Below, in pieces: positions 1 through 51,637 of a stretch of DNA of 51,637 bases. The notes under the pieces were generated by a model, which was not told the origin of the DNA, made no database searches, and saw only the letters and a program-made list of their open reading frames with translations. The stretch is from the NCBI GenBank assembly GCA_002401955.1, contig NVUQ01000019.1, forward strand, positions 1-51,637, given 5' to 3'. The translations under genes and the position numbers were made by a program. Origin of the DNA: Flavobacteriales bacterium (GTDB taxonomy: Bacteria > Bacteroidota > Bacteroidia > Flavobacteriales_E > Vicingaceae). The stretch's first letter is position 1; every line of letters starts with the position of its first letter.

Positions 1-66
1 AATTATCAATTATCAATTATCAATTATCAATTATCAATTATCAATTATCAATTATCAATTATCAAT
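1..66. repeat. Heptanucleotide tandem array (AATTATC)n
   Basis: About nine perfect copies of the 7-bp unit AATTATC run from the first base of the window to the stop codon of the metal-binding lipoprotein gene. No gene is seen in it. The window begins inside the array, so its true length is unknown. It may have arisen by slippage, and it may mark a contig break. Confidence 0.95.
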
Positions 67-1007
67 CATTTCAATGCTTCAACAATAGTTGTTACATTGT
101 ATTTAACCATTCCGATATAAGTGCCTTCATCAGTATTGGCTGCTCCCATAGCATCAGAATAAAGTGTTCCACCAATTACAATATTATGGTTTTTGTTTTT
201 GCAACCCTCTATAACTGCCTTTATAGATCTGTCAGAGACAGAACTTTCAACAAAAACAGCTTTAATTTTATTTTCAGTAATAAAATCAACCAAATTAGTT
301 ACATCTTTAAGTCCGTATTCAGCAGCGGTAGAAAGCCCTTGTAATCCTTTCACATCCATTCCATACGCTCTACCGAAATAACCAAAAGCATCGTGAGCAG
401 TAATTAATACACGTTGTTGTTCGGTTATAATATTCACTTGTTTCTGAGTCCAAGAATGTAATAAATTCAATTCTTCAACATGTTTAGTTGTATTGGTGTC
501 ATAAAAGTCCGCATGGTCTTTATCGATCTCAGCAATATTTTTACCAATAAATTTAACTACATCTGCCCATAATTGAACGCTAAACCAAATGTGTGGATCG
601 TAATTTCCTTGAAATTCGCTGGTAGCTCTTAGCTGCTCTTTTGTTAGTCCATCGCTTACTGCAATAACAGGTTTATTTTGGCTCATTTGTTCCAGAATTT
701 CACCCATTTTGCCTTCTAAATGTAAACCGTTATAGAAGATAACATCGGCATTCATTAACTTTTTAATATCACTCTGTGTTACTTTATAAAGATGTGGATC
801 AACCCCTGGGCCCATTAAGGAAAGTACTTCGGCACTGTCTCCCACAATGTTTTTTACAGCATCGGATATCATTCCTGTAGTTGCTACAATATTTATTTTT
901 TTATTAGTAGTGTGGCTTACTTGATCTGATTGACATGAAAAAAATGTTGTAAGAGAAGATACAACTAATAATAGTGAGACAAAATTTAATGTAGATTTAT
1001 TCATCAT
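66..1007 (-). CDS. Metal ABC transporter substrate-binding lipoprotein (Mn/Zn, TroA/ZnuA family)
   Basis: This is the extracytoplasmic binding protein of a manganese or zinc ABC importer (cluster A-I). The N-terminus is a lipoprotein signal ending FFSC at Cys25. The conserved metal ligands are visible as DPHLYK (His about 72), DPHIWF, ITAHDAFGYF and the C-terminal Asp in YSDAMG. The 313-residue length is normal for the family. The start codon follows the stop of the DtxR-family gene directly (TAA-ATG, with a second ATG in tandem), so the two are translationally coupled. The ATPase and permease genes would be expected beyond the left edge of the window. Family assignment is firm. Mn rather than Zn is inferred from the linked DtxR/MntR-like regulator. 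Confidence 0.9.
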   Translation of the reverse strand: MMNKSTLNFVSLLLVVSSLTTFFSCQSDQVSHTTNKKINIVATTGMISDAVKNIVGDSAEVLSLMGPGVDPHLYKVTQSDIKKLMNADVIFYNGLHLEGKMGEILEQMSQNKPVIAVSDGLTKEQLRATSEFQGNYDPHIWFSVQLWADVVKFIGKNIAEIDKDHADFYDTNTTKHVEELNLLHSWTQKQVNIITEQQRVLITAHDAFGYFGRAYGMDVKGLQGLSTAAEYGLKDVTNLVDFITENKIKAVFVESSVSDRSIKAVIEGCKNKNHNIVIGGTLYSDAMGAANTDEGTYIGMVKYNVTTIVEALK

Positions 1008-1670
1008 TTATTTAGACTTCTTAATGATTAGATTTTTACTTGCTTGGTGAGAAATGTTAATTGAGTTTCCATTATTTATTGATGCGCTCATAGAGCGATC
1101 GAAATCAACAATGTTATGTACTGTAATTTTTGCACCCAATTCTAATTGAATGTTTTCTAAATAGTTTAAATAACTTTTAGATTGCTCTTTAACACCGACT
1201 ACAGTTCCTATTTCATTTGCTTGTAAATCGGCCAAGGTAATGTCATTATGTCTATTAATATTTCCGTTTTTATCGGGAATTGGATCTCCATGTGGGTCGT
1301 GTTTTGGAAACTCTAAAAAGGCATCTAATTGTTCGGTTAATTTTTCAGAATTAATGTGTTCTAATTCTTCGGCTAAATCATGTACTTCATCCCATTTAAA
1401 GTTGAGTTTTTCTACTAAAAAAACTTCCCATAAACGATGGTTTCTGATAATAGAAACAGCGATATCTTTTCCTTGTTTGGTTAAAGTAGCACCTTGGTAT
1501 TTTTTGTAATTCACTAATTTTTTATCTGATAATTTTTTAATCATATCAGTAACTGAAGAGGCTTTGGTTTCTAATTCTTTGGCAATAGAATTGGTAGAAA
1601 CACCATCAGTTTCTTTAAGGCTGCTCTTAAAAATTGCTTTTAAATAATTTTCTTCTGTAATGGTTAACAT
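1008..1670 (-). CDS. DtxR/MntR-family metal-dependent transcriptional repressor
   Basis: This 220-residue repressor has the three-part DtxR layout. Residues 1-65 form a winged helix (LTITEENYLKAIF and then a recognition helix around KASSVTDMIKKL). The middle is a metal-binding and dimerisation region (RNHRLWEVFLVEKL, HDLAEELEH, FPKHDPHGDPIP). The C-terminal 70 residues are an FeoA/SH3-like domain. The HDPHGDPIP motif is typical of the family. It lies fifth in the six-gene operon, 17 bp after the cytochrome gene and directly before the metal-binding lipoprotein gene. It probably binds the palindrome at 5026-5045 and represses its own operon when metal is plentiful. Whether Mn or Fe is the co-repressor cannot be read from the sequence. 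Confidence 0.93.
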   Translation of the reverse strand: MLTITEENYLKAIFKSSLKETDGVSTNSIAKELETKASSVTDMIKKLSDKKLVNYKKYQGATLTKQGKDIAVSIIRNHRLWEVFLVEKLNFKWDEVHDLAEELEHINSEKLTEQLDAFLEFPKHDPHGDPIPDKNGNINRHNDITLADLQANEIGTVVGVKEQSKSYLNYLENIQLELGAKITVHNIVDFDRSMSASINNGNSINISHQASKNLIIKKSK

Positions 1671-1687
1671 TTGTGTGTTCTTGAGGG

Positions 1688-2050
1688 TTAGTTATTTAAG
1701 GCTCCATTGTCTATCCAACAAACTATCATTTTAATTTCATCATCAGAAATTGTAGCGTTTGGAGGCATAGAGCCATCTAATGTTCTTTTTCTCATAGAGC
1801 CATTGTTAACTTTTGCTAATACTCCAGCGTGATTTGTTAAATCTCCAGAAGCAAATCCACTAATATGACAACCAGATGTTCCACATCTTGACATAAGTAA
1901 TGGAGCTATCTGAGATTTGTAAGAAAGTGTTCCAAAATCATTACAATTTAAATTGTCTTCTAAATTATCTTTAGAACAACCTGTAGGGATAAGTGCTAAA
2001 GTGATACATAAAGTTGCGAGTAATAAACTGGCGTAAATTTTATTTTTCAT
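1688..2050 (-). CDS. Small c-type cytochrome-like lipoprotein with CX4CH motif
   Basis: This is a 120-residue lipoprotein. The signal peptide ends in the lipobox LIPTGC. The mature part contains SRCGTSGCH, a haem-c attachment-like site with four rather than two residues between the cysteines. GSMPP further on could supply the axial Met ligand. Such short domains occur in Bacteroidota electron-transfer lipoproteins. It lies between the porin gene (12-bp gap) and the DtxR gene (17-bp gap) in a compact operon. A role in periplasmic electron transfer with the upstream di-heme oxidoreductase and Rieske protein is inferred. Haem attachment at a CX4CH site is not proven by sequence. Confidence 0.75.
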   Translation of the reverse strand: MKNKIYASLLLATLCITLALIPTGCSKDNLEDNLNCNDFGTLSYKSQIAPLLMSRCGTSGCHISGFASGDLTNHAGVLAKVNNGSMRKRTLDGSMPPNATISDDEIKMIVCWIDNGALNN

Positions 2051-2062
2051 AGGGTAATAAGT

Positions 2063-3295
2063 TTAAAAATAAGTAGCAAAACCGAATTGGAAACCTCCCA
2101 TTAATGCTGGTGGATTTCCTAAAATATCGGTTGTTTTATGGTAACGGTAATTAAAACGAATGCTTGTTGCAGCTGTTGGTCTAAATCCGACCCCAAAAAC
2201 AAAAGCTTGTACATGATCACCTATGTTTTCATTTGTACTAGCAAAGGTTCCAATGTTATAATCTACATATTCGTATCTAAATGTGGTATTGATTACAGCA
2301 TTATCGTAACCAAGCATTTTTCTGTTTAATACAGGGTAAATTACTTCTGCAAAATACCCCAATTGTTTAGTTGCATACATTTCATCTAAATCATTAGGAA
2401 CATCAATACTTGCACTTACAAATTCTCCTTGTATTGTTGCTTTATAAATTTTAGTAGAAAAATCTAGTGCCATTAATTTTACACTTCTTTTGTCATCAAC
2501 TTCCTCACCTTCTAAACGGTAGGTGTTGTAAATCCCTCCATAATAAGAAACACCTAATTCACCTAGTTTTCTATTGTTAAAAGCAACTCTAGCATTGTAC
2601 ATTGGAGTTCCGTTGTTATCTTCTCCAAACATTTCTTCATCTTTTCCTGCAGGTATCCAAGTTTTTCCTTCTTCGCTATTCACAATGTTATGTTGTAATC
2701 CATTTACCATATAAACATCATAAGTAATTATGTTTTTACCTGGATAGAATTTTCCGTAAAATCCAAATCCTACTTCAGATAATGTGGATGGAATTATTGT
2801 TGTAGATGATAATGGACGATTAATAATTTCCCATCTTGGTGAATCATGGTTGGCATTAAAAAGACCGATTTGAGGCAATAAAATACCAGCTCTAAAATTT
2901 AATGCAGGGTTAACTTCAAAATCTATTAAAGCAGTTTCAATAGCTATTTCTTCTGCACCATGTTCAAATTCAATTTCAGCTAAAAAACGTATTCTCTTGC
3001 TTATTTTAGAATAAAGGAAAATGTTAAACCTTCTCAATTCCATAGAGTAACCCTCTGTAACACCATCTTCAGCAAAGTAATTGGTATTTCCTTCTAAATA
3101 TCCTCCAACAGCAGTTTTAGATTTGCCAATTCCAATAAACGGTCTAGCAAACATTGCATCTTGATTGGTTACTTCTGTAGAATCATTAGCACTAATTCTC
3201 TTTAAAGTTCTTATTGTTGTAGAATCGTTTTGAGCAAACAACGAAGAACTAGCAATTATACTTAGTATTAATATTTTTTTAATCTGTTTAATCAT
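2063..3295 (-). CDS. Outer-membrane porin, OprO/OprP-like beta-barrel
   Basis: This 410-residue protein has a Sec signal peptide (cleavage after SSLFA). It continues as alternating amphipathic strands typical of a beta-barrel and ends in an aromatic residue (GFATYF), as expected for BAM-dependent insertion. The layout resembles the phosphate-selective porin O/P-like family seen in many Bacteroidota. The start overlaps the stop of the Rieske gene by four bases (ATGA), so translation is coupled. In this operon it may let a metal or small electron donor or acceptor cross the outer membrane. The substrate is unknown. Confidence 0.78.
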   Translation of the reverse strand: MIKQIKKILILSIIASSSLFAQNDSTTIRTLKRISANDSTEVTNQDAMFARPFIGIGKSKTAVGGYLEGNTNYFAEDGVTEGYSMELRRFNIFLYSKISKRIRFLAEIEFEHGAEEIAIETALIDFEVNPALNFRAGILLPQIGLFNANHDSPRWEIINRPLSSTTIIPSTLSEVGFGFYGKFYPGKNIITYDVYMVNGLQHNIVNSEEGKTWIPAGKDEEMFGEDNNGTPMYNARVAFNNRKLGELGVSYYGGIYNTYRLEGEEVDDKRSVKLMALDFSTKIYKATIQGEFVSASIDVPNDLDEMYATKQLGYFAEVIYPVLNRKMLGYDNAVINTTFRYEYVDYNIGTFASTNENIGDHVQAFVFGVGFRPTAATSIRFNYRYHKTTDILGNPPALMGGFQFGFATYF

Positions 3296-3750
3296 GATTT
3301 GATTGCTTGATTGATATCGATTATAATTGTTGTTTCCTTTATTTGAGTTTGATAAGCTGTTAAGTTTGCTGTAGCGGGTCCTTTTAATACTTTCCCATCA
3401 TTATCAAACTCACTACCATGGCAAGGGCAGGTTAAAAAACTTCCTGTTGGTTTTACGTCACAATTTTTATGGGTACATAGCATTAATAAGGCAGCATAAT
3501 TTTGCTCATTAATCTTATTCAAATAAATTGGAGTTTGAAGTTGATCATTGTTTAGAATGATAAATTTATTCCCTTCAAATTCAGTTTTGTTTACCGTTAT
3601 TTTATTGTTGGTTATTGTGGTGTTGATCTGTTTTATTGTTGTGCACCCTTCCATTAAAATTCCCATACCAACACCTCCACAGCATAAAGCTACAGTAGAA
3701 CCTGAAATGGTTTTTATAAAATTTCTTCTGGTTTGGTTTGGCATTTTCAA
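3292..3750 (-). CDS. Rieske [2Fe-2S] protein with Tat signal
   Basis: This 152-residue protein opens with a twin-arginine signal (TRRNFIKTISG) followed by a hydrophobic segment that contains Cys residues. The Rieske motifs are complete: LCTHKNC supplies the first Cys/His pair and TCPCHGSEF the second, about 16 residues later. The fold length fits a stand-alone Rieske ferredoxin-like subunit. It starts four bases after the stop of the di-heme oxidoreductase gene and overlaps the porin gene by four bases. It probably accepts or donates electrons to the di-heme enzyme on the periplasmic side. No cytochrome b or other bc1 subunits are nearby. Confidence 0.93.
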   Translation of the reverse strand: MKMPNQTRRNFIKTISGSTVALCCGGVGMGILMEGCTTIKQINTTITNNKITVNKTEFEGNKFIILNNDQLQTPIYLNKINEQNYAALLMLCTHKNCDVKPTGSFLTCPCHGSEFDNDGKVLKGPATANLTAYQTQIKETTIIIDINQAIKS

Positions 3751-3754
3751 AGAC

Positions 3755-4990
3755 TTATAGCGATTTTAAGAAAGCAATTAAATTATCTTTTTCAGCTTGA
3801 GTTAATGCGTAGTAATTGTTGGCAATGTTGCTTGCTTCACCAGTTGCATGAAAACCTATTGCTTGCTCTAAAGAAGTTGCTCTACCATCATGCAAGTAAT
3901 AACCAGTTCCTCCTTGGCTGTCTTCAGCTAAACCTAAGCCCCAAAGCGGTGGTGTTCTCCATTCCGATCCTGTTGCGTCTCCTTCTGGAACACCATCATC
4001 TAATAATGATCCCATATCGTGCAATAATAAATCAGTATAAGGGTGGAATGTTTTATTATTTAATGCTTCAATTTCAGAATAGCCAGTTTTCATTGTGCTT
4101 ACATGACATTTAACACATCCAATCTGATCAAAAACTTGTTCTCCAGCCAAAACATCTGCATCATTTTCGTTTCTACGAGTTGGTGTTTTAAGTGTTCTCA
4201 TGTAAAACAATAATTTGTTTACTACATCAGAACCTACTTCAGGGTCAGGCACATTATCTACTGCTCCGTTAGCAATTTGCCAATTGTATAAATCTTCTGT
4301 ATCAAAATCAGATGTTAATCCCATATCTTGCTTTAAAGCAAAAACAATTTGGTCTAACAAAGTAATTTCTTTGGCTTTTTTTCCGAATCTACCTATATAA
4401 AAACCAGATTGAGTTGGGTCTTGAATATGAAAAGGTTGAGGATTAAAGTAATCTTTTGCTTCTACATAATTTACTCTTCCAGAAATTCCATCACCATCTA
4501 AATCATTAGGATCAGCTAATGCTAAAATGTCTGCATCGCTAACCCCTGCAAGATGTCCCATTCCAATTACGATTGGTGCAATACGGTCTGAAGTATGTGT
4601 ATATCCAGGAGGTAATGTTTCGGCAATGTAATTTTGTAAAGAACGAAATTGTAATTGCGGGCCGCCTTTATCCAACATAAAATCAAATCCTGTAGGAGTT
4701 AATTTCCCGAACCTTGTTTCGGTATTAAATGGATGTCCTTTACCATCACCAACATGGCAGCCTTCACAAGAATTTTGTATAAATATTGGACCTAAACCTT
4801 CTGCAGGAGTAAATACTTTTGCAAAAAGTTCATCTCCAGCTATAAATTGAGCCATTTGAGCAGGAGTAAGTCCATCGGTAGGTTCTGCAATGGTGTCGCC
4901 TGGTTCTGGAGCACCAGGCACAAGCTTGTCGCAGCTCGTAATGTGTATAAAAACAATAGCTGATAATGCTAAAAAGATACTTTTTTTCAT
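3755..4990 (-). CDS. Di-heme oxidoreductase (DHOR/DUF1111, MauG-like) lipoprotein
   Basis: This is the first gene of the six-gene operon. The ATG at 4990 is preferred over an in-frame ATG at 5014. It gives a clean lipoprotein signal (MKKSIFLAL..ITSC), and the 5014 codon overlaps the putative -7 box. Two canonical haem-c sites are visible, SCEGCH (about residue 75) and GCVKCH (about residue 292), in the two-domain arrangement of di-heme oxidoreductases. The sequence LHDGRA plus the conserved C-terminal FHATGEAS and IAFLKSL are typical of the DUF1111 family. Members are often iron- or metal-regulated. The substrate is unknown here. The Rieske, porin and CX4CH lipoprotein genes follow within a few bases. 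Confidence 0.9.
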   Translation of the reverse strand: MKKSIFLALSAIVFIHITSCDKLVPGAPEPGDTIAEPTDGLTPAQMAQFIAGDELFAKVFTPAEGLGPIFIQNSCEGCHVGDGKGHPFNTETRFGKLTPTGFDFMLDKGGPQLQFRSLQNYIAETLPPGYTHTSDRIAPIVIGMGHLAGVSDADILALADPNDLDGDGISGRVNYVEAKDYFNPQPFHIQDPTQSGFYIGRFGKKAKEITLLDQIVFALKQDMGLTSDFDTEDLYNWQIANGAVDNVPDPEVGSDVVNKLLFYMRTLKTPTRRNENDADVLAGEQVFDQIGCVKCHVSTMKTGYSEIEALNNKTFHPYTDLLLHDMGSLLDDGVPEGDATGSEWRTPPLWGLGLAEDSQGGTGYYLHDGRATSLEQAIGFHATGEASNIANNYYALTQAEKDNLIAFLKSL

Positions 4991-5011
4991 CGAAAACTGA
5001 ATTAATTTATA

Positions 5012-5019
5012 CAAATCTA
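5012..5019 (-). promoter_or_regulatory. Putative -7 promoter box of the di-heme/metal operon
   Basis: The minus strand reads TAGATTTG, an exact match to the Bacteroidota -7 consensus TAnnTTTG. Transcription would start near 5005 and give a short leader to the ATG at 4990. No clear TTG-type -33 element is seen, and the DtxR-type palindrome occupies that spacer region. Confidence 0.6.
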
Positions 5020-5025
5020 AGATTA

Positions 5026-5045
5026 TTTTTAGACTAGCCTAAAAA
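5026..5045. promoter_or_regulatory. DtxR/MntR-type operator palindrome
   Basis: The 20-mer TTTTTAGACTAGCCTAAAAA is an inverted repeat with a single mismatched pair. It closely resembles known DtxR-family operators, which have TTAGG..CCTAA half-sites. It lies 6 bp upstream of the -7 box, between -33 and -7, where a bound repressor would block RNA polymerase. The operon it controls encodes a DtxR-family protein, so autoregulation is likely. Confidence 0.75.
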
Positions 5046-5073
5046 ATAAGTTTGAAATCATGAAAAAGAAGAT

Positions 5074-5256
5074 TTATTGTTCTATGCTTTTTACCTCAAT
5101 ATTGCTTAATTCATGGTTTTCAAACCTTACATTTAGTTCAATAGGATTACAGCATGTTTCGCAATCTTCAATATAAATTTGATGCGTTATAGATGTGTCT
5201 AACAACATAGATATTTCTGACCAACAATAAGGACATTGAAAAAAGTGTTCGAGCAT
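5074..5256 (-). CDS. CPXCG-motif cysteine-rich small protein
   Basis: This 60-residue protein carries QCPYCWSE near the N-terminus and DCETCCNP about 25 residues later. These are two Cys-x-x-Cys knuckles likely to bind one zinc. It matches the small CPXCG (Cys-rich) family, whose function is unknown. It sits between the metal operon and the first repeat of the accessory region. Its start codon lies 28 bp from the repeat terminus GTTGTTGG on the coding strand. It could be host backbone or the last cassette of the array. Confidence 0.8.
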   Translation of the reverse strand: MLEHFFQCPYCWSEISMLLDTSITHQIYIEDCETCCNPIELNVRFENHELSNIEVKSIEQ

Positions 5257-5283
5257 GTATTTTTATAAATTGAAGTTGCTAGG

Positions 5284-5474
5284 TACCAACAACTGTATAT
5301 TGCGTTTAACACAATTGTTTAATAGCACTAAACTAATTAAATTTTGTAGATGTGCTACACAGCAGTTAACAATTAAGTAGGAGAGCGACTACTCAATAGA
5401 AGCAAGTCCCGATAGTTATTTTAATAAAGCTTAAACTGCTTGCAGGAAAAATGAAATATTATAGTTTGTTGGCA
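5284..5474 (-). repeat. Cassette-boundary repeat, family A copy 1
   Basis: This is a non-coding element of about 190 bp 3' of the TPR lipoprotein gene. On the coding (minus) strand it begins GCCAACAAACTATAA and ends ATATACAGTTGTTGGTA, so its ends are imperfect inverted repeats. The interior from 5284 to about 5448 is roughly 90% identical by eye to copy 2 at 6314-6476. No ORF is seen inside. Confidence 0.85.
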
Positions 5475-5479
5475 AATCG

Positions 5480-6175
5480 TTATTTACTTACGCAGTACTT
5501 ATTAATTTCTTGCATAGCAAATGAGTCGCCTAATTCATGAGATTTATGTAAGTCTTCACATCCTTTTAATCTCATGCCGCCATTTATATAAACAAATGCC
5601 CTCCAGTAATAACAATCTGATAAACTATAATTCATTTTAATACAGTTATTAAAGTCATTTAACGCAGAATTTAAGCTGTCAATTTCAAATAAAGCTCTAC
5701 CTCTAGAGAATAAAATTTCTTCTGTAGTGGCGGAAAATTCTGACATTTTCATAATTTCTTTAGTCATTTTCATAGCTTCTTTTGGTGACTTACTTTTAAA
5801 AGTATCAATGAATGAGATTTTCTTTAAAAGAGCTAAATCAAAATCTTTAGTGGCTTCATAGTATTGTTCTATTCTAATTTTATTACGACCTCTATTTAAA
5901 TATGCTAATACATTATTTGAGTCAATCGAAATGATAAGAGAGTAATCATTAATAGCACCGTTATAATCTTTAATAATTGTTTTGTCTACTGCTCTATTTG
6001 TTAGCGCATATAAATTATTTGGGTCTTTTTCAATCGCTTTGTCTAGTAGAGGAATAGCTTGGTCAAATTTTCCTTCTTGTTCTAATAATTCAGCTTCAGC
6101 ATTATATTCTTCTGAGGTTTTAGGATTACATGAAAATATAATTATGGATAGTGTTATAATTATTAAATGTCTCAT
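5480..6175 (-). CDS. TPR-repeat lipoprotein
   Basis: This 231-residue protein has a lipoprotein signal ending IIFSC at about residue 16. It then has tetratricopeptide repeats: FDQAIPLLDKAIEKDPNN and YNGAINDYSLIISIDSNN show the small/large residue pattern, and a later SALNDFNNCIKMN unit follows. It is probably a periplasmic-facing scaffold with no enzymatic motif. It begins 2 bp after the stop of a 39-residue membrane protein gene, and the two form one unit bounded by repeat-family-A copies. Function is unknown. Confidence 0.8.
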   Translation of the reverse strand: MRHLIIITLSIIIFSCNPKTSEEYNAEAELLEQEGKFDQAIPLLDKAIEKDPNNLYALTNRAVDKTIIKDYNGAINDYSLIISIDSNNVLAYLNRGRNKIRIEQYYEATKDFDLALLKKISFIDTFKSKSPKEAMKMTKEIMKMSEFSATTEEILFSRGRALFEIDSLNSALNDFNNCIKMNYSLSDCYYWRAFVYINGGMRLKGCEDLHKSHELGDSFAMQEINKYCVSK

Positions 6176-6177
6176 TC

Positions 6178-6297
6178 TTAGCTATTATAATAATCTTTTT
6201 TGGCTTTTCTTTGTTTGAAATAAGCAATAAATAAGAGAGAAATCGGAAAGAATAAAATTATTAATATCCACTTAATTATATTTAAAATGATTTCCAT
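6178..6297 (-). CDS. Small (39-residue) single-pass membrane protein
   Basis: A short open frame starts at the ATG at 6297 and ends with TAA at 6178-6180, two bases before the TPR lipoprotein start. The product begins MEIILNIIKWILIILFF, continues as one hydrophobic helix, and ends in a lysine-rich tail (KQRKAKKDYYNS), giving an N-out/C-in or anchored topology. The start lies about 24 bp after the end of repeat A2, as for other genes of this region. Coding status is inferred from clean composition, spacing and coupling to the next gene. No family is recognised. Confidence 0.6.
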   Translation of the reverse strand: MEIILNIIKWILIILFFPISLLFIAYFKQRKAKKDYYNS

Positions 6298-6313
6298 TAA
6301 AATTCATGTTTGC

Positions 6314-6503
6314 TACCAACAACTGTATATTGCGTTTAACACAATTGTTTAATAGCACTAAACTAATGAAATTTTGTAGATGTACTTCATAGTAGTTAAC
6401 AATTAAGTAGGAGAGAGGCTGCTCAACAGAAGCAAGTCCCGATTATTTTAATAAAGCTTAAACTGCTTGCAGGAAAGCATATTATATACAGATCTTTGTT
6501 GGT
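6314..6503 (-). repeat. Cassette-boundary repeat, family A copy 2
   Basis: This is the second copy of the element at 5284-5474, 3' of the XRE regulator gene. On the coding strand the ends read ACCAACAAAGATCTGTATAT and ATATACAGTTGTTGGT. These pair as a 16-bp inverted repeat if four bases are left unpaired on the 5' arm. That is the layout of integron attC hairpins with extrahelical bases, although the exact RYYYAAC core is not matched here. Confidence 0.85.
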
Positions 6504-6508
6504 GCCAG

Positions 6509-7072
6509 TTATTTTATCAATTTTATTAGATTTGGATAAAAAATTCCTGTCTTTCCACTATTTGTTTTAATTGCGAATACTATCGGTAATATTATATTTA
6601 AGGCGTAAAGTAATATGAATACATAAAGTAAAATATCGGAAAATCCATAATGCATAATTTTAAATAAAGCGGAAGTAGTTATTGAAATAAAAGCAAAAAC
6701 AGTCCAAACTATTTGAAAATTCAAAAGATTTGCTCCGATTTTTTTCAGACCAATTACTTTATCTTTTTTTGTCAGCCATAAAATTAGAGGAAGTATTATA
6801 TTTCCAACTGGAATAGCCAAAAATGCTATTACTGAAAGATGAAAAATAATCAAGTAGTTTTTGTCCGTTTTTAGTCCATAATCTAAAATATCTTCGACAT
6901 TTATACCAAGAACTTCACAAATCAAGTTTAGAGTTTTTCCACGTGGTTCACTTTCATTGTTTTCAATCCGTTGAATTGTTCTTAAATTTACTTGAGAAGA
7001 CTCGGCTAGCTCTTCTTGAGATAACCCTTTTTTCTTTCTTACTTCTTTAATTTTTTTTCCAATTTCCTTCAT
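6509..7072 (-). CDS. XRE-family HTH protein with membrane domain (DUF4870-like)
   Basis: This 187-residue protein begins with a Cro/C1-type helix-turn-helix (residues about 5-60; GLSQEELAESSQVNLRTIQR is the HTH core). It then has three to four predicted membrane helices starting at about residue 73, with a DUF4870-like pattern (AFLAIPVGNIILPLILWL). Such membrane-tethered XRE proteins are common in Bacteroidota, and their signals are unknown. It is divergent from the R-M genes with 264 bp between the starts and could act on that shared intergenic region. Repeat A2 follows its stop, which suggests it is an independent cassette. Confidence 0.82.
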   Translation of the reverse strand: MKEIGKKIKEVRKKKGLSQEELAESSQVNLRTIQRIENNESEPRGKTLNLICEVLGINVEDILDYGLKTDKNYLIIFHLSVIAFLAIPVGNIILPLILWLTKKDKVIGLKKIGANLLNFQIVWTVFAFISITTSALFKIMHYGFSDILLYVFILLYALNIILPIVFAIKTNSGKTGIFYPNLIKLIK

Positions 7073-7285
7073 AATTAATTAGTTTATCGTTTTAGCAAAA
7101 CTATTTATGAAACTATCATTTTGATAACGGTTTATTTGCGACATTTTTACGACATTCTTGTTAATCTATTGGTTTTGTTCAGTTTTAATGTACGTTAAGA
7201 TACATAGTGTTGGGTTTTTGTTATTATTTCACAATATAATTAAAGTGATTTATTTTCCTGATATTTTTCGTTAATTTAAAAAACT

Positions 7286-7320
7286 GTCCGTAGATTTGTC
7301 CGTGTCCGTAAAAACGTCCG
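7286..7320 (+). promoter_or_regulatory. Four GTCCG direct repeats over the R-M promoter
   Basis: GTCCG occurs at 7286-7290, 7298-7302, 7304-7308 and 7316-7320, so start-to-start spacing is 12, 6 and 12 bp. TAGATTTG at 7291-7298, an exact TAnnTTTG -7 box, lies between repeats 1 and 2 and shares its last G with repeat 2. A transcript would start near 7305 and give a leader of about 30 bases to the ATG at 7337. A symmetric direct-repeat cluster at this position is a strong candidate operator. The integrase-arm domain of the methyltransferase is the obvious candidate binder. Confidence 0.7.
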
Positions 7321-7336
7321 CAACTAAAATTAAACT

Positions 7337-9550
7337 ATGGCAACGATCAATTACTACTTAGATAAAGCTGATAAAAAAGGATTATCTCCAATACATTTAA
7401 GAATCAATTGTAATGGTAAACAAATCAAAGCTTCAACAGGAAGTAAAATTAAAGTTGAGGACTTTGATAAGGATAAACAAGAAGTAAAAAACAATGCTGA
7501 TAATCATATTGAAATCAATCATTATTTATCTTATTTAAAAGATAGAGCTGATGAACTATTGAATCGTTCTTATAAAAAGGCATTTACGAACAAAGAAATT
7601 AAGGACAAACTGAATGGTTTTATTGAAAATTATAAAGAAGATCATAATGTAAATATTGTCAGGGAGCAAGTAGAGTTATACGGTAAACCATTCACGTTTA
7701 TTGACTTGTTTGCTGGTGCTGGAGGTTTTAGTGAAGGATTAATTCAAGCAGAAGTCAATAACAAATTCTTTGATTTTTTAGTTGCAAATGATATAAATGA
7801 GAATTGTGAATTAACACACGTTGTTAGATACAATCATCAACTAGGGTTAGATGCTAAGTTTTTATGTCAAGACATTACTGAACCTGATTTCTTAGATAAT
7901 TTATTGGAGAATATTGGAGACAAAAAAGTAGATGTGGTTTGTGGTGGACCACCTTGCCAAAGTTTCAGTTTAGCAGGTAAAAGGCGAAAGTTTGATAAAA
8001 AGGACGATTTGTTTTCTCACTATCTTCAAGTAATAAAGGTTTTACAGCCTAAGTACTTTGTTATGGAGAATGTGAAGGGTATCCTAACAAAAGAGGGAGG
8101 GAAGATTAAAGATTTGATTATAAAAGACATTAATTCAATAGTTGATATCAAAGAAATTCCAAGACTTACTACATTCATTAAGAGTCTTAAAAAGACAAAT
8201 AAAGAAGATGAGTTTATAATTGATTGTTTGATTAAAAGGATTGAGATCGAACAATACAGCGAAAAGAAAGCAGAAGAAGCTAAAGAAGCATTCATTAAAA
8301 CTGTTGATTCTAAATTCCGTCTATTAACTCCTAAAATTGTTGATTATAAGACCAGTAAAATGGATCAAAGAATTAGCACAATTAGACACGGGTTTAATTT
8401 ATTAGAAAGAAGTAAAGAGTGGGAAGTCTTAAAACGAAAAATTATACGCGAAAAAGATTATTGTAATGTTGATAATGACTATTTCGTAGATCACTTTAAT
8501 GATTTCCTTTCTGAGCTTGCACCTGAAGAGATTATCAGAAAGATAGAAGAGGCCTTTAAAAGGTTAAATGTTGCTAAAGAGTTCTATAAAGATTGTAATG
8601 ATATTTTGATAGGCCTACAGATTTATACATTTGGTTTTGATGATACTATTCAATTTCTAAAAAAGTTTTGCAACAATAAACAGGATAAAGAACTTATAGA
8701 GATAATTGAAGATATTAGGTTATATAAAATTGAAGCTCCTTTTGTTGCTAACGCTTCAAATTATGGAGTGCCACAGAGCCGCGAAAGAGTATTGTTTATA
8801 GGATGTAGAAAGGATCAAAAATTTATTTCTGGCATACCTGCAACAGTTAAAGAGGAAGAAAAAGTTACTGTTTTTGAAGCACTGTATGACTTAGATTTTG
8901 TTGGAAATGATGAGGATGCCAGAGATTATGAATTAGTTGATATTTCTAAACAGTATAATGGGACAGCAAAAAAAATGAAGAGTTTAGTATCTAAACGATC
9001 TGTTGAAGGTGTTCCAAACACTAAAAAAGGAAAAACATTCTCAGATTGGAGTAAGGAGGGAAGACTCAATGGACGATTTAAAAATGCGACTAAGCCTTTT
9101 TATGTAAGAAATGCAGAAGATTTAAAAAATGGGGTAAAAGAATACAATATATTACATAACCACAAGACAAGTAAACAAAGTGAAACGGTAATAAAGCGTT
9201 TAGATATTATCAGAAAAGAGGGAAATTACAAAAGAGCACAAAATGAATTAAATGCTTGCGGCCTTTCAACAAACAAAAGAAATTACAATGTTCTTAAACC
9301 TGATGGTCAAAGTCCAACAGTTTTGACAATAGCTGATGACTACATTCATTACAACACACCAAGATCATTAACGGTTAGAGAAATGGCAAGATTACAATCC
9401 TTTGATGATTCGTTTGTTTTTCAAGGGAAACGATCAACAGGTGGTAATAATAGAAAAACAGAAGTTCCTCAATATACTTTAGTAGGCAATGCAGTACCTC
9501 CGTTATTGGCAAGGGCAGTTGCTACTGAGATTTTAAAAAATATTAAATGA
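7337..9550 (+). CDS. C5 DNA methyltransferase with N-terminal integrase arm domain
   Basis: This is a 737-residue cytosine-5 DNA methyltransferase. Motif I is FAGAGG (125-130), motif IV is GGPPCQS with catalytic Cys207, motif VI is ENV with Glu244, motif VIII is PQSRER (479-484), and motif X is GNAVPP (717-722). Residues 1 to about 75 read as an arm-type DNA-binding domain of Bacteroidota tyrosine integrases (INYYLD, LRINCNGK, ASTGSKIK, then a helix). No Met lies between residue 1 and motif VI, so this extension must be translated if the enzyme is made. The gap between motifs VI and VIII is about 235 residues against about 45 in M.HhaI, because of a charged helical insertion. The stop overlaps the endonuclease start (ATGA). 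The gene runs opposite to its neighbours. The recognition sequence is unknown. Confidence 0.92.
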   Translation: MATINYYLDKADKKGLSPIHLRINCNGKQIKASTGSKIKVEDFDKDKQEVKNNADNHIEINHYLSYLKDRADELLNRSYKKAFTNKEIKDKLNGFIENYKEDHNVNIVREQVELYGKPFTFIDLFAGAGGFSEGLIQAEVNNKFFDFLVANDINENCELTHVVRYNHQLGLDAKFLCQDITEPDFLDNLLENIGDKKVDVVCGGPPCQSFSLAGKRRKFDKKDDLFSHYLQVIKVLQPKYFVMENVKGILTKEGGKIKDLIIKDINSIVDIKEIPRLTTFIKSLKKTNKEDEFIIDCLIKRIEIEQYSEKKAEEAKEAFIKTVDSKFRLLTPKIVDYKTSKMDQRISTIRHGFNLLERSKEWEVLKRKIIREKDYCNVDNDYFVDHFNDFLSELAPEEIIRKIEEAFKRLNVAKEFYKDCNDILIGLQIYTFGFDDTIQFLKKFCNNKQDKELIEIIEDIRLYKIEAPFVANASNYGVPQSRERVLFIGCRKDQKFISGIPATVKEEEKVTVFEALYDLDFVGNDEDARDYELVDISKQYNGTAKKMKSLVSKRSVEGVPNTKKGKTFSDWSKEGRLNGRFKNATKPFYVRNAEDLKNGVKEYNILHNHKTSKQSETVIKRLDIIRKEGNYKRAQNELNACGLSTNKRNYNVLKPDGQSPTVLTIADDYIHYNTPRSLTVREMARLQSFDDSFVFQGKRSTGGNNRKTEVPQYTLVGNAVPPLLARAVATEILKNIK

Positions 9551-10722
9551 GGCCTCTAAATAATTTTGAAGAACAAAACTTAAAAATTTTAACTGAAAAT
9601 TCTGTTTCATTAACCCTGATTGAGCCTACAGAAAATGGTCTTACAAAGTCCATAATGGATGCGACTGGTACGGTTAGAAATTATCTGAAAACAAATAGCT
9701 TTCACGATTACGGTTTGCAGTTGCAAGGACCAGAAAACAAGATAATTATTGATGCTATTATCTATGGCGAGTATTCCATTTTTAAATCTAAAACTTCACT
9801 TTACAGACCCCAAACAAAAAAGGGTGACCCTAGAATTTGGTTTTCTGGTTTAACAAAATACTCAGAGCCTAATGATATATTAGCATTGATATGTTTTGAT
9901 GAGAAAATACACATCCTTAATTTAACGAAATTATCAGTTGAACAATTGTTGAAATCCACATTAATTAATCCTTTAAAAGAACTTATTCAAGAAATTAATG
10001 GGGTCGAAAATGCTATAGCAAACGAATTACTTGTTATGCTGAGAAAAATAGCTGGTTCACCAATTCCATCAATGGTAAATGCAGATACTTCTGTAGGTAG
10101 GACACTTGAAACGGCTTTGAATATTGATATTAACTCTTCAAAACTCCCAGATTACAAAGGAATTGAATTAAAATCATTTAGGGCTAAAAAAGGAAATCGT
10201 AAGAACCTATTTGCACAGGTGCCTAACTGGAAACTAAGTAACTTTAAAAGTTCATCTGAAATTTTAGATGCTTTCGGTTATTGGAGAGAAGAAGATTTTA
10301 AGTTGTATTGTACAGTTTCTGGTATTACAGTTAATTCACAAGGCTTGTCGTTAAAAGTTGATTCTGACATTAATCAATTAGTTGAAAATTCAGATCAGAA
10401 AGGAATAGGGGGTTTTGTTGTTTGGACTCTAGATAAATTACACGAACGATTATTAGAAAAGCATAAAGAAACATTTTGGGTTGCTGCTGATACTATTACA
10501 ATTGATGGAAAAGAGCATTTTCAATACAAGGAAGTTGAGCATACAAAAAAGCCTATCGCTTCTCAATTTGATATTCTTTTAGAGCAAGGAGTAATTACAT
10601 TAGACCATTTAATTAAAAGAAACTCAAAAGGTAGGGTTGTTGAAAAAGGACCTTTGTTTAAAATAAAGCCAAATAGTTTAAATCTACTTTTTCCACCAAG
10701 TGAAAAGTATTTATTACTATAA
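9547..10722 (+). CDS. Type II restriction endonuclease, MvaI/BcnI-like
   Basis: This 391-residue protein is coupled to the methyltransferase by a four-base overlap. The region GRTLETALNI..PDYKGIELKS matches the MvaI/BcnI-type PD-(D/E)xK core. Asp202, Glu207 and Lys209 form the D-x4-E-x-K catalytic signature. Residues 1 to about 150 (DATGTVRNYLK, FHDYGLQLQGPENK) look like an N-terminal DNA-recognition or regulatory part; classical MvaI is shorter. Known family members cut within CCWGG/CCSGG-type sites, often as monomers, but specificity here cannot be inferred. It protects against foreign DNA with the cognate methyltransferase and may stabilise the region as an addiction unit. Confidence 0.8.
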   Translation: MRPLNNFEEQNLKILTENSVSLTLIEPTENGLTKSIMDATGTVRNYLKTNSFHDYGLQLQGPENKIIIDAIIYGEYSIFKSKTSLYRPQTKKGDPRIWFSGLTKYSEPNDILALICFDEKIHILNLTKLSVEQLLKSTLINPLKELIQEINGVENAIANELLVMLRKIAGSPIPSMVNADTSVGRTLETALNIDINSSKLPDYKGIELKSFRAKKGNRKNLFAQVPNWKLSNFKSSSEILDAFGYWREEDFKLYCTVSGITVNSQGLSLKVDSDINQLVENSDQKGIGGFVVWTLDKLHERLLEKHKETFWVAADTITIDGKEHFQYKEVEHTKKPIASQFDILLEQGVITLDHLIKRNSKGRVVEKGPLFKIKPNSLNLLFPPSEKYLLL

Positions 10723-10749
10723 TTGGGAGTCTATAATTTAAGGAAATCC

Positions 10750-10835
10750 AACGAAAAACCTATGTTTTCGTTTTGTCTAAACCAAATGTACATTAATCAG
10801 CCAGCATAATGATATATATAGATAACTATGTTGTA
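10750..10835 (-). repeat. Cassette-boundary repeat, family C copy 1
   Basis: This element lies 3' of the DUF6702-like gene on the minus strand. It contains the family C core TATGTTTTCGTTTTGTC (plus strand, 10761 on) and AATCAGCCAGCATAATGATA. It is shared, with substitutions, with 15385-15514 and 17393-17474. It separates the minus-strand array from the plus-strand R-M genes. No gene is seen in 10723-10908. Confidence 0.8.
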
Positions 10836-10908
10836 ATAAATTTGGTACTTATCGACTCAATGTCATCTCCAAACTAATAATAATGTGTTTATACTTCTAA
10901 TCTCATTA

Positions 10909-11364
10909 TTACTTTAAATAGATAGCATATTTTTCTTTTGTTAAGAGATAAGATTTTTGAAATTGATTTAAGTTCAGAATTATTCTGTTTTTATAATTTG
11001 AGTCAAATTCATAGAAGCATTGGTTTTGAATGCTTAAGTTTTGGATTTCAACATTTTTCAACTTAGCCATAAAATAAACTATAAAATGTCCATTTTCAGT
11101 GTAGGAATCACCTAAGTCCAAATTTATTTTTTCATTATTTATTGTCACAGTAAAGTTTGATTTAATGTAATTTGCTATGCATAAAGAAGTAGTATTTTGT
11201 AAATCGCAATTACCTTCGAATTCGAAATTAAATAATTCATCTTTTTCAATTACAAACTTCATTTGTAGTTCATTTTCATGAAGAGAAAAGTAATACTCTG
11301 CTACTTGACCAACGTGTAACAGATTAGTGGTTAATAGTATTAAAGAGAGAGCTATAGAGGTCAT
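10909..11364 (-). CDS. Hypothetical exported protein, possibly DUF6702-like
   Basis: This 151-residue protein has a hydrophobic N-terminus (about residues 1-20) that can serve as a signal peptide. A beta-rich body follows (YYFSLHENELQMKFVI, FTVTINNEKINLDLG, IVYFMAKLKNVEIQNLSIQN). The order resembles DUF6702 proteins, small exported proteins found near YHYH-domain genes in Bacteroidota, but identity is weak by eye. It overlaps the upstream arylsulfotransferase/YHYH gene by four bases, so the two are co-translated. Function is unknown. Confidence 0.6.
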   Translation of the reverse strand: MTSIALSLILLTTNLLHVGQVAEYYFSLHENELQMKFVIEKDELFNFEFEGNCDLQNTTSLCIANYIKSNFTVTINNEKINLDLGDSYTENGHFIVYFMAKLKNVEIQNLSIQNQCFYEFDSNYKNRIILNLNQFQKSYLLTKEKYAIYLK

Positions 11365-13877
11365 TTAATGATGATTTTTTTAGTTACTTGATCTTTTTCA
11401 AAATTAAGTTGTACAAAATAAATCCCCTTAGAAAGATTTCCTATTTGAATAGTTTCTTTAAAGGAATTTGATGAATAAACGATTTGAGCGTTTGAATTAT
11501 AAATTACTAATCTTGTTACTTTATTTGATAAGTCACCCTCAATGTTTAGTTTTAATAAAGTACTTACAGGGTTTGGGTATATATTCAATTCTATTTGTGT
11601 TTGAATAATATTAACACTAGTTATAGGGCTGTTGCTACAGTCTGTTAAAGCAGTTGAAATTGGGCAATTTGGTCCAATTCTAAATGAATTATCAGGAAAT
11701 TTACCTTTAAAACATCTTGGAATATAAGGCCAATTGTCAGTTAATACATAGTAGTACGTTCCATTGGGGTATTCTGGTGTTATACCATATCGACCTCCAC
11801 ATTCATCTAATTCAGACTGGAGAGGAATATATTCATAATCTTCGTAATAAGTTCCATCATAAGATCCACTTGGAGCTGTTATCCCATTTCCTGGTCTATT
11901 TCCATTCTTTAGAGAATAACTGCTTTGAAAGCTTAAGATTGTACTGTTTGAGTTTGTGGGATTTGAGTATAAATATTTGTAATAAATAGGGAATCCATCA
12001 GCCGCATAACCAAGTAAAGGAGAGTGTTGAGCACCGTTAATATTTAAATCATTTACAATATAATCTATAGGTGGTGAATGATAATGGTATCTTCCAAGTA
12101 TGTTAACATGACCTCCATTAAGATCCATGTTTAAAGTATTAACTGCTTCTTCGTGAAAATTTAAGTTTTCGGCAAGTGTGTTGGGATTAACAAAGTATAA
12201 CCTAGCAAAAGGCGAATAATTGATGCCTATATCAGATACCCCAAAAATAATTCCACCCCCACAGCCTTGTAATGTAGTATCTTCAAATAAGTGAGTTTTA
12301 AGTGTGTCTAAATCTGGATATAGGCACATAGAATAATCAAAATCTTGTCCGGCAATTGCTCCATTTCCTCCAAATGGTCCATAAGAATGACTAGGAATAT
12401 CATTGGTGTAGCATTTTCTGATATTATTAATTGTATCAAAACAATAAGCATTAGTGCTATCATTAGCATAAATGTCAGCAGTGTTACAATATTGAGAAAC
12501 ACCAGTTGGGTAAAGGTTGCAAATAAAAGTTGATCCGGTTTCAATATATCCTTGTGGAGTTAGAGTTTGGCCAATAAGACCCGGGTAATTAGGAGCATAA
12601 CGTGTACACCTAAACGTATTGTTATTAGATATGATTGTACCTTGAGATTGTGGACCTAGGTCATTTACTGGATTTATGTATTCCCAAACAATAGTTTCAT
12701 TGGTGTCAATTTCAAAAAATCTACCACTAACCCCTTCACAAATAAGTGTGTTTCCATTTTCTAAACGCTGTACACCAGAAATTATATGTGAATAAAAATC
12801 AGTTGGTGTTGGGGCCTGATATGTCCAATCAAAATTAGTTGGACCAAAAGCACCTCCTGTATAAGAATAAAACCCATTTATATCAACAGGAAGCTCCACA
12901 ATATTAACGGTAGAGTAGTTTTGTCCTTGAGGGGTGCCTGCTTGATTGTTGAACAGGATAATTTTTCCCTCGTCAGTGTACGAACTAGGAATCCAATGAG
13001 TATGGTGCTGTAAAAATAGTTTTTGATTTGCAGGAGTACCTTGGTCGTATGCTTGAGGGTTTCCCCATCTGTAAAGTATATCACCACCTTGGCCATAAAT
13101 CCCTCCAATAGTATCGGCTGCCTCTGTGGTAGTGGTAGAATGATCGATAATCCAAAATTCACTAAAATTATGAACACTAATTATTATTTGGTCAAATTCA
13201 TCATTGTAGTCTACCCCATTAAAATGCAACCAGTCTGTAGAATTATGGTTTAAGAAGTTGACATCAATTCTTTCAGGATGATCAGCTATTACTCCGTAAT
13301 TATCTTTTGTAGCATCAGTATCTTGTATCAAGTGATCCCAAGCTTTCCATTCCCATACAACATTTGCTCCGCCATTTACAAGGTCTGGTTGAATTTCAAT
13401 AATTTGCTCAGAATTAATAAATGAATTTGAAGTTGAACTTCCTGCCTGAGTTACTTCAGCTTGGGTTCGATTATCCCAAACAATTAATAGGATATTCCCA
13501 TTTGGGAGCAATTCAATATCATGATGTTGCCTGCCATGTGTTGATGTTACAGAATGACTCCAAATTACATTTCCATTCCAGTCTATCATTTCAATGATTC
13601 CACTTCCACCTCCCATACCTGGTATTCTACCAGTTCTTAATAATATACCATTCTCAAGTAAGTACGAGGATAGACCTGGATTATATTGACTGGTCCAACT
13701 ATGAACTTTCTCCCCACAATTATTAATTAAATAGGTTTCCTTGCTATTTTGCGGTGAAAATAACGTGTAGCCATCAAATGATTCAGGAGTGTTTGTAAAT
13801 AGACCTAATGTTTGCTGTGAGTAAGTATTTATAGAAATTATAACAAGAGCTAAAAGAATAACCCATTTTTTTATCAT
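11361..13877 (-). CDS. Arylsulfotransferase-like / YHYH-domain protein with T9SS sorting signal
   Basis: This secreted protein is about 838 residues long. The ATG at 13877 gives a clean Sec signal ([20 protein letters not shown]); an in-frame ATG at 13904 would add nine residues. Residues about 20-430 resemble the Bacteroidota arylsulfotransferase propeller (GYTLFSPQ, HSWTSQYNPG, GRQHHDIELLPNGNILLIVW, LQHHTHWIP). Residues about 560-700 form a YHYH domain (GRYHYHSPP, GYAADGFPIYYKY). The last 80 residues are a type A T9SS C-terminal domain (IYPNPVSTLLKLN, LVIYNSNAQIVY, LSKGIYFVQL). It is exported by the type IX system. The two-domain fusion is unusual, and catalytic competence is not shown. Confidence 0.87.
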   Translation of the reverse strand: MIKKWVILLALVIISINTYSQQTLGLFTNTPESFDGYTLFSPQNSKETYLINNCGEKVHSWTSQYNPGLSSYLLENGILLRTGRIPGMGGGSGIIEMIDWNGNVIWSHSVTSTHGRQHHDIELLPNGNILLIVWDNRTQAEVTQAGSSTSNSFINSEQIIEIQPDLVNGGANVVWEWKAWDHLIQDTDATKDNYGVIADHPERIDVNFLNHNSTDWLHFNGVDYNDEFDQIIISVHNFSEFWIIDHSTTTTEAADTIGGIYGQGGDILYRWGNPQAYDQGTPANQKLFLQHHTHWIPSSYTDEGKIILFNNQAGTPQGQNYSTVNIVELPVDINGFYSYTGGAFGPTNFDWTYQAPTPTDFYSHIISGVQRLENGNTLICEGVSGRFFEIDTNETIVWEYINPVNDLGPQSQGTIISNNNTFRCTRYAPNYPGLIGQTLTPQGYIETGSTFICNLYPTGVSQYCNTADIYANDSTNAYCFDTINNIRKCYTNDIPSHSYGPFGGNGAIAGQDFDYSMCLYPDLDTLKTHLFEDTTLQGCGGGIIFGVSDIGINYSPFARLYFVNPNTLAENLNFHEEAVNTLNMDLNGGHVNILGRYHYHSPPIDYIVNDLNINGAQHSPLLGYAADGFPIYYKYLYSNPTNSNSTILSFQSSYSLKNGNRPGNGITAPSGSYDGTYYEDYEYIPLQSELDECGGRYGITPEYPNGTYYYVLTDNWPYIPRCFKGKFPDNSFRIGPNCPISTALTDCSNSPITSVNIIQTQIELNIYPNPVSTLLKLNIEGDLSNKVTRLVIYNSNAQIVYSSNSFKETIQIGNLSKGIYFVQLNFEKDQVTKKIIIK

Positions 13878-13965
13878 TGTTAATTTCTCTAATTGGTTTA
13901 ACATTAGTGTTACTAATTACTTATAACGACAACTGTATGTCGCGTTTACTTAGTGTATTAATAAC

Positions 13966-14041
13966 TTAAAGGTAATAATTTTTGTGAGGAAATGCTCGAA
14001 ATCACACCAACTAAATAGCGAAAACCTTGTCAAGTTTCAAA
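13966..14041 (-). repeat. Repeat family B copy 1
   Basis: A segment of about 76 bp is repeated at 14796-14872 in the same orientation. Both contain TGTGAGGAAATGCTCGAAAT and CTAAATAGCGAAAACCTTGT with only a few differences. Both are followed, on the coding strand, by a GTTG-rich terminus just before a gene start. Confidence 0.9.
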
Positions 14042-14153
14042 GCGATAATGGAGTTCGCTAATATGCTATTAAAAAGCACTAGCTAAAATTATGGCACTAA
14101 CTCACCAAATTGTCAAGAAGTTAAAGCAGAATGTAATATTACAGCTTGTGCCT

Positions 14154-14276
14154 GTTACACAACTTTGTTAATAAAGGTGTTTAAAAATATGATATCGATT
14201 TAGGAAGTAAAAAAAACAAACCTCCTTTAAAATCAATAGGGAAACACTTTTTTTGAGAATTATAGGGTTGTGCAAC
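14154..14276 (-). repeat. Repeat family D copy 1
   Basis: This 123-bp element is nearly identical to 16341-16460. The plus strand starts GTTACACAAC and ends GTTGTGCAAC, so its ends are inverted repeats. Part of it, read on the minus strand, encodes a Phe/Lys-rich peptide that also forms the last residues of the TPR protein at 16387-17376. No independent gene is evident here. Confidence 0.9.
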
Positions 14277-14299
14277 GACCAGATTGTTGGTAACCGTTT

Positions 14300-14740
14300 T
14301 TATTTTATTATTTCTGTTGGGTCAAATCTATACATAAAGTCATTCAATTGTCCATCAGAGCTTTCGAGATTTACTATATCCATCAATTCTTCAACATAGC
14401 TGCAAATGCGTTCGCGGTCTTCAGTGTCTAAATTCAAATACACATCAGAAAATCTTTTAAGTCCTAATTCGATTTTCTCTTGATATTTCTTGTCTGTGGG
14501 ATTTTCACTATTTGCAACTTCTTTAAAGTCAGAAGCTACTATGTTAATTTTATCAGTCAATATTGGTCGCATAGTTGGGTCTCCAATTCCAGGGTAAAAA
14601 AGAGTATTGTCTTCAATGAACTTTTCCTTTTCCTTAAACTCTTCAAATTTGTCCATTGCATTTTCAGGTGTTTTCATCTGTTTTTGTCCGCAAGCAGTCA
14701 AAGTCAGAAATATCATTATTACTTGGAGGTATTTTTTCAT
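14300..14740 (-). CDS. DUF4844-domain lipoprotein
   Basis: This 146-residue protein starts with a short lipoprotein signal (MKKYLQVIMIFLTLTAC). The mature sequence matches the DUF4844 pattern: KFIEDNTLFYPGIGDPTMRP, a helical stretch with NPTDKKYQE, then YLNLDTEDRERICSYVEELMDI and LNDFMYRFDPTE. DUF4844 proteins are small helical proteins of unknown function, common in accessory regions of Bacteroidota. The start lies about 20 bp after the repeat terminus GTTGGTA, and the stop is followed closely by ACCAACAA, so it sits in the array as a single-gene cassette. Confidence 0.85.
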   Translation of the reverse strand: MKKYLQVIMIFLTLTACGQKQMKTPENAMDKFEEFKEKEKFIEDNTLFYPGIGDPTMRPILTDKINIVASDFKEVANSENPTDKKYQEKIELGLKRFSDVYLNLDTEDRERICSYVEELMDIVNLESSDGQLNDFMYRFDPTEIIK

Positions 14741-14795
14741 TTACAAATGATTACCAACTCTACTATATGTAATGTGCGTTTAGTTAGTTCAATGC

Positions 14796-14872
14796 TTTAA
14801 AAGTAATAATTTTTGTGAGGAAATGCTCGAAATCGCCCCAACTAAATAGCGAAAACCTTGTCAAGTTTCAAA
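14796..14872 (-). repeat. Repeat family B copy 2
   Basis: This is the second copy of the 76-bp family B segment, in the 279-bp gene-free interval between the DUF4844 gene start and the end of the 15020-15364 gene. No coding potential is visible in the rest of that interval. Confidence 0.9.
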
Positions 14873-15019
14873 AAGCTAGTAACTAGGCATATAATGTATA
14901 GGACTTAAGCTTGTAAAGTATTAAATTTATTTTTCAGCTATAATCAACTATAATTAATTTAACCTACTTAGGTTATTTGATCGCTCTGGAAGAATACTAA
15001 TTATTTCAAAATATAAAGC

Positions 15020-15364
15020 CTATTTAGTCGTGCTAATCGCTTCAATAACATAGTAGCCATCTCCTTCATCAATTAGCCAGAATATTATTATAAAAATTTC
15101 ACCTGTTTTTGTATATCGTAATATTGGTTGAGTTGTTTTTAGTTTTTTAGTCTTAATTATTTCTAGAACTCTGTTATCTATTTCTTCGAAGGATATCTTT
15201 TCAATAGAAACACCATGCTTCTGAATGTCTATAAATTCTTCCACTTTGTGTTTCTCAACACCAATAAACCGTTCTAATCTTTTTGTTTTATATCGATTAT
15301 ATACAAATAGGGATAGACTAGAAATTAATATTAAAGATGTCACAAGGATGATCTTTCTTTTCAT
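15020..15364 (-). CDS. Hypothetical membrane-anchored protein
   Basis: The ATG at 15364 gives a 114-residue protein with an N-terminal anchor (MKRKIILVTSLILISSLSLF). An in-frame ATG at 15394 would read into the flanking repeat and is less likely. The mature part is charged and helical (LERFIGVEKHKVEEFID), then beta-rich (GEIFIIIFWLIDEGDGYYVI). No domain is recognised. It stands alone between family C copy 2 on its 5' side and family B copy 2 on its 3' side, as in a cassette array. Confidence 0.65.
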   Translation of the reverse strand: MKRKIILVTSLILISSLSLFVYNRYKTKRLERFIGVEKHKVEEFIDIQKHGVSIEKISFEEIDNRVLEIIKTKKLKTTQPILRYTKTGEIFIIIFWLIDEGDGYYVIEAISTTK

Positions 15365-15384
15365 AAAGGAGTAATTAATGTTTG

Positions 15385-15514
15385 CCATCGACAACTTTAT
15401 GTTTTCGTTTTGTCGAAACCAAATTTACAGTAATCAGCCAATATAATGATATATAGCGACAACTTTATGTTGGCATTTTATATAGTTGTTTAATGGCACA
15501 GATCTTTGTTGGGC
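15385..15514 (-). repeat. Cassette-boundary repeat, family C copy 2
   Basis: This 130-bp element lies 3' of the toxin gene. On the coding strand it starts GCCCAACAAAGATCTGT and ends AAAGTTGTCGATGGC. GCCCAAC is a formal match to the integron inverse core RYYYAAC, and AACAAAGATCTGT also starts repeat A2. The partner end does not match GTTRRRY exactly. Confidence 0.8.
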
Positions 15515-15519
15515 TTAGT

Positions 15520-15816
15520 TCAAAATGTTAAAGACTTTGGGTTTTGTCTTGTATCAAATAGTCTAATAATCTCAATAGTTTCATTAGAGATTCTATAAAA
15601 TAAAGAATTTTGCTTAGTTACTACACATTTACGGACTCCTAAATTGTCTTCAATAACAGGGAATAACTTAGGGGTTTCAGAAATTAACCGAATATTATCA
15701 TCAAGTTTGTTGAGGAATTTAGCAGTAACACGTTTATTCCATTTTGTATTAATGAAATCAAGAATTTGTTCAGCGTCTTTTTCTGCCGCAGGAGACCAAA
15801 TTATTTGTTTACTCAT
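15520..15816 (-). CDS. ParE/RelE-family toxin
   Basis: This 98-residue protein has the ParE/RelE fold pattern: WSPAAEKDAEQILDFI, then FLNKLDDNIRLISETPKLFP, then GVRKCVVTKQNSLFYRI and a C-terminal IEIIRLFDTRQNP. It overlaps the upstream small antitoxin gene by eight bases, the usual order of antitoxin before toxin. RelE-type members cleave mRNA on the ribosome and ParE-type members poison gyrase; the C-terminal RLFDTRQNP favours the ParE-like/RelE-ParE superfamily type common in Bacteroidota. It is probably a stabilising element of the array. Confidence 0.88.
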   Translation of the reverse strand: MSKQIIWSPAAEKDAEQILDFINTKWNKRVTAKFLNKLDDNIRLISETPKLFPVIEDNLGVRKCVVTKQNSLFYRISNETIEIIRLFDTRQNPKSLTF

Positions 15817-16057
15817 TTATGAAACGATTTCGAAGGTCTGAAATTACATCTGTATGAGATCTACCCTTCCCATCATCTAATTGGGTTAAACCGAGTTTTA
15901 TCGCATCTTTTTGTTCAAAAGTCAAGTTATCCCAATCGCTTAAATTATTACTACCATTGATGTGATTTAATAGTAATCCGTAAGCTTCTATAAGGTTTGC
16001 CCCTTTTAATGAGTCAAGTTTTCGAAATAGGTCAATTTTTATTTCTGCTGGATTCAT
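15809..16057 (-). CDS. Antitoxin of the ParE/RelE pair
   Basis: This 82-residue, acidic, largely helical protein directly precedes and overlaps the toxin gene. IDLFRKLDSLKGANLIEAYGLLLNHI, followed by WDNLTFEQKDAIKLGLTQLDDGKG and SHTDVISDLRNRF, is the pattern of small Bacteroidota antitoxins of RelE/ParE pairs. No classical ribbon-helix-helix or HTH is evident. Function is inferred mainly from the context. Confidence 0.78.
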   Translation of the reverse strand: MNPAEIKIDLFRKLDSLKGANLIEAYGLLLNHINGSNNLSDWDNLTFEQKDAIKLGLTQLDDGKGRSHTDVISDLRNRFINE

Positions 16058-16104
16058 AATTATTGGTTTGATGTAAAGTTACGAAAGATTCTTATACCCT
16101 TGGT

Positions 16105-16345
16105 TCACTTTTCTTCGCTCTTTTTCTCGTTATCTTTTTCAGAATACGTAATCAAGTCAAAAAGTTCGTTAATGTAATTATGTTCTTCCCAAGTCTTTTC
16201 TTTTTTGAATTGATGAATCTGTACAATTTACCAAAACAGATAAACAGTTTTTCTTTTCATTCGTAGAGCTTTCTATTAAGCCAAAGGAGTAGTCGTTGTT
16301 TTTACCAATCTTAACATAATGAACTATAGTGCGTGTATCTGTTGC
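16105..16345 (-). pseudogene. Decayed 3' fragment of an unknown gene
   Basis: The 329-bp stretch 16058-16386 has no intact gene. The minus strand holds protein-like sequence in two frames: IVHYVKIGKNNDYSFGLIES continuing through CLSVLVNCTDSS, then, after a shift at a run of A residues, FKKEKTWEEHNYINELFDL to a TGA at 16105-16107. It reads as the C-terminal part of a gene whose 5' part was lost where repeat D copy 2 begins. The family is not recognised. Confidence 0.45.
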
Positions 16346-16460
16346 ACAACTTTGTTAATAAAGGTATTTAAAAATATTACATCGATTTAGGAAGTAAAAA
16401 ACAAACCTCCTTTAAAATCAATAGGAAAACACTTTTTTTGAGAATTATAGGGTTGTGAAA
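16341..16460 (-). repeat. Repeat family D copy 2
   Basis: This is the second copy of the 120-bp element at 14154-14276, with a few substitutions and indels. Its plus-strand ends are GTTGCACAAC and GTTGTGAAAT. It overlaps the 3' end of the TPR gene, so the last 20 or so residues of that protein are encoded by repeat DNA. Confidence 0.9.
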
Positions 16461-17376
16461 TGATTATGAGTGTTACCCTTTTTTTTTTTCTTTTTATTAT
16501 TAGCCATATTATTAAAAATACAAAAAGTAACCCAAGTAATAAACAAGTCCAAAATATGGCTACTATATTTTCTTTTAAAAAGCTAATAGTGTTTTCTCTT
16601 GTGTTCGCTTTGAATGCTAATTTCTCTAGTTTATTTAACCTAAGAATCATTAATTTGGAATCAAATCCATATTCCTTTGCTGCTGAATAGCTTTCTAAAG
16701 CAGCTTGAACATCTCTGGTCTGAGCTAAAATGTTCCCTAAGTCGAAATAGAGGTTTCCAACAATTTCATTTTTAGGTTTTACAAATGTTGTTCGTTCTCT
16801 CAGTTGATGCCATATGTGACTACTTAATTCTTCTAAATCATATTCGTTAGGATTTGAAGGTATTTTACTATTCCCAAATCCTAATCCAAGAATTGAGGTT
16901 TGAATGTCAAGAGATTCTGAAAGTTTATATTCTAAGATTTTAATATGGATCCATTCCGAGCCTTTATGAGAATCAGGATTAAGTTCTATTGATTTTTTAA
17001 TCCAAATTAGAGCAGAATCTGGTTTCCCGATTAGTTCGTAAATCGTTCCGAGATTTGAAGCTGTGGTGTAAAGGTTTGGAGATAATCGCTCTATTTCTTC
17101 GTATATGGTTTTAGCCTTTTGGTAATCCCCTAAGTATGTTAAAGCCGCAGCATAATCAGAATAGTATTCCAGTGAATCGGACCGTTTATAAGCAGCCAAT
17201 AATTCTTCTGATTTATGTTTGAGTTCGAGGCTGTCAATTTCTTTATTCCATACTTTTCCGCTTGATGGGTCAGTGTAAACCACTTCTCCTGTTAAAAGAG
17301 TTCTGTATTCATTTAAGCAAGCAAATGAACTTTCAATTGTAGCGAAATAAATCAGTATCAGGATTGTTTTTCTCAT
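16387..17376 (-). CDS. TPR protein with C-terminal membrane anchor
   Basis: This 329-residue protein has a signal peptide (MRKTILILIYFATIESSFAC). TPR units lie at about residues 70-165 (ALTYLGDYQKAKTIYEEI, NLGTIYELIGKPDSALIWI), with another at about 205-235 (NLYFDLGNILAQTRDVQAAL). A transmembrane segment follows near 272-293, then a Lys-rich stop-transfer. After a run of ten A residues the frame enters repeat D and adds a tail (SQPYNSQKKCFPIDFKG...). With one A fewer, the protein would end three codons later as KRKKKG-stop. The natural C-terminus may therefore be shorter. Function is unknown. Confidence 0.75.
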   Translation of the reverse strand: MRKTILILIYFATIESSFACLNEYRTLLTGEVVYTDPSSGKVWNKEIDSLELKHKSEELLAAYKRSDSLEYYSDYAAALTYLGDYQKAKTIYEEIERLSPNLYTTASNLGTIYELIGKPDSALIWIKKSIELNPDSHKGSEWIHIKILEYKLSESLDIQTSILGLGFGNSKIPSNPNEYDLEELSSHIWHQLRERTTFVKPKNEIVGNLYFDLGNILAQTRDVQAALESYSAAKEYGFDSKLMILRLNKLEKLAFKANTRENTISFLKENIVAIFWTCLLLGLLFVFLIIWLIIKRKKKRVTLIIISQPYNSQKKCFPIDFKGGLFFTS

Positions 17377-17392
17377 TCTATTTTATGAAGGG

Positions 17393-17474
17393 TAACAACA
17401 ACTCTATGTTTTCGTTTTGTCGAAACCAAATTTACAATAATCAGCCAATATAATGCAATATATAAATTGTTGCC
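17393..17474 (-). repeat. Cassette-boundary repeat, family C copy 3
   Basis: This 82-bp element lies between the TPR gene start and the VWA-LRR gene end. On the coding strand it begins GGCAACAATTTATATA and ends AACATAGAGTTGTTGTTACC, so its ends are imperfect inverted repeats. This copy has the size of a typical integron attC site. Confidence 0.82.
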
Positions 17475-17482
17475 ACACGTTA

Positions 17483-18583
17483 TTAATTTTCAATAGTTGT
17501 GTTTGGTAGTATTTTCTTTAAGTAATCAATGTAATCATTTGTGAAATTATTGCCAGAAAGTCTTAGCGTTTTTAATTTTCGTAGACGACTAATTTGCTTA
17601 GGTAATTCAGAAAGGGTATTGTCTGAAAGGTCTAAAATTTCAAGTTTTTTTAGTTCTCCAATTTTAGTTGGAATTTCCTCTATTGATTGAGAACTTAAGT
17701 CGAGAAAAATAACTCTTTTTTTAACACTTTCTGCTGAATCAAGATTCGTATAAATTCGATTCTCAAAATTCGATTCGGTATAAACTGATCTCAAATTATA
17801 GCAATCGGATGAACCAATTTTAAAGTCATAGCCTATTAAAGAGTTTATTACGCCTTTTTTATTTAATTCAACTTGTAAATTATGTATATCAAAATCCATA
17901 GTATGTAGGGAGCCTCCCGTTTCTTTTGCAATATGCAAATACTGCGGGTTTATTCCCTGCATATTATTGTAGCCGCAAATTATCACTCTAACGGGTTTGT
18001 CAATATATTTTAAAAGCTCCATGTCTCTAACGCAAGCATTATTATCAGCTATTAATATTATTTCGGAGTGCATTGGATATTTTTCCATTCCTTTTAAAAT
18101 ACCTTCAATATCATTTTCAGGACCATCACCACCTTCACCTTTTAACATAATAAGCTGATAAAGCTTAATTATTTTATCAATGTTGTCTGCTTTTTCAAAA
18201 TAAACCCCATCTGTTTCTCCTATCTTTTTTGATTTAGTTGGTTTTAAGTCTCCATCATTAAATAATGTAAAATATTCAAGTCCAGACGTTTCAAAGTTTA
18301 GTGAATGCCATAAAAGAGCCTGAGCACCATGTTGATACATACTACCGGTCCAATCTGCAACAATTAAGGCATTTTTCCATTTCCTATTTCGGTCAAAAAC
18401 TTTATATACAATAGTGTCATTATTGCTGCCGTAGGTTCTAATAAATTGGTTTATTATATCTATTTGATTTTTTAAAAAATCAGGTGAAAATTCAGATGCG
18501 ACTGTGTCCTTTAATAATTCTTCAAAATAGTCGATTATTATCTCCGTTTTCTCTTTAGGATTTCTGGCTTTTATATCTAACAA
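17483..18583 (-). CDS. VWA-like and LRR protein, 3' fragment of a frameshifted gene
   Basis: The 366-residue open frame begins only at a TTG codon. The same frame stays open, protein-like and without any ATG back to about 18785. It contains a von Willebrand A-like domain (ALIVADWTGSMYQHGAQALLW with Asp77/Thr79/Ser81 at the MIDAS position, GEGGDGPEND, IILIADNNACVRD, VIICGYNN). At about 290-366 there are two to three leucine-rich repeats (IFLDLSSQSIEEIPTKIGEL, LEILDLSDNTLSELP). The N-terminal part of this family seems to be encoded by the upstream fragment 18781-19185. An 8-bp insertion near 18780 explains the split. Confidence 0.7.
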   Translation of the reverse strand: MLDIKARNPKEKTEIIIDYFEELLKDTVASEFSPDFLKNQIDIINQFIRTYGSNNDTIVYKVFDRNRKWKNALIVADWTGSMYQHGAQALLWHSLNFETSGLEYFTLFNDGDLKPTKSKKIGETDGVYFEKADNIDKIIKLYQLIMLKGEGGDGPENDIEGILKGMEKYPMHSEIILIADNNACVRDMELLKYIDKPVRVIICGYNNMQGINPQYLHIAKETGGSLHTMDFDIHNLQVELNKKGVINSLIGYDFKIGSSDCYNLRSVYTESNFENRIYTNLDSAESVKKRVIFLDLSSQSIEEIPTKIGELKKLEILDLSDNTLSELPKQISRLRKLKTLRLSGNNFTNDYIDYLKKILPNTTIEN

Positions 18584-18780
18584 AATTTCTTCAGGCCAGT
18601 CGTTAAATGCTATAATGGTCTCAACAACTCCAGATGCATAGCTTCTGTCAAGAACTGTTATATTGGAAATCTTAGGAGCATCTATTTTTTCTTTTTTATA
18701 TTCAATAATTATTCCGTGAAATAATGAATCAACTTGTATGTCATTTTTACAATTAGTATGAAGAATAATGTTCCAATCAA

Positions 18781-19185
18781 TTAATCATTTAATAAAGGGT
18801 CTATTAGGAATAAGTTTTTTAATCGATTGAATAATAGTTTATGATTCATCGAATATCCATTTTTTCTAATCGGATATTTTGAGAAGATTATGCTTATCGA
18901 ATTTACTTCAACTTCTTCTTTTATGGATTTCCAAGAATCAGGATTTGAGTATTTAGAACTACGTAACCCATTTTTTAGAATTACTCTGTTATTTGTGTCA
19001 ATTTCGAAGTTTGGTGTTTCTGTTATTTTAAATGATGTTTCAACATCTGCACCATATTTTTTTACGTTGTTTAATATTTCATTAGAAAACTTTTCTTGAG
19101 CAAGAAGAGAGGTTGCAATTAGGAAACAACAAAAAGTAATAAGGGATTTTATTTTCTTCAATAATATTATGGTTAATGTTGGCAA
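18781..19185 (-). CDS. Exported N-terminal fragment of the frameshifted VWA-LRR gene
   Basis: This 134-residue frame has a Sec signal (KSLITFCCFLIATSLLAQ) and then an unremarkable mature region. It ends FLIDPLLND-stop. Removing eight bases after the GAT codon (TAATTGAT, an imperfect tandem copy) would fuse it in frame to WNIILHTNC and the VWA-LRR fragment downstream. The ATG at 19185 lies only 8 bp after the previous stop, within the sequence GCCAACATTAACC. A TTG at the KKIKSL codons would also give a signal peptide. It is probably not a separate gene. Confidence 0.6.
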   Translation of the reverse strand: MPTLTIILLKKIKSLITFCCFLIATSLLAQEKFSNEILNNVKKYGADVETSFKITETPNFEIDTNNRVILKNGLRSSKYSNPDSWKSIKEEVEVNSISIIFSKYPIRKNGYSMNHKLLFNRLKNLFLIDPLLND

Positions 19186-19193
19186 ATCGTTGT

Positions 19194-19787
19194 TTATTTT
19201 ACAGCAAATGCCTCAGTTACATTTGCATAGTTGTAATAATAAATCCCGCTCGAAAGATTTAGAGTGTCCCAGTTAACAAAGTCACTACAACCTTCCAGTA
19301 GTCTATCTCCATTTTCGTTATATATTTCAAATTTAGTTTTACTTGTAAAGGCAAAACTGTTTGATTTAAGCATACATAATGACTTAATTTCTCTTTTTAT
19401 TGGATAAGGAACCGATTTTGAATGCAACTTTTCAGGTCCTGCTGATTGAATCCGAATTCCATATAGTCCACAGGTGGTGTCAGCTTTGAAAGAGTAATTT
19501 TTTAATCCATTATTAGATACTGTACCAATGTTAAGCCATTTATTCCAACGAAATTCTTGTATTATGAAGTCGTTCATTGAGTCTGTCGATTTTAAAGACC
19601 AGCTAATTAATCCATCATTGTTTATGGTTACGGAATCGAAATATGAAGTGTCAGGATTGTCTTCTATCGTATGAATAGCAACTTCAGAAGTGTCTATATT
19701 GGAATTGGTGGTGTTTCCTGAAACCTCATTGTCTTGAGCACAGGAATAGAAAAAAATAATTATGCTAATAAGAATTAATCTATTCAT
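19194..19787 (-). CDS. Hypothetical lipoprotein
   Basis: The ATG at 19787 gives a 197-residue lipoprotein with a signal ending IIFFYSC; an in-frame ATG at 19805 lies inside the boundary motif. A polar linker is followed by beta-rich repeats (GLISWSLKSTDSMNDFIIQE, YSFKADTTCGLYGIRIQ). The C-terminal 50 residues (FEIYNENGDRLLEGCSDF..LNLSSGIYYYNY) resemble a T9SS-type sorting-domain fold. A lipoprotein would not need that signal, so this may be only fold similarity. The family is not recognised. It is the right-most member of the array, preceded by GTTGTTGGCAAACAT. Confidence 0.7.
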   Translation of the reverse strand: MNRLILISIIIFFYSCAQDNEVSGNTTNSNIDTSEVAIHTIEDNPDTSYFDSVTINNDGLISWSLKSTDSMNDFIIQEFRWNKWLNIGTVSNNGLKNYSFKADTTCGLYGIRIQSAGPEKLHSKSVPYPIKREIKSLCMLKSNSFAFTSKTKFEIYNENGDRLLEGCSDFVNWDTLNLSSGIYYYNYANVTEAFAVK

Positions 19788-19838
19788 TTTTATGTTTGCC
19801 AACAACCGAATAAGTACACCAGTTCACTTCTTTGGTTA

Positions 19839-20141
19839 TTATGTGTTTATGTTTTCAAATTCTCTAAACCATTTTTTATCAGCATAAAAAGTACCGAATG
19901 GAATTAACGAAGCTATAAAAGCACCAATGGTTTTAGTAATGTTCCATTTAAATTGAAGATGTACAATTAGAAGGTTTATTACATAAAGAACAAAAAGAAC
20001 CCCGTGTGCCATTCCAACAATCTTAACAAACTCAGGTTTGTTGTAGTAGTATTTTAAGGGCATAGCAATTCCTAAAAGAACCAAAAAAGAAACACCTTCT
20101 AAAAAGGCTAATAAACGCAGTATACTTAATGAGTTTTTCAT
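19839..20141 (-). CDS. DUF3817 membrane protein
   Basis: This 100-residue protein has three predicted membrane helices. The conserved DUF3817 pattern is present: LRLLAFLEGVSFLVLLGIAMPLKY at the start, VGMAHGVLFVLYV in the second helix, and IPFGTFYADKKW near the C-terminus. Function is unknown. It is the last gene of a minus-strand run after the O-methyltransferase, 14 bp downstream, and marks the return to ordinary chromosomal genes. Confidence 0.9.
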   Translation of the reverse strand: MKNSLSILRLLAFLEGVSFLVLLGIAMPLKYYYNKPEFVKIVGMAHGVLFVLYVINLLIVHLQFKWNITKTIGAFIASLIPFGTFYADKKWFREFENINT

Positions 20142-20155
20142 ACGGATAAATGTAA

Positions 20156-20797
20156 TTATTTTTTTCTAACAATCATTAGCCCATCTCTTATCGGAAACAG
20201 TACATTCTGTACCCTATCGTCATTGTTAACTTTTTCAGAATAATCAATTAAAGCGATAGTGTCAGGATCTAATTTTTCTTTTTCTTCAGTTACTTTTCCG
20301 CTCCACAAAACATTATCGGCAATAATATATCCGCCAGTGCTCACTTTATCAAAAACTAAATCGTAATAATTAGAATAATTGGTTTTGTCTGCGTCAATAA
20401 AAACAAGATCTATCGGTTCTGTTAATGTTGGAATAATATCAATAGCATTACCAATGTGATTAATAATAGTGTTTTTTAAATTTGATTTCTCAATGTAATC
20501 ATTTACCATAGTTTCTAATTCTTCATTAATATCTATGGTATGAATCTTTCCCCCTTTTTGCAATCCTTCCGCCATGCAAATTGCCGAATAACCAGTGTAA
20601 GTTCCAATTTCTAAAATATTTTTAGGGTTAATCATGTGCGAAAGCATGCTCAAAACCCTTCCTTGCAAGTGTCCAGATAACATCCTTGGGATTAGCACTT
20701 TTTCCCAGGTTTCGTGGTTGAGTTCTGCTAAAACAGAAGGTTCTTTTTCTGTGTTTTTCAGAATGAAATTTTCTAATTCTTCAGGTAAAAAATCCAT
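20156..20797 (-). CDS. Class I SAM-dependent O-methyltransferase (caffeoyl-CoA OMT-like)
   Basis: This 213-residue protein matches the O-methyltransferase family 3 fold. The SAM-binding motif is ILEIGTYTGYSAICMAEGL (about residues 60-78). The acidic loop IDINEEL, the catalytic/metal Asp in LVFIDADKTNY and the later YIIADNVLWSGKV are all present. Members methylate catechol-like hydroxyls with a divalent metal, and the substrate here is unknown. It follows the M16 peptidase gene after 11 bp and precedes DUF3817, so the three are probably co-transcribed. Confidence 0.93.
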   Translation of the reverse strand: MDFLPEELENFILKNTEKEPSVLAELNHETWEKVLIPRMLSGHLQGRVLSMLSHMINPKNILEIGTYTGYSAICMAEGLQKGGKIHTIDINEELETMVNDYIEKSNLKNTIINHIGNAIDIIPTLTEPIDLVFIDADKTNYSNYYDLVFDKVSTGGYIIADNVLWSGKVTEEKEKLDPDTIALIDYSEKVNNDDRVQNVLFPIRDGLMIVRKK

Positions 20798-20808
20798 AAT
20801 TTATTCTA

Positions 20809-22035
20809 TTAATTTGGCGAAAATGTTAAGCTACTTAATTGCTTAGTATCAAAAATTTCGTTGGCAATTTCTAGCAGTTTATCTTCTGTTAGTGCGTTTA
20901 TCTTACGATAAGTTTCTTTTAAATCATCAACTTTGTTGTAAAGCAACATGCTTTTACCCATCCCTAACATTACATTACAATTGTTTTCTTCCGATAAGGT
21001 AATTTGTCCTATTATTTGTTGCTTGGCTTTTTGTAGTTGTGATGAGGTGAGTTTTTTATCTCTTAATTTTTTAAGTTCTTTATGAACTAATTTGATGCTT
21101 TTTTCAATGTGTTTTTGATCCGTTCCTAAGTAAATGTAAAACAGTCCCATATCAGAAAAAGTGGTGTATGATGATTCTATATTGTAAGTAAAACCATACT
21201 TTTCTCTAATACCCATATTTAGCCTGCTATTCATTGCAGGCCCACCCAAAATATTGTTTAATAATATAAAACCATTCTTATGTTTGTGGTGAGATCCGTA
21301 AGCTATATTTCCAGTAATATAATGCGTTTGATAAATGTCTTTTTTTATCTCTTTCTGAATAGTTTTGTAGTTGGTAAAGGGATCCCTTTTTTTACTATTG
21401 GTTTTCTCTGGAATTTCGTTGAGGTATTTTTTGCACAATTTTTCAATCTTGCTAAAAGGAAAATCTCCAACAATGCTAAATATAATTTGGTTGGTGAGGT
21501 AGTTCTCTTTAATAAATTCTAAAATCTTGTTTCTGTTAATACGCTTAACGCTATCAACAGTGCCTAAAATGTTCATTCCTAAAGGGTGGTCTTTAAAAAT
21601 TAGCTCTTCAAAATCATCATAAATTTGTTCATAAGGATTGTCTTGGTAAGAATTGATTTCATCAATAATTACATCCTTCTCTTTTTTTAACTCATTTTCG
21701 GGGTAAGTAGAATTAAATAGTATATCGCTTAATAATTCTAATGCTCTTTCAAAATGAGGTTTAGTAAAAGAAGCGTAAATACTTGTTTTTTCTTTAGTTG
21801 TAAATGCATTTATTTCACCACCAACATTATCTATTCGATTTAAAACATGGTGAGCTTTTCGTTTGGATGTCCCTTTAAAAATAGCATGCTCAATAAAGTG
21901 AGTAATCCCATTTTCTTCAATATTTTCATCTCTAGAACCAGTTTTAACAATAAAACCACAGTGTGCGACTTCACTTTTTATAGGTTTGTGAATGATTCTA
22001 ATGCCGTTTTTAAGTTCTAAAAAATTGTACTCCAT
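20809..22035 (-). CDS. M16-family zinc metallopeptidase
   Basis: This 408-residue insulinase/pitrilysin-type protease has the inverted zinc motif HFIEH at residues 46-50 and the family's downstream Glu region (DVIIDEINSYQDNPYEQIYDDFEEL). No signal peptide is visible, so it is probably cytoplasmic. It has the two-lobed architecture of the processing-peptidase type, with the inactive C-terminal lobe GGPAMNSRLNMGIREKYG. It is the first gene of the minus-strand run and is divergent from the PD40 gene. Confidence 0.93.
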   Translation of the reverse strand: MEYNFLELKNGIRIIHKPIKSEVAHCGFIVKTGSRDENIEENGITHFIEHAIFKGTSKRKAHHVLNRIDNVGGEINAFTTKEKTSIYASFTKPHFERALELLSDILFNSTYPENELKKEKDVIIDEINSYQDNPYEQIYDDFEELIFKDHPLGMNILGTVDSVKRINRNKILEFIKENYLTNQIIFSIVGDFPFSKIEKLCKKYLNEIPEKTNSKKRDPFTNYKTIQKEIKKDIYQTHYITGNIAYGSHHKHKNGFILLNNILGGPAMNSRLNMGIREKYGFTYNIESSYTTFSDMGLFYIYLGTDQKHIEKSIKLVHKELKKLRDKKLTSSQLQKAKQQIIGQITLSEENNCNVMLGMGKSMLLYNKVDDLKETYRKINALTEDKLLEIANEIFDTKQLSSLTFSPN

Positions 22036-22090
22036 CCCCTGTTATTAAACAAAATTTCGGCAAATATAGGTTACTAAAATCAAAGAGAGT

Positions 22091-22130
22091 GTTAATAACT
22101 AAGTTAATAACCTTAAATTATGTTAATAAC
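22091..22130. promoter_or_regulatory. Three GTTAATAAC repeats in a divergent intergenic region
   Basis: GTTAATAAC occurs at 22091-22099, 22103-22111 and 22122-22130, between the divergent M16 peptidase and PD40 genes. Each 9-mer is palindromic around its central base. Three copies within 40 bp suggest a binding site for an unidentified regulator, although AT-rich intergenic DNA makes chance copies easier. Confidence 0.4.
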
Positions 22131-22188
22131 TCAGCATGCTTATTTCCTATATTTTAGCTTCGATTTAATCTATAAATCTGATTATAAA

Positions 22189-25086
22189 ATGGTTGCAAAG
22201 AAGAGTGTTTTAGTATTATTGTTAACAATAGTCATTGTTAATTCTGCTTTTTCTCAAGAAAAACTTTCAGGTAAAAAAGAGAAACAATTACTCGAAAAAG
22301 CAGAGTATTATTATGATGATGAGGATAGTAAAAACATTCCTAAAGCCTTAAAATTATTTGAGAAATTAGCGAATAATAAACCAACAGACCCTTATTATAG
22401 ATTAATGACAGGGATTTGTTATTCTTATTTTAAATATAGGAAACAAGAAGCATTAGAAACATTGTTAAAAGTTAAAGAAGTAAATACAAATTTTAATGAA
22501 GTTAATTTTTATTTAGGAAGGGCCTATGCAGTTAACAATCGATTTGAAGAAGCAATTTCATCATACCAAGATTATATGGCAGGAGAAGATGTTTCGGAGG
22601 AGCGAAAGGCAGAAGCAAGGCAAAATATTATATACTGCCAAAATGCAAAAGTTTACTTACAAGATAGCTTACAAGTAGAAATTAAGAATATTGGTTTTCC
22701 TATTAATACCGAACATTCAGAATATGTTCCTGTAATTACTCCAGATGAATCGATGATGATTTTTACCTATAGAGGGGAGAGAAGTAAAGGAGGGTTGTTG
22801 GGGCCTACAGGAAAGCCAGATCCAGATGGGTATTATTATGAAGATATAATGGTTTCCTATAAACTTGGTGATGAATGGTTGGAGCCAGAAAGTATTGCAG
22901 ATAATATTAATACTGTAGGACATGATGCGAGTATTGCTTTATCGGTAGATGGTCATATGTTATTTGTGTATAAGCAAACCAAAGCGGATAATGGAGATAT
23001 CTATTTTAGTAATTTGATTGGTGAAGAATGGAGTAAGCCAGAAAAACTAAAAGGAGAAATTAATACATCAGAATGGGAAGGTAGTGCTACTTTGGCAAGT
23101 GATGGTCAAACAATTTATTTTTCTAGTGAGCGAGAAGGTGGTTTTGGAGGGAGAGATTTATATTCTTCTGTTTTACAACCAGATAATTCTTGGGGAGAAA
23201 TTAAAAATTTAGGACCTGTAATAAATACTCGATTTGATGATGATGCCCCATTTATTCATCCTGATAGGAAAACGATGTATTTTAGTTCTAAAGGACATAA
23301 TAGTATGGGTGGGTATGATATCTTTTATACTTATTTATCGGAAGATGGTTGGGATGAACCAGAAAATGTAAAATATCCTGTAAATACAATTGATGATGAC
23401 AGATATTATGTGTTGTCTGCCGATGCAAAAACAGGTTATTATTCAACATCAGGGAGAAGTGAGTTGGGTACTCATGATATCTATACAGTAAGTCCGGGTC
23501 ATTTTGGTAAACGACCAATTTTAGCACTAATAGTTGGTGTTACTCAAGCGGATGGAAGCCCTCAAGAAGCTGATATTACGGTAACAAATGATAAAACTGG
23601 AGAGTTAGAAGGTAGGTTTAAGTCAAACTCTTCAAGTGGAAAGTATATGCTAGCATTAACCCCAGGTAATAAGTATAAAATTGCTATTGAGGTTGAAGGT
23701 TATGAAACCAAGATAGATTATATAGATATAGAGTCTTTAGCAACCTATGTTGAGGTTGAACATGATTTTAATTTGTATTCTAAAGACAACTTAGTTGGAA
23801 TTTCGGATGATTTAGATCCCCTTCAAGGGAAAATTGATAACCAGATAGAAAAGTATAAAAAAGAAAATACGAAAAAAGGTTATGAAGAGATGATTCATTC
23901 TAAAATTATAAATGAGCGAGGAGAAGAAAAGATAGCGGGAGTTCAGTATTTTTTAGATGCTGATTGTATTGATTCAAATAATACTGATGCCGATATTTTA
24001 GCTAAAATTAATACTATTAGTTATCCAGATGGAACAACTAAAAGTATAATAGGACCCTATGAAACTTTGTTGGCTTCAGAAATTGCAAAAGAAAAATTAG
24101 TTGCAAAGAGTGATAATTGTAAACATTTAGAAGTTAAGGTTAATGATAATGGAGTGGAAAAATCGTTTCAACAATTTTATGCCGCTGAATACACTAAATC
24201 AGATTTTTCAGATAAAAATATTCATGATGAATTAACCCACCCAGATACTACACAAGTTGTAGATTCTTCTGATAAAGCAATTGATTTAACAGATATTAAA
24301 GACCTTGACTTTGCTGATGATAAGTTTGCAGATGCTGCAAATAAAACAATAACAGGTTTAACGTTTAAGGTAGAAGTTGGTGCGGTAAAAGATCCTAGTG
24401 ATTTTAAATTACAGTATTTAGATAAGTACGGAAAAATAACTGCTAAAACTTATCCTGATGGAATGACACGTTATACATTTGGACCCTTTAAAACACTTAA
24501 AGAGGCTGAAGCTTTTAAACAGATGTTAAAAGAAAAAGAGGCAGATCAAAAAGATGCTTTTATAACAGTATTTGTTTTTGGTCAAGATAAAAAGGTGGCT
24601 GATATTGAAGATAAACAACGTGAAGAATTAGGAATACCTTTAAAAGAACCTGTAATAGAAGAAGTTGTAGTGGTTGAAGAAGTGTTGAAAGGACCTTGTG
24701 GTACAATTGGGGTTATAGATTTTTCTTGGTTTGTAGGAAAAGATTTAAATGATAAAACAGTTTATAATAAATTAATTGCTAAAGGAGGTAATTCTTGTGC
24801 CGAAGGATTGGAGTTTAAAATTCAGATTGCTGCGTATCGTTTTCCTAAAAACTATAAGTGGGTTCATCTTAAACAATATGGAGAGCCTTTAGTGTTAGAT
24901 TATCCTGATGGAATTACAAGATTTACACAAGGTACTTATGTTACTCTTGCTGATGCGGAGGTGCTAAGGCAAAAAATAATTAAGTCAGGACAAAAAGATG
25001 CTTGGATAACACCATTTTATAATGGTAAAAGAATGCTCTTAGAAGAGTTAATTAAGGCTAACTTTTATGGTAAGAGTGTGAACTAG
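22189..25086 (+). CDS. Exported TPR / PD40-propeller protein with C-terminal SPOR-like repeats
   Basis: The ATG at 22189 gives a clean signal peptide (MVAKKSVLVLLLTIVIVNSAFS); an in-frame ATG at 22120 lies inside the GTTAATAAC cluster. The product is about 965 residues. Residues about 20-150 are TPR-like (ALKLFEKLANNKPTDPYYRL, AISSYQDYM). A PD40/WD40-like propeller follows (TPDESMMIFTYRGERS, GGYDIFYTYLSEDG). A carboxypeptidase-regulatory-like beta domain comes next, and then three SPOR-like units, each with a YPDG(M/I/T)T motif. Unlike PorE-type relatives it has no OmpA domain. It is probably periplasmic and peptidoglycan-associated, possibly linked to gliding or T9SS. Confidence 0.82.
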   Translation: MVAKKSVLVLLLTIVIVNSAFSQEKLSGKKEKQLLEKAEYYYDDEDSKNIPKALKLFEKLANNKPTDPYYRLMTGICYSYFKYRKQEALETLLKVKEVNTNFNEVNFYLGRAYAVNNRFEEAISSYQDYMAGEDVSEERKAEARQNIIYCQNAKVYLQDSLQVEIKNIGFPINTEHSEYVPVITPDESMMIFTYRGERSKGGLLGPTGKPDPDGYYYEDIMVSYKLGDEWLEPESIADNINTVGHDASIALSVDGHMLFVYKQTKADNGDIYFSNLIGEEWSKPEKLKGEINTSEWEGSATLASDGQTIYFSSEREGGFGGRDLYSSVLQPDNSWGEIKNLGPVINTRFDDDAPFIHPDRKTMYFSSKGHNSMGGYDIFYTYLSEDGWDEPENVKYPVNTIDDDRYYVLSADAKTGYYSTSGRSELGTHDIYTVSPGHFGKRPILALIVGVTQADGSPQEADITVTNDKTGELEGRFKSNSSSGKYMLALTPGNKYKIAIEVEGYETKIDYIDIESLATYVEVEHDFNLYSKDNLVGISDDLDPLQGKIDNQIEKYKKENTKKGYEEMIHSKIINERGEEKIAGVQYFLDADCIDSNNTDADILAKINTISYPDGTTKSIIGPYETLLASEIAKEKLVAKSDNCKHLEVKVNDNGVEKSFQQFYAAEYTKSDFSDKNIHDELTHPDTTQVVDSSDKAIDLTDIKDLDFADDKFADAANKTITGLTFKVEVGAVKDPSDFKLQYLDKYGKITAKTYPDGMTRYTFGPFKTLKEAEAFKQMLKEKEADQKDAFITVFVFGQDKKVADIEDKQREELGIPLKEPVIEEVVVVEEVLKGPCGTIGVIDFSWFVGKDLNDKTVYNKLIAKGGNSCAEGLEFKIQIAAYRFPKNYKWVHLKQYGEPLVLDYPDGITRFTQGTYVTLADAEVLRQKIIKSGQKDAWITPFYNGKRMLLEELIKANFYGKSVN

Positions 25087-25116
25087 AAAAGGGTCGCCTT
25101 CGGGCGGCCTTTTTTG
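25087..25116 (+). terminator. Rho-independent terminator
   Basis: Just after the PD40 gene stop, GGTCGCC-TTCG-GGCGGCC forms a strong GC stem with a UUCG tetraloop, followed by six T. A-rich bases on the 5' side extend the stem. Confidence 0.92.
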
Positions 25117-25146
25117 TTTTATGAATATCTAATAATTGAAACATTT

Positions 25147-25177
25147 TTTCTTTTCGGTATAAAATTTGATAAATTTG
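25147..25177 (+). promoter_or_regulatory. Putative promoter of the OmpA-like gene
   Basis: TAAATTTG at 25170-25177 matches the Bacteroidota -7 consensus. A weak TTTC lies 19 bp upstream at 25147-25150. The start codon at 25194 would be preceded by a leader of about 10 bases. Confidence 0.5.
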
Positions 25178-25193
25178 CTGTTAAAATAATATT

Positions 25194-26408
25194 ATGAAAA
25201 ATACATTGCTAATTATTGCGTCCTTATTTACAGCCGTTGGAATTGCCCAAACTAATTTGGTTCCAAATTCAACTTTTGAGAAAATTGAAAAAAAAATAAA
25301 GCAAAAGGGCGAGATAAGCGTAGCTACACCATGGGTTTCTCCAACGCTTGCTTTGGCAGATTTGTATGTAGAAAAAACAAAGAATTATAATATTTCAATA
25401 CCAGAAAATTCCTACGGAGAAGAAAAACCAATGAAAGGAACAGGCTATGCAGGTATTCTGGCGTATAGTTATAAGAATAAGTCTCCGAGAAGTTATTTGC
25501 AAGTTCAGTTAACTGAGAAATTGGAGGCAGGAAAGGAGTATTGTGTTCAATATCATGTGAGTTTAGCTGATTTATCTAAATATGCATGTAATCATTTGGC
25601 GGTAGCAATTACAGATAAGGCGGTAACAGCTAATAACTCTGACGTGTTAAAGGTTGAATCTTTTATCGAAAGTAGAAAGTTGAAAATATATGAGACTCAA
25701 TTTTATTGGACTCCAATATGTGGAAAGTATATGGCAAAAGGAGGTGAAGAGTATCTTACTATAGGGAATTTTACGGATGATGCTGAATTGGAATATAAGA
25801 AAGTAAAAAGACCAAGAGGATTCACAAAACCACAAAGCAATGATGCTTATTATTATGTGGATAATGTTTCTGTAATTGCGTTAGAAGATGTAAAAAAATG
25901 TGATTGTGATGTAATTCCTGGTATGGAAAACGTAAAGACAATAAGGAAAGACTTTAGTAGTGATAAGAGTGTGAATACAACCACAGTAAAAATAATTAAT
26001 ACTGATGGCTCTACTAGTGCTGATGAGAAATCAGCACCTGCTTCTGCTCAAGCAGCTGGCTCTACTAAGGCAGCTGTTAGCACTAACGGTAAAGTTGATG
26101 GGATGAAAATAGCTTTTGCTGCAAAAACATTTTCGGTAGAAAAATCTATTCATAAATTAGATCAGATTGTGGCTTTTATGAAAAAGAATGCTGACGCTAA
26201 GCTTAGTGTTTCAGGGTATATAGATGAATCAGAAAAAGATGTAGATAAGCTTGCCGGGAGAAGAGTTGGTGCTGTTTATAAGTATTTAATTTCAAAAGGA
26301 ATTACTAAGGAGCGGATTAAAAGAAGTATAGAAGGGGCAGATTCGCCAATTGATAAAAAAGATATTACTAAGAACATGAGGGTTGAAATATCAGTACTTT
26401 CAGAATAA
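25194..26408 (+). CDS. OmpA-family peptidoglycan-binding protein
   Basis: This 404-residue exported protein has a signal peptide (MKNTLLIIASLFTAVGIAQ). Residues about 20-225 are a beta-rich, carbohydrate-binding-like domain (NLVPNSTFE, GYAGILAYSY, NDAYYYVDNVSVI). A Ser/Ala-rich linker follows (SADEKSAPASAQAAGS). The last 110 residues are an OmpA C-terminal domain (ALA/KLDQIVAFMKKN, LSVSGYIDESE, AGRRVGAVYKYLISKGI). The usual NRRVE is NMRVE here. It probably tethers the outer membrane to peptidoglycan. It is flanked by its own promoter and terminator, so it is monocistronic. Confidence 0.87.
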   Translation: MKNTLLIIASLFTAVGIAQTNLVPNSTFEKIEKKIKQKGEISVATPWVSPTLALADLYVEKTKNYNISIPENSYGEEKPMKGTGYAGILAYSYKNKSPRSYLQVQLTEKLEAGKEYCVQYHVSLADLSKYACNHLAVAITDKAVTANNSDVLKVESFIESRKLKIYETQFYWTPICGKYMAKGGEEYLTIGNFTDDAELEYKKVKRPRGFTKPQSNDAYYYVDNVSVIALEDVKKCDCDVIPGMENVKTIRKDFSSDKSVNTTTVKIINTDGSTSADEKSAPASAQAAGSTKAAVSTNGKVDGMKIAFAAKTFSVEKSIHKLDQIVAFMKKNADAKLSVSGYIDESEKDVDKLAGRRVGAVYKYLISKGITKERIKRSIEGADSPIDKKDITKNMRVEISVLSE

Positions 26409-26426
26409 TAGAAAGTTAGAAAATTT

Positions 26427-26466
26427 AAAAATCTCGAAAAAGATGATTCTTTTTCGGGATTTTTTG
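26427..26466 (+). terminator. Rho-independent terminator
   Basis: ATCTCGAAAAAG and CTTTTTCGGGAT pair around a short ATGATT loop with a G-T pair, followed by a T run. It lies 18 bp after the OmpA-like gene stop. Confidence 0.88.
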
Positions 26467-26542
26467 TTTTACAATAATATTTTAATCAAATTTTAGTTTA
26501 AAACTAATATTTAGGGGTTGTTGATAAAAAATAACACTTTTT

Positions 26543-26574
26543 TTTGATTTTACCCCCTATTAAAAATACATTTG
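26543..26574 (+). promoter_or_regulatory. Putative promoter of glnN
   Basis: TTTG at 26543-26546 and TACATTTG at 26567-26574 are separated by 20 bp. They match the Bacteroidota -33/-7 consensus (TTTG, 19 bp, TAnnTTTG) well. The start codon at 26612 lies about 30 bases past the expected transcription start. Confidence 0.65.
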
Positions 26575-26611
26575 TACTGTATTATTGATAATAACCCTAA
26601 AAAATAAAAAA

Positions 26612-28798
26612 ATGTCAACATTTAGATTTAAAGCATTAGAAGATGTTCTTGAAAGAAAGCCAAAACATGTGGAATTTCCATCGGATAGAGCTTCTAATTA
26701 TTATGCAACAAATGTATTTACAGAAGAGGTAATGCGAGAGTATTTACCGAGTGAGGCATATAAAAGTGTTATGAGTTCGATTAATAAAGGAACTCGATTG
26801 GATAGAGAGATGGCGAATCAAGTAGCCTCATCTATGAAGGATTGGGCATTAACAAAAGGAGCTTCGCATTATACACATTGGTTCCAACCATTAACTGGAG
26901 CTACAGCAGAAAAGCACGATTCTTTTTTTAGTCCTATTAGTGGAGGTAGAGCGATTGAGAAATTTGAAGGAGATAATTTGGTGCAACAAGAACCAGATGC
27001 ATCTAGTTTTCCTAATGGAGGAATTAGAAATACCTTTGAGGCAAGAGGGTATACAGCCTGGGATCCCACATCGCCAGCCTTTGTTATTGGTAAAACACTT
27101 TGTATTCCAACAGTATTTATTGCCTATACAGGTGAGGCCTTGGATTTTAAAATTCCGTTATTAAAAGCTTTACATGCTGTAGATAAAGCGGCAGTAGATG
27201 TTTGTCAATATTTTGATAAAAATGTAAATAAAGTAAGTGCAAGTTTAGGTTGGGAGCAAGAGTATTTTTTAATTGATAAAGCATTGTATAATGCTCGTCC
27301 AGACATTATGATGACAGGTAGAGCCTTGGTTGGGCATAATCCTGCAAAAGGACAACAATTAGATGATCATTATTTTGGATCTATTCCTAGTAGAGCTGAA
27401 GCTTTTATGAGAGAGTATGAAATTGAGGCATTGAAATTAGGTATACCTGTTACTACTAGGCATAATGAAGTTGCTCCGAATCAATTTGAATGTGCTCCAA
27501 TGTTTGAAGAAACAAATTTGGCGAATGATCACAATTTGTTGCTGATGGATATAATGGAGAAAATTGCTCGAAAACACGATTTTAGAGTTCTATTGCACGA
27601 AAAACCTTTTGGAAGTTTAAATGGTTCAGGGAAACATAATAACTGGTCATTATCAACTAATACAGGAGTAAATTTATTAGCTCCAGGAAAAAACCCAAAA
27701 ACAAACCTCAGATTTTTAACGTTTTTAGTAAATACAGTTAAAGCCATTTATGATAATGCAGATATTTTAAGAGCAAGCATTGCTTCTGCAGGAAATGATC
27801 ATAGATTGGGTGCAAATGAAGCGCCCCCAGCAATTATATCTGTTTTTCTTGGTTCACAAATAACAGAAATGTTAGATAAACTAGAGAAAAATGTGAAAGC
27901 AGGAAAAATGACACCTGAAGATAAAACAGAGTTGAAATTAAGTATTGGTAAGATTCCGCAAATTATGTTAGATAATACTGATAGAAATAGAACTTCACCT
28001 TTCGCTTTTACAGGGAATAAATTTGAGTTCAGAGCTGTTGGTTCAACTGCAAATTGTGCACATTCTATGACTGCTTTAAATGTAATTGTAGCAAAACAAT
28101 TAAAAGAATTTAAAAAGTCTGTTGATGGGAGAATTGATAAAGGAATGAAAAAAGATGAAGCAATTTTAAAAGAGCTTCAAAAATTGATAAAAGAATCTAA
28201 AGATATTCGTTTTGAAGGAAATGGCTATGGTGATGAGTGGGTAAAAGAAGCGAAGCGAAGAGGTTTGTCTAATTTAAAGGATACACCAAGTGCTTTAAAA
28301 GTGATGGTGAAGAAAGAGACGAAAAAATTGTTTAACGATATGGGAGTATTGTCTCACGTTGAGCTTGAGGCTCGTTATGAGATTGAATTAGAAAACTACA
28401 TTTTAAAGTTACAAATAGAATCTAGAACTCTAGGAGATATTGCACAAAATCATATTATCCCTACAGCAATAAAATATCAAAATGTATTGATTGAAAATGT
28501 GAAAGGAATGAAGGATATTTTTGGAAAAGATGCTGCTAAATTAGCAGCAACTCAACTTCAAATTTTAAAGGATATTTCTGTGCATTTAAACGGAATAAAA
28601 GAAAAATCTGAAGCTATGCTTTCCGAACGGAAAAAGGCAAATAAAATTGATGATTCTGAAAAGAAAGCTGCAGCATATTGTAATGAAGTAAAGCCATATT
28701 TTGAGGAGGTAAAATATCATTCGGATAAATTAGAGATATTAATAGATGATGAGTTGTGGCCATTGCCTAAATTGAGGGAATTATTGTTTACTAGGTAG
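26612..28798 (+). CDS. glnN: Type III glutamine synthetase
   Basis: This 728-residue enzyme makes glutamine from glutamate and ammonia with ATP. The ATG at 26612 (MSTFRFKALEDVL) matches the usual N-terminus; an upstream in-frame start adds nine atypical residues. Signatures of GSIII are present: FFSPISGGRAIEKFEGDNLV, the metal/glutamate region LGWEQEYFLID, TRHNEVAPNQFE, the ATP-site region HNNWSLSTNTG, and the catalytic GNDHRLGANEAPPAIIS. The long helical C-terminus (about residues 560-728) is normal for type III. It is monocistronic behind its own promoter. GSIII is the usual form in Bacteroidota. Confidence 0.96.
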   Translation: MSTFRFKALEDVLERKPKHVEFPSDRASNYYATNVFTEEVMREYLPSEAYKSVMSSINKGTRLDREMANQVASSMKDWALTKGASHYTHWFQPLTGATAEKHDSFFSPISGGRAIEKFEGDNLVQQEPDASSFPNGGIRNTFEARGYTAWDPTSPAFVIGKTLCIPTVFIAYTGEALDFKIPLLKALHAVDKAAVDVCQYFDKNVNKVSASLGWEQEYFLIDKALYNARPDIMMTGRALVGHNPAKGQQLDDHYFGSIPSRAEAFMREYEIEALKLGIPVTTRHNEVAPNQFECAPMFEETNLANDHNLLLMDIMEKIARKHDFRVLLHEKPFGSLNGSGKHNNWSLSTNTGVNLLAPGKNPKTNLRFLTFLVNTVKAIYDNADILRASIASAGNDHRLGANEAPPAIISVFLGSQITEMLDKLEKNVKAGKMTPEDKTELKLSIGKIPQIMLDNTDRNRTSPFAFTGNKFEFRAVGSTANCAHSMTALNVIVAKQLKEFKKSVDGRIDKGMKKDEAILKELQKLIKESKDIRFEGNGYGDEWVKEAKRRGLSNLKDTPSALKVMVKKETKKLFNDMGVLSHVELEARYEIELENYILKLQIESRTLGDIAQNHIIPTAIKYQNVLIENVKGMKDIFGKDAAKLAATQLQILKDISVHLNGIKEKSEAMLSERKKANKIDDSEKKAAAYCNEVKPYFEEVKYHSDKLEILIDDELWPLPKLRELLFTR

Positions 28799-28932
28799 TT
28801 TAATCAGTAATAAATGCTCATTTATCCCTTAGGACTATAAGTTAAAAGAATTTTTTTTATCAAACTTACTTTGATTAGTTAAAAAGATGTTTTACTTTAG
28901 CGGCTGTTAAAGGAAAACTAACGTATTTGTAT

Positions 28933-30936
28933 ATGAAAATAATAAGAATTTTAGGCGTATTTGCCCTAGTAGCAGTTTTTGGTTTAACTGTAAATGCTCA
29001 GAAAGACTATAAGTTAGAAGCTGATGTAGCTTTTAGTGGATTTAAGTATTATAAGGCAATTGAAATGTATAAGAAAGCCTATACAAAGGAGTCTAAAAAA
29101 GAAGTGAAGTCTGAAATTCTTTTCCAAATAGCTGAGTGTTATCGGGGTAAAAATGACGGAACACAAGCAGCTGTTTGGTATAATAAAGCGATTAAATCGA
29201 AGTATGAAGATCCTATTGCAATATATTACGTTGCGGATATCTACAAAGCACAAGGTAAATATGAGGAGGCTATAGTTCACTATAATAAGTTTAAAGCTGC
29301 TAAACCTGGCGATAAAAGAGCTGAAGACGGTGTAAAATCTTGTGAGATGGCTAAAAAATGGTTAGAAGAACCATCTAGAACGATTGTAAATCCTATGCCT
29401 TTACTAAATTCAGAGGATTATGATTTCTCTCCTGTTTTTGCAGATAAAAAGAATGTTGAGCTTTATTTTACATCAACCAGACAAGGTTCTGCAGGTTCGG
29501 AAGTTTCTGATATTACAGGAATGAACTTCTCAGATATTTATAAGACTAAGAGAGATAAAAAAGGAAAGTGGAGTGAGCCAGCTGTTTTAAATGAAGCAGT
29601 CAATTCACCTGCAAGTGAAGGGTCTTCTTGTTTAAATAAGAAAAGAAATACGATGTATTTTACACGATGTGGTGTTGAAGACAAAGGTGTGATGGGATGT
29701 GGTCTGATGTGGGCAAAAAGAGCAGGTCAAAAATGGGGAGAACCAGAATATATAGAAATAACAGAAGATACTTTTACAGTTGGTCATCCAGCTATTTCTC
29801 CTGATGATAAAGTATTAGTATTTGCATCTAATATGCCAGGTGGACAGGGAGGAAAGGATTTATGGTATATCACTTATAATAAAAAAGCGAAGACTTGGTC
29901 TCAAGCAACCAATTTAGGTTCTGAGATTAATACAGCAGGAGATGAGATGTTTCCTTACATTAGAGAAAATGGTGAATTGTATTTCTCTTCAACTGGTCAT
30001 CTAGGGATGGGTGGTTTAGATATCTTTAAGGCTGCAAGTACTGGAGCTAATCAATGGAGTGGAGTAGAAAATTTACAAGTACCAATGAACTCTGCAGCTC
30101 ATGATTTTGGGATCGTGTTTGAAGGAGATAAAGAAAGAGGATTTTTTACTACGGCTAGAGAAGGTGGTAAAGGTGGAGATGATATCTGGGAGTTTTATTT
30201 GCCTCCAATGTTATTTGCTTTAGAAGGTGTTGTAAAAGATGTTGAAACTGGAAATGTTTTAGCAAATGCAAAAGTTAAATTAATAGGTACAGATGGTAGC
30301 TCTGCAGAAACAACAACAGATGAAAACGGAAGCTTCTTTTTTGTAGAGAACGGACCAGATAGATACATTAACCCAGCAACCTCATATTCTTTAATAGTTG
30401 AAAAGGATAAGTATTTAGTAGCTAAAGGAAAAGAAACTACTGTTGGATTAGAAGGGTCTAAAAAATTCTTTCACGACTATGCCCTACAACCTTATGAAGA
30501 TGTTGTAATTAAGTTACCACTTATTGAATATGAAACTGCTAAATGGAATTTACAAGATCAATATAAAGATTCTTTAAATTCTTTGTATAATGTTATGACG
30601 GAGAACCCAACGCTTGTTATTCAATTGCGTTCTCATACCGATCATAGAGGTTCTACTAAAGCTAATCAGAGATTAGCTCAAAAAAGAGCTCAATCTTGTG
30701 TGGATTACTTAGTAAAAGAAAAAGGAATTCATCCAGATAGAATTAAAGCAAAAGGAATGGGTGAAAGTGAACCAATTAAAGGAATGGGCGGGGTTATATT
30801 AACAGAGAAGTTCATTAAGACGTTAAAAACAAAAGAAGAACAAGATGCTGCATTACAACGTAACAGACGTACCGACTTTAAAGTAGTTGGTAGTGATTTT
30901 GTGCCGCCAGCTGTTGCTCCAGAAGGAACAAAATAG
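28933..30936 (+). CDS. PorE-like TPR / PD40 / CRD / OmpA envelope protein
   Basis: This protein is about 667 residues; the ATG at 28933 starts a clear signal peptide (MKIIRILGVFALVAVFGLTVNA). Domain order is TPR (residues about 20-140), PD40 propeller (about 150-420; HPAISPDDKVLVFASNMPGG, GELYFSSTGHLGMGGLDIF), a carboxypeptidase-regulatory-like beta-sandwich (about 425-520), and an OmpA C-terminal domain (LRSHTDHRGSTKANQRLAQKRAQ, DRIKAKGMGES, NRRTDFKV). This is the layout of T9SS component PorE and its gliding-associated paralogues. It probably anchors outer-membrane machinery to peptidoglycan. Which paralogue it is cannot be decided here. Confidence 0.88.
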   Translation: MKIIRILGVFALVAVFGLTVNAQKDYKLEADVAFSGFKYYKAIEMYKKAYTKESKKEVKSEILFQIAECYRGKNDGTQAAVWYNKAIKSKYEDPIAIYYVADIYKAQGKYEEAIVHYNKFKAAKPGDKRAEDGVKSCEMAKKWLEEPSRTIVNPMPLLNSEDYDFSPVFADKKNVELYFTSTRQGSAGSEVSDITGMNFSDIYKTKRDKKGKWSEPAVLNEAVNSPASEGSSCLNKKRNTMYFTRCGVEDKGVMGCGLMWAKRAGQKWGEPEYIEITEDTFTVGHPAISPDDKVLVFASNMPGGQGGKDLWYITYNKKAKTWSQATNLGSEINTAGDEMFPYIRENGELYFSSTGHLGMGGLDIFKAASTGANQWSGVENLQVPMNSAAHDFGIVFEGDKERGFFTTAREGGKGGDDIWEFYLPPMLFALEGVVKDVETGNVLANAKVKLIGTDGSSAETTTDENGSFFFVENGPDRYINPATSYSLIVEKDKYLVAKGKETTVGLEGSKKFFHDYALQPYEDVVIKLPLIEYETAKWNLQDQYKDSLNSLYNVMTENPTLVIQLRSHTDHRGSTKANQRLAQKRAQSCVDYLVKEKGIHPDRIKAKGMGESEPIKGMGGVILTEKFIKTLKTKEEQDAALQRNRRTDFKVVGSDFVPPAVAPEGTK

Positions 30937-30956
30937 CTTATTAACATATTTGAAAA

Positions 30957-30985
30957 ACATCCTGATAACTTTCAGGATGTTTTTT
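30957..30985 (+). terminator. Rho-independent terminator
   Basis: AACATCCTGA and TCAGGATGTT form a 10-bp stem around a short loop, followed by a T run. It lies 20 bp after the PorE-like gene stop. Confidence 0.92.
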
Positions 30986-31017
30986 TTATATCTATATGTC
31001 AACAACAATTAGAGTAT

Positions 31018-31025
31018 TAAATTTG
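31018..31025 (+). promoter_or_regulatory. Putative -7 promoter box of purM
   Basis: TAAATTTG matches TAnnTTTG, and the start codon lies 17 bp downstream at 31043. No convincing -33 TTG element was found at the right distance. Confidence 0.45.
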
Positions 31026-31042
31026 TAAAAACTTAAAGAGGA

Positions 31043-32215
31043 ATGGATAAATCTGAAAGGTATATGCAAAGAGGTGTCTCAGCTTCTAAAGAGGATGTAC
31101 ATAATGCCATAAAAAATATTGACAAAGGCTTGTTTCCGAAAGCTTTTTGTAAAATTGTTCCTGATCATTTAACTGGAGATGAAAACTATTGTGTGATTAT
31201 GCACGCAGATGGTGCAGGAACAAAATCATCATTGGCTTATGCTTATTGGAAAGAGACAGGAGATATTTCTGTTTGGAAAGGAATTGCACAAGATGCATTA
31301 ATCATGAATATTGATGATTTATTATGTGTAGGAGCTGTGGATAATATTTTATTGTCTTCAACAATAGGAAGAAATAAGAACTTGATTCCAGGAGAAGTTT
31401 TGGCTGTATTAATAAATGGTACAGAAGAATTATTAGAAGATTTAAGAAGTCAAGGAATAGGGATTTACTCAACAGGAGGAGAGACTGCTGATGTTGGTGA
31501 TTTAGTACGAACAATTATTGTAGATTCCACAGTTACTTGTCGCATGAAACGATCAGATGTAATAGATAATGCTAATATTAGTGTAGGAGATGTTATTGTT
31601 GGGTTAGAATCTTTTGGACAAGCCTCTTATGAGACAGAATATAATGGAGGGATGGGAAGTAATGGATTAACTTCGGCAAGGCATGATGTGTTTAATAAAT
31701 CTGTAGCAGAAAAATATCCACAAACTTTTGATGCTAGCGTACCAAGTGATTTGGTGTATTCTGGCGGTTATAATTTAACTGATAGTGTTGAAGGTTCCGA
31801 ATTAAACGCAGGGAAATTAGTGTTGTCACCAACAAGAACTTATGCACCAATCATCAAAAAAATATTGGATAATCACAGTAGTGATATTCATGGAATGGTT
31901 CACTGTAGTGGAGGAGCTCAAACTAAAATTTTACATTTTGTAGATGATTTACAAATAGTAAAAGATAACATGTTTGATGTGCCACCATTGTTTAAAATGA
32001 TTCATGAACAATCAGGTACAGATTGGAAAGAAATGTACAAAGTGTTTAATATGGGGCATAGAATGGAAATTTATGTCCCTCAAGAAATTGCAGAAGATAT
32101 TATTGCTATTTCAAAATCATTTAATGTTGATGCTAAAATTGTTGGTAGAGTGGAAGCACAAGGAAAGAAGCAATTAACTATTAAAAGTGAATTTGGAGAG
32201 TTTATTTATCAATAA
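31043..32215 (+). CDS. purM: Phosphoribosylformylglycinamidine cyclo-ligase (AIR synthetase)
   Basis: This 390-residue enzyme closes the imidazole ring in purine synthesis, FGAM plus ATP to AIR. AIR-synthase features are visible: a MDKSERYMQRGVSASKEDV opening, HADGAGTKSSLAYAYWKETG in the N-terminal domain, and MNIDDLLCVGA, STGGETADVGD and VGLESFGQASYETEYNGG. The C-terminal half has HCSGGAQTKIL. The Bacteroidota form is longer than the E. coli enzyme (about 345), consistent with this length. It precedes prfA after a repeat-containing gap of 77 bp. Confidence 0.93.
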   Translation: MDKSERYMQRGVSASKEDVHNAIKNIDKGLFPKAFCKIVPDHLTGDENYCVIMHADGAGTKSSLAYAYWKETGDISVWKGIAQDALIMNIDDLLCVGAVDNILLSSTIGRNKNLIPGEVLAVLINGTEELLEDLRSQGIGIYSTGGETADVGDLVRTIIVDSTVTCRMKRSDVIDNANISVGDVIVGLESFGQASYETEYNGGMGSNGLTSARHDVFNKSVAEKYPQTFDASVPSDLVYSGGYNLTDSVEGSELNAGKLVLSPTRTYAPIIKKILDNHSSDIHGMVHCSGGAQTKILHFVDDLQIVKDNMFDVPPLFKMIHEQSGTDWKEMYKVFNMGHRMEIYVPQEIAEDIIAISKSFNVDAKIVGRVEAQGKKQLTIKSEFGEFIYQ

Positions 32216-32220
32216 TTATT

Positions 32221-32236
32221 CCCCTCCTTGGAGGGG
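32221..32236. repeat. Short extragenic palindrome between purM and prfA
   Basis: CCCCTCCTTGGAGGGG is a 7-bp inverted repeat followed by ATAGGGGTGGG, a G-rich extragenic motif often dispersed in Bacteroidota genomes. It could attenuate or stop transcription, but it lacks a T run. Confidence 0.6.
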
Positions 32237-32292
32237 ATAGGGGTGGGTTTAGTAAATATGGAACCATCACTTAAACTTTCAAACTTAATTAG

Positions 32293-33372
32293 ATGAGTTT
32301 ATTAAAGAAGTTAGAACAGATTAATATACGTTATGATCAGGTTAGCGAACAGATTGTAGATCCTGAGATTATTTCGGACATGACTCGTTATGTGAAGATT
32401 AATAAAGAATACAAAGAGTTAGGAGTAATTGTAAAAGTTTACAATAGATATAAAGATGTTATTGATAACATTGAATCTTCAAAAGAAATTATAGCTACAG
32501 AAACAGATAAAGAGTTTGTGGATATGGCTAAGATGGAATTGGATGAGTTACTTTCTGAAAAGACTCGAATGGATGAGGAAGTGAAGGTAATGTTGATACC
32601 TAAAGATGAGGAGGATTCTAAAAATGTAATTATAGAGATTAGAGCCGGAACAGGTGGTGATGAAGCAGCAATTTTTGTTGGCGATTTGTACAGAATGTAC
32701 ATTAAGTGGTTAGAAAGAAAAGGATGGAAAACAGAAACGATGACCATGCAAGAAGGTACTTCAGGAGGATTTAAAGAAGTTTCTTTTAGTGTAGAAGGAG
32801 AAAATGTTTATGGAGTCTTAAAGTTTGAATCAGGAGTTCATCGAGTTCAGAGAGTTCCTAAAACAGAAACACAAGGGAGAGTTCATACTTCGGCTGTTAC
32901 GGTTGCAGTTTTACCAGAAGCTGAAGAGGTTGATGTAGTGGTAAGAAAAGAAGATATAAGAAAAGATACTTATAGAGCTTCAGGAGCAGGTGGGCAGCAC
33001 GTAAATAAAACTGAATCAGCAGTACGATTAACACATATTCCTACAGGAACTGTGGTAGAATGTCAAGATGGAAGATCTCAAATTAAAAATTACGATAAAG
33101 CATTGAAAGTTTTAAGGTCGAGACTTTATGAAGCTGAAGTAATCAAAAAAGAATTAGAAAGAGCTACCGAAAGAAAATCTCAGGTTTCTACAGGAGATAG
33201 ATCTGCAAAAATTAGAACGTACAATTACTCACAAGGAAGAGTTACTGACCATAGAATTGGGTTAACTTTATACAGTTTAGATAACATTATTGCTGGTGAT
33301 ATTGATGAGATAGTAGATCAATTAAAAATTGCAGAAAACACAGAAAAATTAGCAGCAGGATTAGATGCTTAA
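32293..33372 (+). CDS. prfA: Peptide chain release factor 1
   Basis: This 359-residue translation termination factor reads UAA/UAG. The catalytic GGQ is at residues 233-235 ([19 protein letters not shown]) and the RF1-type recognition region precedes it ([18 protein letters not shown]). The domain order is normal: helical N-terminus, RF-1 core, and a basic C-terminus ([22 protein letters not shown]). The length is standard for bacterial RF1. Confidence 0.97.
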
Positions 33373-33373
33373 A

Positions 33374-33452
33374 TGTCATCCTCAGCTTGACTGGGGATCT
33401 TATTTATAGAATGAGATTGCTTCGCTACGTTGTATTTCTCTCGCAATGACGA
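33374..33452. repeat. Dispersed extragenic repeat of the CGTCATTGCGAG type
   Basis: The reverse strand reads TCGTCATTGCGAG, then GCGAAGCAATCTC, and ends CTGAGGATGACA. This is a repeat class seen between genes in many unrelated bacterial genomes. GTCAT and ATGAC form the ends. It lies between prfA and pyrF and ends close to the pyrF start. Confidence 0.75.
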
Positions 33453-33464
33453 AAAAGGAGAATT

Positions 33465-34280
33465 ATGACAAAACAAGAATTAATCAGTCAAATCAAACAA
33501 AAACAATCATTTTTATGTGTTGGATTAGATGCTGATATTGATAAAATTCCTAAACATTTATTAAAAGAAGAAGACCCAATATTTGAATTTAATAAGCAGA
33601 TTATTGATGCTACAAAAGATTTATGCGTAGCATACAAACCCAATACAGCTTTTTACGAAAGCTTAGGAGCTAAAGGTTGGGAAAGCTTAGAAAAGACAAT
33701 TAATTACATTCCGAACGATATTTTTACGATTGCAGATGCTAAGCGAGGAGATATTGGGAATACCTCTAAAATGTATGCCAATGCTTTTTTAAATACCCTA
33801 AATTTTGATTCTGTTACAGTTGCTCCCTATATGGGAAGTGATTCTGTATTACCGTTTTTAGAATTTAAAGATAAATGGGTAATTCTATTAGCATTAACAT
33901 CCAATAAAGGAGCTGATAATTTTCAGTTTTTTGATAATGGAGCAGAAAAATTATTTGAGCGAGTGTTAAAACAATCTCAAAAATGGGGAGATGATAAAAA
34001 CTTAATGTATGTTGTTGGTGCAACTCGCCCAGAGATGTTTACAGAGATAAGAAGTATTGTTCCTGATAACTTTTTATTGGTTCCTGGAGTTGGAGCACAA
34101 GGTGGTTCTTTATCAGAAGTATGTAAGTATGGAATGAATAAAGATTGTGGTTTGCTCATCAATTCTTCACGAGGAATTATTTACGCAGGAAGCGATGAAA
34201 ATTTTGCAGTAGCAGCACGAAATTCAGCCTTGCAAATTCAAAAAGAAATGGCTATCTTGTTGGAAGAATTTCTAGGTTAG
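33465..34280 (+). CDS. pyrF: Orotidine 5'-phosphate decarboxylase (type 2)
   Basis: This 271-residue enzyme makes UMP from OMP, the last pyrimidine step. The type 2 pattern is seen in [15 protein letters not shown] at the start, [14 protein letters not shown], the catalytic [13 protein letters not shown] (Asp-x-Lys-x4-Asp type) and the phosphate-binding [10 protein letters not shown] followed by [12 protein letters not shown]. It lies near upp at the other end of the window but not in the same operon. Confidence 0.95.
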
Positions 34281-34321
34281 AAATCAAGAACATATATATT
34301 TACTAAACACTTTTTAAAATA

Positions 34322-35329
34322 ATGGGACCAGACTTTATAATCAAAATAATAGTAGGAGTAGTTGTAATTTTATTCATTTTAGGATTATTCTTTATCGTTA
34401 AACAAAAAACAGCAATTGTAATAGAGCGTTTTGGTAAGTTTAATCGTATTGCTAAAGCAGGGTTTAATTTAAAAATACCAATAATTGAGCAAAAAGCAGG
34501 AACCATTAATTTAAGAGTAATGGAGTTACCTGTAGATGTAGAAACGAAAACGAAGGATGATGTATTTGTTCGAATGGTTGTTTCTGTTCAATATTATGTG
34601 GTAGAAAGTAATGAGGGTATTCGGCAATCTTTTTATAAATTCGATAACCCATCTCGTCAGATTCAGTCGTATGTGTTCGATTCTATTCGTTCAGAGGTTC
34701 CTAATATGTTATTAGATGATGTTTTTAGTGAAAAGGATAAAATTGCAAAAGCCGTTCAAACTGAACTTTCTGCAACTATAGAAGAATACGGTTACGCAAT
34801 TGTAAAAGCATTAATTACGGATATTGATCCTGATGCAAAAGTAAAGCATGCTATGAATGAAATTAATGCTGCAAAGAGAATGAAAGAAGCTGCTAAGGAG
34901 TATGCTGAAGCGGATAAGATCAAAGTAGTAGCAGCAGCAGAAGCAGAAGCTACCAGTAAAAAATTGCAAGGTGAAGGTATTGCAGACCAAAGAGTGGCAA
35001 TCGCAAATGGATTAAAACACTCTGTTGAAGAGGTAAGAGGAGCTATGGAAGATGGTGTTACAGGTCGTGAGGTTATGAATATGTTATTTATGACCCAACA
35101 TTATGATACGATTAGTCGTTTAGCCGAAGATGGTGTAAACACTATTTTTATGCCTTATTCCCCAAGTACTGTCGGGGATTTACAAACCCAAATTCAATCA
35201 AGTTTATTAGCTGTAGATACAGTTACAAAAACAACGAATGTTAGTGATTTTGCTAAAGCTAATAGCAAGAGTAAAGAAGCTCGTAGACCTCAAGGAGGTG
35301 ATTCAGTAAATCCAGAAGATTTTGAGTAG
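34322..35329 (+). CDS. SPFH/Band 7 membrane protein
   Basis: This 335-residue stomatin/prohibitin-like protein has one N-terminal membrane helix (residues about 4-28). The SPFH domain follows (KTAIVIERFGKFNRIAKAGFNLKIPIIEQ, VFVRMVVSVQYYVV). A long Ala/Glu-rich coiled coil comes next (AAKRMKEAAKEYAEADKIKVVAAAEAEA), then a polar tail. Such proteins form oligomeric rings and membrane microdomains and can modulate proteases or channels. It is a single gene, followed by a long inverted repeat. Confidence 0.92.
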   Translation: MGPDFIIKIIVGVVVILFILGLFFIVKQKTAIVIERFGKFNRIAKAGFNLKIPIIEQKAGTINLRVMELPVDVETKTKDDVFVRMVVSVQYYVVESNEGIRQSFYKFDNPSRQIQSYVFDSIRSEVPNMLLDDVFSEKDKIAKAVQTELSATIEEYGYAIVKALITDIDPDAKVKHAMNEINAAKRMKEAAKEYAEADKIKVVAAAEAEATSKKLQGEGIADQRVAIANGLKHSVEEVRGAMEDGVTGREVMNMLFMTQHYDTISRLAEDGVNTIFMPYSPSTVGDLQTQIQSSLLAVDTVTKTTNVSDFAKANSKSKEARRPQGGDSVNPEDFE

Positions 35330-35333
35330 TGTC

Positions 35334-35417
35334 AATGCGATAATTTAAGAATAAAAGAAGGTTTGTTCATTAAAAACTGAAGATTAGTTTATTCAAACAT
35401 TCTTAAATTATCGCATT
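35334..35417. repeat. Long inverted repeat with 19-bp perfect arms
   Basis: AATGCGATAATTTAAGAAT (35334-35352) and its exact reverse complement (35399-35417) enclose about 46 bp, within which GTTTG and CAAAC can extend the structure. It fills the space between the SPFH and DUF2851 genes. It could be a MITE-like element or a structured RNA. No T tract follows it. Confidence 0.85.
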
Positions 35418-35439
35418 CACTCATTGTATCATTTTTAAA

Positions 35440-36711
35440 ATGAAAGAGGATTTTCTACATTACGTTTGGAAGTATAAGTTATTTGATGTTTCAACATTGT
35501 TTACTCAAAATAATGAGGAGGTTGAAGTAATTAATTTCGGATTACACAATACTGATGCTGGGCCAGATTTTTTTAATGGGAAAGTTAAAATTGGTGAAAC
35601 CATTTGGGCTGGAAATATCGAACTTCATATCAATTCTTCTGATTGGATAAAACACAAGCATCAAACTGATAAGGCTTATGATAATGTAATTTTGCATGTT
35701 GTTTATAATAATGATTCTGTTATAGAAGATAAAGATGATAATGAGCTTCCAACAATCGAGTTAAAGAGTTTAATTAATAAAAATTTACTAACTAAGTACG
35801 AACAACTTGTTCATCAGACCGATACAGTACCTTGTGGAAAGCAGATTAAAACGGTTGATGAATTTACGATTAACTCTTGGCTTAATCGTTTAGCTATTGA
35901 GCGATTAGAAAGAAAATCAGAAGAAATTCAAGCAACACTTCAACAAAATAAAAACAATTGGGAAGAAACTTTTTATCAATATTTATTTAAATATTTTGGA
36001 TTAAAAGTGAATGCTTTACCATTTGAATTGTTAGCAAAAAATACCTCCCTTAAAATCATAGAAAAACATAATAGTTTATTTTCTATTGAAGCTTTATTGT
36101 TTGGGCAAGCAGGCTATTTAACAAAAGAGATTGAAGATGAATACCATCAAAAATTAAAGAAAGAGTATCATTTTTTGAAATCAAAGTTTGATTTAACCCC
36201 TTTGGATAAAAGCTTGTGGAAATTATTACGTTTACGACCAAGTAATTTTCCAACAATAAGAATTGCACAGCTGGCTCAACTATTAAGCATGAGTACACGA
36301 GTGTTTTCTAAAATTATTGACGCGGAATCTGTAAAAGAAATGCAAGAATTATATTATGTTCAAGCTTCGGAATATTGGGATACGCATTATCAATTTGGAG
36401 AATTAGGAAAAGAGGAACAACAAAAGAAGATTGGAATAAATACGATAAACAATATTATTATTAATGTTATCGTACCATTTATTTTTGTTTATGGAAAAGC
36501 AAATCAGGATGAAAAACTCGTTAATAAAGCATTGAAATTGCTAGAAAGCATTAAAGCTGAAAATAATTCTATCATTAAAAATTGGACTGAATTAGGAGTG
36601 AAATCGAGTAATGCAATGCATACTCAATCGTTGTTAGAACTGAAGAATAACTATTGTTCTCAAAAAAAATGTTTAAATTGCAGTATTGGTAATAAAATTA
36701 TCCAACAATGA
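35440..36711 (+). CDS. DUF2851 family protein
   Basis: This 423-residue protein matches the Bacteroidota DUF2851 pattern: MKEDFLHYVWKYKLFD at the start, NTDAGPDFFNGKVKIGETIWAGNIELHINSSDW, and four cysteines at the C-terminus (YCSQKKCLNCSIGN) that may bind a metal. The N-terminal part has a nuclease-like conserved acidic/His pattern, but activity is not established. It overlaps the PspC gene by four bases. Confidence 0.9.
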   Translation: MKEDFLHYVWKYKLFDVSTLFTQNNEEVEVINFGLHNTDAGPDFFNGKVKIGETIWAGNIELHINSSDWIKHKHQTDKAYDNVILHVVYNNDSVIEDKDDNELPTIELKSLINKNLLTKYEQLVHQTDTVPCGKQIKTVDEFTINSWLNRLAIERLERKSEEIQATLQQNKNNWEETFYQYLFKYFGLKVNALPFELLAKNTSLKIIEKHNSLFSIEALLFGQAGYLTKEIEDEYHQKLKKEYHFLKSKFDLTPLDKSLWKLLRLRPSNFPTIRIAQLAQLLSMSTRVFSKIIDAESVKEMQELYYVQASEYWDTHYQFGELGKEEQQKKIGINTINNIIINVIVPFIFVYGKANQDEKLVNKALKLLESIKAENNSIIKNWTELGVKSSNAMHTQSLLELKNNYCSQKKCLNCSIGNKIIQQ

Positions 36712-36932
36712 TAAATAAAATTCTATCATATTTTGAGAAACAAGCCTTTGGGGTTTGTTCTTGGTGGGGAGAGAAACTCCAATTAAAATCGAGTAGAATA
36801 CGAATATCCTTTATTTACCTTTCTTTTTTAACCTTTGGATCCCCCATTTTTGTGTATTTGATAATGGCTTTTTTATTGGAGCATAAAGAATATTTTAAGT
36901 TTAAAAAACGTAAATCTGTTTGGGATATTTAA
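36708..36932 (+). CDS. PspC-domain membrane protein
   Basis: This is a 74-residue protein. The N-terminus (FEKQAFGVCSWWGEKLQLKSSRIRI) and one membrane helix (YLSFLTFGSPIFVYLIMAFLL) match the PspC fold, usually found in envelope-stress proteins. A Lys-rich tail follows. It overlaps DUF2851 upstream by four bases and the K+ channel gene downstream by 13 bases, so the three are translated together. Confidence 0.88.
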   Translation: MINKILSYFEKQAFGVCSWWGEKLQLKSSRIRISFIYLSFLTFGSPIFVYLIMAFLLEHKEYFKFKKRKSVWDI

Positions 36933-37972
36933 AGCACACATTATTCAATTTTACGTATTTCAAGAAAGTTTATATTGCATTATTCCTCTTGATTGCGATT
37001 CTGTTTGTGGGTATAACAGGCTTTATACTTATTGAAGGTTATACCTTAGGAGAGGCTTTTTATATGACGGTAATTACGATTTCTACTGTTGGTTTTAACG
37101 AGGTACGTCCGTTATCTGATATTGGAAGGGTTTTTACCGCTTTTTTAATTATCTTTAGCTTTAGTACATTTGTATTTGCGGTTACATCCATTTCAAATTA
37201 TATTTTGGATGGAGAGTATAAGCTTTATTTTAAAGATTTAAGAATAAAGAAAAAGGTGAGTAAAATTTCAAACCATACTATTATTTGTGGATACGGTAGA
37301 AACGGCACACAAGCTGCTGCTGAACTTAAATCGCATCATAGAAAATATGTTGTGATTGAACAAGATAAGGAATTGAGCGATGAGATGCGTGAAGCACATG
37401 ATATTCCTTTTATTGAAGGTGATGCAACGTTAGAGAAATATCTTGAAAAAGCTGGGATTCATACAGCTTTTGCATTAATTACTACTTTACCGAAAGATGC
37501 AGATAACCTTTTTGTAGTGTTAACAGCACGTGAAATGAATCCAAATTTATTGATTATAAGTAGAGCATCTAAAGATAATTCTGATAAGAAACTAAAGAGA
37601 GCAGGAGCAAATAATGTAATAATGCCTGATAAAATTGGAGGAGCACACATGGCTTCTTTAGTGATAAAACCCAATGTAATTGAGTTTATTGATTATGTTA
37701 TGGGGCAAGGATCAAATTCTGTGAATTTAGAAGAAATTACTTTTGAAAATTTACCAGATAAGTTAAAAAATAAATCGATTAGAGAATTAGGTGTTAGAAA
37801 TAAATCTGGAGCTAATATTATTGGTTTTAGAACTCCTCAAGGAGAGTATATTATTAATCCTTCTCCAGATACAGTAATTACACCACAAGCAAAAATATTT
37901 GTTTTAGGAACTATAGAACAGATTGATGCATTTAGAGAATTTGCGACTCAGCAAAATTTATTAAACATCTAA
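36920..37972 (+). CDS. Two-helix potassium channel with RCK (TrkA-N/TrkA-C) domain
   Basis: This 350-residue protein has two membrane helices flanking a pore loop (residues about 15-90), then an RCK/TrkA-N NAD-binding domain (HTIICGYGRNGTQAAAELKSH, FIEGDATLEKYLEKAGI) and a TrkA-C domain. The filter reads TISTVGFNEVRPL (TVGF at 56-59) instead of canonical TVGYG, a variant seen in related Kch-type proteins. It overlaps the PspC gene by 13 bases. A role in K+ flux under envelope or osmotic stress is inferred. Confidence 0.9.
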   Translation: MGYLKHTLFNFTYFKKVYIALFLLIAILFVGITGFILIEGYTLGEAFYMTVITISTVGFNEVRPLSDIGRVFTAFLIIFSFSTFVFAVTSISNYILDGEYKLYFKDLRIKKKVSKISNHTIICGYGRNGTQAAAELKSHHRKYVVIEQDKELSDEMREAHDIPFIEGDATLEKYLEKAGIHTAFALITTLPKDADNLFVVLTAREMNPNLLIISRASKDNSDKKLKRAGANNVIMPDKIGGAHMASLVIKPNVIEFIDYVMGQGSNSVNLEEITFENLPDKLKNKSIRELGVRNKSGANIIGFRTPQGEYIINPSPDTVITPQAKIFVLGTIEQIDAFREFATQQNLLNI

Positions 37973-37983
37973 AATATTTATAA

Positions 37984-38892
37984 GTGAAAATATTAATTAC
38001 TGGAAGTAACGGACTACTTGGTCAGAAATTAGTTAAATTATTAGCTAATAAAGATAATGTAGAGCTTTTAGCTACATCAAAAGGCGCAAATCGTGTTAAC
38101 GATACAAGTGGATATCAATATAAATCGTTAGATATCACCAATAAAGAAGAAGTGTTAAGTATTGTAAATGGTTTTCGGCCAAATGCGATTATTAATACAG
38201 CAGCAATGACCAATGTTGATGCTTGTGAGTCTGATAAAGAATTATGTTGGGATTTAAATGTAAATGCAGTTAAATACTTTATAGAAGCTTCAGAGAAGAA
38301 TGATTCACATTTAATACACCTATCAACTGATTTTGTTTTTGATGGAGAAGAAGGTCCTTATAAAGAGGGAGACCAGCCAAACCCATTAAGTTATTACGGT
38401 GAATCCAAACACGAAGCAGAAAAATTATTGCAAGCGAGTAACATTAAATGGAGTATAGCCAGAACAATTATTGTTTACGGTATTGTAGATGATATGAGCC
38501 GTTCTAATATCGTGCTTTGGGCTAAAGAAGCGTTAGAAAAAGGAAATCCTTTAACCATAGTAGATGATCAGTTTCGTTCTCCAACATTGGCAGAAGATTT
38601 AGCAATGGGTTGTTGGCTAATAGCTAAAAAAGAAGCTCAAGGAATATTTCATCTTTCAGGAAAAGATGTGATGAGTATTATTGATTTGGTTTATAACGTG
38701 GCTGATTTTTATGGATTAGATAAATCTATTGTTACTCCAATTAAATCTGCATCATTAAACCAAGCAGCAAAACGCCCACCAAAAACAGGTTTTATTTTAG
38801 ATAAAGCAATTAATGATTTAGGCTACAACCCTGTTAGTTTTGAAGAGGGGTTAGCTGAGTTGACAGAACAATTAACTGCTAAAGCGAACTAA
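37984..38892 (+). CDS. SDR-family sugar-nucleotide reductase (RmlD-like)
   Basis: This 302-residue protein starts at GTG (KILITGSNGLLGQKLVKLL). It has an extended short-chain dehydrogenase Rossmann fold of the dTDP-4-dehydrorhamnose reductase type. LSTDFVFDGEEGPY carries the Thr and YGESKHEAE the Tyr-x3-Lys catalytic pair. No rml or other sugar genes are nearby, so the substrate is open. The HEPN/MNT pair follows after 2 bp. Confidence 0.88.
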   Translation: MKILITGSNGLLGQKLVKLLANKDNVELLATSKGANRVNDTSGYQYKSLDITNKEEVLSIVNGFRPNAIINTAAMTNVDACESDKELCWDLNVNAVKYFIEASEKNDSHLIHLSTDFVFDGEEGPYKEGDQPNPLSYYGESKHEAEKLLQASNIKWSIARTIIVYGIVDDMSRSNIVLWAKEALEKGNPLTIVDDQFRSPTLAEDLAMGCWLIAKKEAQGIFHLSGKDVMSIIDLVYNVADFYGLDKSIVTPIKSASLNQAAKRPPKTGFILDKAINDLGYNPVSFEEGLAELTEQLTAKAN

Positions 38893-38894
38893 TC

Positions 38895-39296
38895 ATGAGT
38901 AATCAAGATATACGCTGGAAACAGCGGTTTAGTAATTATCAAAAAGCATTGAATCAACTTACAAAGTTTATTGAAAAGGGAGAGCTGAATGAATTGGAAG
39001 AACAGGGTTTGATACAAAGTTTTGAATACACTCATGAAATAGCTTGGAAAACACTTAAAGATTTTTTGAAAGATAAAGGAGAAGAAAACCTTTATGGCTC
39101 TAAAGATACTACACGGTTGGCTTTTAAGGAGGGATTATTGAAAAATGGTGAGGTGTGGATGGATATGATTAAAAGTAGAAACCTTACTTCTCATACTTAT
39201 AATGAGGAGGTATCAACTCTTATAGTTAATCAAATAAAACAATTTTATTTTAATGAATTTTGTTTGCTTCAAACCACTTTAGAAAATAAAGATTAA
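38895..39296 (+). CDS. HEPN-type protein (nucleotidyltransferase substrate-binding, HI0074 family)
   Basis: This 133-residue all-helical protein has the HEPN signature RNxxxH at Arg95-Asn96-His100 (SRNLTSHTY), and helix features YTHEIAWKTLKDFLK and DTTRLAFKEG typical of HI0074-type partners. In HepT-MntA modules the HEPN protein is an RNase toxin and the MNT partner modifies it; older annotations call it a substrate-binding subunit. The MNT gene follows immediately (TAA-ATG). Confidence 0.92.
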   Translation: MSNQDIRWKQRFSNYQKALNQLTKFIEKGELNELEEQGLIQSFEYTHEIAWKTLKDFLKDKGEENLYGSKDTTRLAFKEGLLKNGEVWMDMIKSRNLTSHTYNEEVSTLIVNQIKQFYFNEFCLLQTTLENKD

Positions 39297-39599
39297 ATGA
39301 GTTTTGGATTAGCCGATAAAACAATTCAATTGATAAATTTGGTGTTTTCAGAATATGAAGATATTGAAGAAGTTATCATTTATGGGTCTAGAGTTAAAGG
39401 GAGTTTTAAAAATGGTTCTGATATAGATTTAACACTTAAAGGGAAAGATTTAACGTTAAAAACTATGTTTTCTATTGAAGACAAATTAGATGATTTGTTA
39501 TTGCCTTACACAATTGACATTTCTATTTTTTCTCAAATTAATAATTCCGAATTAATAGACCATATTAACCGATTAGGAGAAGTGTTTTATCAAAAATAA
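39297..39599 (+). CDS. MNT-type minimal nucleotidyltransferase (HI0073 family)
   Basis: This 100-residue protein has the polymerase-beta-type motif YGSRVKGSFKNGSDIDL, with Gly30-Ser31 and Asp42/Asp44. It is adjacent to the HEPN gene, so it is likely the antitoxin/AMPylase partner of a HEPN-MNT pair. A third catalytic acidic residue may be Asp74 (YTIDISIF). Confidence 0.92.
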   Translation: MSFGLADKTIQLINLVFSEYEDIEEVIIYGSRVKGSFKNGSDIDLTLKGKDLTLKTMFSIEDKLDDLLLPYTIDISIFSQINNSELIDHINRLGEVFYQK

Positions 39600-39625
39600 T
39601 TGACTTTAGATAAAGTTAATTGATA
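39600..39625. terminator. Possible bidirectional terminator
   Basis: Between the convergent MNT and transglutaminase-like genes, TTGACTTT-AGAT-AAAGTTAA forms an 8-bp stem with one G-T pair, with A/T-rich flanks on both sides. It is weak but well placed. Confidence 0.45.
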
Positions 39626-40186
39626 TTACTTTTTAAGAGTAACCTCACTTATGAATAGGTATTCATATAATGATGGATCAATAGCAATTTCTTTTTCACT
39701 TATTTTATTTTTAATGATTACGAAATCGTGATCTTTAAAAAAGCTAGAATCAAAGAAGTTGTGAATGTTTGTTCCGAAAAGATACAGTTTTCCAATATGA
39801 GGTTTCGCTTCCCATGTTTCATTTAGGTTGCTTTTCTTCAAAAGAGAATTACAAGTAGCGGAGAAAAAAGAGGTGTATCCAACGCAGTGTACATTTCTTG
39901 AGGTTATTAATTTATTTGGATCGGTATCATTTTTATCAGTACTAAAATTTAATGTTTCGGTAGTTATATAAAGTCCAGCAGTTATTACTTCATTAACTGA
40001 TTTAAGGTTCATATTTTCGTTTTGAATATCAATGTAATTAATTAGCTTTTTTTCTTTGATTATATAGTTAGGACGTACTCCAATTGAATCATAAGTAATA
40101 AAAGTGTTGTATAAATATTTTTGAAAAGAAAACAAGATGATTATTAAAATCACAAATACTATTAAGGTTCTTTTTATAAATTGCAT
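39626..40186 (-). CDS. Membrane-anchored transglutaminase-like protein
   Basis: This 186-residue protein has an N-terminal membrane anchor (residues about 7-22). The C-terminal half keeps a candidate papain-like/transglutaminase triad in order: Cys101 (RNVHCVGYTSFFSATC), His153 (KDHDFVII) and Asp170 (EIAIDPSLYEY). This is the typical spacing for a small periplasmic transglutaminase-like fold. Its partner is unknown. It lies 33 bp downstream of the DUF1361 gene and probably in the same operon. Confidence 0.55.
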   Translation of the reverse strand: MQFIKRTLIVFVILIIILFSFQKYLYNTFITYDSIGVRPNYIIKEKKLINYIDIQNENMNLKSVNEVITAGLYITTETLNFSTDKNDTDPNKLITSRNVHCVGYTSFFSATCNSLLKKSNLNETWEAKPHIGKLYLFGTNIHNFFDSSFFKDHDFVIIKNKISEKEIAIDPSLYEYLFISEVTLKK

Positions 40187-40219
40187 TTTGCAGATGCATA
40201 TTCCAAATATAAATAATAC

Positions 40220-40897
40220 TTAATTACTAGATTTTATTGCAGGCTTAATGTTAATCAAACTCCTAATGGTTAGATAACCAACTAATAAAAAGGAACTATA
40301 ACTAAAAGTAATTCCCCAAGTTCTTACATGCAGAAATGGATGAATAATTCTATTTAAAATATCTTGAAACAAATCTAAAGGGTTTGCAATAATGTCCCAA
40401 CTGTTCCATCTTAAGTATCTTCCCAAGTAAATTCCGAATCCACACAATACAATCATTAATAGAATTATACTCCAACTAACTAATTTTCCTTTTTCTTTTT
40501 TGATGACTTCATGGACATTATAAATAGATAAAAACCCAAGAATTAAACCATTCCAACTGAAAGAGGCAATCATTAAAATATCAAACCAATACGGAACTTC
40601 TGTTCTAATTCTTAAATGAATTAAATCGGTAACTAAATAAGGAGCATTTGGTAAAAACAATAGAAAAACACACATTAATAACCATATTACTCTTTTTTTT
40701 CTTGCAGAATTTTGTGAAAGTTTTATCAGTTTTAAGCTGATAAAAAAAGGAATTAATGCTAAAAATAGATTCCAAGCTAAAAAGGTAAAAAAGAAAGATT
40801 GAGCATATATTACTCGACTGAAGAGTAAACCAATACTTATAATTGCAGGTAATATTACTAATGAAATAAGATGCTTGTTAAGATAGTTCATTGTCAT
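40220..40897 (-). CDS. DUF1361 membrane protein
   Basis: This 225-residue integral membrane protein has six or seven helices. The family pattern is visible in FFFTFLAWNLFLALIPFFISL, LLFLPNAPYLVTDLIHL and the later GFGIYLGRYLRWNSWDI. Function is unknown. It lies 12 bp after the 40910-41389 gene. Confidence 0.88.
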   Translation of the reverse strand: MTMNYLNKHLISLVILPAIISIGLLFSRVIYAQSFFFTFLAWNLFLALIPFFISLKLIKLSQNSARKKRVIWLLMCVFLLFLPNAPYLVTDLIHLRIRTEVPYWFDILMIASFSWNGLILGFLSIYNVHEVIKKEKGKLVSWSIILLMIVLCGFGIYLGRYLRWNSWDIIANPLDLFQDILNRIIHPFLHVRTWGITFSYSSFLLVGYLTIRSLINIKPAIKSSN

Positions 40898-40909
40898 AGT
40901 TTTGTTGAA

Positions 40910-41389
40910 TTAATATTGAGGTTTTAGTTCTTTAGTATTTTTATGAATTAAAATGAGTGGAATTAAACCCAGTGCTCCAAAGCAACAATCTATTAATTGC
41001 CAAAAAAGAGGGATATTTCTAATATAACCAGCAATAAAAGCTACAGGAAATACGAGTAAACAAGCAATAATTCCTGTATGGGTAATCCAAATATTTCTTA
41101 CTGGGTCTATGTAAACCCCAATAAAAAATATGCTAATTACAATGTGAGAGAAAGCCAACCAATCTGTTCCGTAAGCTAAAAAAGGATAGTTTGCGTTAAT
41201 GTCATTAATTGCGGTACTTACTTCGCTTAACCATTGATAAATAAGTCCTGAGTTAGGCGTTAATGAATCCACTAAAAAGTTGAGTTCGGTTTGTAATGGA
41301 AAAGCCGTAACACCACTTAACACTAAAAGAACGATGAATAATGTTACTGTTCTGCGTATTTTTTGGAGTATTTTTTTATTTGTTTTCAT
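40910..41389 (-). CDS. Hypothetical four-helix membrane protein
   Basis: This 159-residue protein has four predicted membrane segments: LFIVLLVLSGVTAF, FSHIVISIFFIGVYI, IIACLLVFPVAFIAGY and a Cys-containing last segment LIDCCFGALGLIPLILI. No family is recognised. It overlaps the DUF4173 gene by 14 bases and precedes DUF1361, so it belongs to the same operon. Confidence 0.75.
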   Translation of the reverse strand: MKTNKKILQKIRRTVTLFIVLLVLSGVTAFPLQTELNFLVDSLTPNSGLIYQWLSEVSTAINDINANYPFLAYGTDWLAFSHIVISIFFIGVYIDPVRNIWITHTGIIACLLVFPVAFIAGYIRNIPLFWQLIDCCFGALGLIPLILIHKNTKELKPQY

Positions 41390-42941
41390 AGTAGAAAGTA
41401 TTAGTGTTATTAAAATATTCTATGGTTTTTAGTTTTGATAAGTTCATTGATAACCAACTGTGATCTTTTTGCTTTTCAAGAAAATGTTGAACCTTCCAGT
41501 TAAAAGTGAAATGATGATTTCCTCCTTGATATCTAACTCCCTTTGTATCTAAAATAGCACTATGTTTATCTATTAACGGTAGGGTGTTTTCTGATAATGT
41601 TAGTAAAAATGTAACATCTACTTTTCGAGATTTTAGATTGCTAAGGTTGTGATTAGCGATAATTATATCCCAGTTAAATAAACTTAAGAATATGAAAGAT
41701 GAATAAACTGCTATAGAATTTATTTTAATAAGACAGAAAGCTGATTTCAGTTTGGTTATTTTAAAAATAAGGGTAATTAATCCTATTAATGTAAGTAGTA
41801 AGAAAACAATTACACCAATTCTTTTATAGGCCAAACCATATTCTTGAATGTAATAGAAATTCCTTAATCCTACAGAAATTACCAATATCATATTCTGGAA
41901 AATCCATAAGATAGAGAGCTGTTTAATTAGCTTGTTTTTAGGTAAGAAGTTGAGGTTTCTTCTAAAGAAATATAGAATTATTCCCATAGATAAAAGGATG
42001 CTTAAAATGAGCAGATAAGTTCCTTCATGTACAAATTGAGATAGGTTTAAATCTTTTTTGTATTCAAAATCAAACCAAAGCCAAGAAACATCTAAGTAAT
42101 TAATGAAAAACAGAAGAAGATTTACCATGCCAACTAAAATAATCGCTGAACGATATTCGTTTTTTAATCCAATTGATAATGGGAAAACCTTAGGTTGAAA
42201 CATTCGTTTTTCATTTTCAGAAAGTACTACTCTTTTTTTTCTCTTACGTTTGATAATATCTTTAAACCCAATTTCTTTATTTAAATATAGAGTGATGTTT
42301 TCATGATAAATAAATGCAGCTATAATTATACAGCCGAATAAAAAGAAAGGAATTCTTATCCATGAAATATCAGAAAATAACCATTCAAATAAGATTGAAA
42401 TCTTATCGCCCAATTCCTTTGTAATAATGTCAAACTTAGGATTAGCAGCTTTAAAAATCCAATAAAAAATAAAAAGAAAAATTAAGGGAATAACTACAAG
42501 TTTTATCTTTTTAAGAGATGTTATAACTGCACTTTCGCTAGTATTATTTTTATTTAATGATTTAAAAATTTGTTTTATTGGAAAACGAAAGAAATTTAAA
42601 ATTGATGTAAACCCAGCAAAGAAAATAGATTTAATTTGAGGTTGATGCACATAACCAATGAAGATAAGTAGTGAGGTTAGATTGGTTACTTTAGAAATTG
42701 TTGATCCGTAAAAGAAAACCATTAAAGCTGTAATTGTACAAGCGGAAACCATTAATAAAGTTCTTTTTTCTTTTATTGATTTTGGATAAATAATAGAAAG
42801 AGTACCAATGATAAAAATGTTGTAGAGTAATAAATTTAAACCAAGCTCTTCTTTCCAGAAAAACCAGTTAAACAGAATACTTCCAAGTATAAATAATCCT
42901 AGTTGTACTTTTTTTGTTTCATTTGTTTTTATTGTTTCCAT
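41376..42941 (-). CDS. DUF4173 (DUF4153-like) polytopic membrane protein
   Basis: This 521-residue protein has about twelve hydrophobic segments and a basic cytoplasmic loop near residues 215-240 (KRKRKKRVVLSENEKRMF). The C-terminal region with YLDVSWLWFDF and LSQFVHEGTYLLILSI is typical of DUF4173. Function is unknown. It is the first gene of the minus-strand membrane-protein run. One of the two TACTTTG/CAAAGTA operators lies 35 bp upstream of its start. Confidence 0.85.
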   Translation of the reverse strand: METIKTNETKKVQLGLFILGSILFNWFFWKEELGLNLLLYNIFIIGTLSIIYPKSIKEKRTLLMVSACTITALMVFFYGSTISKVTNLTSLLIFIGYVHQPQIKSIFFAGFTSILNFFRFPIKQIFKSLNKNNTSESAVITSLKKIKLVVIPLIFLFIFYWIFKAANPKFDIITKELGDKISILFEWLFSDISWIRIPFFLFGCIIIAAFIYHENITLYLNKEIGFKDIIKRKRKKRVVLSENEKRMFQPKVFPLSIGLKNEYRSAIILVGMVNLLLFFINYLDVSWLWFDFEYKKDLNLSQFVHEGTYLLILSILLSMGIILYFFRRNLNFLPKNKLIKQLSILWIFQNMILVISVGLRNFYYIQEYGLAYKRIGVIVFLLLTLIGLITLIFKITKLKSAFCLIKINSIAVYSSFIFLSLFNWDIIIANHNLSNLKSRKVDVTFLLTLSENTLPLIDKHSAILDTKGVRYQGGNHHFTFNWKVQHFLEKQKDHSWLSMNLSKLKTIEYFNNTNTFYYENK

Positions 42942-42975
42942 AAGTTTTAGTTTAAGCGTTTTTACTATTTAAAAG

Positions 42976-42994
42976 TACTTTGAATTTCAAAGTA
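42976..42994. promoter_or_regulatory. Palindromic operator, copy 1
   Basis: TACTTTGAATTTCAAAGTA has perfect 7-bp arms TACTTTG/CAAAGTA around 5 bp. The same arms and spacing occur at 43981-43999. It lies between the wHTH gene and the DUF4173 gene start. The likely binder is the wHTH regulator encoded next to it. Confidence 0.7.
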
Positions 42995-43009
42995 TAACTA
43001 TAAAAAAAA

Positions 43010-43300
43010 TTAATTATTATGTCTTAGCAAATTTTCTAATGCAGCTAAGTGTTTTTTAAATTCTTTTTTTCCAAGCCTAGTAGCTTTAAATGATGTTCTT
43101 GGTTTTTTACCTACAAATTCTTTCATAACTTCAATGTATTCTTGTCTTTCTAGTCCAGCTATATGGCTGGCTAAATTGCCATCAGTAACTTTAAGAAGAT
43201 CTTTTAAGGTATTAAAATCTATACTTGCATTTACCATGAGTACAGACATAATTCCTAAACGAACCCTGTTTTCAAACAATTTATTTAATCCTTCTATCAT
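43010..43300 (-). CDS. Winged-helix transcriptional regulator (HTH_34-like, MarR/ArsR fold)
   Basis: This 96-residue protein is a single winged-helix domain: FENRVRLGIMSVLM, then IDFNTLKDLLKVTDGNLASHI as the recognition helix-turn-helix, LERQEYIEVMKEFVGKKPRTSFKATRLGKKEF as the wing, and a C-terminal helix for dimerisation. It matches the DtxR/MarR-like small regulator type often encoded beside a membrane protein in Bacteroidota. It follows the membrane-protein gene by 22 bp. Two matching palindromes flank the unit, suggesting autoregulation. Confidence 0.9.
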   Translation of the reverse strand: MIEGLNKLFENRVRLGIMSVLMVNASIDFNTLKDLLKVTDGNLASHIAGLERQEYIEVMKEFVGKKPRTSFKATRLGKKEFKKHLAALENLLRHNN

Positions 43301-43322
43301 TACTTTTATCTAAGCTGTAACT

Positions 43323-43973
43323 TTATGATGACTTTTTATTGTATTTAAAATGCATTAGGGTTCCATAAATAATGTGAAGAATACCGAACCCTATCGACCA
43401 AAAAAACAATCCTTTACCCACAAAAATAGCACTCAATAGCCCCAATATAATTTCTAAAATTCCTAAATATTTTATCTCTGTAACAGTATATTTAGATGAA
43501 TTAACTAAAGCCAATCCGTAAAATATGAGTGTAGCAGGAGCAACAAGTACAAATAGGTTGTGGTATAGTAATATTAAACAAAACATTCCTCCAGTACCAA
43601 GTGGGATTAATAAATTACTTAATAATAGCATACTGTTTTTATCCCAAATACTTTGTCCATTTTTTTTAGTCTCTTTAATGGTAAGAACAACTCCTGCAAT
43701 TAAAGAAACAACTAAAACTGCTAATGCTATTCCAATTAATTCTATTGTTAAAGTTTGTATCGATTCTATGGTCACATTCCTGGTTGTAGAATAATCCATA
43801 GATACTGTACCTAAGTAATAATCTAATCTGAGGTAAGCAACAGCGGCTCCTATTAAAGCGGTAATTCCTGCAATAACGCCAGATATTCCACTTAAAGAGA
43901 TAAATTTTGTAGAGCGTTCCATCAGGTTTTTAATTTCTGATAGCGAGTCGAGATGTTTTTTTGTTTCTTCCAT
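43323..43973 (-). CDS. Membrane protein paired with the wHTH regulator
   Basis: This 216-residue protein has six predicted membrane helices after a cytoplasmic N-terminus (KKHLDSLSEIKNLMERSTKFISLSG). It resembles the membrane proteins that accompany HTH_34-type regulators in Bacteroidota, with a GILHIIYGTLMHFKY C-terminus. Function is unknown, though a sensor or transport role is possible. An operator lies 7 bp upstream of its start. Confidence 0.8.
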   Translation of the reverse strand: MEETKKHLDSLSEIKNLMERSTKFISLSGISGVIAGITALIGAAVAYLRLDYYLGTVSMDYSTTRNVTIESIQTLTIELIGIALAVLVVSLIAGVVLTIKETKKNGQSIWDKNSMLLLSNLLIPLGTGGMFCLILLYHNLFVLVAPATLIFYGLALVNSSKYTVTEIKYLGILEIILGLLSAIFVGKGLFFWSIGFGILHIIYGTLMHFKYNKKSS

Positions 43974-43980
43974 TTAAAAG

Positions 43981-43999
43981 TACTTTGAAGTACAAAGTA
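43981..43999. promoter_or_regulatory. Palindromic operator, copy 2
   Basis: TACTTTGAAGTACAAAGTA has the same 7-bp arms and 5-bp spacer as copy 1 at 42976-42994, both preceded by AAAAG on the plus strand. It lies 7 bp from the membrane-protein start codon, overlapping the expected promoter or leader. Confidence 0.75.
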
Positions 44000-44112
44000 A
44001 GTGATAAAAGATTTAACTCACAATAGTTTTATGAAATTATTTCATCTAATCGATAAAAATAAAAAGTATTTTAGCTAACTAATATCTCTTGATGTCAATA
44101 CTAATAAGGTAA

Positions 44113-45330
44113 ATGAAAACAATTAGTCATACTATTTCAGATAGGAAATTATTTGAAAAACAACTACTAACTTATTTTAAAGATAAGAAGCATGTTGTTT
44201 TTTTGAATAGTAATGATGTTGAGAAAACAAACCTTTTTGCAGTTTCTGATAGTGATTATTCAAATAATAAAGAAAACCAGTTTGGATTTATCTCTTACGA
44301 TTATAAAAACCAAATAGAAGAACTTTCTTCAAGCCATTTTGATGGAATTCAGTTCCCTGAAAAACACTTTTTTACTCCTGAAATACTATTTAAAATAGAA
44401 GAGACTGAGGTTAATATTTCATTTGAAATAGAGAATGCTGCAATAGAAAGAATTATAACGGAGATACAATCTGTTTCTGTTACGCAACAAGAAATAAAGA
44501 GGGTTAATGTTGTTCCTAAGGTTTCTAAAGAAGAATATATTGAAACAGTTAAAACTTTAAAGGAACATATTCAGTTAGGAGATATTTATGAAGTAAATTA
44601 TTGTCAAGAATATTTTGCTAAAAATGTTGAGGTTAATCCTGTTGATATTTATATCAAGTTAAATCAAAAATCGCCAACACCATTTTCGTGTTTTGTAAAA
44701 TGTAATAACAAGTATTTGATGTCTGCTTCACCAGAGCGATTTATTCAAAAATCAGGCGATAAAATTATTTCTCAACCCATAAAAGGAACGATTAAAAGAG
44801 GAGTAAATGCTGATGAAGATGAAGTACTTAAAAAACAGTTATTTAATGATGCAAAAGAGCGCAGCGAAAATGTAATGATAGTTGATTTGGTACGAAATGA
44901 TTTGTCTAAAATTACGGTTAAGAATAGTGTAAATGTTGATGAATTATGCGGTATTTATACTTTCCCTCAAGTGCATCAAATGATTTCTACGGTTTCTGGA
45001 GAAGTACAAAAGAATATTGATGTTGATGCAATTTTAAAAGCTACTTTTCCGATGGGTTCAATGACTGGAGCTCCTAAAATTAGAGCTATGAAGTTGATTG
45101 AGAAATATGAAAAAACAAAACGAGGCTTGTATTCTGGAACAGTAGGTTATATTGATGAAAATGGAGATTTTGATTTTAATGTTGTGATAAGAAGTATTCT
45201 TTATAACCAAGAAAATAATTACCTTTCCTTTATTGTTGGCGGAGCCATTACGGCTTTATCAGATCCAGAAAAGGAATATGAAGAGTGTTTACTAAAAGCA
45301 AAAGCAATGTTAGAAGTGTTGGGGGATTAA
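44113..45330 (+). CDS. pabB: Chorismate-binding enzyme, aminodeoxychorismate synthase component I-like
   Basis: This 405-residue protein belongs to the anthranilate synthase / PabB / isochorismate synthase superfamily. The catalytic core is present (IQLGDIYEVNYCQEY, ASPERFIQ, PIKGTIKRG, MIVDLVRNDLSKI, TFPMGSMTGAPKIRAMKLI, GLYSGTVGYID). PIKGT carries the Lys that in PabB forms the covalent adduct, which favours 4-amino-4-deoxychorismate synthesis for folate. No amidotransferase partner (pabA) is adjacent. Confidence 0.88.
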   Translation: MKTISHTISDRKLFEKQLLTYFKDKKHVVFLNSNDVEKTNLFAVSDSDYSNNKENQFGFISYDYKNQIEELSSSHFDGIQFPEKHFFTPEILFKIEETEVNISFEIENAAIERIITEIQSVSVTQQEIKRVNVVPKVSKEEYIETVKTLKEHIQLGDIYEVNYCQEYFAKNVEVNPVDIYIKLNQKSPTPFSCFVKCNNKYLMSASPERFIQKSGDKIISQPIKGTIKRGVNADEDEVLKKQLFNDAKERSENVMIVDLVRNDLSKITVKNSVNVDELCGIYTFPQVHQMISTVSGEVQKNIDVDAILKATFPMGSMTGAPKIRAMKLIEKYEKTKRGLYSGTVGYIDENGDFDFNVVIRSILYNQENNYLSFIVGGAITALSDPEKEYEECLLKAKAMLEVLGD

Positions 45331-45340
45331 TCAAAAAAAA

Positions 45341-45437
45341 ACTAACCGCAATGAGTTTTAAGAATTCGCAGAGAAAGGAAGTGAATTTTCTTTAAATCTT
45401 AAGAGTAAAAGTATTTTAACTTTCTTTGCGGTTAAGT
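45341..45437. repeat. Imperfect inverted repeat between pabB and tilS
   Basis: ACTAACCGCAA and TTTGCGGTTAAGT form an inverted repeat with one bulge around an A/G-rich interior (GCAGAGAAAGGAA). This looks like the ACCGCAAAGN-type extragenic repeat found in Bacteroidota. No gene is visible in 45331-45441. Confidence 0.6.
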
Positions 45438-45441
45438 ATTT

Positions 45442-46761
45442 ATGAATATAATGCTAAATAAATTTCAGAAATATAACCAAGAAAATAAACTGTTTAATCA
45501 AACAAGTAAAATCCTCTTAACTGTTAGTGGTGGTAAGGATTCTATGGCTATGCTGCACTTGTTTAAACAGAATAATATTTCTTTTGGAGTAGCTCATTGT
45601 AATTTCCAGTTAAGAGGAGATGATGCCATAAAAGACCAACAATTTGTAAAGCAATTTTGTGAGCATAATAAGATTATTTATCATACCGTATCTTTTAATA
45701 CTCAAGAGTATGCTATTGAAAATGGAATTTCTATTCAGATGGCTGCACGAGAATTGAGGTACGATTGGTTTGAGAAGATTAGAGTAGAAAATAGCTATCA
45801 ATACATCGCAACAGCACATCATAAAAATGATGTAGCAGAAACAATGCTTATCAATTTAACTAAAGGAACAGGTTTGGCTGGTTTGCATGGAATTAGTAAT
45901 AAAAATAGCAATATTATTCGCCCGTTGTTATGCTTTGATAGCAGTGAAATTGATGATTTTGTAAAAGAAAATAAGATTGGTTATCGAGAAGATTTGTCTA
46001 ATGCAGATACCAAATACACAAGAAATTTAATTCGACATCAAATTATCCCCGAATTAGAAAAGATTAATCCATCTTTTATAGCGACCTTAAATACGGAAGC
46101 AAATCAGTTTTTAGGTGATGAAAAGATTATCTTAGATAAGATTAAACTAGATAAAGAACGCTTGTTTGTTGCTAATAATAATGGCTTTAAAATAGACATT
46201 AAGGAGCTTAAAAAATTAACTCCTTTAACATCATACTTGTATTATTTTTTGAGAGATTACAATTTTAATAGTACGGATGTTTCTGATATTATTGCAGGAT
46301 TGGAGAATCAATCGGGGAAATCGTATTATTCTCCAACCCATCAAATTGTAAAAGATAGGGAGTTTTTATTATTGAATGATATAGAAGAAATATTCACAGA
46401 AAAAACTCTTATTAAGAGCATTGAAGACCTTCCATTTAAAAGCGAATTAATAGAGGATATTTCAAATTTGAAAATTGAAAAGTCTAATAACTATGCTTAT
46501 TTAGATGCTGATAAAATTCAGTTTCCTATGGTTTTAAGAACATGGAAAAATGGAGATGCTTTTAAACCATTAGGAATGAATGGAAATAAAAAAGTAAGTG
46601 ATTTCCTAATTGACAATAAGATTTCATTAGTAGACAAACAACATATAAAAGTATTAGAATCTAATGGTCAAATAATTTGGTTGGTAGGTCAGCGAATTGA
46701 TGATAGCTTTAAAATTACTCCATCAACAAAGAAAGTATTTATCTTATCGTTAAATGATTGA
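45442..46761 (+). CDS. tilS: tRNA(Ile)-lysidine synthetase
   Basis: This 439-residue enzyme adds lysine to C34 of the AUA-reading tRNA-Ile. The PP-loop SGGKDS is at residues 29-34, followed by GVAHCNFQLRGDDA, ATAHHKNDVAETMLINL and RPLL in the N-terminal domain, and a C-terminal TilS domain (VLRTWKNGDAFKPLGMNGNKKVSDFLID). It is essential, and its length is typical. It precedes the BtuF-like gene by 3 bp. Confidence 0.96.
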   Translation: MNIMLNKFQKYNQENKLFNQTSKILLTVSGGKDSMAMLHLFKQNNISFGVAHCNFQLRGDDAIKDQQFVKQFCEHNKIIYHTVSFNTQEYAIENGISIQMAARELRYDWFEKIRVENSYQYIATAHHKNDVAETMLINLTKGTGLAGLHGISNKNSNIIRPLLCFDSSEIDDFVKENKIGYREDLSNADTKYTRNLIRHQIIPELEKINPSFIATLNTEANQFLGDEKIILDKIKLDKERLFVANNNGFKIDIKELKKLTPLTSYLYYFLRDYNFNSTDVSDIIAGLENQSGKSYYSPTHQIVKDREFLLLNDIEEIFTEKTLIKSIEDLPFKSELIEDISNLKIEKSNNYAYLDADKIQFPMVLRTWKNGDAFKPLGMNGNKKVSDFLIDNKISLVDKQHIKVLESNGQIIWLVGQRIDDSFKITPSTKKVFILSLND

Positions 46762-46764
46762 TTT

Positions 46765-47550
46765 ATGATTTTCACAGATCAAATAGGTCATAAATTTGAA
46801 TTGAATTCGGTTCCTAAAAGAATAATTTCTATAGTACCATCACAAACAGAATTATTATATGATTTAGGTTTAGATGAAAAGGTTGTGGGAATTACCAAGT
46901 TTTGTATTCATCCCAAAGAGTGGTATGGGAATAAAAATAGAGTAGGAGGTACTAAAAATATTAATTTTTCTAAAATTGCGGAATTAAAACCAGATTTAAT
47001 CATCGCAAATAAAGAAGAGAATACGAAAGAACAGGTTGAGGAATTGCAAAAAATATATCCAGTTTATACAAGTGATATTTCTAATTTAGAAGAAAGTTTA
47101 GCAATGATTAATGATATAGGAATTCTTACCAATACGAAAGAAAAATCTATTTCAATTACAGAAAAAATTCAATATGAATTTAATAAGTTAACAGAGCAAA
47201 ATTTTGAAACGAAAAGAGTTTTGTATTTAATTTGGAAGAATCCTTATATGAGTATTAATCAAAATAGGTTTATCAATGATATGATGCAACGTTGTGGTTT
47301 TCAGAATGTAATTTCATCAAGTGTTGATTATCCAGAAATTAGCGAGGATCAAATTTCATCATTAAATCCTGATTTAATATTACTTTCTTCAGAGCCTTAT
47401 CCGTTTAAAGAAAACCATATAAAAGCACTTCAAATTCTTTCTCCTAAATCTAAAGTTATATTGGTTGATGGCGAGTATTTTTCGTGGTATGGATCACGAT
47501 TATTAGGGTCTCCTAACTACTTTATTAGTTTATTAAACGAAATTACTTAA
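46765..47550 (+). CDS. BtuF-like helical-backbone metal/cobalamin receptor domain protein
   Basis: This 261-residue protein has the class III periplasmic-binding-protein pattern: RIISIVPSQTELLYDLGLDEKVVGITKFC at the start, IAELKPDLIIANKEENT in the first lobe, and LNPDLILLSSEPYPF with WYGSRLLGSPNYFISLL in the second. No signal peptide or lipobox is visible, so it would remain in the cytoplasm unless an upstream start is missed. It lies 3 bp after tilS. The ligand (cobalamin or siderophore-like) is unresolved. Confidence 0.85.
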   Translation: MIFTDQIGHKFELNSVPKRIISIVPSQTELLYDLGLDEKVVGITKFCIHPKEWYGNKNRVGGTKNINFSKIAELKPDLIIANKEENTKEQVEELQKIYPVYTSDISNLEESLAMINDIGILTNTKEKSISITEKIQYEFNKLTEQNFETKRVLYLIWKNPYMSINQNRFINDMMQRCGFQNVISSSVDYPEISEDQISSLNPDLILLSSEPYPFKENHIKALQILSPKSKVILVDGEYFSWYGSRLLGSPNYFISLLNEIT

Positions 47551-47599
47551 TTTTCCATATTTTTAGACTATCAAGAGCATTTGGAACATATTATTTTTA

Positions 47600-49861
47600 T
47601 TGGTATTATTAATTTCTTATACCAACATTTTTTCACAAAAAGTAGGGTTGGTATTGAGTGGAGGAGGGGCAAGTGGTGTTTCTCACATAGGAGTTTTAAA
47701 AGCTTTAGAAGAAAATAATATTCCTATAGATTATATTACAGGCACATCAATGGGAGCATTGGTTGGTGGTTTATATGCTGCAGGCTATTCTCCTCAAGAA
47801 ATCGAAGAAGTTTTTTTATCGGATCAGTTTAAACAATGGGCAGAAGGACATTTGGATGAAAAGTACATTTTTTATCTTAGAGAAAAAGATGAAAACCCCT
47901 CAATGATTACATTTAAATTTGATTTAGATACTTTGTTAGAAACAAGTTTACCTACGAATTTAATTTCTCCTATTGCAATCGATTATGGGTTAATGCGATA
48001 TTTTGCACCTTCTACAGCTGCTTCAAATAATAATTTTGATAGTTTGTTTATTCCTTTTCGTTGTGTTGCATCAGATATCATTTCTAGAAAACCGTATATA
48101 TTTAAAGAAGGTAAGCTCGCAACAGCTGTCCGATCTTCTTTGGCATATCCATTCTATTTAACTCCTATATCTTGCGAAGGGAAACTACTGTTTGATGGAG
48201 GATTGTACAATAATTTCCCTGCAGATGTGATGGTTGATGATTTTACACCTGATTATATTATTGGAAGTAATGTTTCTTCTAATTTTGAATTACCTGATGA
48301 GGATAATATAATTTCTCAGCTAAAGACAATTATTGTTGATGATACTGAATATAGTATTCCCTCGGAAGTTGCGTCAATATTAATAGAGCCAAAAGCATCG
48401 GAGTTCTCTCTGTTTGATTTTGAGAAAAATGAAGATCTAATAAAAATAGGGTATGAAGCAACAATAAAGCAGATAGAAACAATAAAAAAAGACATTAAGA
48501 AAAGAGTAGACGTTTATGATTTGGTTGAGAAAAGAAAAAACTATAGAAATAGCTTGCCTAAAATGGTTTTTGATGATCTTGAAGTAACAGGAATGAAAGC
48601 CGCACAGAATATGTATGTTAGAAAATCATTACGATTTAAAGGGGATACTGTTAGTGCTGAAAAGTTGAAATCTGAATACATTAAAGTATCTTCAGATGAT
48701 AAAATAAAAAAGATTTATCCAGAAGCAGAATTTAATAAACAAACCAAACGGTTTACATTAAAATTGGAAGCCAAAAAGGCAAAAGATTTGTTTGTTTCTT
48801 TTGGAGGAGTGTTTTCATCAAGGCCGATAAATGAGGCTTACATTGGTTTGCAGTATAATTTACTAGGTAAAACAGCAGTTTCAATCTTAGCAAATACTTA
48901 TTTTGGTAAACTGCATAATTCTGTTTCTGGTGGGTTTCGATTGGATTTTCCTTTTAGAATTCCATTTTATTGGAAAACTACTTTTACTATTGATGGATGG
49001 GATTATTTTAAAAGTAGTACTACATTTTTTGAGGATACTAAACCTTCATTTTTAGTGATTAATGATGAGTATTTTAGATCAGAGTTAGCTTTTCCAGTAG
49101 CTTATAAAGGGAAAGTTATCCTTGATGGTACTGCCGGAGAAATGGTAAATAATTATTATCAAACTAAAGCTTTTTTATCTACAGATACTACTGATAAAAC
49201 TATGTTTAGAAATTTTTCTGCTGGCTTACATTTTGAGCGTAATTCATTAGATATGAAACAATATGCTTCTAAGGGTAGTTATCTTTCGTTTGGTGGCCGT
49301 TTTATTAAAGGAGAAGAATATACCCGATCAGGATCTACTTCCTTTATAAAAGAGGAGTTTGATACATTGGTAGATTGGTTTAGGGCTAAAATAACTTTTG
49401 ATAAATATTTTAGTTTGACTAAAAGAATACGCTTTGGTGTTTTTGGAGAAGGTGTTTATAGTAATCAACCATTTTTTAATAATTATACTGCTTCAATTTT
49501 GGCTGCTCCTGCTTTTGAACCTCTATCAGAAAGTAAAACCTTATTTCAAGAAAATTTTAGAGCACATAATTATTTAGCTTTTGGGATCAAAAATATTTAT
49601 CAGCTTTCAAAAAATATTCAATTAAGGTTAGAAGGATATTTGTTTCAACCACATCAAAACATATTACAAGATGATGAAAAAAAAGCATATTACGGTGAAA
49701 TATGGGATGAAGGACATTTTATCTATGCATCATCTTTAGTATATACTACCCCATTAGGGCCTATTGCATTTAATGCTAATTACTACGATAAGTTTGAAGA
49801 TCCTTGGAGTTTTATGTTCCATTTTGGGTACATTATTTTTAATAAGAAGAGTTTGGAGTAA
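47600..49861 (+). CDS. Patatin-like phospholipase with C-terminal outer-membrane barrel
   Basis: This 753-residue protein has a patatin domain at residues about 14-300 (GLVLSGGGASGVSHIGVLKAL oxyanion loop, GTSMG with Ser50, LFDGGLYNNFP with Asp199). A POTRA-like and a BamA/surface-antigen barrel region follow (SFGGVFSSRPINEAYIGLQYN to the terminal FMFHFGYIIFN). This is the PlpD-like two-part arrangement. The frame remains open upstream to 47567 and reads KSIWNILFLLVLLISYTNIFS. The full signal peptide is therefore encoded, but the codon before Lys is ATC (47570), not ATG; TTG at 47600 is the formal start. Confidence 0.88.
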   Translation: MVLLISYTNIFSQKVGLVLSGGGASGVSHIGVLKALEENNIPIDYITGTSMGALVGGLYAAGYSPQEIEEVFLSDQFKQWAEGHLDEKYIFYLREKDENPSMITFKFDLDTLLETSLPTNLISPIAIDYGLMRYFAPSTAASNNNFDSLFIPFRCVASDIISRKPYIFKEGKLATAVRSSLAYPFYLTPISCEGKLLFDGGLYNNFPADVMVDDFTPDYIIGSNVSSNFELPDEDNIISQLKTIIVDDTEYSIPSEVASILIEPKASEFSLFDFEKNEDLIKIGYEATIKQIETIKKDIKKRVDVYDLVEKRKNYRNSLPKMVFDDLEVTGMKAAQNMYVRKSLRFKGDTVSAEKLKSEYIKVSSDDKIKKIYPEAEFNKQTKRFTLKLEAKKAKDLFVSFGGVFSSRPINEAYIGLQYNLLGKTAVSILANTYFGKLHNSVSGGFRLDFPFRIPFYWKTTFTIDGWDYFKSSTTFFEDTKPSFLVINDEYFRSELAFPVAYKGKVILDGTAGEMVNNYYQTKAFLSTDTTDKTMFRNFSAGLHFERNSLDMKQYASKGSYLSFGGRFIKGEEYTRSGSTSFIKEEFDTLVDWFRAKITFDKYFSLTKRIRFGVFGEGVYSNQPFFNNYTASILAAPAFEPLSESKTLFQENFRAHNYLAFGIKNIYQLSKNIQLRLEGYLFQPHQNILQDDEKKAYYGEIWDEGHFIYASSLVYTTPLGPIAFNANYYDKFEDPWSFMFHFGYIIFNKKSLE

Positions 49862-49862
49862 A

Positions 49863-50303
49863 CTAGTAAGTTAGCTTAATTAAAGGTAAAAGTAGTGCCC
49901 AAAAAACGATACCAGCAAACATAACTAATAAAGTGTGTTTCTTTTTAGAAAAAAAACGAGAAGCAATAAAACTTCCTACTGGTATGGATATAATTATTGG
50001 AGTAATGAATGCAATTCCAACTAATCCATATTTGTTTTTGATATTAATAAATCGTCTAACTTTTTTTGAAAATACTTGTTTCTTTTTTTTCTTTTGAAAT
50101 AATTTAGAAATCATTTTGTTTACCCAATTACTAAAATAGTAAAAGAATGATATCCCAGTAAATCCTCCTATAATTAGCATTAAAACACTTTCAAAATAAC
50201 TGTAATTTGTTACTGGAGAAATTAAAATGCCTACTGCAACAGCAAATTTACTTGCTGCAAGAAGAAATAGACCTAGAAGTTCTAATATTTCTGATAAGCC
50301 CAT
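49863..50303 (-). CDS. Small multi-pass membrane protein
   Basis: This 146-residue protein has four hydrophobic helices with a Lys-rich loop between the second and third (KLFQKKKKKQVFSKKVRRFIN). KYGLVGIAFITPIIISIPVGSFIASRFF resembles the small multidrug-export (Sm_multidrug_ex) or related DedA-like pattern, but support is moderate. The gene converges with the patatin gene and follows upp directly in the same operon (1-bp gap). Confidence 0.65.
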   Translation of the reverse strand: MGLSEILELLGLFLLAASKFAVAVGILISPVTNYSYFESVLMLIIGGFTGISFFYYFSNWVNKMISKLFQKKKKKQVFSKKVRRFINIKNKYGLVGIAFITPIIISIPVGSFIASRFFSKKKHTLLVMFAGIVFWALLLPLIKLTY

Positions 50304-50954
50304 TTATTCTTTTGTTCCGTAAGCTAAATCACCGGCATCTCCTAATCCTGGTACAATGTAGGATTCAGCAGTTAATTCATCATCAATTGCTCCAACCCAT
50401 AAAGTAACACTTTCGGGTAAGTTTCTTTTTATAAATTCAATACCTTGCTTACTTGCAATGAGAGCAACAATGTGTAATTTTTTAGGAGTTCCTTTCTCTA
50501 ATAATAATTTGTATATCTCTACCATAGAAGCTCCTGAGGCTAACATAGGATCGGATAAAATAACTATTCTATTTTCTAAACTCGGACTAGCCATGTACTC
50601 AGCTTCGATAACAAAAGAGCCATCATCTTCGTGTTTTCTATAAGCTGAAACCAATGAATTATCGGCATTATCAAAATAATTTAATAAACCCTGATGTAAT
50701 GTTAAACCAGCTCTTAAAATAGTAGATAATACAGGTTGCTCTACTGCTAAATTCATATTAGAAGTGCCTAATGGAGTAGTAATAGCTTTGGGTTGATAAT
50801 CAAATGTTTTACTTATTTCATAAGCAATAATTTCTCCCATACGCTCACAGTTTCTTCTAAAACGCATTCTGTCATTTTGTACATTAACATTTCTTATTTC
50901 AGATAGAAACTGATTAAAAATTGAATTGTCTTTACCAAGGTTGATTATTTCCAT
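50304..50954 (-). CDS. upp: Uracil phosphoribosyltransferase
   Basis: This 216-residue salvage enzyme makes UMP from uracil and PRPP. The PRPP-binding loop is IVILSDPMLASGASMVEI (about residues 130-147). The uracil site and C-terminus (YIVPGLGDAGDLAYGT) are conserved. Bacteroidota UPRTs of this type are about 216 residues, as here. It is upstream of and next to the small membrane protein gene. Confidence 0.95.
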   Translation of the reverse strand: MEIINLGKDNSIFNQFLSEIRNVNVQNDRMRFRRNCERMGEIIAYEISKTFDYQPKAITTPLGTSNMNLAVEQPVLSTILRAGLTLHQGLLNYFDNADNSLVSAYRKHEDDGSFVIEAEYMASPSLENRIVILSDPMLASGASMVEIYKLLLEKGTPKKLHIVALIASKQGIEFIKRNLPESVTLWVGAIDDELTAESYIVPGLGDAGDLAYGTKE

Positions 50955-51053
50955 TGAACTTTATTTAGTGTAAAACTACCTATTTTATTTGCTAAGATTT
51001 GTTAAAAAGTTTATAAGGTTATCAGTGTATGTGTTTATGGGAATGGTAACTTT
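50955..51053. other. Intergenic region upstream of upp
   Basis: These 99 bp are AT-rich and hold no gene. They should contain the upp promoter, but no clear TAnnTTTG element was found. They end at the heptanucleotide array. Confidence 0.5.
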
Positions 51054-51147
51054 CTCTAATCTCTAATCTCTAATCTCTAATCTCTAATCTCTAATCTCTA
51101 ATCTCTAATCTCTAATCTCTAATCTCTAATCTCTAATCTCTAATCTC
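51054..51147. repeat. Heptanucleotide tandem array (CTCTAAT)n
   Basis: About thirteen near-perfect copies of the 7-bp unit CTCTAAT run for 94 bp. The array separates AT-rich Bacteroidota DNA from GC-rich DNA with a different gene style. It is the likely point of a chimeric assembly join or a true insertion boundary. Confidence 0.95.
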
Positions 51148-51637
51148 CAAGCGGCTACAATCGAGCTATAGAATCTCTTCCGGACTGGCCATTCAGCTGG
51201 TTGGCGTTTCCCTGAAAGTGAGATCAATGGTCGACGATCAATTGGTCATCGTACCCTGCGGACATGCCAAAATATGGGACAAGAATCCTCAGGCCGGACC
51301 GACCACCGCCAAAAACTCCTACGTCGGGCCGCCATTTGTCCTCAACCGGAAGTTTGCTGAATCCCTGGGCTCACGATGGCTCATTCTCAGCGCCAAACAC
51401 GGCTTCATCCATCCGGATTTCATCATTCCTGAAATGTATGACGTCACCTTCCTAAGAAAGTCCACCGGACCTGTGGCGCCGACCGTTTTAAGGGATCAGG
51501 TAATCCAGCAAGGGCTGCAATGGTCCCGCCGCATCATTGGCCTGGGCGGACGTGAATATCGCCAGGCGATAGTAAACGCCTTTGAGGACAAGTATTTGCT
51601 GTTATCGGCAGTTCATAATTGATTTTCAGATTGAAAT
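51148..51637. other. GC-rich segment of foreign composition
   Basis: The last 490 bases change abruptly to roughly 50-55% G+C by eye, right after the CTCTAAT array. Apart from the DUF6884-like gene, nothing else is recognised. Its right part runs off the window. Confidence 0.8.
51218..51622 (+). CDS. DUF6884-like protein in GC-rich DNA
   Basis: The frame opens at GTG (51218); an ATG lies three codons on at 51227. The product is about 131-134 residues. VIVPCGHAKIWDK at the start, NSYVGPPFVLNRKFAE, and WLILSAKHGFIHPDFIIPEMYDV follow the DUF6884 pattern (VPCG, YxGxxF, SAKHG), related in fold to YaaA-type proteins. Function is unknown. Its DNA is about half G+C by eye, against about a third for the rest of the window, and its Pro, Arg, Leu and Ala codons are GC-rich. 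It probably comes from another genome or a misassembled read. Confidence 0.72.
   Translation: MRSMVDDQLVIVPCGHAKIWDKNPQAGPTTAKNSYVGPPFVLNRKFAESLGSRWLILSAKHGFIHPDFIIPEMYDVTFLRKSTGPVAPTVLRDQVIQQGLQWSRRIIGLGGREYRQAIVNAFEDKYLLLSAVHN

Follow-up and report, generated by a model that had tools for sequence, protein, structure and literature searches.

The window, i.e., the whole 51,637-nt stretch of DNA analyzed here, encodes on its forward strand a protein of 737 residues (positions 7337 to 9550, ATG start, from ORF calling and Pfam) in which an arm DNA-binding domain of the tyrosine integrase type is fused to a C5 cytosine methyltransferase. The arm occupies residues 1 to 77 (7337 to 7567; Pfam match over residues 9 to 77, with AlphaFold and Foldseek) and is followed by a helical linker (residues 78 to 118, 7568 to 7690, from AlphaFold and the partition used for dN/dS) and by the methyltransferase body (residues 119 to 737, 7691 to 9547, from Pfam), all on the forward strand. 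The body is matched by DNA_methylase (PF00145) from residue 119 onwards (E = 6.9e−53), and the PCQ, ENV, and QxRxR motifs are all present, so that profile and motifs both identify a C5 methyltransferase. Residues P206-C207-Q208, E244-N245-V246, Q480, R482, and R484 are invariant among 23 aligned members. The first-pass annotation had described intact C5 motifs after the arm, and the strings ENV and QSRER are indeed there; PCQ, ENV, and QxRxR are catalytic motifs of C5 enzymes. The Pfam matches of the 737-residue protein include no SAM-like or Phage_integrase domain, and it is thus not a tyrosine integrase; nor did residues 1 to 111 match any HTH family at an E value of ≤1. Between the ENV and QSRER motifs, about 195 residues form an insert that is modeled as entirely helical (residues 267 to 462, 8135 to 8722, from AlphaFold), with a pLDDT of 84 to 94 over residues 271 to 330 and 401 to 460 and of 54 to 86 between them; to our knowledge, other C5 enzymes have a short stretch at this position.

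The next gene on the same strand (9547 to 10722) encodes a restriction endonuclease of the MvaI/BcnI family (PF15515, E = 4e−72), whose N-terminal 164 residues (9547 to 10038) matched no Pfam family at an E value of ≤0.01. The two reading frames share 4 nt, at the end of the methyltransferase gene and the start of the endonuclease gene. Judged by gene content, with a methyltransferase adjoining a PF15515 endonuclease, the two genes (7337 to 9550 and 9547 to 10722) are a Type II restriction-modification operon of predicted enzymes.

The identification of residues 1 to about 75 as an integrase-type arm, proposed in the first-pass annotation, holds by profile, by predicted fold, and by structural comparison. 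Arm-DNA-bind_5 (PF17293) scored 34.9 bits against the whole protein and 41.4 bits against residues 1 to 111 (E = 2.2e−10), above its curated cutoff of 22.6. Integrase arms consist of a three-stranded sheet plus a helix, and the AlphaFold model of residues 1 to 115 (pLDDT of about 92 over residues 1 to 70) matches this fold, with three strands (residues 3 to 8, 16 to 25, and 28 to 39) and a helix (57 to 76). The full-length model was poor (pLDDT of 57.7), with the arm and most of the insert (about 270 to 460) confident. When the structure check suggested earlier was run, the top three Foldseek matches among viral models were phage integrases (probability of 1.00; E = 4e−6, 2e−4, and 2.5e−3), two of them at an E value of ≤0.001. 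Foldseek returned nothing from the PDB at that threshold for the arm model, and the three PDB sequences matched by the arm profile look like chance hits (E = 0.22 to 0.26). The extension is not a false start either, as had been argued, since the next methionine after Met1 is M243, inside the ENV motif. All 27 N termini scanned (the window and 26 homologous loci) matched PF17293 at an E value of ≤0.01, and the distant member L119 scored 24.3 bits. Restricted to pairs with a dS of 0.05 to 0.8, dN/dS was 0.052 for the arm (161 pairs), 0.073 for the linker, and 0.021, 0.062, and 0.044 for three parts of the methyltransferase (162 pairs). The arm is therefore under purifying selection, and its strands 2 and 3 hold residues that are invariant among the aligned members.

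The search for the same fusion in other genomes, also proposed beforehand, showed that it is widespread. A scan of genome contigs yielded 62 loci, with the arm at the gene start in 58 of them when judged by eye (L030 after re-anchoring by hand) and in 26 by Pfam. Two loci (L061 and L067) are cut by a contig start and one (L068) is a C-terminal remnant, so that the arm is present in 58 of the 59 named-genome loci whose 5′ part is intact and not truncated. The exception is L062, a single contig from a record titled Kiritimatiellae MAG, which encodes a methyltransferase 67% identical to that of the window together with the endonuclease; it has a different N terminus without a Pfam match in place of the arm, and its 9,857 nt contain no GTCCGT. 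Because one of the six scan peptides lay within the arm, the search was repeated with the methyltransferase body alone. Of 295 genomes from the class to which the window belongs, 10 had a match (E ≤ 1e−40), as did 5 of 395 genomes of a phylum sample (E ≤ 1e−60; the phylum is taken as Bacteroidota from the named relatives), which together make 12 distinct genomes, all 12 with the arm. With at most four candidates scored per genome, the search of the 295 genomes left a gap between 1e−40 and 2.3e−256, so the methyltransferase subfamily looks sharply bounded. Members occur in records whose titles name Flavobacteriales, Flammeovirga, Labilibaculum, and Chitinophagales; the viral contigs yielded no relative, and the plasmid and phage records had no place covering 80% of the protein. 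The first-pass annotation had named beforehand what would speak against the fusion, namely, the lack of an arm profile or structural match, or homologs in which the region is an ordinary part of a methyltransferase family with another function. Neither occurred, since the arm profile matches and the homologs keep the domain. The fusion finding is confirmed and was understated; what the present analysis adds is its wide distribution, a likely operator at 7285 to 7322, and similar repeats before arm integrases.

This operator-like block consists of TGTCCGT-type direct repeats (7285 to 7322, forward strand) and was recognized by its conservation in homologs. In the window, copies start at 7285, 7297, 7303, and 7315 (offsets of 0, 12, 18, and 30), forming two pairs whose members lie 12 nt apart. 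The consensus before homologous ATGs is TGTCCGTAAATTTGTCCGTGT(A/C)CGTAAAAACGTCCGT, and the last repeat usually lies 8 nt 5′ of the ATG (36 of 57 homologs; range, 4 to 24). The block was seen in all 69 upstream regions, a set that does not include G115/L114 (68 by pattern and L008 by eye). Among 25 divergent members, it carries 1.57 bits per column, versus 0.45 in the preceding 40 nt. Four copies are present in 51 of 57 homologs, three in 4, and two in 2, and in L011, L064, and L119, whose blocks are reduced, it is the first pair that remains. The conserved site is thus a direct repeat and not an SsoII-like inverted repeat. We also considered the block as a methylation site of a CCNGG enzyme, CCNGG being the site type of the MvaI/BcnI family, and dropped this idea since none of the 57 upstream regions (110 nt each) contains CCNGG.

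In the searched genomes, the block is specific to this gene family. The core pattern TGTCCGTANNTTTGTCCGT had 8 sites in the 295 genomes (reversed control, 0), all of them just 5′ of one of the 10 arm-methyltransferase genes. The operator of G062 is one base off this pattern, and G115 has no block directly before its arm-methyltransferase gene. That genome carries the block close to one end of a different contig, where an IS-like terminal sequence comes after it; the counterpart of this end precedes the gene (by eye), which makes an insertion between operator and start likely, across the contig break. A looser pattern, TGTCCGTN5TGTCCG, had 60 sites, 11 of them at arm-methyltransferase operators in all 10 genomes; most of the others look unrelated, and the reversed control was also frequent, so the 12-nt spacing alone is no mark of an operator. 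In viral contigs, no arm ORF started within 200 nt of any of the 8 core-pattern sites.

A tblastn match to the endonuclease was found in 66 of the 69 loci with usable downstream DNA, including L023, L055, and L111, where only the first 137 residues were matched. In these three loci, the best endonuclease match is the N-terminal part at about 40% identity, and in L111 it ends a longer ORF. No endonuclease match was found downstream in L110, L011, or L013; L110 and L013 retain a four-copy block and L011 a two-copy block. In 48 of the 66 loci that have a match, the endonuclease gene begins within the stop of the methyltransferase gene, suggesting that one operator governs both genes. About 1.7 to 2.2 kb separates the two genes in L008, L015, L027, L030, and L108; one gene of this interval is GmrSD_N over the cutoff in L030, and one is a sub-cutoff GmrSD_N match in L108.

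A putative promoter lies within the block. The sequence TAGATTTG (7291 to 7298, forward strand), which spans repeat copies 1 and 2, matches TAnnTTTG, given as the Bacteroidota −7 box in PMC9723704 and PMC6847099. In 54 of 57 homologs, TAnnTTTG stands before TCCG across copies 1 and 2. The window has 72 matches to TAnnTTTG, no more than expected by chance, so a match to the box alone means little. In the window, this box carries a G at −10, a base described as virtually absent there (PMC6847099). Of 68 cases, 65 have TT at the end of spacer 1 and 55 have AA at the end of spacer 2, a difference of the kind a promoter box would demand. A TTG at −33, 17 to 23 nt upstream of the −7 box, was present in only 17 of 68, and we dropped the idea of a convincing −33 element for this reason. 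Use of the −7 box would place the transcription start near 7303 and leave a leader of about 34 nt.

Repeats of the same kind occur before integrase genes that share the arm. Of 75 arm matches in the 295 genomes, 10 were the methyltransferases and 65 were others, mostly in frames of about 400 to 490 residues; all 12 tested arm ORFs of about 400 to 475 residues have SAM-like and Phage_integrase domains. Upstream regions were compared for 61 nonmethyltransferase arm ORFs, 12 of them checked as integrases: 58 of the 65 matches plus 3 loci from the window's own genome, with 7 matches left out for an unresolved start or a short or broken frame. An exact direct repeat with a period of 10 to 13 nt was found in 31 of the 61 (P ≤ 0.01 versus dinucleotide shuffles). 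By a fixed score, 24 had a strong repeat and 37 had none, versus 2 strong repeats before 281 control genes taken from the window and L007 to L068, i.e., from genomes other than those of the arm ORFs, and motif filtered to remove methyltransferases and likely integrases; one of these two controls, L037, itself resembles an arm protein by eye. The period of the 24 strong repeats was 12 nt in 14 cases, 11 nt in 9, and 13 nt in 1. Split post hoc by arm type, strong repeats preceded 24 of 36 ORFs with MAT/MAS-like starts and none of the other 25. Integrases with MAT/MAS-type arms (L079 to L098, L125 to L164, L003, and L005) often have repeats directly 5′ of the gene. On the minus strand of the window, AATGTCGTAAAAATGTCGCAAA (7135 to 7156) is an 11-nt direct repeat that resembles the arm type and has no adjoining arm gene. 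It lies about 65 nt before a divergent gene (6509 to 7072, minus strand) with HTH_3 and DUF4870 domains, which is the HTH gene nearest to the operon.

The spelling of the integrase repeats varies, and their similarity tracks arm identity (rho = 0.584) among 26 integrases picked for a repeat score of ≥14, a period of 11 or 12 nt, and a MAT/MAS-like start. The correlation persists for pairs under 45% identity (rho = 0.335; P = 0.002), and shared DNA ancestry may add to it. The integrase repeat nearest to TGTCCGTA is that of L082, whose arm begins MASTNYYLDK: its sequence is TGTCAGTAAATGTGTCAGTAA, and its near-identical unit is TGTCAGTAA. The arm of L082 is itself not the nearest one: L079 scores higher in the arm search and, over 48 residues, identity is 0.44 for L083, 0.43 for L095, and 0.40 for L082; the repeats of L079, L083, and L095 are unlike TGTCCGTA. 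A tree of the arms (52 columns, 62 rows) allows a single origin of the methyltransferase arms, with weak support (71/83). The simplest history would be that the 5′ part of an integrase gene was captured together with its repeats. More broadly, there is perhaps an even chance that the MAT/MAS arms of Bacteroidota integrases read the direct repeats of 11 to 12 nt before their own genes through a readable protein-DNA code, making a transferable reader-operator cassette that passed at least once to a methyltransferase, became the master switch of a restriction-modification system, and spread through the phylum.

The arm domain, its fusion, the selection on it, the repeat block, the exclusivity of the block in the searched genomes, and the covariation of arm and repeat were all computed directly. 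From them, we infer with a probability of about 0.7 that the arm-methyltransferase represses its own operon through a captured arm and operator. An autoregulatory role had been suggested in the first-pass annotation, and the conserved direct-repeat block just 5′ of the gene points to it. In the mechanism that we propose, arm and operator would derive from an integrase gene, taken over as a unit. Once enough methyltransferase has built up, its arm would bind the TGTCCGT direct repeats directly 5′ of its own start codon, and since both the presumed −7 box and the presumed start of transcription lie under these repeats, binding would block RNA polymerase. Methyltransferase and endonuclease would then both fall, by way of one shared message. 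On entry into a new host, the operator would at first be unoccupied, so that the methyltransferase, encoded by the first gene, could be made in an early burst until the loop closes. Both halves of this mechanism have precedents: in KplE1, the promoter of the integrase gene overlaps attL and is repressed by the gene's own product, IntS (PMC2951348), and the N-terminal region of M.Ecl18kI and M.SsoII represses their own gene (PMC3695355, PMC3978073).

The arm could instead bind the repeats and activate the operon, or repress one promoter while activating another. M.Ecl18kI and M.SsoII are described as repressing their own gene and raising the endonuclease gene (PMC3695355), and the weak −33 element (17 of 68) could require an activator. 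However, where the endonuclease starts inside the methyltransferase stop (48 of 66 loci), there is no intergenic endonuclease promoter to raise, and repeats lying across a presumed −7 box with its start site are placed as for a repressor. We regard this reading as unlikely. A somewhat less probable one is that another protein, or the methyltransferase body, reads the repeats and that the arm does something else. Control through a methylation site does exist in systems of the M.CfrBI type, but here CCNGG is absent from the 110 nt upstream in all 57 homologs, the arm-less homolog L062 also lacks the repeats, and many integrases that share only the arm carry repeats of the same kind in the same place, with arm and repeat covarying.

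It is quite improbable that the arm guides the enzyme to the arm-type sites that mobile elements carry, or blocks such sites, and so acts against or with integrases. The domain is of the integrase type, and one integrase, that of L082, has a near-identical repeat, but the exact core pattern stands only before the enzyme's own gene in the 295 genomes, and its 8 sites in viral contigs have no arm ORF start within 200 nt. Finally, a passive relic that donated promoter and start codon when the restriction-modification cassette entered an integrase gene would account for fusion and upstream DNA by one event, but is largely contradicted by the dN/dS of 0.052, by retention of the arm in 12 of 12 genomes, and by the invariant residues in strands 2 and 3, and is almost certainly wrong.

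If self-repression through the arm is true, it would show that the arm domains of integrases are usable as portable regulators of transcription, and a control loop is predicted for this restriction-modification family in the Flavobacteriales, Flammeovirga, Labilibaculum, and Chitinophagales records. The 26 integrases and the methyltransferase family, with their differing arms and predicted cognate repeats, lend themselves to testing directly how an arm recognizes its DNA, and the association of MAT/MAS arms with repeats of 11 to 12 nt could help in the prediction of arm-type sites. A search of the open-licence literature returned no methyltransferase with a recombinase arm and an arm-type operator.

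The protein shares features with four known systems. Like the tyrosine integrases with Arm-DNA-bind_5 in the window's class, it has this domain at its N terminus and, as in many of them, repeats with a period of 11 to 12 nt before its gene, whereas the methyltransferase replaces the SAM-like and catalytic recombinase domains and the repeat is spelled TGTCCGT. KplE1 IntS likewise binds sites, those of attL, that overlap its own promoter (PMC2951348), binding being predicted in our case, but its sites belong to an attachment region and none is known here. The PF15515 endonuclease is shared with the MvaI/BcnI Type II systems, from which the operon differs by about 160 N-terminal endonuclease residues without a Pfam match and by an arm-fused C5 methyltransferase as partner. 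M.SsoII and M.Ecl18kI are described as C5 methyltransferases with a linker-joined, short N-terminal DNA-binding region that acts on the promoter of their own system (PMC3978073, PMC3695355), as is predicted for the arm. Their N terminus is modeled on the phage 434 repressor and their site is an inverted repeat in these sources, whereas here an integrase arm domain faces direct repeats of 12 nt, and both genes are codirectional and overlapping. The arm-methyltransferase is a variant of the methyltransferases that regulate themselves, one in which both the reader and the operator are of another type.
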